Source: Echinarachnius parma
Taxonomy: Eukaryota; Echinodermata; Echinoidea; Clypeasteroida; Echinarachniidae
NCBI GenBank assembly: GCA_037951105.1
Contig: JBAMJV010008865.1
Span: forward strand, 46,425 to 110,424
Direction: 5' to 3'
Length of the DNA stretch: 64,000 bases
Part shown: positions 1 through 64,000 of the stretch, in pieces
Layout: each line of letters opens with the position of its first letter
Position numbering within the stretch: position 1 is the first letter of the stretch
Made by a program: the position numbers and the translations under genes
Notes under the pieces: generated by a model
The model's input: only the letters and a program-made list of their open reading frames with translations
Told to the model about the DNA's origin: nothing
The model's database searches: none

Positions 1-1
1 G

Positions 2-439
2 TTGATTAATATATATTATGATGACTCATTTGTGTCAGTTGTGAGTTATTATAATCCTTGTAAAGAAATTACTATTGACATGTTAGCAACTTTGGTAAAG
101 TATGCTAAAGATCCACAGAAATTAATTATTGTGGGTGATTTTAATTCACATAATGTTTCGTGGGGTAGTAAAACAAATGATAGAAATGGAATTTTGATTG
201 AAGAATTTTTGATGAAAAATGATATGATTGTTTTAAATGATGGTTCAGGAACTAGACTAGATCCTTTTACTGGGAAAACATCCTGCCTGGACTTATCGTT
301 AGTGTCAGTACCTCTGGCAAATAAATGTCAATGGCAAGTGCAGCCAAATAAATTTGGAAGTGACCACTTCCCAGTTTATATTGAATTTTATATTCAAGGC
401 CATTGTAATAAAACAAAACATGAAAACGAAGGTGAATAG
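2..439 (+). pseudogene. AP-type endonuclease fragment of the I-group retroelement
   Basis: This is the C-terminal half of an exonuclease-endonuclease-phosphatase domain, which nicks target DNA for target-primed reverse transcription. Visible motifs are IIVGDFNSHN with WGS shortly after, and a final GSDHFPVYIEF, where SDH carries the catalytic His. The N-terminal half, with the first metal-binding residues, lies off the window. Confidence 0.85.
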
Positions 440-483
440 ACGAAATGGTCTTTTAAAAAAGGGACTGGACTGCTTTCAGTCGA

Positions 484-978
484 ATGTGTGAAGAGAAGAT
501 TACAATTGAAGCTCTATATGATGAGGATGTAAATATTTTTCATGCAAACTTGATAGAAACGTTGTATGATATATTTAGAATATTATTACCTAGTAATAAT
601 AATAAGAAAAGGGGTAACCCAGTCCCATGGTGGACAGAGACTTGTTCCGCCAAAATAAAGGAAAGAAATAAAGTAAAAAATAAATTGTCGAAAATGTGGA
701 CTCAAGAAAACCTACAAACTTTCAAAGAAAAGAAAGGTGAGGCACAAAGGACAATTCGACAAGCAATAAGAACTTATTGGCAAGCATATTGTGCAAAATT
801 GAATAGATTTACATCCATGTCTCAATTATGGCAGTTTATTCGCCTTTTGAGTGGAATTCCAAAGAAATCTATGCACAATTTTCCTACTTTAAAGGTAGGA
901 CAAGCGATTGTGTTAGACGATAAAGAAAAAAGCAAAGGAGTTAGGAAATTATTTTGTAAAGGTTGGAAAAAAGGATAA
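484..978 (+). pseudogene. Endonuclease-RT linker of the I-group retroelement
   Basis: A basic segment with PWWTETCSAKIKERNK near residue 48, followed by Lys/Arg-rich helices and a WQFIRLLSG stretch. This is the usual layout between the endonuclease and RT of Jockey-superfamily elements. It is separated from the endonuclease frame by stops, so the ORF is broken. Confidence 0.7.
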
Positions 979-1079
979 GAGTAAAGATAGTTCTAAAGTA
1001 GATGGGGAATTTAAAGAAATAGTAAATTATTTAAATGAGGAGATGGATCAAAATATTGAGTTGGCAATAAATGAACCAT

Positions 1080-1489
1080 TTTAAGATATTTGAATTAGAA
1101 AATATTTTACAATTGAAAAATGCCTCGGCCCCTGGCAACGATGGTATCACGTATGAGATATACCAACACTTACCAGCAAAGGCCAAGCATGTGATATTAG
1201 ATTTATACAATCTAATATGAAGGACTGGAAATATTCCTACCCAATGTAAGCACGCTATTTTAATTCCAGTTTTAAAATATGAAAAGAATCCACAAGAAGT
1301 ATCCTCTTACTGACCAATAACACTATTACCGTGCTTTATTAAAATATTAGAAGGCTTGGTAAAGGAATGGTTGAATTATTATATTGAGAAACACTCTCTA
1401 TATTCCCCCATTCAGAGTGGTTTTCGAAAACGCCGAATTACAATTGATAATATTGTTCATTTAGAAAATGAAATACAAAAACATTTACG
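1080..1489 (+). pseudogene. Reverse transcriptase fingers, I-group retroelement
   Basis: Broken reading with SAPGNDGITYE, then HAILIPVLK, PITLLPCFIKILE and SGFRKRRITIDNIVHLENEI. These are RT blocks 1 to 3 of non-LTR elements. In-frame stops interrupt it near 1218 and 1312. The sequence changes abruptly at about 1490 into another element's endonuclease, and its own continuation is found at 6085. Confidence 0.8.
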
Positions 1490-1495
1490 TGACCC

Positions 1496-2159
1496 ATTCA
1501 TTTTAGGTGAAGTTTATCTTCCTTGTGAAGGTTCATCGTATTATCATGGTGAAATTTATGATAATATTGCTGATGATTTGCTAAATTGTCAGGCCTCTCT
1601 TGATCTCCCTGTGATTTTGCTGGGTGATTTTAATTCAAGAACAGGTAATTTGAGTGATTTTATTGTTTTGGATGAAGCAGTTGCTATTGAATGTGGGGTT
1701 GAATTGGCTCAGGATGATTTGTTCAGTTCAAAATTTGTTCTTGATGATCTTGGTATTATGACTGACCGGTGTAGTATGGATAATAATGGTCGTAATTTGA
1801 TTGAATTGTGTAAGAGTCTTGATATTAAAATTGTTAATGGTAGATTTGGAGATGATCGCGGAGTTGGTGATTATACTTGTCAAACTGCCAATGGGAAAAG
1901 TGTCATTGATTATGTATTGGTATCCTCTGCTTTAATGCCGAAAATTATTGCATTTCAGGTTGATGTTTTGGACAAGTGTTTGTCTGATGCCCACTGTGCG
2001 GTATCTGTTAAATTGTCTATTGCTAGTGAAGTTAATGATATTAAAGGTCTTTGTAGGCCTAATGTAGTTGTACAGTCGGAGCACTTTATGATGAGTAATT
2101 CACAAAGTGATTATAGGTATTGCCCCCTTAAAATTGGAGTACCAAAATGCTTTTTGTGA
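1496..2159 (+). pseudogene. Endonuclease C-terminal part of the CR1/L2-group element
   Basis: Shows VYLPCEGSSYYH, then LPVILLGDFNSRTG (the DFN metal/DNA-binding motif), KSVIDYVLVSS and a terminal SDAHCAVSVKL in place of the canonical SDH. The change to SDAH at the catalytic site suggests decay. The open frame starting at 1356 is a chimera: its first ~45 codons belong to the host I-group RT and the remainder to this element. Confidence 0.8.
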
Positions 2160-2637
2160 AAATAGTATTAACTGTTTGAGTGTGGATATCCAGAATATGG
2201 TTGCTGGAAATGTTACTCAGAATGAATTAGATAGCTTTATTGAGAAATTGAATAAGATATTAATTGACCCAGTTAAAACGCTTGGTATGTGTAAAGAGGT
2301 GAAGAGATTGTCTAGACCTGCTAGACATTCTCAGAAAAAGCCATGGTTTAGTAAATCATGCGAGGTTCGAAGAAGAGAATTTTTGAACGCTAAACGTAGG
2401 TTAAAAGGATTAAGAACGGATGAGGCTCAAGCTGAATTGATGGATAGGGCCAAGGCTTATAAGAAGTTTATACGGAAGGTTTTTAGGGCGTATTATAATG
2501 ATTTGCATAAGTCTTTGAGAAATTTGAAGTGTAATAAGCCAAAGAAGTATTGGGACATTTTGAATAATGCAGTTAGCTCTGAAAGTAAACTGGTAATGTT
2601 TCTCTTGAGGAGTTTCGGAGGCATTTTGAGTTGTTAA
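2107..2637 (+). pseudogene. Endonuclease-RT linker of the CR1/L2-group element
   Basis: Contains the KPWFSKSCEVRRREF block and a long basic helix, typical of the segment between endonuclease and RT. It overlaps the endonuclease frame by about 50 bases in another phase, which indicates a frameshift. Confidence 0.7.
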
Positions 2638-3966
2638 GTATGAGGCCAGAGGAGTTGGGCATTGAGACTAGAGTAGAATTTGATCCTACTGTAATACGTC
2701 ATTCTATTACGGAGGATATAAATAGAGATTTTTCTTTAGAGGAGATTCAGAAAGTGATTAAACTATTGCGTAATAATAAGGCCAGTGGAATTGATAATGT
2801 GTTAAATGAGTATTTAAAGAATTCCCCGATCAGCTTTGTGCTACTGCTTGTTTGTTTGTTTAATACTATTTTGTACTCTGGTGTGGTACCCACTATTTGG
2901 TGCCTGGGTATGATTAAATAAACCTTTGTATAAACAGAAAGGCTCTCCAGATGACCCTGATAATTCTAGAGGAATAACTTTACTTAGTTGTGTAGGTAAA
3001 CTATTTACTGCCTGTATTAATGCAAGACTTACTGAATATTTGGATTGTGTTGGTTTAATGGGAGATGAACAGGCTGGATTCAGGGCCACAGTACTTTAGA
3101 TCATATTTTTACATTGCATGGTTTGATTGATTTATACTTGCATCGTGGTAAGAGGATTTGTTGTGCCTTCATAGATTATAAAAAGGCTTTTGATTTGGTT
3201 GGTAGGGCCAGTTTATGGTCAAAGTTAATTGCTAGTGGTATTAATGGTAATGTTATACGTGTAGTGTATAATATGTATGAAAGTGCTAAGTCATGTGTTA
3301 AGGTATAGGACATAACTTGTCAGATTTCTTTTTGTGTAATATAGGTGTCCGACAAGGAGAAAACCTGTCTCCTCTTTTGTTTGCGATATATCTTAATGAC
3401 TTTGAATAGTTTATAAGTAGGCATTATAAGGGTCTGAATATGTGTTCTACTGAGATAAGGGAAAACCTTAGTGATGACGATGTAGAGGTATTTTTAAGGT
3501 TGTATGCTTTATTTTATGCCGATGATACTTTTGTGATGGCTGAGTCAGCTGTAGAGTTACAAGCTGCGTTATGTGCAGTTCATCAGTATTGTGAACTTTG
3601 GAAATTAACTGTCAATGTTACTAAGACAAAAATTATGATTTTTTTTCTCGCGGAAAAGTTCGTAAATTTCCTGCCTTTATGTTTGGTGAGAGTGAAGTGG
3701 AAGTAGTTCCTGATTATGTTTATCTTGGGACAACCTTTAGTTTTAATGGTTTATTTAATAAAGCTATGGTTAAACAGGTGAATCAGGCAAGGAGAGCATT
3801 ATATTGTTTAATTGGTAAGGCAAGGAAATTGTGTTTGCCTTTGGATATTCAATGTGAGTTATTTGATCAGCTTGTAGTACCAATTTTATTATATGGTTGT
3901 GAGGTTTGGGGGTTTCCTAAACTTGATTGTGTTGAAATGTTTCATAAGAAATTTCTTAAAAGTTAG
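2631..3966 (+). pseudogene. Reverse transcriptase of the CR1/L2-group element
   Basis: RT blocks are spread over several frames: NNKASGIDNVLNEYLKNS (2631-2921), SRGITLLSCVGKLF (about 2965-3020), FIDYKKAFD with catalytic Asp (3114-3308), a VRQGENLSPLLFAIYLNDF segment (about 3347-3407), YADDTFVM with the catalytic Asp pair (3440-3706), and YLGTTFSFNG / LLYGCEVWGF (3679-3966). At least four frame changes make it a pseudogene. Confidence 0.85.
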
Positions 3967-3996
3967 CTTAGAGTTAATCGTGGTACTGCTAATTGT

Positions 3997-5859
3997 ATGG
4001 TTTATGGAGAACTTGGTAGGTCTGATTTGAGAAGTACTGTAGAGTCGCGTATGGTTAGCTACTGGGCTAGAATTGTTCAGGGGAAAAAGTCAAAGTTACC
4101 TTACATTGTTTGTAAGTTACTGCGTAAGTTGTATGATAAGGGTGATTTTGAGTCGAGGTGGATAAAGCATATAAAACATATTTTGGATATATACAGTGGC
4201 GTAGACAGGTTCTTACACCTGGGGGGGGGATGATTTGCCGTTCACCGGACCAAGACCAATTTGTTCGCGGCCGAGACCACCTGCCGAAATATTTCGAGAC
4301 CAAGTGGCTCAGTGGGGGGGGGGGGGGGGGGGTTGGATGTTACGACGGTGACCAGGCGGGCCGGAAGCAGTTTTGGATTGGGGGGGGGCAAAACCTATGA
4401 GGGCTCACGATTTTGTGTGTGTAGGGGCTCATGCCCAACCACACTCACAGTGCTGCCAACTTTGAGCCAGATGTGAGAGTGAGACATTGCAAGGAGCGAA
4501 GCGACCAAGCCCGAGTGAGCGAAGTGACTGAGCGGGGGGAGGGTGTGGGAGGGGGGTGTCCCCCTCCCACGGTAGGAAGATTTTGCATTTTTGGGCTTGA
4601 AATTGTGCAATTTGATGCTTACCTAGATAGGAAATTCGGGCTTAACATTGACTGTATCTGGGAAAGCGTGTTATGATTTGATCGACCAGAAATTTTAAAT
4701 ATATTTTCACGAAGAAAACAAATAATTGGCACACTAATGAATATGCACCCCAACACAAACACAAATATTGTATTTATATTTAGCGTCATACACAGTTCCA
4801 ACATCACCATATGCCACATTATGTATGATCTAACAACTTAGCCTATTGCCAAGAATGAGTCCCGAGGGGCGAAGCTACCGAGGGCTGGGGCAGAGCCAAA
4901 TAGGGAGGGTTTGGGAGGGGGTATCCCCCTCCCACGGAGAAGATTTTGCATTTATATAATATACTTGAAATGGTGCAATTTGGTGCACGTCACACAAGCA
5001 GCCAGAGCAATGCCAGCCTACACTGGAACTACGTGGCCCGGTATACAGAAAAAAATACTCACCCAAGACCATACGCAAGTTACACAACAAACTGAGATAA
5101 TCTGTTCGCGCGCGAAGCGCGCAGCGAAAATTGAAAATGTATGTATAAATTACTTTGTTAACGTTAGAATTAACAAGTCTTAGCTCATACAACTAATGTT
5201 TTCTTTCCCACTCGTATACAGATACATACAGAAAAAAAAATATCCTTCCCTAAAACCTGGGGGGGGGGGGATGATTGTACACGTCATCCCCCCACCTTGT
5301 GAGGTGGGGGGGGATGCATCCCCCTCATCCCCCCCCCCCCCCCCCCCCGTTGTCTACGCCCCTGGATATATAGGTGTGGAATGTCAAATATCTGGACTGT
5401 TGATGTTCCATTGAATATTGATTGGGTGAAATTGTCTTTGAATTTGAGGTTAGCTGATATGTATAAGCAAAATTGGAATGATGAGGTTAATAGGAATCGT
5501 TTGTGTATAAATTATAGGTTGGTTTTGAAAAATATTTAGTGCAGTTGGATGTTAAAGATAGGATAACTTTTTCTAGATTTCGGTGTGGAAACCATAAACT
5601 CCCAATAGCAAATGGTCGCTAATTGCCTGAGCAAGAGTTGCAGATTTGCAGCTTGTGTTCCTTACAAGACCAGGGGGATGAATTTCATTATGTCTTAGTG
5701 TGCCCTGCATTTCAGAATGATCGGAAGCAGCTAGTTAAAGGTCATTATTTTAAGAGGCCAAATGTATATAAGATGTACCAGTTATTCAATGTCAGAAATA
5801 TTAAGCAGTTAAAGAATTTATCAAGGTTTTGTAGAATTATTATGGCTAAGTTCTCTTAG
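3997..5859 (+). pseudogene. C-terminal region of the CR1/L2-group element, split by a hAT insertion
   Basis: Frame 3997-4193 (ELGRSDLRSTVESRMVSYW, then RWIKHIKHIL) stops at the hAT element 4194-5364 and resumes after the 8-bp duplication. The tail at 5623-5859 has a Cys/His cluster (CSLCSLQDQGDEFHYVLVCP), common at the C-terminus of these polyproteins. Stops near 5540 and 5620 break it. Confidence 0.7.
4194..5364. mobile_element. Non-autonomous hAT-type element with 8-bp target duplication
   Basis: Starts CAGTGGCGTAGACAGG and ends TTGTCTACGCCCCTG. It is flanked by GATATATA at 4186-4193 and 5365-5372. TIRs beginning CAG with 8-bp duplications are typical of hAT. It contains G- and C-homopolymer tracts and two copies of a CTCCCACGGTAGGG-like hairpin core, and no transposase frame. 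The element at 36488-38095 is a relative in the opposite orientation. Small frames inside it (Gly- or Pro-rich) are not genes. Confidence 0.85.
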
Positions 5860-6084
5860 TGCCAAATAAGTCATTGTGTGTGTTAGTTAAAAGTTGTGCT
5901 ACTTATATTGTAAATTTTTCGTAAAAAAGGTGTTATTGTCGCCAAAGTGTTGCCAAAAAGATTTTTTTTTTTTTAAATCATGTTTATACTTAATATATGT
6001 ATACACTTGTTGAATCTTTGTATTTCTCCCATGCCCCCGTGAGGGGCCGTTATTGAGAAATAAAATTCATTGTCATTGTCATTG

Positions 6085-7434
6085 TTGGAGTGAAAACTAT
6101 GGCAGTTTTCATAGACTTGCAAAAGGCTTATGATACGATATGGATAAAAGGACTCATTGTTAAATTAAACAAGTTGGGTCTCAAAGGCACTGGCGTACTG
6201 GTGGGGGGCTTGGGGGCGCTTGCCCCCCCCCCCCCCCCCCCAAATAAATTTAAATCATGGCTTTTATCTAATTCGATAACTGTACAGTGATTGAAAGAAA
6301 AGAGTATTTCTTTAGACAAGAAAACTCAGATTTTACTTCATGTCAAGTCAAATTTCCTTCCCATGTATGCACCAGATTGCATAATTTCAACTAAAATATT
6401 GCAAAAGCACCTTTACCGTGCACCCACCTACCATCACACCCTCCCATCACCCTCCCCCCTCTCGGTTATCGTTTCGCTCCCTCGGGAATCGGTCTTGTAT
6501 ACGTCAATACAATGTTCAGGTTGTTTTGTCATAAAATAATGCTTTTGATGCACTGTTTGAACTGAATATGTCACTTTGCAAATATTATTTTGGGGGTGCA
6601 TTTTTGTTTTTCTTCATGAATCAATCATAACCTCTTCTGGTTAAGAATCATGACTATGATGACGCACTAACGCACATTATAGTACATGTCGTCAAGTCAC
6701 AATTTCCTTTCCAGGTATGCACCAGATTGCACAGTTTCAAGTCCAAAAATGCAAAAGCTCCCTACCGTGGGAGGGGGGACACCCCCCTCCCACACCCTCC
6801 CCCCGCTCAGTCGCTTCGCTCCTTCGGGCTTGGTCGCTTCGCTCCCTCACAATATCCGGTGGTGATGCAGAATTTGTTTAGCCCCCCCAAAGGTTTCTGC
6901 TCATTACGCCACTGCTCAAAGGAAATGTATTGAAGTTTTTAGTAAATTATTTGCTTCAAAGATCTTTCCAAGTTCAACTTGGGAAAGAAAAATCTGAAGT
7001 AAAATACTTGAATGGTCTTCCCCAGGGAAGCATCCTATAACATGTATAAGTCCTTTATTGTTTAATTTAATGCTTAGTGATATTCCACAATCGCCTGAAA
7101 TACACCATGTAATATATGCAGACGATTGCGTTATTTGGAAATCGGTGAATGATATAAGAACAAATATGAAAATAATGCAAGATTATATAAATGAAATTAA
7201 TTATATGATTGGTTATTTTCTTGGGGATTGCATATATCTCAAGATAAAACAGTACCTATACTGTTTTCAAATTGTGGGAAAGATGAAGGCCTAAAATTAT
7301 ACTTGAAGGGCAAACTATTAATCCCTCAAAAGGAATATAAATATTTAGGCGTCATATTTGATAAAAGATTAACATGGAGACCACACCTGGAGGATGTGGT
7401 CAAACGGTGTAAAAAAAAAGATAAATGTGATTAA
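6085..7434 (+). pseudogene. RT palm region of the I-group retroelement, split by a hAT insertion
   Basis: 6090-6187 encodes AVFIDLQKAYDTIW (catalytic Asp, motif A). The hAT element 6188-6914 follows, then the frame continues with NYLLQRSFQVQLGKEK, the GLPQGSIL block and VIYADDCVIW (catalytic DD) near 7060-7140. KEYKYLGVIFDKRLTW at 7228-7434 is RT block 7. A stop after GLPQGSIL and a frame change near 7210 disable it. Confidence 0.85.
6188..6914. mobile_element. hAT-type element interrupting the RT palm
   Basis: Begins CACTGGCGTAC and ends TACGCCACTG, with CTCAAAGG at 6180-6187 and 6915-6922 as a perfect 8-bp target duplication. The RT frame on both sides meets at this duplication. It contains a C-tract near 6223-6241 and two copies of the repeated core that starts GCACCAGATTGCA (about 6370 and 6720). 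No transposase frame is present. Confidence 0.85.
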
Positions 7435-7906
7435 AAGTTTGGCCCATGAAAAATGGTGTGGAGACTCTTGGGAATTATTGATGGTATACAAATATTTAAT
7501 ACTATCAGTTATTGACTATGTGTGCGAAGCATACGACTCCGCTGCAACAAGTGTAAAAAATAAAGTTAACTCTGTGCAATACCAATCTTTATTGGTATGT
7601 GCAGGAGCTCAAAAGGGAACTTCCCTTAGAACACTGCAGGTTGAATTAGGGGAAATGTCCCTTGACCTGCGGCGAGAAATGATGAGTTTGAAATTAAAAA
7701 AACGTATTGAAAGTGTTTTGGAACATCCTCTTAAGAAAGACATAAAAGATTGTTTGCAATTCCATTTTTATGGAACATCACATGCATCATTTGGAGAAAG
7801 AACGTTTAAATTAGAAAAACAATTTAAATATGAAATGGAAGTAATAAGTCCTTTGGAGATGCCTTTCTGGCAAATGGCTTTACCCTCTGTATCAATTCGG
7901 AGTTGA
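7394..7906 (+). pseudogene. RT thumb/connection domain of the I-group retroelement
   Basis: An open frame of about 170 codons with LMVYKYLILSVIDYVCEAYDSA, then VQYQSLLVCAGAQKGTSLRT and LPLEVEL-like LQVELGEMSLDLRRE. This matches the region downstream of RT in RNase H-bearing non-LTR elements. It overlaps the preceding RT fragment in another frame. Confidence 0.75.
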
Positions 7907-8208
7907 CAGAGACAATAAGAAAAAATGATAATCGATTACATCAAAAACAAGCAGCTTTAGAAATAATAAACACAAAATTGAGTAATCACTTGTCTATTTT
8001 TACTGATGGATCCAAATCCCCAGAATCAGGAAGAGCAGCTGCTGCCTTTTATGTTTCTTATTACAGTATAATTATTCTCAGTCAAAGAGATTACAAGACA
8101 ATACCTCATCATATAGAGCAGAAATGGCTGCCATCGCACTTGCTCTTGAATGGTTATGTCAACTCCCTAGCCTTCACACAGGAGTTGTGGTATGTAGTGA
8201 TTCTTTAA

Positions 8209-10710
8209 AGGGGACCACCGGGCAAATAACAACACATTACTATATGTTTTGGTACTGTTTTGTGATATCAAATAGATACCTAACATTTTGCAAAGGGTTG
8301 AGTAATTCATAAACAAAGCAATTAATTTCCACCACAGTGGCGTAGCTACGGGGGGGCACGGGGGGGGGGGGGGACGTGCCCCCCCCCCCCCCCCAATCAT
8401 TTGGCAAAAAAAAAAAATGACGACCCGACATTAGCCAAATGTGTCTATATCATTCATTATCATGTTTTATTAGTGTGATGATAATGATGTTATCAACGAT
8501 AATAAAGAAGAACATAACGGTCGTTCCCTAGTACTAGCAATAGCGCACCATATATCAGTTTGAAGAATCCTTCCAATATAGCGCCTTATACAAATTTTCA
8601 GTCCCGTGCGCGAGGATCGACGCTCACCGCTTCAGAAGACATAGAGCGCGTATAGGCCTAACAAACTTCCTAGCACATGGTAAATCGTCCATCATAGCAA
8701 GGGCCTTTTCAGGATCTAGAATCTGCCACCCGCTTTTTAGATCATTTTGACCATTTGACACCTTCATGCAGGCTATAAAGGCGCATAGCTGCACTACGTA
8801 GTCCTAAATGTCTAGGTAAAGACAAACTTCCTTTACTAATTTCTTCACTCTGCAAATGCACCCGTTCCATTAATTCCTGATGCATATCTAGGTATATTGT
8901 TGATGATCATGATTGAAGGAGCACCAGTCATCTTCTCCAGAGTCGACATCTGCATCAGTTGAGCATAGGGCTACTGAAACTAACTCAAGGGACCCGTGTC
9001 ATGGGTCTAGTCACGCGACAACAGGCAGGGGACGGGGAGGGGGGACATGCCCCTCCCCATACATTTGAAAGTGGAGGTGATTGTTCCTCCCACTTTTAAT
9101 ATGCATACACTATGTATGTTTGATTCTATAGCTTGAACTACGAATCACTTATTTTGGTCTCGGGTATGCGCCAAATCGCACAATTTAAAGCCCAAAATTT
9201 GCAAAAGCTCCCTACAGTGGGAGGGGTACACCCCCTCCCATGGCGTCGATCCTGGGGGGCAGGGGTGCGGTCGCCCCCCAATGAAAATATTAGGGGCGAG
9301 CATATCATTTCGCCCCCCCCCCCCCCCCCCAATAATTCTGAAAATAAGGAAGACAAAAATCGAGCGATATAATGCCAAAGAGGGGAAAGACATATTTATC
9401 AATAATTAATCTTCAAAATAGCTGTTTTTTTTAGCTTGAAAAGGACTGTAAATCTCGTTTTTTTTGTTTCATTTCGGTTTGCTTGAACTCACTTTTCGAA
9501 CTGTGTTGAGCAGTGTAATTTCTCAAACGCACACCTCAAACGAAGTTTATTAAACCCTCATCTATAGCACACCGTCACAGAAAATAAAATAATCTGAAAT
9601 AATATATCTTTCAGTAAATTCGGTCCATATGCGCTGAACGCAAATCATATTGGAATATCATGTCACCCCACATTTGAAAGTGGAGGAGATTGTCCCCCTC
9701 CCTTTGTCATGTATGTTTGGTTCCATACTTATTTACTTCATATTACGTGAAATTTCTGTCTTAGGTGTGCACCAAATCGCACAATTTCACGCCCCAAAAT
9801 ACAAAAGCTCCCTACTGTGGGAGGGGGACACCCCCTCCCACACCCTCCCCCACTCGGTCGCTTCGCTTCCTCGCAATGTCTCCCCTCCACTTTTGAGAAG
9901 TTGTTGACGCCCTTGCTTAGTTTCACTATATCACTATCACTATATCGATATTCCCGTTTAAAAATACGTTACGAGTAGGTTCACTATTATAATACAATGA
10001 CAAATAAAAAGACAATAATTACCATACTTCTACACCAATTTCAAAAATTTCTCCATGTGGGAGGGGGTAAACCCCCTCCCACACCCTCCCCCCAATAAGT
10101 ATAGACAAGCACGGATATATACGACGTGAGCGTATTTGAGTCTGGTGTGTGTGCATGTACACGTAATGTAGGTTCGATTATGTTTGTATACTTTATCATG
10201 AGGGAGATGATTTAAGTCCTGATTTCTTTGATTCAGTATTATCAAATTTCCTTCCAAGGTATGCACCAGATTGCATTATTTCAAGTGAAAATTTGCAAAA
10301 GCTCCCTACCGTGGGAGGGGGGACACCCCCCTCCCACACCCTCCCACCCTCGGGCGCTACGCTCCCTCGCAGTTGTGCCCCCCCCCCCCCCCCCCAATCC
10401 GTTGACCCTCGCTACGCCACTGTTCCACCACTTACGGAACCACTACTATTTCCTGGTTCCTGGTTTGCGAGTGCGCCAATTCTACTCACGCGTACGTTTG
10501 TAGGCAATATAATTCCGAGCGATTCGCTTGCTGCACCCGCGGTAGTCTACACAATTCAGACCGCATAAACGCATGCTTTAGAATGGTGATGCGGTTTCCA
10601 ATTTTTTTTTTTTTTCTGCAAACATATTTTTGTGAACTTGTTGATGGAATGGAATACTAAAGATGTTACCTTTCTATTATACAAATATTAGTTTTGGGTG
10701 GTGGTACCCT
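8209..10710. mobile_element. TTAA-flanked piggyBac-like MITE (copy 1), itself carrying a hAT
   Basis: Termini AGGGGACCACC and GGTGGTACCCT, flanked by TTAA at 8205-8208 and 10711-10714. Minus the 2.1 kb hAT inside it, the element is about 406 bp and matches the intact copy at 21775-22189. TTAA targets with such TIRs are typical of piggyBac-superfamily MITEs; the assignment is inferred from ends only. Confidence 0.8.
8335..10422. mobile_element. 2.1 kb hAT-type composite element nested in the MITE
   Basis: Starts CAGTGGCGTAGCTACG and ends GCTACGCCACTG, with TTCCACCA duplicated at 8327-8334 and 10423-10430. The interior has several C/G tracts (about 8350-8395, 9300-9330, 10378-10395) and four copies of the reiterated core beginning GCACCAGATTGCA or its relatives (about 9170, 9765, 10040, 10260). 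No transposase is readable, so it is non-autonomous. 8460-9100 is unique sequence without a coding frame. Confidence 0.85.
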
Positions 10711-10939
10711 TTAAGTTCACTACAGTCCATACAAAATGGAATAAATAAAGAAGATACATTTGTATATGAAATATTGGTATTATGCACTCACTTGAATTTA
10801 CAAGGAATTGTGGTGAATTTTGAGTGGATACCGAGTCATTGCGGAGTTAAAGACAATGAAATGGTTGATAGAGAGGCAAAAAATGGCTTGAAGAAAAAAA
10901 GGAGATTTTTAATAAATTAAGTAGAAGTGAAATAAATTA

Positions 10940-11351
10940 TGATTAAACAAAAGTATTATGTTAAATGGCAACAAAGATGGGAGGACACCGAATCTCCCTT
11001 GAAAAATATTCAAAATAATGTAACTCAGACATACTGTTGTACATTGAATAATAGAACATTTTAATTTATATTGCACCGTTTACGGATGGGAAATATTGGT
11101 TTAAATATTAATATAGTAGTAATAAATAAGCATGAAACTGGATTATGCTCATTGTGGGTTGTTAGAAACTTTAGAACATTTTTTATGCCATTGCCCTCAA
11201 TATTTGTTTGAGCGAGCAATGTTGATGTGTGAATGTGGAATTACACATTAAGATCATATTGTATTTTTGTTAAAATCTGAAGTTTTAGCTCACCAAAGAG
11301 CATTGATAGATTATGTCATTAGAACAAATATATTTTGATTGATTGATTGAT
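10940..11351 (+). pseudogene. C-terminal end and 3' tail of the I-group retroelement
   Basis: Around 11131-11230 a frame reads CGLLETLEHFLCHCP, a C-H-C zinc-knuckle-like motif commonly found after RNase H in these elements. The element ends in repeated TTGA units at 11334-11351, the usual 3' microsatellite tail. The preceding sequence holds many stops. Confidence 0.65.
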
Positions 11352-11867
11352 AATAATTTTGTATGAAGTATTTAATTTTGCACACGCACCTTTGAAAGGC
11401 CAATCTGTTTGTATTGTATTAACTAATTATTATATGAATATAAATATTGTTGTTATGTATGTTGGTATTTCGGTTATGAGAAAAAAAAATATGGCATTGA
11501 CCTGCAAATCACCATCTGTGTGTGTGTGTGTGTATGTGTTTTTTGTTGCTGGGGGGGAGTAGGGTGGTAGGGTGGTAGGGGCAGGGGCGTATTAAGGAAG
11601 GGTATATGTTTTTAAGTTAACTGTAAAACCTTCCTTTTCCTCCACCTTTCATAATTGGTAAAATAATAATTAATAATAATAATATCTATTATGTATATGT
11701 ACATGATATCACGAATGGAATTCAGGTGTATATTTGTGTGTGTGGGGTGTGTTTGCGTGTATGTATGTGTGAATGCGTGTGTACGTGTGTGTTTTGAGTT
11801 TAATTTTTGAATGGAATTTACACACGATATCAAGTCAAATGTATTATTTGTTAACTAAAGGTAGAGT

Positions 11868-12085
<218 letters not shown>

Positions 12086-12269
12086 AATGGATTATATATT
12101 TACTATTATTGATTGAACATACGGGCGCCCTGCCCTGAAATTGATACGTAGATATGAGCGTTGTAGCGAGAAGGTGGCTAGGTTCTACCGTGGGTTTGGC
12201 ATCAGCCGTTGGGGGCCGGTTGGGAAAAAATAAATAAATAAATAAATAAATATAAAAAATAAAATAAAA

Positions 12270-12308
<39 letters not shown>

Positions 12309-12386
12309 GGGGTGAGAATTTCATAGAAAATGTACTTGCATTGGGAGCACATTTTAATTCGAGGGGAAAGGAAATCTAGAGCTCAC
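12086..12386. other. Intergenic or downstream sequence of the Ig gene
   Basis: A short A/T-rich stretch with an (AATA)n run at 12227-12260 and a (TG)n tract at 12272-12305. No coding signal was seen. Any further 3' exons of the Ig gene were not recognised here. Confidence 0.5.
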
Positions 12387-12647
12387 CTGCAATTTGGACT
12401 TTCACGGGGGGTGAGCAATCATCGCCCTTGCAGGCAACGATGCCAATGTCATTGGATAAGTGGTCGGGTAGGTTAAGGACATTCCCGATTTTAGTTGGGT
12501 CGTAACACTGTTTGAACTGCCAGAATTCACCGATATTATTAAAAACACCGGTGTAAATACACACACGTTGTTTAGTGTTCTGTCGCTGATTTCCATCTTT
12601 TGCTTTGCTTGGACTTAATGTAGTTGTTGTCATGCTGCCAATATCTG
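12387..12647 (-). CDS. Ig gene: tandem module exon, copy 1
   Basis: 261 nt, phase 1 at both ends, acceptor CGACAG and donor GTGAGC. It encodes a Thr/Ser-rich linker (MTTTTLSPSKAKDG) and the module with Cys in RVCIYTG, QCYDP, VACKG and DDC. It is about 60% similar to the exon at 12905-13192. Equal phases allow either copy to be skipped or included. Confidence 0.65.
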
Positions 12648-15600
12648 CTGTCGAATAAGGAGCATATCGTGGTTTTATTGATTGGCGGGAGGCACGCCAC
12701 TAATTTGGGACACTTTCGATGTATTTCTACATTTACCCCTTTTTTAATTATGATATGCTATCATTTAGGGGCACATATCGACACACGTCCCTTGTGGCTA
12801 TACTATATGCCACTACCAATGAAAGCTGATGTATTACAACAGGGACATCATTTACCTTTGTGAATGATACTATGTTGGGTGAAAATTTGAAATCAAAGGC
12901 TCACCTCCAGATTTGACCTTGATGGGGGATGTGCAATCATCACCCGTGCAACTCACGATACCAAGGTCATTGGGTAAGTGATCGGGTAGGATGTCGAGGA
13001 GAGACCCGGCTTTATTTGGTTCGTAACACGTTGAAAACCGCAAGAAGTCACCAATTTCATTATAGACACCGGTGTATATACACACGCGTTGTTTTATAGA
13101 GTTCTGCCGCTGATTTCCAGCTTTTGTATTACTCGGCCTTGATGTAGTTGTTGTCATTCTGCCAATTACTGTCGAAGCTGTTGGTTCGTTTCCTGAAAGA
13201 TTATATTATGAAGAATATATTTACGCTCCTACATAATCATAGTGAATTTCAGAGATGCGTTATATCATTTGGGTCAATTAATTCCATACAATTTGGGAAT
13301 ATGAATGAAACAAGCTTCCAACAAACTTCCCTCTTCTCTTTACTGTTTTTGTAATGTATGTCTTTGGCTCGTAACGCTGTGCCAACTGCAAGAAGTTATC
13401 CTTGTCATCGTAGACACCAGCGTAGATACACACGCGTTGGTTGGAGTTCTGATAACCAGCTTTTGAATTGCTTGGAATTGATTTAGTAGTTGTCATGCTG
13501 CCATTTTCTGTCGAAGCTGTTTTTTTTTCTTTTCATTTATTAATTTAAATTGAATTAAATTCAATTCAATTCAATTCAAATTCTTCATAAAAACATTACA
13601 ATGTACAATATACATGCCAAGGAGACATTTCACAGTAAAATACAAATACAAACATAAATTATGGGAGTGTTTGGAGTAGGCAGAAAGGAGGGAACTCCTT
13701 ATATGAAAGCCTACCCCATGATACAGATACTAAACAGACAAAACATACGATAAAAACACACTAAGTTACAAAAGGGTCAAAATTGCCTTTACTGATTAAT
13801 ATAGTTATTTAATAAAAATTGTTTATATTTTATTTTTAAAAGATTGAGAGTTTTGCTAAATTTGATTTCAGGAGGTATACTATTCCATATAACAGGACCT
13901 TGAAAAAAGAACGAGTTTTTCATACATGTAAACTGGGTCCCAAAAGAAACATCACTTTTTCAGAGCGACGCTCATTAAAATCCATATCATCAAATTGAAT
14001 CATATTCAGACACAGATAAGCTATCATTCTCCTTATGAAGCATATCTGAAAAATTAAAAGTTTGCTTTTGCAAAAAAAGAGAAAAATGCGATGGAATCAC
14101 TATAAGGACCCCGTTTACAGTGCAGGGCCGGGCCGAGCCGCGGCTCGGCCCGGCCTAAATTGCGGTACTCGGCCCCCCAATTGTGTGCGTTTACAGTGGC
14201 GGGCTCGGCCCGGCCGCCCTTTCAATATCTTGTCGTAGTGGCGCTCTGCATTTTAACAAACCATTATTTTGGGGGCGCGCCGGGGTCACAGTGCAGATCA
14301 GAGCATCGATATACACCACTTTATATATCGATGGATCAGAGGCGCTGGTTATTATTTTGTAATGAATATCCTATGACGTAATGATCCTTTCACTTCCGGG
14401 GTCACATATTTGGTACCGCATTTGGCCCTGCGTGCGTTTACAGTGAGAAAAAGCGGAGCCGAGCCGCGGCCGAGACAACCTCCAGAGCGGGGCCAAATGC
14501 GCGGCCACTTTTGGTACCGCATTTGGCATTTTTGAGCGTTTACAGTGAAAAAAAGGCCGGGCCGAGCCGGCCTTTTTTTCACTGTAAACGGGGTCTAGGT
14601 CATTTTTCAAAAATCACAGAAACTGCTCGCTGCGAACCTCCACGAAAGGCGGTCTATTCAGAACTTTCAATAGCTATTCATTCAACTTCAAAGCGGGTTA
14701 TGTAACCACTAGACTGGCTATTGTCCGTACCGAGCTCTGTGCCCGGAAGGCGAGCAGTTTCTGTGATTTTTGAAAAATGACCTCTTGCGATTTCACCTTA
14801 TTTTATTCTTTGTTGACAAAAGCAAACATAATTTTTTTTAGATGAGCTTGCTAAGGGGTATTAGAGCTAAACTATGCCCAATTATGATTAATTGTTATGC
14901 TTTGGATTTGAATGTGTGTCGCTCTGAAGAAGTGATAAGTTTCTTTTGGAGCCCAGTTTAGTTCGTATTTTGGGGAGATAGTATATCCCCTAATGTAGTA
15001 AAAATAAATGTTGTGAAATTGTTGGATATAATCTTGGAAACAGTTTTAACTTGGTCTAAATACATTACTGATGAGAAAAAGTGATGTTTCCATTTTGTAT
15101 TTTTGGTCCCAGGGTGCATTTTGACGATCTTAAAGATAATTAGCTAATTTGCATATTTCTGAAATAAGGTCAGGGGTCATTTTCCATCTAGGAATAGTAC
15201 AGTAGTAATCAAAACAATCATGACAGGGTAATTTGGGGCAAGGAATCCATTTCCAGTGCTCATTTTCATGTGCCGTATGGGGAACGCCCTGAAATCCAAG
15301 ATGGCTTCCCCTAATTTGCATATTTATGAATATTATTGATTTACAGTAGCTACATCCTCTAATAAGTATTAATTGCAGGTCGTATAGATTAAATCATGCT
15401 CTTAATGTATATTAAAGATACTTCAGATTGGTTGCCACCTTGGCAACCTCTGACAATGCCTATAATTAGCTTAATTTGATTATTCACCTAATTTGCATAT
15501 CCCCAGAAATCGTGTGTTTCATATTGGAGTTATCAACATTTCACATTCGCTCAATCATGTTTCCGAATGAATTATATATATACTCGTTACGTGGTAATCA

Positions 15601-15818
15601 TTTATTATATTTTAAGCTATGTCAGCTATAATTAATGAATAGTTAAATTCAAATTAAATGCACATAATATAGCTAATAGTCCTATTTTCAAAATTACGTC
15701 TGGAGATTAAGTATATTAAATTTCCTTCCAAAGTATGCACCAGATTGCATGATTTTCGAATGAAAATTGCAAAAGCTCCCTACCGTGGGAGGGGGGGGAT
15801 ATCCCCTCCCCTACCTCC

Positions 15819-15852
<34 letters not shown>

Positions 15853-17801
15853 ATCGGGTGCTTCGCACCCTCAGGCTTGGTCGCTCCGCTCCGTCGCATC
15901 ACCCTCCCCCCTCCAATATTCGGGCAAAAGATGCCAGCCCCCCCCCCCCCCCCCTGAACAAATATGCTCCTACGCCCATGGTATAAGAGGCGAACACTTA
16001 CGCTTTATAGTGAGCACAACCAAGGAGTTACTATAGTAACTCCTTGGCACAACATTGTAAGACTTCATGCCGCTGCTCGACACGAAGACGCAGGTGTAGT
16101 TTCCTTGGTCGCTCGGGTGTACCTCTGAGATGACGAGATGGGCTGTTCCCATGAGCTGGTTCAGATCCAAGTGGAATCGAGCATCACTAGAGTTATGCAT
16201 GCACACCCCTAACTTGCAGTCCTGGGCCGCTATGAACTCGCTTACGCCATTCTTCTAAAAATAAATTAATCACATTGTTTGTGCTTTACCAAATATACAT
16301 TCACATTTTGTTTGAGAATATAACGTATGTATACACTAATTACAATTGAGAGGACGGTCTGGCATTTGCAAGTGTATCTAAGACCAAATGTAAACAGAAT
16401 ATTAACGGGCAATATACATGTAATCTCACAAGTAATCTTCTACAAAATAATGCTAAAATTCGCACTTCGCAGGTAAGCTCTTTAATCGTGTTAATCATAT
16501 TTTTGATATATGCAAACAGACAAACAAGCAACAACAATAAAAAATAAATAAAATAACGAAATAAAAAAAATATATTTTTTCTCATTACGCCACCGACTTG
16601 ATGTCTTGATGTTCATTTCCCAGAGACTCAGATTGAGAAGTACAATATGCACAATTCCCATTCATTATGATTTATATAATGAAATGCCTATGTACTATGT
16701 AGCCTATATTAATACTATTTTTGGTTTTTATTACATCGTTATTCTTAAAAAGGGGAGATAGTAAGGTTTGATTGAAATTATAAATAGTTCGTGCAATTGT
16801 GTATGAATATTCTGGAAATATTATTACCTCTAACCGCCATGTTACACTTTCCAAGTATGTTCCCGATCCTGGGCAATTCCACGCCAAATGAGCCAAAAGT
16901 GGAAAAAATCAAATGAGGATTATTTCTGATCTTGTTTATTTTTTCTGGATTATTTTTTCATAAAATCATGATCACATAATGATATTTTTCAGTTTACATG
17001 ATTAAACAAAATATTGGGCGTCTCCTGATAGGAGAAACAGACACCATACATGAACCCATACACATGGGACTACACAGTGCCTATTTCTAGATTTTCTTCA
17101 TTTTTTGCATTCCTTTCTATTATTTTTCTGTATTAAGGTACCAGATTGGATGATTGGATATCACACTATGTGTTCACATTAAAATTTCAGTTTTTTGAGA
17201 GCCATAAAGTATATTTTTAATGAATCAAAAACTCTGTCCTTCCGTTACTGTCCTTCCGTTACCGAACAGTGAAGCAATTAACTTCTTGTAATTAATATAC
17301 CAATAGACATATTTTGTTCAAATAAATGTTGTAATACTCTTTGAACATTAGGGAATGGACTATGAGCCAATAAAACATGATAGCATTTGAAACTTCACAG
17401 AGATTGGATCATAACTAAAGAACTTGAAAATCCATGTCCATTTTGCCGTCCTTCCGTTACCGGCCTGATTAGTGTCCATATCTAATAAACGCAATGTAAA
17501 CAAAATGTTTAAAAAAAAATAGGAAATCAAAGGTGTCCCACCAAGAGTCTCAAAAATGTTATTTACAATGATGAATCATAAGCAGGATCCTGGAATTATT
17601 TTATTAAATTTCAAAAATTGCGTCTGAATGTCCTTCCGTTACCGTGCATTTGGCTTTGCCCTCCTGATATATCCAAATCAGTATCACATTTAAGCGTGAT
17701 GGATCTCCCTGCTTCGACCTCAACAGTCCCATGATCACGAACTTCGCGGCTATGTCGGTGCCGTGGGGTGGCAGCAGTTAAACCAGTAAGGAAAATGATA
17801 A
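12387..17801 (-). CDS. Immunoglobulin-domain extracellular protein, partial gene model
   Basis: Exons in coding order are 17643-17801, 16828-16868, 16002-16254, 12905-13192 and 12387-12647, with phases that join without a stop. The first encodes the end of a signal peptide (IIFLTGLTAATP) and the first Ig strands (TVEVEAGRSITLKCD, first Cys). The second gives SVTWRLE, the conserved Trp. The third gives LDLNQLMGTAHLVISEV and SDQGNYTCV, the D-x-G-x-Y-x-C motif. Two phase 1-1 exons follow, each with one copy of an unknown module (RVCIYTGV, then CYEP or CYDP, then GIVxCxGDDC). The start codon exon and 3' end were not found. A secreted or membrane receptor role is inferred. No family name is offered. 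Confidence 0.7.
12905..13192 (-). CDS. Ig gene: tandem module exon, copy 2
   Basis: 288 nt, phase 1-1, acceptor TTTCAG and donor GTGAGC. It has the same layout as copy 1: a Thr-rich linker, RVCIYTGVYNEIGDF, TCYEPNK, then DLGIVSCTGDDCTSP. Four cysteines are conserved between the copies, suggesting two disulfides. Confidence 0.7.
13355..13516 (-). pseudogene. Ig gene: decayed module exon, copy 3
   Basis: Homologous to the first half of the other two module exons (MTTTKSIPSNSKAG, then QRVCIYAGVYDD), but similarity ends after RYEPK and no donor follows. The second cysteine has become Arg. The sequence before its acceptor is purine-rich because a LINE tail abuts it (see 13520-14103). Probably a dead exon. 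Confidence 0.65.
13520..14103 (-). mobile_element. 3' end of a non-LTR retrotransposon
   Basis: On the minus strand this reads a degenerate polyprotein C-terminus (RRSEKVMFLLGPSLHV-like), a 3' UTR, and a TTGAA-type repeat tail at about 13545-13580. A related fragment lies in the other orientation at about 14790-15000. The tail sits against the acceptor of the decayed exon at 13355-13516. Confidence 0.65.
14104..14596. mobile_element. MITE with GACCCCGTTTACAGTG termini
   Basis: The left end GACCCCGTTTACAGTG is mirrored by CACTGTAAACGGGGTC at the right. The interior repeats GCGTTTACAGTG three more times and is rich in GGCCGGGCCGAG-type palindromes, so it could fold on itself. No coding function. 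Target duplication unclear. Confidence 0.75.
14597..14783. repeat. Short inverted-repeat element, 33-bp arms
   Basis: The arm starting GGTCATTTTTCAAAAATCAC at 14597 is repeated in reverse complement ending near 14783, around a ~120-bp centre. It directly adjoins the MITE at 14104-14596. Confidence 0.75.
14790..15000 (+). mobile_element. Non-LTR retrotransposon C-terminal fragment
   Basis: Homologous to the reverse complement of about 13870-14100, including the GTCGCTCTGAAGAAGTGAT block. With that fragment it forms an inverted pair around the two MITEs. Broken by stops. Confidence 0.55.
15001..15720. other. Ig gene intron, no gene seen
   Basis: AT-rich, with several recurrences of AATTTGCATATT at about 15146, 15306 and 15488. 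No splice-flanked coding segment was recognised. Confidence 0.5.
15721..15985. mobile_element. hAT-family relic with C-tracts
   Basis: Carries the GCACCAGATTGCA core followed by CTCCCTACCGTGGGAGGGG, long C-tracts (about 15819-15852 and 15937-15955) and a right end CTCCTACGCCCATGG resembling the family terminus. No matching left end or target duplication was found. Confidence 0.6.
16002..16254 (-). CDS. Ig gene: third Ig exon (C-terminal half of the V-like domain)
   Basis: 253 nt, entering in phase 0 and leaving in phase 1 with donor GTAAGT. It encodes KNGVSEFIAAQD, two close cysteines (DCKLGVC), LDLNQLMGTAHLVISEV, then SDQGNYTCVF and SLVVLTIK as the last strand. The D-x-G-N-Y-T-C motif is diagnostic of an Ig fold. 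It contains a perfect 28-bp palindrome (16020-16047) that codes for part of the F-G region. Confidence 0.8.
16020..16047. repeat. Perfect 28-bp palindrome inside the Ig exon
   Basis: Both arms read CCAAGGAGTTACTA. The palindrome is in frame within the coding exon and does not extend further. Confidence 0.95.
16255..16827. other. Ig gene intron
   Basis: AT-rich intron with no internal gene. It has a GTAATA donor on the minus strand at its high end and the TTTTTAG acceptor at its low end. Confidence 0.6.
16828..16868 (-). CDS. Ig gene: 41-nt exon carrying the conserved Trp
   Basis: Encodes SGTYLESVTWRLE. Its length (41) converts the incoming phase 1 to outgoing phase 0, exactly what the flanking Ig exons need. 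The acceptor AG and the first two coding bases (AGGA) are the target duplication of the adjacent element at 16871-17661. The donor is GTAATA. Confidence 0.7.
16871..17661. mobile_element. Introner-like TIR element forming an Ig gene intron
   Basis: 791 bp with short imperfect TIRs (GGGCAATTCCACGCC at 16871; GGGCAAAGCCAAATG reading inward from 17661) and a 4-bp target duplication TCCT at 16867-16870 and 17662-17665. On the coding strand the intron runs 17642 to 16869. Its GTAACG donor lies 19 nt inside the element, in one of four copies of a GTAACGGAAGGACA-type motif. Its acceptor AG is the first half of the AGGA duplication. It contains no transposase frame. A relative is at 30654-32231. Confidence 0.75.
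17643..17801 (-). CDS. Ig gene: exon with signal-peptide end and first Ig strands
   Basis: 159 nt, acceptor TTTGCAG and donor GTAACG. It encodes IIFLTGLTAATPRH (hydrophobic, then a likely cleavage zone), then HGTVEVEAGRSITLKCD, an Ig A'-B strand pattern with the first canonical Cys. The last 19 nt derive from the adjoining element and, with the next exon's GA, encode GQSQMHG. The upstream exon with the start codon was not identified. Confidence 0.7.
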
Positions 17802-18971
17802 CTGCAAATAGGTAAAAAACATTATCATTGTGCCGACTTGCATCAGTTGTCAGTAATCATGATAATAAAACTATTATCAACATTAATTGCTTATCAACCA
17901 AATAAATGTATGTAGATGTTTGTTTACCCTGTTTGAAGTGAATGGTGAATAAAATAAGTGTAGATGCTTTCGCACAAAGACACTTATTGCAGAAAAATGG
18001 TATATGAAGGTGGTATATGTAATATGTCACAAAAACATTATTGACATTATAATGAACATGAATTTATTTCCTTAAGACAGAATGTAACATTACCACAGAG
18101 AATATTCATCTAAACTCAGTTATAGCATATTTAACAAGGATAAAATTCAAAAAAGGGCAGGTATTCTACTATTCTATTCTACGATTGTATAATTTTACAG
18201 TCTGACTTTCCTACCCAAACAGAAAACTTTAGCGTAAAACAATCTTCCAGCCATGTTGTTATGTAGGTAGCTGCATCAACTTGGAGCAAAGCAGTTTCTG
18301 TCTCCAGTCTTCAAAAGAAAATTATATCGTCACAAATGAAATTTTAATTATTTGACTCGCGCTCGGCTTCGGTATGATAACTTCTCAATCAGTGAAACAC
18401 CACCAACAGGGCAAACAGAATTATTCGTCTTTAAAATGTCCTTGGATAATGCTTGCGGGTATCAAGTCTAGAAAAGTGAATGACAAACTTGAGAGAATAG
18501 CTCCCATATCTTAACTTGAATAAAATCGTACGGATGCCATTAACAGATTGATGCTGGTCTTACGGTTCAAGTATGATTTGTAATGACTGTGTTCAATTCA
18601 AGTACCATTTATCATGAGCAAACCAGTACTTACATGAATACCGATCCCGGGCATAAGCAGATTTATTATTAAAGTTCTACTAGTAAATTCGTTGGTTACT
18701 TTGAGCTTTCGAGTTAAAGATTAAACAAAAAATACATGTACTAGTCTATGCTATGTTTTGTTTTCTATTGGGAAAAAGGACATCAATTATCTTCAACAAA
18801 ACCGAACCTATACTGCTCGGCTCCACACCGCAGTAAATTATACTTATGATAAAAATGACACTGTCTTATACTAATAAAATATACTAATCAACATACTGTA
18901 CGTATATCCCAATTCTATAATTAATGACGTGCCAATGAAGTTCTTATTTTAATACTCTCGTGAAGAGGTTT
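17802..18971. other. Upstream of the Ig exons; no gene recognised
   Basis: AT-rich. It should contain the first exon of the Ig gene, but no convincing ATG plus phase-1 donor was found. The frame at 18640-18660 (ATG then GTAAGT) ends in the wrong phase. Confidence 0.4.
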
Positions 18972-19126
18972 CAGGGGCGGATCTAGCTTTTTGCTAAGGG
19001 GGGATTTGACCCAACGACGATGCGGAGCATCGTCCACGAGCCGCATGATGGCGTTTTTCTATCACTTGGCAGCCCAAGGGGGGGGGGGGGGGTTAAACCC
19101 CCTAACCCCCCGTAGATCCGCCACTG
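18972..19126. mobile_element. MITE with CAGGGGCGGATC / GATCCGCCACTG ends
   Basis: 155 bp with inverted termini and an internal G-tract. GGTT occurs next to both ends (possible 4-bp target duplication with one extra base). Same family as 37748-37957. Confidence 0.75.
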
Positions 19127-19442
19127 GGTTAAGTAAATCCTTCTTCATACCCCATCTGATTGTTGACGGAATAATGCATGACAGCTAATATTTTGCCTCC
19201 GAGTCTATATTTGGACAATACTAAGCCTATCACGACGTTCCATATGACAGCCAACTGCTGTCTTCGACCAAAGTGTATAAAATGTGTACTCGGTAGGAAT
19301 GGAGGATTTATGTTTGGAAGGTATGTGTGCATGTAAGGTAGCCTGCCTCAGGGGCCGCGGAAAGGTTTTGAAAGTGGAGGCTGACCTCATTTGGGCTGTT
19401 ATTATAGTTATTATTTTGTGCTTATGTATTTCTTTGTTTTAA

Positions 19443-20231
19443 CCCTAAAAGGGCCGGGCTATTTGAGGTCTTCAGCAGGCCGGGGGGGGGGGGGGGGGGG
19501 GGCATTATGGCCCCCCCCCCCCCCCCCCCTAAGATCTCGGCCGCGGAGCGGCCGATCGCCGTGAAAATTTGCACGCATGATAAGTGAAGTGTATAGAATA
19601 CAATGGTAATTTTTTTTTAATTTGAAAAATTCATTAATTTGCATATTTATGGTAATTTATGCAAATAAGTCATGAAATTCATATTTTTACCCATAAATCA
19701 TATATTATTCATAATTAAACTCTGGTTTTCACTACATATATTCTTTAGAGCATGTGGAATAATAATACGACAAACAAATTAGGAAGAGCCAGGTTCTTCC
19801 TTATGTTTTCTATTGTTTTGATAATTTCTTATGTATTTCTTTGTTTTTTTTTAACTTATGTATTTTATTGTTTTTGTTGTTTATTTTATTTCTAACTATA
19901 ATTTAAGTATTTTGAACCCCCAAAACAACATATAAATGTAAACAACACTGAATAACCAATGATAAACCTCATTTTACGAAAATTGATATTTCCATATGTT
20001 TTGTACACAAATCACGAAATTGAGCGATTTTCGGGCTGACATGCATAGACAAAAGGTCACGTGACTTTGTAACGGTATGTCCGATTTTCGAAATTTTTGT
20101 TTTAAAATGTGCGCAAGACCCGAAAGAAAAATGTCACGGAGCAGCGGCGCGTCATCTTACAGCGTTTTGGAGCAATAAAAAAAATCGCGGAGGGGGGGGC
20201 CATTATGGCCCCCCCCCCGGCCCTATTAGGG
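19443..20231. mobile_element. TTAA-flanked TIR element
   Basis: Ends CCCTAAAAGGGCCGGGC and CCGGCCCTATTAGGG, with TTAA at 19439-19442 and 20232-20235. The interior has two G/C homopolymer pairs enclosing CATTATGG (about 19483-19529 and 20189-20219) and no coding frame. TTAA targets suggest piggyBac-like mobilisation. Confidence 0.75.
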
Positions 20232-20235
20232 TTAA

Positions 20236-20646
20236 GAGGCCCCAGCCCCAGCCCCAGTATTCTTGATATCAAGAAATGTATTCTTGATATCAAGAAATTC
20301 TTTTCTGTATTGGTAATACTTGATATCAAGAAATAAACTGATATCAATAATTCAATAATTAATATCAAGAAATAGGAATAAATGTTAAAACGGCTTGCCA
20401 TAGGTTTGTATCAATGCGTACTGCATTCGTGGGTCTAGTCGTGGGGAGTCGTGTCCAATGTGACCACTCCTTAACTGCTAGTCCAACCGCTTTACATTCT
20501 ACTTTGTCTGTACCCTGATATAATAAGATATCATATATAATAATGTAATTTTATGTTCTCAACCATCCTCCTCATAACGAGGTTCCACGGCTGTTCTATT
20601 CTTCTTATTACCTTAATACCTCACTCTTAAAATACTTTCCGTCTAT
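20236..20646. other. Unassigned sequence with a pogo/Tigger-like half end
   Basis: Contains tandem CTTGATATCAAGAAAT units at 20261-20335, repeats of the palindrome TTGATATCAA, and CATAACGAGGTTCCACGG near 20572, resembling the end of the MITEs at 23758 and 30520. No gene. Confidence 0.5.
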
Positions 20647-20650
20647 TTAA

Positions 20651-20964
20651 AGTGATCCATTAACTTTATGAAATTTATAGCAATATCACAGTAAGATTAT
20701 TCTGAATGATATGACTTTTTTCAAAGAAACAGAACAATTTGCCTACCTAGTGAAATTTATGTCAGATTTTATTCTGGATGGTTCGTGCAAAGTATCCTAA
20801 TTCGAGTACGTACTATGAATGATCAAAGTATCCACATTTAGATACAAATTGACAAATCAAAACTAATTTCATCTTTGTGTTACCATAAGCCAAGCAACAA
20901 GGTACAAGTGGAACGTGAAAGCTCCTAGTAATTTGGTTAAAAGGGACAAAGTTAATGGATCACT
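20651..20964. mobile_element. 314-bp TTAA-flanked MITE
   Basis: Perfect 17-bp TIR AGTGATCCATTAACTTT at both ends, TTAA at 20647-20650 and 20965-20968. No coding content. Confidence 0.85.
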
Positions 20965-20968
20965 TTAA

Positions 20969-21770
20969 TGCATCTATGCTAATTAGGTGATCTGACATCA
21001 GATCTAGAACTGGCAAGTGCAAAATAAAACATACTAAAACAATTCTTATTACAAAGAACAACACAAAATCCATGTCTTTATTCACATATAAGACTACAAA
21101 TTAAGATACTGGAAACAAATGAAAATGCAATGAATGGAGATGACTTTTGTTATTTGTGCATGTCAGAGGTAATCTTTTTGGGAAAAAAACCCAAAATGTT
21201 CCCTTTATTTTATATATATAACATAATTTCAAATAAGGTTAAAAATAATAAAAAATAATAAAAAACTGTCTCAAAATAAGCTTTAAGAAAGTTTAATAAA
21301 TATGTACTAATTTATTTTAAATGCTCCAGAAGAGGATTTAGATATAACGAAATCAACATAAAAATATTCATAATGAAGAAAAACTTACTGCAACCCAACT
21401 GTTTACAGTATTTCTCTTTTCCTGTTCAATTAGCTATTTGATGCTGCATGACATTTCATCGCATTATACTCTTTGAGGTTCATGAAGTTAAGACTATCAA
21501 CAGAAATGTAGTAAGTTCTTTAAAACTCATTACCAAATGTTACATTTTGGGGGGCCAATACTTTCATGCTCTAGTAAACCTTCATCAATTCAATTAGAAA
21601 TTATGAATTTCAACACCATGTTTGAATGCATTCAGTGACATAGCCTGAGAGTCGGCAATATCCTCATCACCTGTCTCACTGCCCTAACTACAACTTAACC
21701 ACCCCAAACCTAACCCTAGGTCTCATCCATTAGCAATTACTTGCAAAATTTGAATGCAATTTATTTTACA
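20969..21770. other. Intergenic, no gene seen
   Basis: AT-rich. The segment from about 21700 (CCTAACCCTAGGTCTCATCC) is repeated at 22206-22270 on the other side of the MITE. Confidence 0.5.
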
Positions 21771-21774
21771 TTAA

Positions 21775-22189
21775 AGGGTACCACCACCCAAAAATAATAC
21801 TCTTATTATAGAAAGGTAACATCTTTAGTATTCCATTCCATCAACAAGTTCACAAAAATATGTTTTCAGAAAAAACATATAATTGGAAAACGCATCACCA
21901 TTCTGAAGCATGCGTTCATGGGTTTGCATGTACGAAGACTACTTTGTCCAGAGCGAACGAATCGCCGGGATTCTATTGTCTCCAAACGTACGCGTGAATA
22001 GCATTGGCGCACTCGCAAATGTTTGGCCCGTACGGAACCAGGAAATAATAGTGGTTCCGTAAGTGGTGGAAATTAATTGCTTTGTTTATGAATTACACGA
22101 CCCTTTGAAAACTGTTGGGTATCTATTTGATATCACAAAACGGTACCAAAACATATAATTATGTATTGTTCTTTGCCTGGTGGTCCCCT
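21775..22189. mobile_element. TTAA-flanked piggyBac-like MITE (copy 2, uninterrupted)
   Basis: 415 bp, TIR AGGGTACCACC / GGTGGTCCCCT, TTAA at 21771-21774 and 22190-22193. It matches copy 1 (8209-10710) in reverse orientation along its length. Flanked by a ~65-bp direct repeat (about 21700-21770 and 22206-22270). Confidence 0.85.
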
Positions 22190-22589
22190 TTAACCACCCC
22201 CCCCCCCCCTAACCTAACCCTAGGTCTCATCCATTAGCAATTACTTGCATAATTTGAATGCAATTTATTCAACATTAGACATAATTTTGAGAGTAAAATA
22301 TTAAATCCGAGCTTTTGAACCTAGCAAGCTATTTATTGAGGCAGAAATTACAGAACTTTGTTGGTTATGTGCAGCAAGATATGAGAGGGAAATTACTTCC
22401 CTCTGTGACATATCACTGGACCACATCTGGTATGGTATGACTACGTTTTCCTTTTACAGAATACTGCGTCTTGTCACTCTGACATTTGAAAGAAAGTTTT
22501 CTTTTTGGTTTAGCTCTCTTACAGTTCACATTATTTATTTCCAGGCAAATTGTTTCATGATGAAGTCCCTTCAGATCAGAGTAAAAGAG

Positions 22590-22960
22590 TACTTTGATAG
22601 TATACTAGATGGACATGAAGCAAAGACAATTCAGCCCATCAGGCAAACTTTGGAGCCCTCAGTTCTAAATAATCTCTTGGCAATGGGGGTCAATTTTAGC
22701 CATTTACAACGGTCACTTCCTGTCTTCCAGTCAATATTTGCCTTGGCTCCAACAGTTTGATTTCCTTGTATAATTTGTATCTTGCTCTCCGTTGTTATGA
22801 GGAGAATCCTTCAAATATATGGGTGGTAGTTACACCCTTCTGTGGCAGCACCCTGGACCACATGAAGCCCCCCTCCTCATTGATGCACCACATGGTAGGG
22901 AGACTTGATGAAGTGGTAGTAGTCTGACGGCACATGTCCTTGAATATAGTCCTTCTCTGA
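22590..22960 (-). pseudogene. Decayed tandem copy of GATAD1 exon 4 and its 3' flank
   Basis: Parallels 22960-23330 base for base with ~80% identity. On the minus strand it still reads VPSDYYHFIKSPY, but a 2-base deletion relative to the real exon shifts the frame to a stop. It lies downstream of the true stop, so it is probably 3' UTR or flank rather than coding. Confidence 0.8.
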
Positions 22961-23153
22961 CAAAATCCTGGATGAACATAGCAAAGACAGTTCAGTCAAT
23001 ATGACAACGTCTGGAGGCCTCAGTTCAAAATATCCACTAGGTAATGGGCCTGGGGATCAATTTGAGCCATTTTCAATGGTCACTCCATCTTCACGTCAAT
23101 ATTTGCCTGGGCTCCCAACAGTTTTTGTCTTATTTGAATTTCACTTGCAGCCG

Positions 23154-23347
23154 TCATGAAGAAGACCCTTCAAATATCTGGGTGGTAGTTACGCCCTTCT
23201 GCGGCAGCACGCTGGACCACATGAAGCCCCCCTCCTCCTTGATGGGCACCACAGGGTAGGGAGACTTGATGAAGCGGTAGTAGTCTGACGGCACGTGGCA
23301 GACAAACTCCATGAACTCCAGCGAGCGAGGGAGCTCTTCATCTGGGC
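23154..23347 (-). CDS. GATAD1: GATAD1 exon 4 (terminal)
   Basis: Enters in phase 1 after a TATCCAG acceptor. Encodes GPDEELPRSLEFMEFVCHV, YRFIKSPYPVVP and EGGFMWSSVLPQKG, ending GSSS and TGA at 23154. Vertebrate homologues end at the same position relative to the Trp. Confidence 0.92.
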
Positions 23348-26300
23348 CTGGATAAGAATGGGAGAGAAGAAAGGTGTTGATAAAACATCAATTAGTGGAA
23401 AGGGGTGGGGGAGGGAGCACTTATTACTGCCTGAATAAGTTTAATAACTAGTTTTTAAAATGTTCATGGATTATACTAGCTTACTAGGGGAGATATTCCA
23501 TGCAGAGTTCAACAGGGATATTTTATAACCAGGTTCTTGTAAAATAAAATCACACTTTCAAATTTATTTGAGTATCAAAGATATGTAAGATACTCACAAG
23601 TCAGAATTTCCACTTTCATTAAATCAAAGTCATGGGAACTACGTTTTAAGTAGTGCACTAGCAAACACTTATCATGGTTTCAATCACTAAACTGTTTCTG
23701 TACAGCATGTACTTCTACATTAATTTCCAATCTAAATTTAAATTATATGTAATATACAGCGGAACCTCTTTCAAAAAAGATCCTTGGGACCATGACATTA
23801 CATTGATATGTATCTTGTTATATTAGGGTTTTTAAAAATATATAAAAAAGGCCAGGACCAGCAAAGATACCTTGTTATAAGAGAGTGTGTTTTTTTAAAT
23901 ATCAGATCTCTCTATAACAAGGTTCCACTGTGAATTCATCTCACCTAGAATGTAAGTAGACGGATCAAATTTCCCCTTGACTGTGGACTGTGTTGGGAGA
24001 AGCCAGGTGATGATGGCACTTTTCTGTGAGTACTGGTCTTGCAGGAATCCTCGTAGCTGGGCATAGTATATACCGCCCTCTACATCCAGCAGGGAGGCAA
24101 TGTCTCCGATCTGGTAGTACGTACCCTGCGACAGAAATTTGATTAAAATGCAGTTGTCATTTGTATGGTGACCCAAGTGTATGCCCTATGAAAGAATTTT
24201 CTGACATGAAAATAACATTAAAACAACAAAATAGTCAGATGTTTTAATTACTTACTTTATGGAGTGAATGGATGATTATGAAACACAATTTCAAGAATAA
24301 CTAATAAGGTCTCTATTTTTGTTACAGTTTACTATTTCTAATTGATAAACTTTATTTAAATTGTATAAAGCAGATGGCAACAAATAAACTTGGATGTATA
24401 AGTATGCAAACAGTGACAATTATTTCAAAATTAGATATAGTCATGTGATCTGACTCGGAATACAAAACAAAGGCTCTGCAAAAATAATATAAACAGTAAA
24501 CATGTCGGCATTAAAGTGAAATGTTAAAAATAAATATCTTTTTATTAAAAAAAAGTTGTGCATCAAGCCACATACTTGCAGGGCTGGGTTCAGAAACATA
24601 ATTCATCTTTTCATTACTGTTACTTTTTCCTAAAACTTACCCCATGAAAAACACTTCCTGATGTTACTATTGTTGACACAGATTCAGAACCTTTTAGTGG
24701 CTGCAAAGAAAAACAATCAAAATAATATTTGTTTGATTTGTCAAGAGATAGCAAGGGAAAATTATTCAAATCGGTACCAAATTTTCACACAGACAAGCGT
24801 TTTCATTATTATAAAAATATAATGGGGAAAATACTCAAAGATATGCTCAGAAAATAGACACGAAATGCTCTGTTATCTGTTATGAAATCTCTGGCATCAA
24901 TTGCTCATACAACAAATGCTAAATGAAATTGTAAAGGTTTTTTTTTTTAAGATTACGTGATAAATAAATCAAGGTTAGAATTAGATATCAACTTCTTTCC
25001 TTGTGAGTTATATACATGTACAAATTGTGATCCCATCCACTGATCCACATCTACTTTGTAAATGGTCATAAACTGTACATATGACCATTTACATGCCATA
25101 TCATCTGAGCGAACTGTGTACACTGAAACTGAATGCATGGGTAACGATCGTTCAACTATCGGCACCCATGTATTGTCAATACAATGCAGAGCACATGTGA
25201 ATCATACCAGGATTCGGACCATTTACAATACATTGTAGACGTGATATGATCCCAGCCCAGTCATGTAGCGAAGCTATATAGGCAACCAAAATTATATTTG
25301 TTTTAAATAAATTGTAATAAATTGGATTTTGATTAATATATTATAGAATCAAAATTGTGGTGGATAATTTGTCATCGGTGCAACTATCAGGACCATTTAC
25401 AATACATTGTACTATGTGCGGTGCAATGGCAATGCCAATTCAGTGTTGCCATTGCCTTGGGTGCATGCTGCAAACATGTTTTTTTTATTTTGCTGAATTT
25501 GTGCCATTTATGGAAACAATTTTGAAGCGATTGTAGCCAGAACATGTCACCAGATAGATGGACAAATCTATCGTTTTCATGGCCTCTTTTACATTTATAA
25601 TAGCAGCCTTTACTCATGGCCGACAGTAAACTAGAGTAAAAGAGTGCAAAATTGTCTAAAACTAAAGTCAAGATGTCAAGACTCAACTCTCAGACTCAAG
25701 TCAAGAGGCCATGAAAATGATAGATTTGTCGATCTATACTCGCCACTCCAGAGTGACCAGACAGCAAGATAAAATACAAACTAGAAATTGCGCGCTCGGC
25801 GGGTCGCGCAGCCGAGCACATGTATCCCCCGAACCAATTGCATTGCACTTTTTGCATTGCACTCGATTACAAACGCACTGCATTTTAACAATTTTTGTTA
25901 GAACTGGATCGCCAGCGCGGTAGGCGATCCGGCGAGTTACCTTCTCACATACACAGAGCTGATTGTGTGATTGTATGAGTTATGTGTACATGTACGCTAT
26001 ACGATCTCAGAACCGATTCTTCTCGGAACCGAGACATGGGTATGGAATCAGAATCGACTCCAAGCTGGGGCAGAACCGCCCAAGCCTACTTCATACCAAA
26101 TAAGAAAATAATCGGACAAGAACTCGGACCTGTAGAGCGGTCACAAGGTAATCTTAACTATTTCTTTATATCATGGTTACCATGGCAACCATGAATCCGC
26201 CCCACACCAAAATCAATAGGCTTCATCCTCTTTCCTTAATACACCTTCATACCAAATAAGAAAATGATCGGACAAGAACTCGGACCTGTAGAGCGTTCAC

Positions 26301-29300
26301 ATGGTAATCTTAACTATTTCTTTATATCATGGTTATCATGGTTACCATGGCAACCAGGACTCCGCCCCACACCAAAATCAATAGGCTTCATCCTCTTTCC
26401 TTAATACACCTTCATACCAAATTAGAAAATGATCAGACAAGAACTCGGATCTATAGAGCGTTCACAAGGTAATCTTAACTATTTCTTTATATCATGGTTA
26501 CCATGGCAACCAGGACTCCGCCCCACACCAAAATCAAAAGGCTTCATCCTCTTTCCTTAATACACCTTCATACCAAATTAGAAAATGATCGGACAAGAAC
26601 TCGGACCTGTAGAGCGTTCACAAGGTAATCTTAACTATTTCTTTATATCATGGTTACCATGGCAACCAGGACTCCGCCCCACACCAAAATCTAAAGGCTT
26701 CATCCTCTTTCCTTAAGACACCTTCATACCAAATTAGAAAATGATCAGACAAGAACTCGGACCTGTAGAGCGTTCACAAGGTAATATTAACTATTTATTT
26801 ATATCATGGTTACCATGGCAACCAGGACCGCGCCCCACACCAAAATCAATAGGCTTCATCCTCTTTCCTTAATACACCTTCATACCAAATTAGAAAATGA
26901 TCGGACAAGAACTCGGACCTGTAGAGCGTTCACAAGGTAATCTTAACTATTTCTTTATATCATGGTTACCATGGCAACCAGGGCTCCGCCCCACACCAAA
27001 ATCAATAGGCTTCATCCTCTTTCCTTAATACACCTTCATACCAAATTAGAAAATGATCGGACAAGAACTCGGACCTGTAGAGCGTTCACAAGGTAATCTT
27101 AACTATTTCTTTATATCATGGTTACCATGGCAACCAGGACTCCGCCCCACACCAAAATCAATAGGCTTCATCCTCTTTCCTTAATACACCTTCATACCAA
27201 ATTAAAAAATGATCGGACAAGAACTCGGACCTGTAGAGCGTTCACAAGGTAATCTTAACTATTTCTTTATATCATGGTTACCATGGCAACCAGGACTCCG
27301 CCCCACACCAAAATCAATAGGCTTCATCCTCTTTCCTTAATACACCTTCATACCAACGAACGTTGAGGGCGTATAACACTTGCGTGCAGAGCGCGTTCAG
27401 AGCTCTGCTTGCGTGTTGCCTCGAGGAAGGTCAACTCGAATTATTTTTTGTGACCACTTGAAGGGCGCCCCAGTTGACAGTAACGTTTTTCCGTAGATTG
27501 TAGATTTGATACACCAACCAGAAGTCCGATTTTGTACAGATTGACACTGAACATATAATTTTTTCTGGACATTTCATCAGATATGTGAAATGTAACCAAA
27601 ATTGGTTATTCAAATTAATTTTGTAATAAAAAAAGTTACACCGGCATTCCTAAGTTATTACACATATTTGGCATTTCAACTGTGTGTACAAATCACAATA
27701 GTGACTGAGCCTTTTAAAATAGCAGACGACAACGTACAGCTGTTGAACGGCGGAATCCAACTTTCACAAAATAGTAAGTCGATTTTATTTTAAAATGCTG
27801 TAATACCTTATTTTATATAGATTGTGTCTACTTGTACTAGTCATCATGTCGACAATTTGATTGAAATAATATCTGAAACTAGTTTGTGAGTTCATTTTCA
27901 TTAGGCCTATATTAATTTGAAAGAAATATTTGGAAGTGGAACTGGTCTGAGGGCGGGGCGCGGCTGGAATAGATCGACAAATCTTTTGTTTTTGTGGCAT
28001 CTTTTAACATTTACTTTCAGTCTCTTACTGTCGGCCATTCTATTACTAAAATAACCAGTAAAATAGGCAATGAAAACGATTCATTTTGTCGATCGATCTA
28101 ACTCTAAGACTGAATAATGGATGGCAAGAACAAAGACATGCAAGTGCTGAACTTCTAAAAGTAAAAGTCGGTAACTTCACCGGCTTTGCCTTTGCCGGTG
28201 CCGGTGGGCTAGAACTAGAAGTGAGCCACGCCGGTCTTGTCGGCAGGCGAAGCTAGGCTAAGGTGTCCCTCTCTCATACTCGGCTTCTCTGCATGGCCGT
28301 CTCGGCAATCTGGACTAAATATAGTCTACTCGGCCTTAAAACGATTAACGATGGTTTGCCATCTACCTTAGATAATCCAAGAACCGGTAATGTTTAATCA
28401 CATTAGATTTAGAGAGATCAGTTAACTTGTCCTAGCATCTTTCAATGATTTATTAATCATTGATTTTTATTGCGGTCCCGACTCCTGCCTGGCCCTGGTT
28501 AATAATAATTTATTTAAATTTAAATTAAAAACAAGAAAGATTCCGAGAGTGAGAGACTGACCCTAGGCCTGGCTAATTGTTTTCTTCCAGCCACTGCACT
28601 GACATTCAATTTGTCCTGCAAACACATGCCAGCCCCAGACTGGAAAGCATTAATTCACATTTTTATCTGATGTTTTTGTTCAACCCCTTAGCTTAGGCCT
28701 TACTCTGATTGCACGTTTAGGATGTATCGTTTGTAGCCCATTCTAAATCATTGATGACAATACAAAATGATGGACCAAGAAATGTCTAAGTAATAACAAA
28801 AACTTCTTTTCAAGGATTTTTTTTAACGTTTACTTAACTGGCTCTTGACTGAAAAGTAAATGTAGTACCTAATCATCAGTTTAAACCCTAAAGTCAATCA
28901 ATCAATTTTGCATTTTTTAACTGAGACTTTACAGGAGCTCGTTTGTCATTTCACTGTTTTCAGGAGCTAATTACTAATTTGCACTCTCTGAACAGATGTA
29001 TTTTGTTTACTATTTTGGTCTAGTATTTTCATTCCACATCAAGAACATGTTAGTGAAATTAAGTGAATATTTTTTCTTATGAATGTTATATTTTTTTCAT
29101 CTCATAGCAATATTTTGAGGATGTGGTTCAACAAGGACTGGCGACTGGTGATAGGCTGGTGTTACAGTGGTACTTCAGGATTACTTATCTGCCGGTTCTT
29201 TACTCGCTATGCACAGCTAGTCAGCTATCCACAGGCACAGGTATTCTTTCTACTATAATTTAATCATCCCACTCATTTTTTGGGTGCAGGATTCTTTTTT

Positions 29301-32300
29301 TTTCTTCATAGGTTAGCTTTTTCCCCGTTATTTATAATTAAGTATTCATTTGGATAAGAGCAATAATTAAGGCCATTCAAGTTTTTCTTTTCATATTTTG
29401 AATTCATTATTTATTGGTATTATATATCCTAACTATCTCGGAGATCAACTTCTCAGTGAATTTATTTATTGGTTTGTGGCAATGAATGATTAAACTTTAA
29501 GCTATATAAATAATTCAAGCAAATTTCTTCATTGTGTTCAATATCATTTGTCACCTTCTTATTCAATTTATTTGCATGTTTTGGTAATTTTTGTTGATAA
29601 CTTTTATTACTCTACATGCTTTTTGAGGTCAAGACAATTTATTTTAAAGTTTATAATGTTTATAAAGTTGTATTAATATTAACTCATTCATGACTGTTCC
29701 CTAAAAATACTCCACTCTGTTTTCCATGGACTCGAGAATATGTTATACCAAAATCAATAAACGGGCTGAAAGTGCAATTGCTATCTATAGTCTAACATTC
29801 TTTCTCTGTGTGTGTTTGCATTCTTTAATTACAGATCTTCGGACTATAGGAGCATGACAGATCACCATGGATGTTACTTGGTAGTGTTCACAAGCAATGG
29901 ACAAGCCATGCTATATCAGGTACCTCGTTATATAATGAAGTTTGGTATAAAAAGGTTCCACTGTAACAAAATTAGGCATTCCTAATTCTTTTAAATCCAA
30001 ACATATGGGAACTGATCAGAAATAAATTAATTTAATGAAAGTGAGCAAAGAAAATAGGCTTATGATCCTACCTAAGACCTGTAAATTGCTTTACTGTGTT
30101 CTAACCCGCACTGAGCTATAATGCATCTCATAGTGGTACTTTCCTGAACCCGTCTAGTATGTGCATTGAGGAAGAATCTTTGAAGGAGTGCCATGTAGCT
30201 CAGAGGTTAGAGACTTATAGAGCATGACCTTGCAAAAGTTGACGTCTCTAGTCATTTTAGTTGGTGAAATCATTTGCAGTGATACAGAATTAAAATGATG
30301 CAAGAAAAATGATATTTCCATAATCTAATTGTCTAACCCTCAGGCTCATTTCTTTTCTATTCTGAATCTATATTATAGATTTCCATTTTCCTCATGGTCA
30401 AGTTAAAAGAAAAATGATAAAATCGCCCCATAACAAAATTGATTGAATCACTTACATTGTAGGCAAACCTGAATAGATGTAATATTTTGTTTGTGAAAAT
30501 TGATCATTATTATATTTATAGTGGAACCTCTTTATAAGGAGACCTGTTATCACATAAGTTACCTGATAATGATATAGTGAGGTAATTGCTTTAAACCCAA
30601 GGCTATCTGAGAACCATCATGCTCGTTATAACAAGGTTTCACTTTACAGATTGGGGCAATTCCATAAATATGTCAACCAGTAGGCCAAAATTTCAAAATC
30701 ATCATATTGGTCCAAATGATACATCAATTTGAAGGTAATAATGTGAACTGTCAAAAACCATTCATTAAAACAAAAATTGATCAAGGTCAAGGTCATGAGA
30801 CCCTTCCAAATCAAGGCATACTGAAATTGCTGATTTTTCTTTGCTGTAACATACCATTTGATCTTTTTATCTATTTCAATTAAAATAGACTGAATAATAA
30901 ATTGACCATGATAGATGTACACAGTATAACTTTCTGAATCCATTACCACACAAAAATTAGAAAAATACTCTTTTAATTACGATTTGTAGCTAATTAATAT
31001 CAGGACTATTTTTGTCATGTACGTCCGACACGGAAAAACACTTATTTTTAATTTCACGAAAAGACAAAGAACCCAATAAAGGGCAGGATGTCAATGCAAA
31101 ACAAGTTCTAACCCCTCTACACAGAGAGTTAAAAAAAAAATTCCAATCATCACTAATTAAGGAAAAAATGGGTGGTCGGACGTACACTTTTTGAGTACGT
31201 CCGACCATGTACGTCCGACACGGCATTGAAATGAATATGTTTTTGCCAGCCTAAAAAAATTAAATTCACACTGTATCCTATCTGTATGATTAAAGAGTGT
31301 ATTCAAATGTAATATCTCTTAATTACTTAGTGATTCATATCCCTAATTCTAACGAATCATCATAATATGGCTGGACATTCCATAGTCACATTTTTGTATG
31401 GGTATTTACATACTAATACTACACACTATCATGCTGTCATTAAAAAATTTATCATAAGAACATACTTTAGATGGACCATGTTGTATAATTATTATTTAAT
31501 TTTGACTCACTTAGGCCATTTAACAATTTTCTTAGTAGGAAAGAACAACAAACATGCATTTTGTGATGAAAAATCAACCCTAAACTTCAAATTTACATTA
31601 TAAATCTAGTTCATGTAGTCCCATCAGTGCATATTCATGTTGGTGAAGATTAATTGTGTTTTTATTTGTATTATACTGCCACAATCTAATGGTACAGTGA
31701 TAACATGTTTATATCTACCATTTAAGACAACATTTGTTACTAAAAATGACTTAAAGTGTCTATTTACAGCAAATATTTCAGCAGCAAGTAGATTTGCATT
31801 GGTATAACACATGTACGTCCGACATGGCAGTCTTGTACGTCCGACATTGTACGTCCGACACGAAAATAAAACGTAAATATTCCATGCTTCGAAGGGAAAA
31901 TATTAATTTTTTTTTTATATTTCCCATCATTTCAATTCTTAGTCAAATGGTAATAGATGATTTGGCCCCCAAAAACAATAAACTTCACAGAGTTTTCCAG
32001 TTGAAATCCTCTTGTCAGAAAAATCATTTTCTCTGCGTACGTCCGACCGTGCAGTGTTTTTTGATTGGTACAAGGTCATTATGGTGGTAAAATCTGAATA
32101 AGTCATATTATTATTTTCTACTCATCATAAGCAATCTATTGATCACATAAAATCTTATGATTTACATTTACTTCTCCTTTAGTACCTAATTGAAGTGTGT
32201 GAAATGTACGTCCGAATTTATGGAATTGCCCATTGGTAAAAGATCTTAGTTAGACTGATGGAATGGCTGTTACAACCTTTTGTTATTTCAAGATCTGAAT

Positions 32301-35300
32301 TTTAAAAATGTTCCCAGGTATTTTCTGTAGTATATTATTAGGGTCTTTTTCTTCCGTTTTGGTACAGTCCACCAGCGCGGTGTATTTTCGTAGGAAAACC
32401 CAGACTAGTTGCAGTCTAGACAATTCTAGATTTGCCTAACTGAATGTAGGTCAAACAGTGACCTGTTGTTGTACTTGTAAACAACATAAATTATGTAGAC
32501 TGCAATTGCATTGTACATGTGATGTGCATGGGGTGCATGCATAGCTTTAGGCATGCACTTTGTGTATACAACCAGAGTGTATATAACCAGTGTGTACATA
32601 CAAGCTGATTTTCATATACTCTCCCAATGAGTTCAATAAACGATGCATGAAAGAATGCATTCTTAACTGAAACAAATGGTGCGATGTGTAATTATTGGTG
32701 GTTTAGACGACCAGCCTTCAATTTACCTCAACATGCATGCAGAGATTACATTTCCAAGCCCCTTCTCAGGCTAGCTTTAAAAACATTTTTTTCCTTCATA
32801 TTATAATTATCTCTCAAGTCTCAACCATTTGCTTTGTCTTTCAAAAAGAGGACATCATGTTTAAATCTATTCAACTCTCACTCATTCATTTGATTTACAG
32901 TCAAATTATAATGTATTACAAACTTGGTCTCGGTGTGTAGATAAATAGATTCATGCAAAAGCCACATTTTTATCAATGAATGGTTTACTTGCATTTTTTG
33001 CTTGCATCCATCTACAACTTTCAATATTGCAAACAAAATAATCTATGAAATATCATAATTCAAGAACAAATCTTATTACTTTGGTATCTAATGTTTATTT
33101 CTTATTTTTAAATTGAAGCTAAATGAGAGATATTTGTTATTTTGTTGGCACACTGATTGTGGTGATAATGGTTAGTGGATGATGTTGAGTGTCATGGTGG
33201 AATTCCTGATTGAAAAGCTCCTCTTAACTAACAGGGTGGATGAAGTGTGGCATGATAGTCTTATATTTTCCCCTTCAGGTCAGGATATTTTTGTCAAATC
33301 ATTGCAAAACATGTATGTTTTACTATTTTGACCCCCTCCTGTTAAATGATTAGTTGAAAGGTGGCTATGATTGATGGTGATTAAAGAAATTGATGTAAAT
33401 TATTTTGTTTTGATAAATGGTGCATAGTCTTCAAAGTCTGAAGCTGCACTTTATTGGAAGAGGAATAAGACATCGACATCTATTCACTGGAATATTAAAG
33501 GCTTGATTCTGGACCACCCCCATCCTTTACCCAAATGAGAAACAAAATGGAAGTATTATGCCAGTTTCCTTTTACGCTGCCTAGCTTCCTTTTTTTGTTG
33601 TTGAGTTCCTGGAGTAAAGATTTACAAAATAATTCTATCTATTTTAGGCATTAAACCCCCTTTACATCTACAATGCAATCATGACCACATATTCAATGAA
33701 AGATAATAAAGGGGTTCAAATAAGTAAGCCTACACTCCTAAAGAATGGACACCATGTTTATTTTGGCTAATTTCTCCACACTCATGATCATACTGGTTGA
33801 TGAGGCAACTATGTACATGCCTTTGGGGTTGGATAGTCTTATACCCCCCCCCCCCCCCCCCTACAAAAAAAAAAATGCAATTTGCACATGATTTGAATTG
33901 ACTTTTCTTTTTGTTTTGCAAACCAGATCTAATTTAAATGTAATTAAACCTGGTCAAACGTACTATTACCCCAAATAAGGGCTTAAGGCTAAGACCTATC
34001 TAAATAGGGCCTACCCTAGCCTGCCTAGGCTACGTCTAAGCTAGACATTTCTTTTTTTAAACTTGACTCAACAAAAACAGGTATCAAATTCAAGCGAGTA
34101 AAAAGGTCCAATAGTCAATACAAGACTCAAAGATTGAGGTGAAATCTCCAAGAACAAGACTAAGTTACATGATTTGGGTTGGAATTGATAAACTGGATCT
34201 CCTTCAATAATGATACAAAGTAGGCCATACAATAAGGTAAAAATAAAACCACCACTTTCGTATAAAGACCGAGACGCGGGACCGAGACTGACTGCATGAA
34301 GATGAGCTAGCGTCGAGTCAGCTGAGCCGGAGCAGAAGCCCGGTGAATGAGCGGCAGACTAGCCTCGCCTGCCGCCGACCCGACCGGCGTAGCTCATTCT
34401 CAGACACCGTATCGCGAAGTCACTTGCCGGTCACTATCGTACGTATACAATGTCAATGCCAATGGGCAAGAGTAAGTCGCAAATTTGTTTTAAATAAAGC
34501 ACATTAATGTGCTTAATCGGCAGAGTCGCCACAGAGTCTAGTTCTAGTTTAAATGATGTTATACGCTAACGTCAGTTAATTATCCTAAGTCTAAGACAGG
34601 AATAAATAGCATACAAATACAATTCCGGGATTTTGAAGAGTGCTCGTTTTTGTCGTCTGCTTAATATCTCGATACGTCATCCTCACTCACAAACGGTTTT
34701 TGTACACACAGTTTTGCCAACAAAAATTGTTATTATCATGAAAATGCCGATGCGGTTTATTTTAATAAGACTATGATTGGAATGAGCGATTTTGTAAAAA
34801 AATCCCATAGTCATGAAATGTCAAACAAAATTATATATTTAGTGTCAATCTGTACAAAATTGGACTTCTGGTCTATTTATCAAATCTACAATCTACCGAA
34901 AAACGTTACTGTCAACTGGGGCGCCCTTCGAAATGGTCACAAAAAATAATTCGCGATTTCTCATAGACTGCGTGTATAACAATATACGATTTGACCTTCC
35001 TGAAGGCAACACGGTCTCGTGTTTACCGCCCTCAACGTTCGTTGCTTCATACCAAATTAGAAAATGATCGGACAAGAACTCGGACCTGTAGAGCGTTCAC
35101 AAGAAAATCTCTGCGGCGGACGCGGCGGACGCGGCGGACGCGGCGGCGGCGGCGGCGGCGGCGCGACGAGGCCAAATCCATAGTATCCCCCGAAGTGGTT
35201 CGGGGGATACAATTATAGTTATACAACCTTCTGAGCTGAAACTAATAATTCATACAAAAACAAATATGTTGTTCAACAGATTTGTGAAGTCTATTTCCAT

Positions 35301-35972
35301 GACAGATGTGATGCATTGTATGATGTGTCTGTCGACAGCAGGTCAATGTCAATGATCAGGATTCATGCATTATTTATGCAAATTTATGCTAGATCGACAA
35401 ATCTATCGCTTTCATGCCTGGCCTCTTTGACATTAATATTATTGTCATTTTCACTGTCGGCATTCTAGCTAGAATGCCGACAGTGAAAATGACAATAATA
35501 ATGTCCAAAAGGCCATGAAAGCGATAGATTTGTCGATCTAGCATTATGTATGTTTGTTCAATCATTGAATTTTCAAGTGAATGACAATTGAGTGACACTT
35601 GACACTTGACAGATCAGATTTTTAATTTTTACTTACAATATTCTTTTTGAAGATGACTCTCCTGTTTTTTCCTTTCGTCGCTTGAGCCTTTGCAGCATTT
35701 ACTATTTGTCTATATCGTAATCTTTTAGCGCCCTTTCCGGATTTTCTTGCATTGTCGCGACCCTTTCCTGAATTTGATCCACTTGACTTTCCATTTCCAT
35801 TTCCATTTCCATTCCCATTCCCATTCGAACTCTGAGTCTGACTGACAGAATCGTCGTTGTTGTTCTTCATAAAACAGTTGTTACAAATGATACCACCTTT
35901 CTTCTTTTTCCGCCACATACATGTCACTGAAGTCTTGCATGCTGTACAATACGGAGGTGCTCCAAGCGGCAT
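23154..35972 (-). CDS. GATAD1: GATA zinc finger domain-containing protein 1
   Basis: Exons in coding order are 35637-35972, 24641-24700, 23945-24125 and 23154-23347, joining in phase to about 256 residues (vertebrate GATAD1 is about 269). The start MPLGAPPYCTAC matches the family's N-terminus. A GATA-type finger follows (CTACK x5 CMWRK, then CNNC). Residues ~50-75 are an Asn-Gly/Ser low-complexity stretch, then a basic Arg/Lys segment. Exon 2 gives the conserved SESVSTIVTSGSVFHG. Exons 3 and 4 give the BAH-like C-terminal region (YYQIGDIASLL, YYAQLRGFLQDQY, LEFMEFVCHVPSDYY). In vertebrates the protein is part of a histone-demethylase/Sin3-type chromatin complex. All splice sites are GT-AG. 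Confidence in identity is high. Confidence 0.95.
23758..23937. mobile_element. pogo/Tigger-like MITE in GATAD1 intron 3
   Basis: CAGCGGAACCTCTTTC at one end and AACAAGGTTCCACTG at the other, the classical CAGTGGAACCT termini of Tc1/mariner Tigger-type MITEs. Intron 3 (23348-23944) is otherwise featureless. Confidence 0.7.
23945..24125 (-). CDS. GATAD1: GATAD1 exon 3
   Basis: 181 nt, phase 0 in and 1 out, GCAG acceptor and GTGAGA donor. Encodes GTYYQIGDIASLLDVEG, IYYAQLRGFLQDQYSQKSA and FDPSTYIL, the most conserved block of the family. Confidence 0.93.
24641..24700 (-). CDS. GATAD1: GATAD1 exon 2
   Basis: 60 nt in phase 0, CTTTGCAG acceptor and GTAAGT donor. Encodes PLKGSESVSTIVTSGSVFHG, collinear with the vertebrate ESVSTIITAES region. 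Confidence 0.9.
25555..25740. mobile_element. MITE with GACAAATCTATCGTTTTCAT termini
   Basis: Left end GGACAAATCTATCGTTTTCA, right end TGAAAATGATAGATTTGTCG. Same family as 27967-28100 and 35392-35538. Confidence 0.75.
25741..26088. other. GATAD1 intron 1, left flank of the tandem array
   Basis: Contains GTATCCCCCGAACC near 25825, one arm of the hairpin seen complete at 35186-35213, and leads into the array. Probably the left part of the array-bearing element. No gene. Confidence 0.4.
26089..27353. repeat. 157-bp tandem array, eight copies
   Basis: Units begin CTTCATACCAAATTAG at about 26089, 26246, 26409, 26567, 26724, 26879, 27035 and 27190, with a ninth truncated start at 27346. Each includes GGACAAGAACTCGGACCTGT and TGGTTACCATGGCAACCA. 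Copies are more than 90% identical; the second has a 6-base insertion. The array resumes at 35045 on the far side of the 7.7 kb element. Confidence 0.9.
27967..28100. mobile_element. MITE, GACAAATCT family, decayed copy
   Basis: AGATCGACAAATCTTTTG at the left and CATTTTGTCGATCGATC at the right, with CTGTCGGCC in the centre as in the other two copies. Inserted in the left TIR of the 7.7 kb element only. Confidence 0.65.
28321..30519. other. Interior of the 7.7 kb element, left half
   Basis: No transposase motif. Two splice-flanked open stretches occur at 29108-29239 (TAG acceptor, GTATTC donor) and 29836-29919, but their phases do not join into a protein longer than about 55 residues. A tRNA-like remnant (TGTAGCTCAGAGGTTAGAG) sits at about 30195. 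A half pogo-like end (AAGGTTCCACTGTA) is at 29951. Confidence 0.4.
30520..30645. mobile_element. pogo/Tigger-like MITE
   Basis: AGTGGAACCTCTTTATAAGG at the left and TTATAACAAGGTTTCACT at the right. Similar to 23758-23937. Confidence 0.7.
30654..32231. mobile_element. 1.58 kb TIR element, relative of the Ig-gene introner
   Basis: Perfect TIR GGGCAATTCCATAAAT at both ends, ATTG at 30650-30653 and 32232-32235 as a 4-bp target duplication. A motif TGTACGTCCGACA or its reverse occurs nine times (about 31018, 31175 reversed, 31196, 31208, 31812, 31834, 31848, 32037, 32205). No transposase frame. It shares the first 11 terminal bases with 16871-17661. Confidence 0.8.
32236..34259. other. Interior of the 7.7 kb element, right half
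   Basis: AT-rich, with a C-tract at 33844-33861. No coding frame or splice-linked exon set recognised. Confidence 0.45.
35045..35217. repeat. Right remnant of the tandem-array element with terminal hairpin
   Basis: A partial 157-bp unit (35045-35104), a GGC/GGA-type trinucleotide run (35113-35162), and a hairpin GTATCCCCCGAA-GTGG-TTCGGGGGATAC near 35186-35213. Layout resembles tandem-repeat elements with a terminal hairpin such as the Helitron-related or pearl-type repeats of marine invertebrates. Confidence 0.6.
35392..35538. mobile_element. Palindromic MITE with TA target duplication
   Basis: 147 bp. Arms starting GATCGACAAATCTATCGCTT pair along almost the full length around TTCTAGCTAGAA. 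TA flanks at 35390-35391 and 35539-35540 suggest Tc1/mariner-type mobilisation. Confidence 0.85.
35637..35972 (-). CDS. GATAD1: GATAD1 exon 1
   Basis: 336 nt from ATG at 35972 to a GTAAGT donor, phase 0. Encodes the N-terminal GATA-type finger (C9, C12, C30, C33), an NG-repeat linker, and a basic tail ending in GKNRRVIFKKNI. The ATG is preferred because MPLG is the conserved start of the family. The 300 bases upstream hold no longer in-frame start. Confidence 0.93.
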
Positions 35973-36479
35973 TTTCGATGAGTTTTATGGCTGGCAGGGC
36001 AAGCTGAATCTGGATGATCTATCCGTCCATCCGAGTATGTTGTATACAGTAAAAGTACATAAAATTATACGAGTGGGACCGAAGTAAGCGCCGAAACTTG
36101 GGCCTGGGATCGGGAGCGACGGTAAAATTTTGAGCGCGTTTGGCGCCACCTACGTTCTTTGTCACTACAGTCTCTAAAGACAACAACACAATACTGATTT
36201 TCATTTGTTATTTTATTTTTCATAAAACATACTATACTCATGTGATCATAAAGTTTAAACAATAACTAAAACATACCAATGAGAGTAAAGATACATTTAA
36301 TGTCACACGTGTATCACCTTTTAAGTTAACTAACTGATGTCTCGATTTATCCAGGAGCTATCCAGCAGTAAATTGAGGGTGAAAATTACAGCATGCTTTA
36401 ATTTAATCATTGCTCTTTTACCATTCATCATTCCCCCGGGGAGGGTATTCCAATTTTTGTTCACAGGGTTACTATGGTT
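35973..36479. promoter_or_regulatory. Region upstream of GATAD1
   Basis: About 500 bases between the GATAD1 start and a hAT insertion, likely containing the promoter and 5' UTR. No TATA box at a convincing spacing was seen. Placement is by context only. Confidence 0.4.
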
Positions 36480-36487
36480 ACTATAAT

Positions 36488-38095
36488 CAGGGGCGTAGAC
36501 AACGGGGGGGATGAGGGGGATGCATCCCCCCCACCTCACAAGGTGGGGGGGATGACATGTACAATCATCCCCCCCAGGTTTTAGGGAAGGTTATATATTT
36601 GTTTGTGTGTAGCTGTATACGAGTGGGAAAGAAAACATTAGCTGTATGAGCTAAGACTTGTTAATTCTAACGTTAAAAGGGTAATTCATACATTAACTTT
36701 CAATTTTCGCTGCGCGCTTCGCGCGCGAACAGATTATCTCAGTTTGTTGTGTAACTTGCGAATGGTCTGGGGTGAGTATTTTTTTTCTGAATACTGTGCC
36801 ACGTAGTTCCAGTGTAGGCTGACATTGCTTTGGCTGCTTGTGTGATGTGCACCAAATTGCCCCATTTCAAGTATATATATAAATGCAAAATCTTCTCCGT
36901 GGGAGGGAGATACCCCCTCCCAAACCCTCCCTATTTGGCCCTGCCCCAGCCCTCGGTAGCTTCGCCCCTCGGGACTCATTCTTGGCAATAGGCTAAGTTG
37001 TTGGATCATACATAATGTGGCATATGGTGATGTTGGAACTGTGTATGACGCTAAATATAAATGCAATATTTGTGTTTGTGTTGGGGTGCATATGTGTCAA
37101 TTATTTGTTTTCTTCGTGAAAATACATTTAACATTTCTGGTCGATCAAATCATGACACGCTTTCGCAGATACAGTTAATGTTAAGCCCAAATTTCCTATC
37201 TAGGTAAGCACCAGATTGCACAATTTCAAGTCCAAAAATGCAAAATCTCCCTACCATGTGAGGGGGGACACCCCCCTCCCACACCCTCCCCCCGCTCAGT
37301 CACTTCGCTCCCTGTGTTGAGGTGCATATTTATTAGTGTGCCAATTATTTGTTTTCTTCGTGAAGATATATTTAAAATTTCTGGTCGATCAAATCATGAC
37401 ACGCTTTCCCAGATACAGTCAATGTTAAGCCCGAATTTCCTATCTAGGTAAGCACCAGAATGCACAATTTCAAGTCCAAAAATGCAAAAACTCCCTACCG
37501 TGGGAGGGGGACACCCCCCTCCCACACCCCCCCCCCCCCCCGCTCCCCGCTCAGTCACTTCGCTCCCTCAGACTTGATCGCTTCGTTCCTTGCAATGTCT
37601 CACTCTCACATCTGGCTCAAAGTTGGCAACACTGTGAGTGAGGTTGGGCATGAGCCCCTACACACACAAAATCCTGAGCCCCCATAGGTTTTGCCCCCCC
37701 CCCCCCCCAATCCAAAACTGCTTCTGGCCCGCCTGGTCACGACCATCCAGTGGCGGATCCAGGGGGGGGGGGGGGTTAGGGGGTTTAACCCCCCCCCCCC
37801 CCTCACCCTTGGGCTGCCAAGTGAAAATGTATCAGTGAAAAAAAGTGGAAAAAAATCACTTACGGGGGTTCAAAATAGAAAGAAAGAAAAAAATCGCCGC
37901 TTCGCGGCTCGTCATTGGGTTAAACCCCCCCTTAGCAAAAAGCTAGATCCGCACCTGCCATATTAACATCTAACCCCCCCCCCCCCCCCCCTCTGAGAAG
38001 ACTTTCAAGCAATTGTCTTGGTCTCGAAAAATTGGTCGTGGTCCGGTGAACGGCAAATCATCCCCCCCAGGTGTAAGAACCTGTCTACGCCACTG
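36488..38095. mobile_element. 1.6 kb hAT-type element upstream of GATAD1
   Basis: Starts CAGGGGCGTAGACAACGG and ends GTCTACGCCACTG, with ACTATAAT at 36480-36487 and 38096-38103. Same family as 4194-5364, reversed. Longer because a ~235-bp block is duplicated (37150-37320 and 37385-37560) and another MITE sits inside at 37748-37957. No transposase. Confidence 0.85.
37748..37957. mobile_element. MITE nested in the hAT element
   Basis: CAGTGGCGGATCCAGG at the left, CTAGATCCGCACCTG at the right, internal G and C tracts. Same family as 18972-19126. CCAT is found beside both ends, offset by one base on the left. Confidence 0.7.
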
Positions 38096-38384
38096 ACTAT
38101 AATAGTGTACCCCGGCCGGACCTCAAAATTTTACTGCTACACAGCTGTCATATACAAAATCACATACTTAGACGGCTATTGGCTCTGAAAAGGAGGGCCT
38201 AGTAGATATCAATATATGCACCCCACACCTCTCCCTCCCCCGGCATCATCATTCCTATCAAAGTTAGTTTTGTCATCTTAACCGATGACTGTAAGATGAC
38301 AATTTCAAGATGGTGTTTGTTAGTTTCAATATAAAATCCTGGGTAACCAATACCAAGCTAGAATTCAAATGTTATTGTTTGTGT

Positions 38385-38441
38385 GCATGTGTGTGTGTGT
38401 GTGTGTGTGCGTGTGTGGGTGTGTGTGTGTGTGTGTGTGTT
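38385..38441. repeat. (TG)n microsatellite
   Basis: About 55 bases of GT repeat with a few interruptions. A shorter GT tract lies at 38847-38880. Confidence 0.9.
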
Positions 38442-41400
38442 TGTAAACACCCCCAAATCGGGGACATACATGTGACAAAACACCATCTAATCGCGGACAC
38501 ACCCCAAGTGCGGATGTCCGCGGTTAGAATTACAATGAGAAAGCACTGCTTGTCCACGTTTAGAATGTAACTAATTGAACTGCTGCCCGTTCTGAAGCTC
38601 ATCCCCGATTGGAATGTAAATGTGAAATTTTTGTGTGTATCGGAGTGTGTGGTTTACATCGTGCGTGTGTCGTGATCGGCAAGAAAACTACTATACCGCC
38701 CTCATGTGATATTACCTGGATACCCCCCTCCCCCTGGCCTAGATGTGCATTAGCTGTATGAGGAACCCCCCTATCCTTTGTTTTTCGTGAGTCCCCATTT
38801 TCCAGGTAAAGAGTCAAGAGTCCCCGTTTGCCGGTGCTTACAAGTATGTGTGTGTGTGTATGTGTGTGCATATGTGTGTTTTTCATTTGAATGAACACTG
38901 AAATCATGATTGTAAATTAGATCATTAAATTATTCACTTCACTACATCCAATCCTAATTAAGCATGCATTTTCATGTTTGACTGTTTATAGTATACACCC
39001 GAGTAAATAATCTTTAAAAATAATCTGGAACAATTAACCTTCAGGAAAATACTTGTGCAGGAGTCTACGCATTTTATACCAAAATCACTCAGTCCTGAAC
39101 GGGTTAAGACAATACTGAAAGAATCACAGCCATCAAATCCATTAAGTAGGTTCCACACAAATGAACAATTCACTTCATTTAATTTGACACTATATATTCA
39201 CAATCATCTAAGTAAGTTCACACATCTGAATATGTACATCGATATATATATATAGAGAGAGAGAGGTGAAAAGGCTGGTGAAAAAAAGAAGAACTGTACA
39301 TATAGTTGAAGGGAAATTTAGTGTTCCACATGAAATTGTGAATCTGACTAGTGGAAATATTCAAGGTGTCGTTTTGAATTACTATACAAACAAGAATACA
39401 ATTACCTGCATTTGAATAATGTAAAGTGCTAAGAGATGATTATCAATCATATTTACGCCCTATAGAAGTCAAAACATTATCTATTATTTTACAATCTCAG
39501 TTGATTTTGCCATACAGTCTTAGCTTACATTGTGGCTATCACGTATCAACCACTATTAATTAAAAATAATTTTCTTCCAATCTTTAGAATCCAAAATATT
39601 CAAAGATAATCATTTGTTTGTTTGTTTTTTCTCTTCAATTTACAATGGAAAAATATGGCTTTACTTGTAAACTCAAGAGTGCTTTAAATCATACCAATCA
39701 TTTTGTATATATTCATCGCTCAAAATTCATATTACATCATTAAAATGTAATATATCATATTACAAATTATATTATGCTAATATAAATAAACCTCCACTTT
39801 CTTACATCTTGAATTCCTTGAATATTATTAAGATATGAATATCATGACCCACATAATTCTTAAATTTAAAAAATACTTCTAAATTCCATTTGAATACGTT
39901 TACAGTCGTAATGAACATCGCTCATATAATCAGACATATATAGCTATTAAAATGCATAAACTAACAATATATGTTTTTTCATTTGGAGATATCTAAAATG
40001 TATTACATTGTTGTAACATATATGGATAACAGGTTTAAACCCTCTTTTTGCAAGCATTTAATATGATTTCAAGTTAGCTTAATGTTTCATTACCATGGTA
40101 ACAACTATGAATTATGCACAAAGCTGATTGGCTGATTTACAATAACTGTAAAGGTATAGTTCTGTTTTATGAAATTAGTTTATCTTTTGTATAAGAAATG
40201 TCGCTATGAAGTAAATTACTAATTTGTGAGATTAATTTTCTTACCACATCCAAACTGGTAAAAATATCTTAATAAATTTTTGTTTAAATCAACATTTAGG
40301 CATTACATTAAGAAACACAAATATGCTGGAAAGGATTATATGTAAAGATCAGTCTGGTGAAATTCACTGTACTGTATTATATACTCATCAAGTTTACTGC
40401 AATATACAAAAACATATATATATATGTCTCCACTACTGTGATAAATGAATCTAATTAACCACTTTAACAAATATGTAATTTAGAAAGTCAAGCTAATTAT
40501 ATTGGGTGAATACATACATTATACCTGTGACAAAGGTTTGATTTGATAATAAATAAAGACATATATTGATTCAAACTTCAATAGACTTCACCACATGACT
40601 GACTAAAACATAGGAATGTAAACAAAAATGAAGATTCCTTATTTCCTTCATTGGTTAGTCATTATGCCTTAGACAGAAGTTCTGTCATTGTGAAGACCCA
40701 CAGAATCTTGTGTAAGCAGTGACATAGTCAGAAATAACGGACTCTAAATGAGATTTTCCTTGATTTATGACTTGCTACCACATTATTTCAAGACTAACAG
40801 CCTCCCTATCCACACAAATTGTCATATATCAATGTGAGAATGTGGTAAAGAGAAAGTTAGAAGTCGTTGCAATCCTTGTAAACAAATATATTACATAAAA
40901 ACATTAAACACATTCAAATCTACTGAAATTTCATTTCATTTTCAAGAAGGCATCTTTCAAACAGCAAAGTGAGAGAAATATAAAATAAAAATAGATTATG
41001 ATTTCTGTTCAAAATTTTATGTGAGGAAAGGCAGTGTATATCTAAAATAATATCAGCTGTATCGTACATGTTGTTCAGGCATATAACTCCCTAACTCACA
41101 TACATTGAACATTATTTAGACAGACTACAAAAATATATATAACTATGAAACACAGGATGCGATGAAGGGTTCTGGAATTTTCTATCACAACAATTTAAAC
41201 CTTATTTGCCAGGATTTTTACTAAATAACACTTTGTGTGCTTGACTGTCATAAATTTATAGTACATGTAATAGTGTATCACACAAGCATGTGTTGATTTA
41301 GTAAAACCATGTATTCTATTTGATATCCCCAGACAGTGGGGTAGTAGCAATAATTTTTCGAAAAACAATAGAAAACATAAACATAAGGGGGAAATCTGTG

Positions 41401-42422
41401 TAAAAAATAAAGAAATATATATAAGGGGAGTACCCCCTATCATCCTGACCACATTACATCACTGTCCCCAAGTACCATGATCATAACCCTCCAGATAAAT
41501 ACCCCTGCTCAACTTGAGCAACAACACAACATGTGTAATGTTGGATCACTTGCGAAAATAAGATAAATCTCATGTTCACATTTCTGTAATTTCATTGACA
41601 AGATGGCAAACAAAGTAATTACAACGGAAATAGGCGATATTCACGATAAATAATATAGATATGATGACAAAAACAATTTACTTATTGGACGGCATTAAAA
41701 CTAGCACATTAAAACACATCATTAATTCCACCAGCATGAAGGTCATGCAGTTATTATCTACAACATTGAAATAAAATATGCCTAAATAGCCCAATTATTT
41801 TTCGGTGTGGGTCGTAATAGATCATTCAAGATTTAATAGGACATTTATGATGCATACTGTACAACACAATTTAAGATATGACAGTTAAAAGTAGTTTTAT
41901 ATAGTAAATTGCTAAGTATCTAGCAAAGGTGCATATACATTTATCAATTACAATTTACATTAAATGTTTGCAAAGTAACATAGAAAAAATACACACATTT
42001 TCTTTATCTTAATTAAATATAACACTCACAAAAATTGCTCTGAATATTCACAAGATTTCAGCCACGCTAATTGTATCCTGTGTCTCAATAAATGTCAGTG
42101 AGATCCATGCATATCTGTGCACAAGATACCACTATCTTTGAACACAACACAACATATTGTGAACACAGAAGGATTAAAGAGAAATTCACAAGTGAATTAT
42201 GACTGTGAGAAATAACTGTGTATTGAATCCAGTTCGGAATCCACACACACAAAAGAAGGAAAGAATATAGTATTCTTTAACCCCTTGTCTATAGGAACCG
42301 AGTGGGCTGTGTACAAAGTCTATGGGAATTTCTAAATCTCAAAGGAAACGGGTTAGCACAACCGAACGGAGAATGTGGACAAGAAGGATACATGACTCGT
42401 TTTCACAAATTAAGTCAGAATT
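38442..42422. other. Intergenic: TRAF3IP1 3' flank and GATAD1 upstream
   Basis: Nearly 4 kb of AT-rich sequence with no coding frame, splice-linked exons or complete transposon recognised. A (TA)n/(GA)n tract lies at 39243-39266. Part is probably TRAF3IP1 3' UTR; several AATAAA hexamers on the minus strand prevent choosing a polyadenylation site. Confidence 0.5.
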
Positions 42423-42674
42423 GTGACCGGCTATAGCAAAACCCGGCACTTGTCGGTAATTCATGTTTTGAAGAAATGGGCATTTTAAGTTCACACAATG
42501 TGAGTAAAAGACCTTTGATTGTAAAATTAAAAACGATCATATCTTCGCCAATTATTGACCAATTAGTTAGAACAAAGCGTCAAATGAAAGCTTGTGATAA
42601 GGCCTTTGTAATGGAATGAAAATCGACATTTTGATTTTTACCGACAAGTGCCGGGTTTTGCTATAGCCGGTCAC
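42423..42674. mobile_element. 252-bp MITE with 37-bp perfect TIRs
   Basis: Both arms begin GTGACCGGCTATAGCAAAAC and are identical for 37 bases. ATT at 42420-42422 and 42675-42677 may be a 3-bp target duplication. The perfect arms suggest a young insertion. Confidence 0.85.
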
Positions 42675-42924
42675 ATTTGTTTAGGTATATCAGGGCTACA
42701 TTAGCACTGGCATTCTGTCCCAGGGCTACTTAAAAAAGGAGCTTCGGGCCAACAAATTCAAACAAAAAGTCTGAATATAACATGCCTCAACAGGCAATCA
42801 ATTATGTCTGAATTATCCATTTGTTGTTGTTTTGTTTAGGTCCATCAATACGTGAAATGTCTTGATTTTACTTGCCAGACAGAACTACCATATCGGAAAA
42901 AAGGGTTAATTTTGAGCATTGGAC

Positions 42925-43330
42925 GAGTATCTGTGCTCATCTTGTGAATGCTATACTGCTGACCTTCTTAGGCGAGGTCAATCTTCATAAGGAATAAACA
43001 GATGACATTAAAGTCTGGAAAATTATCTTTGTGATCAAATGCACATATACTACTGGCTGTTATAAGTGTCTGGATGACTGTGTTCATTTTGTGAATGCTT
43101 TAAAGCTAACCACATTGCGTGAATAAGTCAATCTTTATAAGTGATAAACAGCGTGACGAAGTCTGGAAAATCATCTCTGTGACCAAGCGCCCATGTACCA
43201 TGGCCTGTTCTAAGTTTTTGTTGTTGACTGTGCTCAATCTAAAGTGATAAACAGAGTGACAAAGTCTGGAAAATTATTGTCCCTGTGACCAATTAATGCA
43301 CATATACCATTGCCTGTTATAAGTGTGTGG
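42925..43330 (-). repeat. Tandem partial copies of the end of the TRAF3IP1 last exon
   Basis: CTGTGCTCATCTTGTGAA-type segments, which in the real exon hold the stop codon, recur at about 42931, 43079 and 43229 (degenerate), ahead of the true one at 43336. Spacing is about 150, 150 and 107 bases. The intervening AAACAGAGTGACAAAGTCTG block repeats as well. They lie in the 3' UTR or flank. Confidence 0.8.
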
Positions 43331-43340
43331 GCGACTGTGC

Positions 43341-43500
43341 TCATCTTGTGAAGGCTATACTGCTGACCATCTTGCCGATCTTCTCCTCGCCCCTCAGGAT
43401 GCCAGACTTGACCGCAGCGATGGTGTCCAGCTGGTCCTCGATGGACTGGTCAAGTTGGGCCAGCTGGGCTTGCAGGGGCTCCAGCTCAGAGTCAGTAATC
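43341..43500 (-). CDS. TRAF3IP1: TRAF3IP1 last exon
   Basis: Encodes [18 protein letters not shown], the [20 protein letters not shown] coiled-coil end and TGA at 43341. Matches the vertebrate C-terminus residue for residue in spacing. Confidence 0.93.
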
Positions 43501-46500
43501 CTGGAGTACAAATGTAAGAGATATATGTACAAGAGCATTATGAGCAAAATTGATAAACAAGAGAACAATATGTGAATCAACTATCCTTTTTGTATACATT
43601 AGACACACTAATTATGCATTTTGTATATAAAATTAATATTTGTGTAAATTATGGTTAACACCAGAATATGTGATATAGGCCCGGGATGGCTGACTTGTTT
43701 TTCCCGATAGATTGCCCTATCTCATTGCAATAGAGTGGTTAAGTGTGATGTCATCAATGATGTCATAAACATCTTTTTTTGGAATTTTCAAATTTGGACT
43801 TCATTTTCAGAAAGAGCATAACAAATAATGTCCAAATACCGAAAATCAATTGAATAGGTTACGTATTGGCTGAGATATGACCATCCGAATGATTTTTGTT
43901 GTCAATGGGCAATCAGTGTTATAGTGCACTGGTTCATAACTTTATGAACCAGTGCACTATAACACTGATTGCCCATTGAAGTAAAATTCATTCGGATGGG
44001 CATATCTCAGCCAATACGTAATATATTTGATTGATTTTCGGTATTTGGACATTATTATTGATGCTCTTACGGAAAATGAAGTTGGAATTTAAAAATTCAA
44101 AAAAAGTGTTTTTATGACGTCATGGCTTCTGTACTCTATAGGGAAGCGATAGCAATATCAGGCAGCAAACCTAGCGATCACTAGCGCAATCACAAACACG
44201 ACTTTCATTGATCAATAGCAATATCCAAGGGGTTTTATATTTTAAGTCAAGGGAACTATTAAGGCATTGTAATCCTTTATGGCCCAGTCAGATATCAACG
44301 GATATCGGAAACGTATGCCCAACGAATAGAAAATTTGCGAAATTAAATTATCCGGTGATGAAAGTCGTCTCCATTGCTTCGTGTACAAAACATAGAACAA
44401 CGTACATCACCGGACAAGGAACGGACAAGAAACGTACAGAACGGATGGAAAATTTAGCTCTCCGTTTGACATCCGTTTGCGCAATCCGTTGATATGTGAC
44501 CGGGCTATTATGAATGCTTACCCCTGTTCCCGTTTGATGGCCTGCCTGTGCTCTCCGTTCTCCCTCTGCCACATCTCCAGCTCTTTCTGCATGCTGTCCA
44601 CATCCTCCTGCAGGTAGTCCATGATCTTCCCCAGCGGGTTGGCGCTCCTCGTCAGGGTCTGGATCGCCCCCCTCAGCTTCTCCACCTCACGCTGGACCAG
44701 CTCGCGCTCCTTGCGCCTCGCTGGGTCAAGGGTCACAGGTTTATCCTGCGATGGTGCAATGAATAGAGAACATGGTTTATATCGGAAATAATATCGCTAG
44801 TGATATTCGTTTGTCTCGCAATGTATGGTCAACATTGAATCTGAATGATCGCGACGTTTCGTATGCTACTGCAATACTTTGTCAAGTGATATTAAAGTAA
44901 CGTAAAACACTCCTATTTATACTCTCATGCGGCTCCAAACCGCGTTATCTCGCATGAGCGAGTTATTCCTAATTGGTCCATAACGGGCAAATTCTATTGG
45001 CCGGTGTACACGGGTGCTAAACCAATCAGCGAGGCGTTTATATCATGGTTTATATCATACACAACTTTTAATCACTTGTTCTTATTCTGTTAACATTGAC
45101 CTCCTTGTTGGGCTCTGGATCGCCCCCTCTCAGCTTCTCCACCTCACGCTGGACCAGCTCTCGATCCTTGCGCCTCGCAGGGTCAAGGGTCACAGGTTTA
45201 TCCTGAAATCTACAGAGAACATGGTTAACATTTTATACAATGTGTAATCTCTTGTTCTGATTCTGTTTACATTGACCTCCTTGTCAGGGTCTGGATCGCC
45301 CCCTCAGCTTCTCCACCTCACCCTGGACCAGCTCGCCCTCCTTGCGCCTCGCTGGGCCAAGGGTCACAGGTTTGTCCTGCAATCGAAAGAGAACATGGTT
45401 TACATTATACACAACTTATAATCAATTGTTCTGATTCTGTTTACATTGACACTCCTCGTCAGGGTCTGGATCGCCCCCCTCAGCTTCTCCACCTCGCGCT
45501 GGACAAGCTCTCACTCCTTGTGCCTCGCAGGGTCAAGGGTCACAAGTTCATCCTGCAATGAACAGAGAATTTTACATAACTTGTAATTACTTGTTTACAT
45601 TGACCTCGTCAGGGTCTGGATCGCCCCCTCAGCTTCTCCACCTCACGCTGGACTAGCTCATTGTTCTTGCACCTCATAGGGTCAAGGATCACCAATTTAT
45701 GAACATTGGACAGATAACATGGCTTACTTCATACACAAATTGTAATCAATTGTTCTGATTTAGTTCAGCTTCATCACCTCACCCTGGACTAGATCTCGCT
45801 CCTTGTGCCTTGCAATAAAAAACAGTTTTTTTTTTATTGAAGTGCTCTTTTAAACAGAACTTGACTAATCCTTCAACCTACCTCCTGTTTGTTCTGGGTT
45901 CCCTCCAGCTCCTTCTTGGTTTCCAGGATCTTCTTCACCAAGCCTCCGTGCTCCCCATCATCCTCCACCGACTCACTGGCTGTAGGCTGCATAGATATGG
46001 GAAGGCAAGAATAACACTTGGTTGTTGAGTAAACAACTCACAGGCACAAATTCAGCCGTGGGTTTTACTCAACTCATTCAGTACTGTTATGAAAATGCCC
46101 CGGCAGAAATGCATGATACTAAACTCAACTAGCCGAACATAGATGCACAAGACAACAATCAAAGTCATTACACATAATAATAATTATTATTATTTTTGTT
46201 TAACCCAGGGTAGCTTTTACAAAACACTGATACTATTTACTAAACAGTGTCCAATAGCTACATATCATCTAAAATATACATGTCCTCTACATTCATTCTG
46301 ACTAGTACTGGTAATTCTGAACTATCTGTGTGTGTGCACCTTACTTATAACTTGAGTTCAACGTACCGGACATGACAAAGATTTGTTGTTATATTATGGC
46401 ATGCATGGAATACTAGGTTATTACAAAATTGGTCAGACATTCAATAATTGTTTTTAGAAATGTAACACTCTCCCACATATCCATACGGTACCTAGCAGGC

Positions 46501-49500
46501 AGTGTATACAATGTGACCTTTTTTTTTTTTACAAGATTTTATTGTTATAAGAATGATCTGTTATTTGAAATAACATTGTCACAGAATATTGATTTGGGAG
46601 ACATTTCTGTCTGAAGAAAATTACATTGTGAGTATGACTCATTAGCTATAAATCCCCAAAATAATTTACTGATATAAAATAAAAAGATTATAATGTAAGT
46701 CAATGTAGCCAAGCTTTTTAATCTAGCATATCCTTTGTCTTGGCAGAGAAAAGACCTTAAATGATATAATAAATGATTAGACATACCCCTGGTTCATCGT
46801 CGACAATCGGCTGAGTGTCCTCCACCACAAAGATGTCATCCTCATCTTCAGAGTTGTGGGCGTTATCTACAATCACGTTGGACACTTGCTTCCCGCTCCC
46901 GATTCTGAAAGAGAAAACACATTAAATCAATGAGAATGCATGTGAAATAAAATCATCTTACATCACTTTTATCATATCATCTGAGTTGTAATCATAGAAC
47001 CTCCTCATTACATTTTATGGGTTTTTTCATAAGATTATTTCTTCAATTGAGCTAATTAAGATGTTTAACTCCAAGTATAACTGCATGAGATCATGCATCG
47101 TGAGGTCACCTCCTTTTGTGTTGCACGCTGATTTGGACCCTATTTGGGAGACGAGTTCATGACGCATGACCCTGTACAGAAATATGAATGCGCCAATTTG
47201 TCTTGATAGTTCTTGTTATAATCTTACCTCGAGTTATCCTCTGTAGATTCTTGCTTCTTCAGCCTTGGGGGAGCTGGTCTGGCACTGCTAGGTCGGGCCA
47301 TCCTTCGACTGAGGAATACAAATAATGTTTAACGTTAAATAACCATGGCATTGGGAAAATGTCTATCTGCAATGTAATCAATTTAATGTACAACATAATA
47401 AACATGGTATTGTCTGTATGCAATTAATTGTACAAATTTTAAATCAGACTGTATTGTAAATTTATTTAAATATATTCTACTAGGGAAAAAATATGTTGAG
47501 TGTATCCAATGATACACCTTAAAAAATGTTTAGGCTCTACTAAGATATACTATTAAAGTGATACCTGTAAAGTGTCAGATATTGCACAAAATGACATTTG
47601 AGACTTCAATCCTATATCAATATCATTGTAAAATACAATTGAAAGATTTGTGAAAGTTTGAAAGAAAACGAACACTGTTTACCTAGTGAAAAAAACGAAT
47701 ATTGAGTTCATATTTTATCACCGAATACTGATGGTCTGCCATACATTTTGTCGCAGTAATGAATGATCCGTTTGAGATATTCGCACCCGTGTATGTTTAC
47801 GTTTACACACGTAGTACAGAATTCATGGAATTTGCACTCGCTCGGCTCAAAGTTCAATCTCCGGAATGTTCCCATGCGTGCTGCAATGCGGACGCGTTTA
47901 GCTACAACAATTGTACCTTTTTTTCAATTGCGTTGATTAACGCTTTAGAAATAATGATTTTCAATGATAATTATCGTCATACTAAAGGGACATTTGAAAA
48001 AATCAAACCCTATTTTATTCTTCTTACCATAAGCTAAACAACACGGTAGAAGAGAAACGAGGAAGCTCCAAGTAATTTTCGTGGATTTGGACACTTTACA
48101 GGAATGACTTACAGGTAAAGAACAAAATACAATAATCTAAAGAGTACCAAAAAAATGGAACAAATCTTTCACAAAACGCTATTACGAAACCCTTCAAAAT
48201 CAATTAATGCAATCTGAACAGGCAAAACTTGAACATTTTATTTTTAGGGGCTACTTTTTAGACTTGTATTTGTCTAAAAATGCAAATTTATGAAATTTAT
48301 TTTGCAATCAATTTGTATTATAATTTATGTTGTCTCTACGATGAAAACCAGGATCTCATTTTGGCACTTTGGGTGGCCGATTCACCCTCTGCCACTAATT
48401 AATTTTATAAGTTATGCTTGTCTCACCTAGCAACAACTTGTGGTGGCAGGGCATCATCGGCTGTCAGCCCACCCTCCTCACTGCCCTTGGGGGGTTTGGA
48501 CCTCTGCTTGGCGCTCTCCTGTCTCTCCACATCGGCGTCTGGGGACAAACACAGAGAGGCGGTGAAAGAAAGTGATAGGAGAAAAGAGAAGGGAGGGGGG
48601 GGGGAGGTTTAATAGGGGGGCAGAAGGGTTGGGAGATGGAAGGTGACACGGAAGAAAGACTTATCAAAATCTAGGTTCTACATCACACACACACACACAC
48701 ACACACATATACATTATATGTATTTTGGGGAGGGACTTTTTCTATATTTTGCGAAAATGCCTTGAAGACAGCAATCTTGGGCAGTGACAATAAGTCAAAG
48801 TCACACAGCAGTCTATTATTCTTCGCTGCTGCTGATCGACTTTCTGCTGTACATACAGACACACACACACAGACAATTCATTAAGAATAACCACATTGAG
48901 ATATAAACTGCATGACTAGAGAGAATTAAAACAAATCTCATTTTTAAAACAAAATGACCATATATATGATAAATATTATGAACAACAATTGGTAAGGCTG
49001 TTGACGAGTCCCGGGTACCCGGGTCCCGCCGAAAAATGTCGAGTCCCGGGCGCAAAAATCGATACTTGATATCCCGAAAAAAAAGCAAAAAATCGATTTA
49101 CGAATTTGCTGTATTTTATAAGATGATTTATTGTCATAAATGCGCTGCATTTTTGTCACTTGAATGAACATGTTTCCCAGCGGCGTGACATGCCTATAGC
49201 GAAATCAACAAATTGATAAATTTCGGGTACCCGGGACTCGCCCGAAAAATTATCGCGAGTCCCGGGTAGTAAATATACCCGAAATCGACAGCCTTAACAA
49301 TTGGTAATGTATCAAATTTTGCATAAACTCATTGAAATTAACTTTTATGTAATTTTTTTTTTTTTTAGCAATTTGTGCAAATACGTAACAGATACTGCAG
49401 CACTAGACAGAATTGCAACATTACAAAGAAGTACTTAGTATAACTTAAATATATCCTGTTTACAACTTGGAAAAGAAAACAACACTAGTTCAAGTTTCTA

Positions 49501-52500
49501 GTACCAAAGCTGATATATGACTGAAAAAGAGCAAAGAAAATGGAATTATCTTTGCTCTTTTTCAGTCATATTATATTTCTGGTCAGTTTCTCTATATGTT
49601 TGAATTAAAGCTGAAATATGTTACAACAGAAGTTCAGTTGACAGAATGGTTAGCAAGCACATCAACTAGGCTAAAGGCTCTTTAATTTATTTTATAATTA
49701 AAATGTTACAAAGATACAAATGTATCTATGTTTGATTTGATATGTTCAGGACTATTTCAGAAATCACTTCGTCTGGGGTCTATGTTTATATATTCATTAT
49801 AGGAAATTAATGTTCTTGAACAAGTTAAATTTTGAGCCTGGTTTTAAAACACATCCTCGATACTGGAAAATGGGTGCATGAGCAAGAATATTTAATGGAA
49901 ATGCCAACATTATACAAATGATGCGCAGGTATGAGTGGGTCGGTAGGAATTGTTTGCACAAGGTAACTATGGAACTGTTAAACCCACGAGGCGAAGCCGA
50001 GTGGGTTTAGACTAGTTTCCATAGTTACAGCGTGCAAACAATTCCACCGACCCACGAAATAAACTTGCGCATCATCTGTTTTATAGAATGGGCATTGTTA
50101 CGCCCCCCAAAAAGTCAAAAAATTAAAAATTAGAAAAATTACCGGATGCATGAAATAATTTTACCGGACGCATGAAATTTTTTACCGGACGCATGACATT
50201 TTTTACCGGACGCATGATTTTTTTACCGGACGCATGAAATTTTTTACCGGACGCATGAAATTTTTACCGGACGCATGAAATTTTTACCGGACGCATGATT
50301 TTTTTACCGGACGCATGACTTTTCATGCATCCAGTACAATTAATTGTCTGCACAAATTTTGCTCTCAACCAATCAGATTGCAGGGATTTATCAACCCATT
50401 CTATAAAACAAGTTAACAAGATAACAAAACAATGTGTATCAACCCAAAAGTACAGTACAACTGAACATGCAGAATTAACATAAAACAATGTACAGATAAG
50501 TATACAATGACTAGAAATTTAAAGTAATCGGTCGAAGATCTATTAAGACTTTTATTAAAAATAAAACGGGTTTCATAATATCTACTAAACAGATAATCTA
50601 AAAATCAGAAAGTGAAATTGGTTTGATTAATCGATATCTGCACAATAAAAAAACAAAATGACTTCATAGACAAAACTGTTTTAAGTGAAAACAAAGAAGA
50701 GGATGATTTTTAAAAGCGTCTATCTGTGCAAGTTGACCAGTGCATCTACAAAATTCATCAAAAAAACTATAAAGTGAGTGCAGTAATTAAACAATTAAAA
50801 GCACTAACTGAGAATCGTGTTATAATGAGAACATCAGAAGTTATACTGTGACTATACGGTTACTGAACAAATTGTGCTGGTTCTCGCTTTGTGATTCAAA
50901 GTTTGGAGACATAACATTTGCTCTGATTACTGCTCTGAGGTTTAACTTGATCACTGGTTGTCATTTTAGTGAATGTAAAGGGTTTGGGTTAGCTTTACAT
51001 CTTATACATGTAAGAGTTATAATTTTTTTTTATTCAAACATATAGAGGGTTTATGTATCTGATGGTTTACTCAAGCCTCTACACTAACTTTTTTCTGTAC
51101 TGGCCCCTTTTGGGCAAGTAAATCATAAGTCTTCCAAATTTAAATTTACTTGCCCCAACAGAAAATATCTTGCCTGTGTACTTCTAGATGAGATTTGCAC
51201 ATGTATACAAAATGGCATTTTCCCTTGTAAGTTGAACAGATTTCTAGTAGACAAAATGAGATTTTACTTGCCCGACATTATTTGTACTTGCCCCGGGCAA
51301 TAGGGCAATTAAGTGCTAGTTAGTTAGGTTTATTACAGGCGGTAGCAGAGCAAATACCATGGAACCCTAATACTAGTATTGAGCAGAGAGCGATTTATCA
51401 GTGAAGTTATAACTTGTAAATTGTTAAACTGTGTTACTGCCAATGCCATAATTAATTTCCAAAATATGCCAGATGACATAAGGAAACACAAAACCAGTCA
51501 GATCGTGAGTTAAATTCTTGATATTTTTTTCAAGACACAAAACTTTTTTCTTTTTTTAAGCTACAGATACAATATTTCATAAACTTCACAACTTTGTTTC
51601 CTACTACTGCAAGAGTAGTGTAAATATTTAGTTGTTGATTTTTTTCTTGTTGTCGTTGTTTATTTCAAAATGTCAAATTTGATTCTAAAAATATTGTTTC
51701 ATATTTTGTTGGGAAGGTTGAGTTTCTAAACAAATTGTTAACTTCACTGACAAAACAAAACACTGGTAGAATTCTTTGCAGCAGTTAAATTAAGCATTTT
51801 AAAGAGAGAATGCATGAGCTCAGGACAGAATGGTGATTTAACAAAAAACCATCATACCTCCTTCTGCATCAGAATCTGTTGTGTGAGTGACAGACATTAA
51901 GTCCAGTGTCAGTATTATAAGGTAATAATAATAATAATAATAACTTGCATTTATAACGCGCTTAATACAGGGTTTCTAAGCGCAAGTATTATTACCCATG
52001 GTCATCAGGTACAGTTCAAACCCACACAATGATATTGCAAACTTTTTCAACTCCCTGGGGAGCATACTAACTAGGTACATGGTTAGTGGAACTACTACTA
52101 GGGACTTTTCTTGCATGATGACATTACATTTTCAAGCAGGTGCGCTAGCTTGCACTGCATGTTCTCTTGTACGTCAAAGAGCACAGTACCAGATGCTAGT
52201 CGGAACAACAGATCATAGCAACAGGGGTTTTGCCCCCGTTTCGCCGTCACAGAACTTGGTACTGTACACATCGACACGAGAGCGCACCGACTTGAATCAT
52301 GATGTCATCATGAACCAGTCCATATAGGGAATGTGCAATTGACATTTCCTTAAATTGCTGTTACCAAATGGCTGCTCTTTAATTACTTGGAAAGAACTAT
52401 AAAAAACTAGATGGATCTTCGACTGCGCGCAGTCGAAAATTATGCCTCCGCTATCACGCGAATTTAATATAAAGCCCAAAGTCCTGTGACCTTGACAATA

Positions 52501-55500
52501 TGACCTCAAATTTTGATGGCTACATTGGCTCCCTAAGAAACATTCAGGTACCAAGTTTGATTGAAATCTGACATTTAGTTCTTGGTATTTTGCCATTTCA
52601 AGTTTTTTTGCGTATGAGTCCTGTGACCTTGACCTCAACCTCATGATCCCAATATTTTATGGCTATGTTGACTCTTAATGATACATTCAGGTACCAAGTT
52701 TGATTGAAATCTGACATTCAGTTCTTGAAATTTTGCCATTACAAGCCATTTTTGCATGTATATCGAGTCCTGTGACCGTGACCTTTGACCTCATGACCCG
52801 TAAATCTAATCCGATCATTGCCACCCTCATGTGTACACTCGAAGCAAGTTTGAAATTGATCCGTCAACCGGTTCTTGAGATATCGGAAGAACGATGCATT
52901 TTTGCACATATATTGAGTCCTGTGACCTTGACCTTTGACCTCATGAACCCCAAAATCTAATCAGATCATTGTTACCCCAATATTTACACTCATACCAAGT
53001 TTGAAATTGATCTGTCCACCGGTTCTTGAGATATCGCAAGAACGAGGCATTTTTGCACATATATTGAGTCATGTGACCTTGACCTTTGACCTCATAAACC
53101 CCAAAATCTAATCAGATCATTGTCACCCTAATATTTACACTCATACCAAGTTCTGAATTGATTTGTCTACCGGTTCTTGAGATATCGCGAGAACGAAGCA
53201 TTTTTGCATATATATCGAGTCCTGTGACCTTGACCTTTGACCTTATGACCCCTAAAATCTAATCAGATCATTGTCACCCCAATATGTACATTTATACCAA
53301 GTTTGAAATTGATCCGTCAACCGGTTCTTGAGATATCGCGAGAACGAAAACGGGACGTACGTACGGACGGACAACCCGAAAACATAATGCCTCCGGCCAC
53401 TTCGTTGGCGGAGGCATAACAAAACTTCAAAACAAAATTGGGTTTCAGGGACGAATGACCGACAGATAGGCTCCTAGCTCAGTGGGTAGAGCACTGGTCT
53501 AGTAATCTGGAGGTCTCGGGCTCGAATCCTGGGAAACCAAATTTACTTTGTTCATTATGTACTTCTTGTCAGTTTCTCTCAGTTAGTTAGTTATTCTCTA
53601 ATTCTTTCTCTAATTTATCATAAATTACTCCATCTTAGTACCATAAAAATTATATATGCACGTACTTGTCTCCAGTCTCCTGATTAGCAATTGCCTTTCA
53701 ATTCTCTCTCTTCAATTATCAATCTCACCAGTATTATGCTAAGTTAAAGTTAAAGAGTTAAAGACCTTCAAGGCGGCGCCTATCTCCGATTCATTAGCCC
53801 TAGGCCACACGTCTACTAAATGTAGCGAAAGCTACAGAAGGGGGCCAGTCCTCTGGTAACTCGTGTGATTAACTTTCCCTTCTCCATTCTATAAATGCCG
53901 AGTGCCTGGCTAGAAGGCAGAGGGTACCATTTTAAAAGTCTTTGGTATGACCCGGTCTGGGTTCGAACCCGGGACCTCCCGTGCATGAGGCGGACACTCT
54001 AACCGCTAAGCCACCATGCTCGGTCGTATTATGCTAAGTAGCAAATCTATGTCTGCTCAGTTAGTGTCTCAATGTATCAATGCAAAATAAACTGAGCCTT
54101 AATATGAGCAAAATGATAAAAATCTTTCTCCCTGCACAGTTTTATGTGAAAAGCGGACCAACAAGTGATCATTACACCATTTACTGTCGGTGAATTTCAC
54201 ATAGTTTATAATACAGTTACAAGTGCAGGCAACTTGTTAATGCGCTAATAAATTAATATACATGTACCATCATAAAACAAAAGTTAGGTCTATATTAATG
54301 GATTAACGCTGGGTAAATGAGCAGCAAGTGCTTATTTATTTCCTTTTTTTATCATTTCAATTGTAGAGTGTACAAACATTCTTAGTTAATAATTTATTTA
54401 TTTATTTATTTATTTATTCATTCTCCACTCATGGGATGGATTGCCCTTGTCAGCTACAGGCTGTTTTTCAAAGGGGTCCAGGCTCTTACCATCACTATCT
54501 TAGTAATATTTTCTTACCATCATCTTTTGTTGGTCGCCTTCTGCTCCCCTTGGCCGAGGAAGGACGGGGAATCCGATTGCTACCTCCATCTTCATTCTGT
54601 AATAGAAAAAGGAGTTAAATAAAGAGGTAATAATTTTAATAATGTTTCAATTAATATCATAGCGCCTAATTTGAATGATTATGATCTCTTGGCGCTTTAT
54701 ATTATTAACCCGGTCATAGGACATACACTCGCAATCACATTTTGAAAAGCTTTATCATTCTGAATAGGAAAAAGGAGTTTAAAAACAGAGGTAATAATTA
54801 TAATACTTATTCAATTAATATAGCGCCTAATTTTAGTGATTATGATCTCTAGGCACTTTTTTTTATTAACCTGGTCGTGGGAAACACACTGCAATCACAT
54901 TTTGAAAAGCTGGATATAAAGTGCTTTATCAGTTTGGCCGAAGCCAATTTCTAGATTGATGGCGCCATATACATGCATGCACATGTACATGATTGTTTAT
55001 TATGATTGTGATTATTAGTCAAACCAATGTAGAGGCACAGTGACTGCCAAAGCCGTAAGAAGAAAAAAAAGTGGCCATCGTAGACAGGTGACCTCTATAA
55101 CATGATTTTTTTTTTCTTTTCAGGGGGTAAACTTTGGTGGCCACTAAGACAGGTTTGACTCTATTAAATGAATCAATGTACAGAAAATAAAATCTGGGAA
55201 ATAGATAACTTTGTGTGTTTAATCTAATTTTAAAAGAAAGCATATTGCAACTGCAGCAGCTGTAATGGAAAAAGGTTTCAATTTGTTAGTAGCCCAGGCT
55301 ACATACTTTTGGTCAATATTGAACAAAATTATGAAACATATAAATCTCCTCTTGGGACGTTTCAATATCGATTTAGTAGTGCAAATAACAAAATAGGTTA
55401 CTTTGTAACTGCAACATCTGTAATGCAAAAATGTATGAACTTGTTAGTATTAATCAAACCAAAAAGTAAAACTTGTGATATAATATGGAACAAAAAATAC

Positions 55501-58500
55501 CCAATGGATAACAGTTCAATTTTAATATGGTATGTGCAAAAAAGGGTTAAAGTACTTTGTAACGGCAACAACTGTAATGGAAAACAAACATAAGCCGTTA
55601 GTAGCCCTTCTTGTTACATACATGGATAAAATGTATGATATTAATAAATATGGCCAAATTATGGAATATGGATTATAATTCAATGTCAATATGATAAAAG
55701 CAAAACAAGGTACCGCGTTACTGCAACAACTATAATGAAAACATATATATGCAATGTCTTTATTAGCCCAATGCCATGACATAAAATTTACCAAATGGAT
55801 AATAATCAAATTATGAAAAAAAACGCTTTGTAAATGCAACGTCTGTCTGTGATGAAAATGCTTTCAACTGTTAGTTAGTAGCCCAAAGTCATACTTGTGA
55901 TATGGAACAAAACTTTGAAATTAAAATTACCACATATGTATAATGCAAATAAGGCAAAAAGGAATCATTTCTAGCATTTAAATATATCAATTTAGTAACA
56001 ACTGGTGCAAAAAAAGGAACTTTATTGTTACTCCAACATCTGTATTGGAAAAAAAATGCTTCAACTTGTTAGTAGCTCAGAGTTCATGGAACAAAACTAT
56101 GATGTAAAAACTGCATCAAAACACAGCATGAACTTGTGGGGTTATAGGTCTAGGAATACAGTGCAGTAATTTGATGGAAAAAAATCACTCCAAATAATGT
56201 ATGTACCTCTGGCGCGGCCATTCTGAAATCCTGTCGGGAAAGAGATCAAGAGTGCGCAATTTAAGTATAAAGTCAATTCAAACAGGTAATTTATGAAGAT
56301 TTCTTATGAATACATTGGAGAATATAGCACACGGCGCATTTTTTCAACTTAGACAATGAAGAAATGAAATTCAATAAACTCACAGAACAGGGTGCTATAT
56401 TTACTTCTTTTTTTTCTTCAAACACTGGCCCAATAGGACAAGTAGATCGATATTAATATTTTTAATTGAAAAACACTTGATTGAAAGAACATTTTGTTTG
56501 CCCAAATAGTAGACTATACTCTGGTTTTATGCTAAAATTATTTTGAAGATTGTGCCTGCCGATTCAAGCTGACATTGCTCTCCCAAAATAATGGCTTTAT
56601 GATTTGAATTTCACTTTCACTAATTGCCTCAGAAAATCAGTCAGGTGATTATGTAAAAGCCTGCTACTAATGTGCAAATGTCTGGATTTAACACAGCTAG
56701 TGTGCATGCAGTATATCACAACAAGATGTACTGTACATGTACATTACAAGACCTTCGCAATGATACAACATATTTAGACTATATTTGGGGACAATACACA
56801 CAAATACACAAAGACACAATGTATGAAATTCCACATAAATTTGTTCTGAATGTCAAGATGCTGCTTTCAAGATTTAACCAGCTAGCTCACACTCACAATC
56901 ACTGCATCAAAGTGTAAAATACTCTTTTGCCATTTCTGGAAACAAGTTCACGTTTATAGTACCATCTATCACATTTTTGTTTTTATAGCAATGCCTATTT
57001 GATATTGAAATACAGGACTAAAGTACTTGATTTGTACACATGAATAGGGATTACTGTAGATTACTGCAGTAAAGTGGATAGTTTATTTTGACTTATAACG
57101 TATAGAATTACTATATAGGACTCAAATGCAGTTAAAATAATTTAATAAAGGATAAACATTCAACCGGATATTGAATAAATTTGTTTTTCTTAGGTGATGT
57201 TTGGTATATTTAATTGGAAATAATAGCATGATATGACCAAGGGTATATATAATAATGTACCTCTGGAAAGGGCACCTAGATACATGGTGCTCTAAAAATG
57301 CTATTTATATACGTGTCTCAAATTTTAGCAAAAACAACAAAATTTCATCCAGCTGTAACAGGTCTCTTCCACCTCTCTGAATTAAAGAGATTAACAATTG
57401 TTTGTGAACATTTGTACATTACACAATGTTTTTACCCCAAAGCTCTCAAAAACCCCTGTGCCATGCTTACTGTGCAGAGTGCAGCCCTGCTACAATATTG
57501 ACCAATCATTGTCAAGGGGACAGTTCGATCCCAACCATATATTTACTTTTGATTAAGTTCCCTACACATTAAAACCGAATTTCATGTAAATACGACCAAT
57601 ATTGACCCTTTGGGCAAGGACGGAGCATCATTCAAAGACTAATCCCATTCATCGCATACAGCATGGAGGCTGCCATTGATGTTTAAATGTAGCTCGGATT
57701 TAGAATTGTTCGCTCAAAAATGTGACGTCAAACACGAACTACTCTTTTGTGTTTGTGCACAATCCCTGTGATCTGCGAGAGCTAACAAAAAGAGCCCGAG
57801 CTTGTTAGTTCAGGTACAACGTATTATTTTAGCGCGAGCAATTAAAGATCCCGGTTTTAAAACATATCATGGCAGCCTCCATGCTGTATGTGATGAATGG
57901 GGTTAGCCCATACAGCAATTGACTTTGAATAATGCCCCTCCTTTGCTCAGAGGGCAAATGTTGGACATATTTGCATGAAATTATGTTTTAATGTGTAGAC
58001 TGTAGAGAACATAATCAAAAATAAATTGTAGGTGGGGAAACTTCTCCTTTAAAAAAAGAAAGCAGAGCAATGAACGGTCAAGACACATTGAATAATTCAA
58101 AATAAAAGGTATAATCCCGGTGGACACAAAAGCGCATTTTGTGAAAACCAAAATATAGCACTGCACACTTTGAAGACACAGTGCATGTGCAAATAAACTC
58201 TCAAATAAATGATGAAAAAGTTGTGCATGAATGATCATATTTCTTTATTTCTAATTTTTTTTTACTTTGATAACTTGAATGCAAAGAAAAGAAAAGGAAT
58301 TTATGGAAAAACAAACTGATTCTTAAGTTATTATTAAATGAGTCTCCAAGGAATTAATCAAATGCTGAGGATGTCCACTGTTGACAATTAACTTTTCTAA
58401 TTTCACTCACACAGTTGGTCTTTGTAGTAACCTGTTCCCTTCTAGATTTTGAAATCCCCATAGAGTAAATAATATACCCACCCGGTTCCAGTAGTCTATG

Positions 58501-61500
58501 GGTTAAATTACATGTCTCTAGAATAAGAACGTGTTTCGGGGTCACATGGTGAATTCACAGGTCTGTGATATATTCTCTCTAAAAAAAAAATCCTGCACAA
58601 GATGGGAGCTATTTTTAGCAATCGAGCAAATAAATAATGGAAGGGTGATAATTTATTCCCCATTGTGTTCAAAATGAGACATCTAGTTTGAGATATATAT
58701 GAAAAAGATTTGAAAATGTGAAAACCCATGTTTTGAAGTGAGCAAGATTGCATACATGTATGTACAAAGTCGCACAATAAGGATTTCTGTGAAAGAGCAC
58801 AACAAGCAAAATTTAACAAAAAGTGAATAAATAAATAAACAAATGAATCAGTTAAAATAAATTTAAAAATATATATATAAATGAAAAAATAAATAAATAA
58901 ATAAAAATTAAGTAGATAAATAGTATACATAAATTAATAGATAAATAAATAAATAAAAACAATTAGATAAAAGATAAATGGATGGATGGATGGATGGATG
59001 GATGGGTGGATGAATCAATACATTTATTTTTAAAATCAATAAACAAATAAATCAATAAATAATACAATTCAGGAATGCTTTGGCTCCTTTAAAATAAAAG
59101 TGATATTTAACAAATATTCAGTGATTGTTTCATTTTTTATTTCACTCGTGTTCACACAAGGCACATTTCACACACAGTTACCTCTGACTCATCACTCTAT
59201 AAGTACCATGCAATTTACAAGCAGGGTTGCCGTGGTGATGGGAGGGAAACAAAGTGGATATAGGCATGTGAATAGCAGAATTTAAAAGCATAAATATGAT
59301 AGGATACAGGGAGGATTGGAGGCAACAATGAAGGGTTTTGGTAGGGTATTCAGATACTAGAGAAATATGAACAGTGTTTGTTTGTTTGTTGTTGTTTTTT
59401 ACAATCACCATTAGATTAACACTGACAAGCAATATTCAATTAAATACTAATCAAGGTATTTCATCGTTGATATAAATCTGTAACAATTCTGGCAAATCTA
59501 GCAAAGTGAAAATATACATGGATTAGGACTTTTTATATTTAAAAGAGGAAGAAAAGCTACAATTAAAGACACATTTTAATGGATATATGCAGCAGCAAGA
59601 AGACAAAATAAAAGTGTACAAAATGGTGTCTAACTACGCTATGCAGTAATTAAGAAATATCATGGAACATTTTAAGTTACTTGCCTTATTGTAACAAGAC
59701 TGGAGAAAAAATACTTTTATGAAATCATAGAGTTCCATTTATATACATGCATCAGCAGATTTTGCATGTACTGTATCTTGCCTTTAATGAACAATTTTGT
59801 TAATGCTATACAAATTAAATAAATAATAAAAAAAATTATACAAAATAAGCCATTTTAACTCACCTCCTCATCTTCGTTTTGAGTTTGCTGTTGAGACGCC
59901 TCCTCCTCTTTCCTCCTCTGTTTCAACACAAATAAAAACAGGAATTATAATGTGTTTTTGCTTGTCCATTTTCATCAACTGTTGTACCGTGCCACTAACA
60001 GTACACAAGGTCAAGCTTTCTCGGATGTCAACCAGGGGAAATAACTTTTCAACTTTTCAACACATACCCAAGGTACTGTATATCGAAGGTATTATCATTA
60101 ACTAGTCAATGTTAGACAAAGCTATTCAAATAAAAGTGCCAAAACTGGTGTAACAACTCCTTTGAAATATTAGCATCCAATCTGAAGTTTTGAAGAAAAC
60201 AATTCACAAGTATATTTTTATAGTGTATTACCCCATAACAAAGTAGCTTTATGTGCTGGATAAACTAAGATTATGAAGAATGATACATAAAAATACCCAA
60301 CTCTTCATACTTCATTATACATAGAAGTCATGACAAGGCAAGTCACGATACGTTTTGTATGTTAGTAACCCTGTCATAAAACTGAAATTTGAATTAATAA
60401 GACACTTTGGTGTTCTCATGAAACTCAATTGCTGTAGCCCAAGGTCCAAGGTCCAGTGGGCCAGAGCTATGCATGACTGCAGGGGGATGCTTCACAAAAG
60501 TTCTAGTTGAACTATCTCAAAGTTGGACCTAAAAAGTATGGAAAGCCATTAGTTTCTTTGTTTAATTGTTGAAATAGTTAATTTTATAAGGCATAAATTG
60601 CAATAAAAATCAGTAATATTTGTTACAATCAACGAGCCTTCATATTACTGATATAAATGTTTGTTGGAAGTCTCAAATATTTGATTTTTTTTTTGCTTTT
60701 AAAAATGTTTTTATTTCAAGGCTACCAATGGCCTACCATAACTTTAAGGTCCAATTTATAGTTAAGCTAAACTTAGAATCTTTGAGAAACATTCCCCAGA
60801 AGTAATTGCTAAATATCCACTTACCCTCCTCTCTCTCCTCTCCTTGTCCCTCTCCTTCTCCTTGCTATCCACTTTATCCTTCTCCTTGTCCTTGTCTCCT
60901 CGACTCCTCTCCTTGTCTTTGCTCCTCTCCTCCTTGTCTTTCTCCTTGCTCCGCTCCTTGTCTTTGCTGCTCCTGCCCTTCTCCTCCTTGTCTTTGCTGC
61001 TCCTGCCCTTCTCCTCCTTGTCCTTGGGCCTGTCCTTTGACCGGTCCCTATCCCGGCTGCGATCCCGGTCCTTGCCGCTGCGATCTCTGTCCTTCCCGCT
61101 GCGGTCCCTGTCCTTGGAGCTGCGCTCCCGGTCCTTGCTGTGCTCCCTGTTCTTGTCTCCTGCCTTCTCCTTCAGTCTGTCCCTGCTCCCGCTCCTCGTT
61201 CGGTTGTCTGAGCTGCTCTTCTCCTGCAAATCATAATTATACATTCAAATCATTTCAAGTAATCAACTAAATTTGTCAAATTCAACTTAAAATCACTTGG
61301 AGCTTTTACATTTCTCTTCTACCTTGATGTTTGGCTTATAGTAACAGAAGAAAGACATGTCCTGCTAATTATGAAGATATTTATGATTGAATGAAAAGCG
61401 TAGGGCAGTAGGCGATAAAATCTTACATCAATTTTCACTTTTTACACTAGGTAAACAGGTGTTCTTTTTCTATGAAACTATCACATCATTCAGAAGTATC

Positions 61501-63984
61501 CTGCAATGTGTATCGGTATATAATAGATGCCCATATCACTTTAGGAAAAACATTATAAAGTTAATGGATCGCTGAAATATTACCACACTATTTGTGGAAC
61601 ATGACCACTAAAATCAACAATATATGCAAGCTCAGTTATTAATTAGGCCCTTTCTTCATCATACAACTACTAAAACAGTTGAAGTAGATATTTTCCTGAA
61701 GAATTTATACTTACACTAACCAATAAACTATGACATGGAATTTACAACAAAACTATTAAAACAAACTTTTTCTAAACCACGATTGTAAATATGTTTATTA
61801 AATTCATTCCTTCTCCGAGGCTATTAAACCAACCTTATTTTCCTTATTCCTTTTGTCTGCACTGGTGTCTCTGCTTTTCTTGTCGTCATCTTTCTTGGGC
61901 CTCGGAGGCTTCTCTGATCCGCCCTTGTCTCCATTGAGGACCTTCTTCACCGAATCTGTGCTATCCATCTGGGAGGGGGGAGGGGGGGGGGGGGGGGATG
62001 TGAGCAAAACAGTGAAGAAAATACATGGAGGCTCAGTGCAATTTAGTCCTCGAAATGGTGAAAACAGCCCCCCAAAATCATAAAAGAGCTCCTGTAAATT
62101 TGCTTGTAGAGTTCAATGCAAAATCAATTCTAGAGTGCAGACGAGTTTGAAAAGTAGCCCCTGAAATTTTATTTTATTTTTTATAAATTTTTTATAAATG
62201 TTATTAATTTATTTTTTAAATCCCCCCCCCCCCCCCCGGTGCGAATACATCTCAAAACAATACAGTTTATTGTTTTCTAGCATCCACCTACGTAATACAT
62301 ATTTAACTAATTTAGCAAACTAATCTTGATTCCCTTGAGAGCAACCTGCATTTTATTCAGATCCATAAATCAATTAAAACATCACCTGAACAACATCTAG
62401 GTATACATCTTTTGCAGTGAACAAATATAATAGATCTTCAACAAGATCTTCAGCCTCCAAAATGAAGTACGAAGTCACAGTTCATTGGGAATTACATAGA
62501 GTACTTTTTCATAGCACAGGAAGGTTTGAAAAGCAGCCCTAAAATACATTTGTCATTTTTGTATTTTATTTTGTATTTATTTATTTATTTTATTTTATTA
62601 TTATTATTTTTTTATTTTTTTATTTTTTTTTGTTATTATTATTTTCATTTTATTTTAGGGGGGGAGGCTACACCTTTGTAAAAATGCAAATACACTGTAT
62701 TCTCTTATTGTTATTATTTTACAATAATACGCTCTTTAAAATTACCTTTTTTGATAACGCTGTAGCTAGGGTTTGTAATAATTCATTAGTCTTCTCTGGT
62801 TCGTGTCCTGCAACAATTTTTGATGGCCGTACTGATAACGCCTTGCCTGTCACCATGCCTGTTGTGTTGGGGAAGACAAAGGTAGGAAGAAATCATCTAA
62901 ATTGGCCTTAGATTGTGAAACTTCTTTACACCATTTTATGGATTTTATGTAAACTCGGCTACATTGACTTACATTTTATTAGGTTCATTGAAAATACTGT
63001 ACACACAAATAGACTTCAAAGCAACCCTGAATATTTCATAATTTATAGATAAGAAAAATACAAAAAGCCAACAGAATTAATAACCCTTGACTGATACTCA
63101 CAAACAACATCTACAACTTTCTGCAGGAGTGCAACTTTGGCATCTTTGTCCTGTTAAAAAAAAAAGATACAATTATAAGATTAAAACATGAATACTGTGT
63201 ATGATAGATAATTATTTCTTCAATTTAAAAATGAATTATCATTGCAATACAAATATTGCAGTTTATTTTCGCACAGATAAATTAATGGTAAATCACATGC
63301 TTTGTAATTGTTTATGATATGCTATGACCTAACTATGAATTACATTGAAAATAAGTAGCTAAATGCCACTGTCACTAATTATGATCATACAATTTACAAA
63401 CCTCTGTCATCCAACAGATGCTAAGATCGATTCAGACAGAATGTATTGCAATCTGTCTATAGGCCTATTAAGCCACGTTTTATGTATTTAAAACAAATAT
63501 TTAATACAAAGATATGCATCGATTTGTAATTGAATTCTTTTGTTCAAGGGGATGACATATTGTCTCACCCCACCCCTGATGAAAAGAAATTCTGTATATC
63601 GATGACCATGATATCCCTGTCCCCATACAATAATAGTAACAACAATCTTGCATAAATTTGTATTTGTTATGACTTATGAGTATACTAATTTCAGTTCTGG
63701 TGGGGATTTGAAGTACATTACTTAATCTTTGTTTAACTATATATTTCAGTGAAATTATTTACCTGTTAGCTATTACTTTACAACTGGTATAGACCTGTCA
63801 TTGACTATTGCTCAGGGGGATGATCTATTCACCCCCCCCCCCCCCCCCCCAATCCCCCTTAACAAAATAACTTCCTGCATAACTATGCCAGTGTACTCTA
63901 AAGACCTGTACTTACTTTCACATTTGTAGAATCCATTTCTGCTTCTGTGAAAAGGCCTTTCATGAAGCCTGTAGTTCTGATCAC
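43341..63984 (-). CDS. TRAF3IP1: TRAF3-interacting protein 1 / intraflagellar transport protein 54 (5' end off window)
   Basis: Exons in coding order: 63916-63984, 63102-63150, 62746-62858, 61834-61968, 60825-61223, 59864-59917, 54518-54596, 51858-51875, 48427-48538, 47228-47308, 46787-46904, 45882-45986, 44522-44745, 43341-43500. All are GT-AG and in phase, giving about 571 residues; roughly 40 N-terminal residues are missing. The protein is an IFT-B subunit binding microtubules/tubulin in cilia. Visible: the end of the calponin-homology-like domain ([41 protein letters not shown]), a long Lys/Arg/Asp/Glu-rich region, [15 protein letters not shown] and [11 protein letters not shown] linkers, and a C-terminal coiled coil ([47 protein letters not shown]). 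Vertebrate proteins are about 690 residues; the acidic/basic middle is shorter here. Confidence 0.95.
43738..44140. repeat. Foldback (long palindrome) in the last TRAF3IP1 intron
   Basis: Two ~190-bp arms around a 2-base centre at 43940-43941. The inner 37 bases of each arm (from CAATGGGCAATCAGTGTTAT) are perfect; the outer parts, with CATATCTCAGCCAATACGTA and GTCCAAATACCGAAAATCAA, are slightly diverged. Confidence 0.85.
44278..44510. mobile_element. MITE with GTCAGATATCAACGGAT termini
   Basis: GGCCCAGTCAGATATCAACGGAT-like left end (positions 44281-44303) mirrored by ATCCGTTGATATGTGACCGG at the right. No clear target duplication. Confidence 0.65.
44522..44745 (-). CDS. TRAF3IP1: TRAF3IP1 exon, coiled coil core
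   Basis: 224 nt, phase 0 to 2. Encodes [20 protein letters not shown], then [20 protein letters not shown] and [20 protein letters not shown], the most conserved C-terminal block. It is the intact parent of the decayed copies at 45108-45812. Confidence 0.95.
44784..45043. mobile_element. Unclassified insertion with 13-bp target duplication
   Basis: CATGGTTTATATC occurs at 44771-44783 and 45044-45056. The insert shares about 105 bases with 11968-12085 in reverse. It interrupts the sequence between the intact exon and the first decayed exon copy. A 13-bp duplication suggests retrotransposition, but no tail was seen. Confidence 0.65.
45108..45812 (-). pseudogene. Five decayed tandem copies of the 5' half of a TRAF3IP1 exon
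   Basis: Copies at about 45108-45204, 45283-45379, 45458-45556, 45606-45704 and 45768-45812 repeat the acceptor and first ~95 bases of exon 44522-44745. Copy 1 has a 1-base insertion, copy 2 a 1-base deletion, copy 3 a stop (HKE then TGA), and copies 4 and 5 are increasingly short and diverged. Period is about 150-175 bases including ~75 bases of intron. None has the second half of the exon or a good donor. Confidence 0.88.
45882..45986 (-). CDS. TRAF3IP1: TRAF3IP1 exon, [13 protein letters not shown] block
   Basis: 105 nt in phase 0, using the ATGCAG acceptor; the CTACAG six bases downstream would be out of phase. Donor GTAGGT. Start of the C-terminal coiled coil. Confidence 0.92.
46787..46904 (-). 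CDS. TRAF3IP1: TRAF3IP1 exon, acidic linker
   Basis: 118 nt, phase 2 to 0. Encodes [20 protein letters not shown] and [16 protein letters not shown], matching the vertebrate SNVI and FVVE motifs. Confidence 0.93.
47228..47308 (-). CDS. TRAF3IP1: TRAF3IP1 exon, proline/arginine linker
   Basis: 81 nt, phase 2 to 2. Encodes [20 protein letters not shown], which is nearly the vertebrate [15 protein letters not shown] motif. Confidence 0.93.
47557..48113. mobile_element. Decayed MITE with CCTGTAAAGTGTC termini
   Basis: AGTGATACCTGTAAAGTGTC at the left and GACACTTTACAGGAATGACT at the right. TTAA precedes the left end and TTAC follows the right. The frame at 47759-48037 inside has no family features. 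Confidence 0.6.
48427..48538 (-). CDS. TRAF3IP1: TRAF3IP1 exon, Ser/Lys linker
   Basis: 112 nt, phase 1 to 2, CCCCAG acceptor and GTGAGA donor. Encodes [19 protein letters not shown] and [15 protein letters not shown]. Poorly conserved linker, accepted on splice sites and phase. Confidence 0.85.
48684..48707. repeat. (AC)n microsatellite
   Basis: Twelve AC units in a TRAF3IP1 intron. A shorter AC run is at 48858-48870. Confidence 0.9.
48993..49296. mobile_element. 304-bp hAT-type MITE with 8-bp target duplication
   Basis: TAAGGCTGTTGACGAG at the left, GAAATCGACAGCCTTA at the right, ACAATTGG at 48985-48992 and 49297-49304. Interior rich in CCCGGGTACCCGGG-type palindromes. Confidence 0.85.
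49918..50408. repeat. Composite foldback with a 20-bp tandem array
   Basis: 49918-50079 is an inverted repeat (ATGATGCGCA...; arms with GGTCGGTAGGAATTGTTTGC). 50080-50408 is bounded by TGTTTTATAGAATGGG and its reverse complement. Inside the latter, about nine units of TTTTTACCGGACGCATGAAA run from 50142 to 50320. Confidence 0.8.
51858..51875 (-). CDS. TRAF3IP1: TRAF3IP1 18-nt microexon
   Basis: Encodes (D)SDAEG, phase 1 to 1, flanked by ACAACAG and GTATGA. It keeps frame whether or not it is included. Supported by splice sites and phase only. Confidence 0.6.
52418..53420. mobile_element. Tandem-repeat element with terminal GCCTCCG hairpin
   Basis: Left end AATTATGCCTCCGC after a GACTGCGCGCAGTC palindrome; right end a hairpin ATGCCTCCGGCC-ACTTCG-TTGGCGGAGGCAT. 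The interior has about five ~152-bp units, each with GTGACCTTGACCTTTGACC and GGTTCTTGAGATATCG. Similar architecture to the array at 26089-27353/35045-35217. Confidence 0.75.
53469..53539 (+). tRNA. tRNA-Thr(AGT)-like sequence, probably a pseudogene or SINE head
   Basis: TAGCTCAGTGGGTAGAGCA (D arm and A box), anticodon loop TCTAGTAA, and GGGCTCGAATCC (B box). The anticodon stem has mismatches (CTGGT against TCTGG), and the acceptor stem does not pair (GGCTCCT against GAAACCA), so a functional tRNA is unlikely. Confidence 0.45.
53745..54025 (-). mobile_element. tRNA-derived SINE with 14-bp target duplication
   Basis: GTATTATGCTAAGT flanks it at 53731-53744 and 54026-54039. On the minus strand it starts with a tRNA-like head (GGTGGCTTAGCGGTTAGAG, anticodon-like CAT, B box GGTTCGAACCC), followed by a ~200-bp body and a TTTAACTTTAACT tail. 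281 bp. Confidence 0.88.
54518..54596 (-). CDS. TRAF3IP1: TRAF3IP1 exon, IPRPSSA linker
   Basis: 79 nt, phase 0 to 1, TATTACAG acceptor and GTAAGA donor. Encodes [20 protein letters not shown], corresponding to the vertebrate RRIPRPGSA region. Confidence 0.85.
54597..54960. repeat. Two-copy ~185-bp tandem repeat beside a TRAF3IP1 exon
   Basis: Starts at the exon's acceptor (TTCATTCTGTAATAGAAAAA) and repeats from about 54755 (TCATTCTGAATAGGAAAAAG). Both copies carry AATTAATATAGCGCCTAATT-like and CAATCACATTTTGAAAAGCT segments. Confidence 0.75.
55240..56110. repeat. Degenerate tandem array, six to seven units
   Basis: Recurring GTAACTGCAACATCTGTAAT and CTTGTTAGTAGCCCA segments at roughly 120-160-bp spacing in a TRAF3IP1 intron. 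On the minus strand each unit contains TTTTCCATTACAG, which looks like a splice acceptor, but no coding continuation follows. Confidence 0.65.
56111..59863. other. TRAF3IP1 intron, no additional exon found
   Basis: AT-rich intron. Contains ATAA-type simple repeats at 58820-58975 and a (GGAT)n run at 58980-59006. CAGCATGGAGGCTGCCAT at 57660 recurs inverted at 57866, forming arms of a ~230-bp inverted repeat. Confidence 0.5.
59864..59917 (-). CDS. TRAF3IP1: TRAF3IP1 exon, charged region end
   Basis: 54 nt in phase 0, AACAG acceptor and GTGAGT donor. Encodes [18 protein letters not shown]. Confidence 0.85.
60825..61223 (-). CDS. TRAF3IP1: TRAF3IP1 exon, Lys/Arg/Asp/Glu-rich region
   Basis: 399 nt in phase 0, TTTGCAG acceptor and GTAAGT donor. 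133 residues of RD/KD/KE-rich sequence with short internal repeats (KDRDRSG twice; [10 protein letters not shown] twice). This matches the charged middle region of the family, which binds microtubules in vertebrates. The long plus-strand frames opposite it are shadows. Confidence 0.93.
61834..61968 (-). CDS. TRAF3IP1: TRAF3IP1 exon after the CH-like domain
   Basis: 135 nt in phase 0. Encodes [20 protein letters not shown] and a basic tail ending KENK. The polypyrimidine tract before it is an extreme C-run (61970-61996 on this strand as G). Confidence 0.9.
62746..62858 (-). CDS. TRAF3IP1: TRAF3IP1 exon, CH-like domain end
   Basis: 113 nt, phase 1 to 0. Encodes [20 protein letters not shown] and [17 protein letters not shown], the family's signature AGHEPE-TNELLQ motif. 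Confidence 0.95.
63102..63150 (-). CDS. TRAF3IP1: TRAF3IP1 exon, CH-like domain
   Basis: 49 nt, phase 0 to 1. Encodes [16 protein letters not shown]. Confidence 0.93.
63916..63984 (-). CDS. TRAF3IP1: TRAF3IP1 exon (second of the gene)
   Basis: 69 nt in phase 0, CTACAG acceptor and GTAAGT donor. Encodes [19 protein letters not shown] then TNVK. The first exon, with the start codon, lies beyond the window. Confidence 0.95.
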
Positions 63985-64000
63985 CTGTAGAAAGTAAACA

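Follow-up and report, generated by a model that had tools for sequence, protein, structure and literature searches.

Whether the transposon that divides an immunoglobulin (Ig) gene of Echinarachnius parma landed in a coding exon and is now removed from the transcript as a new intron is the question raised by this locus. The window, i.e., the whole stretch of 64,000 nucleotides that we analysed, carries on its minus strand a V-set Ig gene with four predicted exons, separated by introns that are all GT-AG and match in phase. Joined, the exons give an open frame that begins with MAGRLFYAKVFCLVIIFLTGLTAA and continues up to and including the Ig motif DQGNYTC. The predicted first exon (18254-18215) encodes what appears by eye to be a signal peptide, MAGRLFYAKVFCL, and ends at a phase 1 donor, GTAGGA. 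In one paralogue, P2, the same exon and donor are present as MVGRSYYLPVLCL and GTAGGAAAGT; no signal-peptide exon was found within the stretch scanned for another, P1. The predicted exons 2 (17801-17643) and 3 (16868-16828), identified from the reading frame and by comparison with paralogues, are the two parts of a split Ig exon. Exon 4 (16254-16002), delimited by Pfam, splice-site scores, and paralogues, contains the remainder of the V-set domain and is followed by a phase 1 donor, GTAAGT, at 16001. Against the Pfam V-set model (cut-off 26 bits), the predicted protein scored 28.8 bits with the seven extra residues discussed below, and the protein of the empty site scored 32.9 bits; with or without these residues, the gene encodes a V-set Ig domain.

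Further features were recorded elsewhere in the window. Three similar coding-like stretches (RVCIYTGV...) lie on the minus strand at 12376-13532 and may represent either downstream exons of the Ig gene or a repeat; two of them were scanned, and neither matched Pfam. A MIP-T3 C-terminal domain (Pfam, 86.4 bits) is encoded on the minus strand at 44518-44796, in what is likely a TRAF3IP1 gene. The window also includes a tandem array at 26089-27356 (156-bp unit, 8.1 copies, 95% matches) and a tRNA match on the plus strand at 53468-53540 (Rfam, 35.8 bits). Outside the window, the mitochondrial COX1 (L164) of the genome uses ATA where other animals have Ile, AAA at one Asn position, and AGA at a Ser position; this is how the echinoderm code reads these codons, and it makes an echinoderm origin likely.

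The sequence that separates exons 2 and 3 is a 791-bp copy of a non-autonomous DNA transposon (16871-17661, minus strand), flanked by the 4-bp target duplication AGGA on the acceptor side (16867-16870) and on the donor side (17662-17665), TCCT on the plus strand. When the window's own genome (1.2 Gb in 14,790 contigs) was queried with positions 16871-17661, 2,033 candidates emerged. Scoring covered 40 of these, one being the window itself and the remaining 39 matching at 95-97% identity. These 39 copies were fetched with their flanks and, as the best matches to the window copy, form a biased sample. Exact 4-bp flanking duplications surround 33 of them, the exceptions being L044, L050, L053, L055, L070, and L077; the start GGGCAATTCCACG is present in 31 and the end CGTGGAATTGCCC in 35. 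Such figures argue against a chance origin of the terminal-inverted-repeat element that the original prediction had recognised here. The donor-side end has 1,253 exact copies genome-wide. With its 13-bp inverted ends, target duplications of a fixed length of 4 bp, and many dispersed copies, the family is one of non-autonomous DNA transposons. Three longer variants (L161-L163) contained no transposase recognisable by eye, a literature search with the letters of the element's motif found nothing related, and a motif scan of viral contigs returned 30 stretches with a single match each. Four donor-end matches (L092, L093, L104, and L105) have in common an identical flank ending in AGTG and are one insertion that was amplified together with its surroundings.

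The window copy itself is atypical at its 3' end (CCGTGCATTTGGCTTTGCCC): the terminal 26 bases have no second occurrence in the genome, and the distance from the edge to the donor is 19 nt versus the usual 13. It diverges by 2.8% (22/780) from the consensus of the fetched copies, which themselves diverge by 0.5-2.3%, and it carries 11 private substitutions over ~780 positions, compared with 0-11 (mean 5.4) in the others. The motif that contains the donor, GTAACGGAAGGAC, is found four times within the element, at 17630-17642, 17236-17248, 17250-17262, and 17448-17460 (minus strand).

Paralogous genes preserve the empty site. The exon split by the element could be located in five paralogues and is uninterrupted in every one of them, so the insertion of the element into a continuous coding exon is well supported by the sequence comparison. 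Two of the five are located on the same contig (C8849) and have one uninterrupted exon each, with protein identities of 62% and 57% and DNA alignments that span the insertion site at 76% and 74% identity. The other three, on contigs C12611, C11875, and C10261 (L181-L183), were found by searching with the other flank; their exon is uninterrupted, open, and devoid of the element, its acceptor and donor are the same as in the window gene, and the identities are 59%, 46%, and 57%, respectively. These three additions reinforce the case for insertion but add nothing to that for splicing. The spacing between the first Ig cysteine and the tryptophan is 15 residues in all five paralogues versus 17 in the window gene once the element is removed, and because all five are thus two codons shorter at this point, the exact boundary of the insertion rests on the AGGA duplication rather than on the paralogues. 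The two additional codons in the window gene, right beside the insertion site, are perhaps an older indel or a footprint. A near-identical second copy of either flank was not found in the genome, and the comparison is therefore between paralogues and not between alleles.

We then considered how the element could be spliced. The predicted intron spans 774 nt (16869-17642, minus strand), from GTAACG to TTGCCCAG, and is suggested by the frame and the site scores. It would leave 19 nt of the element in the mRNA (17643-17661), belonging to the end variant that is unique in the genome. Ahead of the acceptor lie 55 T-rich nucleotides without any AG (16871-16925), which include two CTCAT motifs resembling branch points. 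The original prediction was accurate in its coordinates for the element, the flanking TCCT, and the intron, and in deriving the acceptor AG from the first half of the AGGA duplication. Its claim that the splice adds 21 in-frame nucleotides, translated as the seven residues GQSQMHG, likewise agrees with the sequence. Two of its figures can be refined: the donor does lie 19 nt inside the element, where a typical family end would place it at 13 nt, and the Cys-to-Trp spacing does fall from 24 residues to 17 without the insert, with the paralogues shorter still.

The strength of the sites was estimated with a metazoan matrix, and percentiles refer to all GTs or AGs on the minus strand of the window. 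The predicted donor (17642) scored 2.18, a value equalled or exceeded by 3.7% of GTs, and the gene's two other scored donors reached 1.81 and 1.63; with C and G at +5 and +6, it is weak in absolute terms. The predicted acceptor scored 1.83 (7.1% of AGs), against 4.00 and -0.40 for the two other scored acceptors of the gene. Within the element, at exon base 17024, an acceptor-like site scored 7.17, among the best 0.2% and far above the predicted acceptor. Joining it to the donor at 17642 leads the reading into stops inside the element. Among the 175 possible insertion points in the exon, 8 would let the duplication begin with AG, and one of the two orientations fits; approximately 2% of random insertions would hence be equivalent without a loss of host bases. 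Under a looser rule, by which the first AG needs only to lie within 30 nt and in frame, 52 of the 175 points qualify before orientation is taken into account. This lends modest support to the idea that selection kept a tolerable insertion.

Together, these observations outline a plausible birth of a single intron, with a predicted splice. As the comparison with the five paralogues shows, a non-autonomous transposon inserted itself into a V-set Ig gene, within a coding exon that had been continuous. Its orientation would have placed the GTAACG donor 19 nt from the upstream edge and the T-rich, AG-free stretch at the downstream edge, and the duplicated target AGGA would have supplied the missing acceptor AG, all of which can be traced in the sequence. 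Splicing would then take out almost all of the element, and the seven added residues would lie in the loop between the first Ig cysteine and the tryptophan. The gene may thus have survived the insertion with a lengthened loop. We lean toward this account, in which the element is spliced out of the exon at 17642/16869 as a new intron.

A second insertion affects the same domain. A perfect 28-bp palindrome, CCAAGGAGTTACTATAGTAACTCCTTGG, occupies positions 16020-16047 in exon 4 between the two copies of a 5-bp duplication, CACAA (16015-16019 and 16048-16052). Palindrome and 5-bp repeat lengthen the exon by 33 nt, in frame, and the palindrome is missing from both paralogues that were compared in exon 4. 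Genome-wide, it has five exact occurrences, four of them with exact 5-bp duplications and one with a match at 4 of 5 bases. Searching with one 17-base arm revealed 16 further places: at seven, the same palindrome is found with one or two mismatches, always between exact 5-bp duplications (two of the seven share one flank), and the remaining nine diverge past the arm and have no 5-bp duplication at that distance. The palindromes look like a minimal transposon, or like the two ends of an element that makes 5-bp duplications, fused after an internal deletion. At one locus (L173, G000:C9053:29140-29260), the arm leads directly into GGGCAATTCCA, which resembles the start of the transposon in the Ig gene. 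Judged by eye from sequence position, the element would fall in the loop before the tryptophan and the palindrome in that after the second cysteine, the places of CDR1 and CDR3, respectively.

These findings have to be weighed against a possible, less probable outcome, namely that the insertion broke this copy of the gene, so that the transcript keeps the element or splices it wrongly, the protein ends prematurely within it, and the locus is either a polymorphic null allele or a pseudogene of recent origin. Unspliced, the reading stops inside the element at 17613, and splicing to the strong internal acceptor ends in stops as well. Such a fate is also in line with two transposon-like insertions within ~430 coding bases, the second of which could reflect relaxed constraint on the domain, and with the failure to find a near-identical second copy of either flank. 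Pairwise dN/dS values for the window gene and two paralogues (0.69, 1.11, and 0.90) point the same way; such values fit rapidly evolving immune genes as well as weak constraint, and constraint on the window gene is weakly shown. One of the two paralogues compared has lost the second Ig cysteine. On the other hand, both insertions keep the frame, the start exon and the Ig motif are intact, and neither predicted splice site scores below the weakest other scored site of its kind in the gene. Since the insertion is young, as judged from its private substitutions, the intact frame speaks only mildly for a live gene and against a broken copy.

It appears unlikely to us that the element is spliced through other sites, such as another GTAACG copy or an acceptor that lies within the element or downstream of it in the exon, or that the exon is skipped altogether. 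Several copies of the donor motif are available, the one at 17460 with a score of 2.94, as is the high-scoring internal acceptor, and the looser rule for insertion points would make a usable downstream AG common. However, the pair 17642/16869 costs no host bases and keeps the frame, whereas the donor at 17642 yields no open reading with the internal acceptor. Less credible by far is an older intron into which the element inserted later. Secondary insertion into introns is common, and two copies of the family (L059 and L063) are apparently located a short way into an intron of a presumably kelch-like gene, with the border drawn by eye and without a Pfam match. Yet this scenario is already contradicted by the five paralogues, which have no intron at the site; the original prediction had named an orthologue with an unrelated intron at the same position as the observation that would count against its own reading, and the comparison, made on the paralogues, came out in favour of that reading. 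Moreover, coding sequence begins immediately beyond the duplication on either side, and joining the two flanks restores the frame with no intron bases remaining.

Does the proposed intron represent a family of introners or a single case? We inspected 99 other places for host coding sequence beside the element: the 39 copies with both flanks, and 60 of the 197 AG-type places with the donor-side flank only, taken from at least 1,253 copies (at least three more AG-type places are among the 39). By eye and by partial Pfam scans, host coding sequence was recognised at none of the 99, in checks that would miss short or unconserved exons. For the 39 copies, the 25 longest joined frames were judged by eye; the 60 AG-type places comprised 52 that are distinct in their last 60 bases; and Pfam scans covered seven frames plus about two dozen frames that left out low-complexity and repeated ones. 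Only the LINE frames of L057 and L072 exceeded the Pfam cut-off, and thus two of the 39 copies lie in LINE frames and none in a recognised host exon. L160, by its motif, presumably is a LINE too. One candidate for a second exon insertion, on contig C597, had an upstream frame open for 51 codons but was rejected, as the repetition in the sequence extends across the site and Pfam gave no match.

Targets starting with AG accounted for 197 of 1,253 places on the donor side and 44 of 484 on the other side. We rejected this excess as a sign of selection: among the first 20 AG-type donor-side flanks, 4 are identical and three are TAG microsatellites, so it arises at least partly from the amplification of one nested copy with its flank and from the microsatellites. 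The designation as a candidate introner in the original prediction therefore holds in part. It stands with regard to the insertion into an exon and to the arrangement of splice sites from two sources, as published in PMC9860276. As a family-wide property it is not supported, and the proposed search for other copies lying in introns as introners recovered none among the 99 places. The creation of an intron by insertion into an exon, as PMC9860276 describes for introner families, applies to the window copy only, and there with a putative intron function. The element would work like an introner; its membership in an introner family is not supported. A literature search combining introner and echinoderm found no report among the papers covered.

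Cases of intron gain in which the element, the reading frame, and the empty site in several paralogues can all still be seen are rare. Provided that the predicted junction is used, the gene holds a young animal intron that originated from an element of the cut-and-paste type. The 28-bp palindrome is a second transposition-type event that lengthened the protein and left the frame unbroken. We further speculate, and consider it doubtful, that the family is a latent intron in echinoderms and that insertions of the element and the palindrome in CDR1 and CDR3 loops may diversify an immune-type receptor. A copy with the typical end, in sense orientation and at an AGNN target, would be spliced out with 15 nt left behind; this length is a multiple of three, and the part contributed by the element is free of stops in all three frames, with a TAG possible at the join.

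The locus can be compared with several known systems. The family resembles miniature inverted-repeat elements with 4-bp duplications in its shortness, high copy number, inverted ends, and lack of recognised coding sequence. In maize Ds and dSpm and in the Drosophila P element, transposons in exons are spliced out through chance sites. As in those cases, a single exon insertion would be partly removed through sites from the element and the duplication, but their junctions come from the analysis of transcripts, whereas that of the window is predicted only.

The closest parallels come from introners (PMC9860276). There, an introner family comprises introns of different genes whose sequence similarity extends close to both splice boundaries; introners are enriched in genes in 161 of 175 genomes, and the main survey reports them in only two animal groups. 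Compared with these families of many similar introns, the window family provides one candidate intron, with a predicted splice. An arrangement with one splice site from the element and one from the target duplication is described in that work. Its Chrysochromulina type (Fig. 2C of PMC9860276) lacks the inverted ends of the window family but shares with the window element the 4-bp target duplications, the 5' splice site carried by the element, and the co-opted 3' site. Finally, the Aureococcus introners (Fig. 2F of PMC9860276) insert codons on splicing, just as is predicted for the element in this Ig gene.
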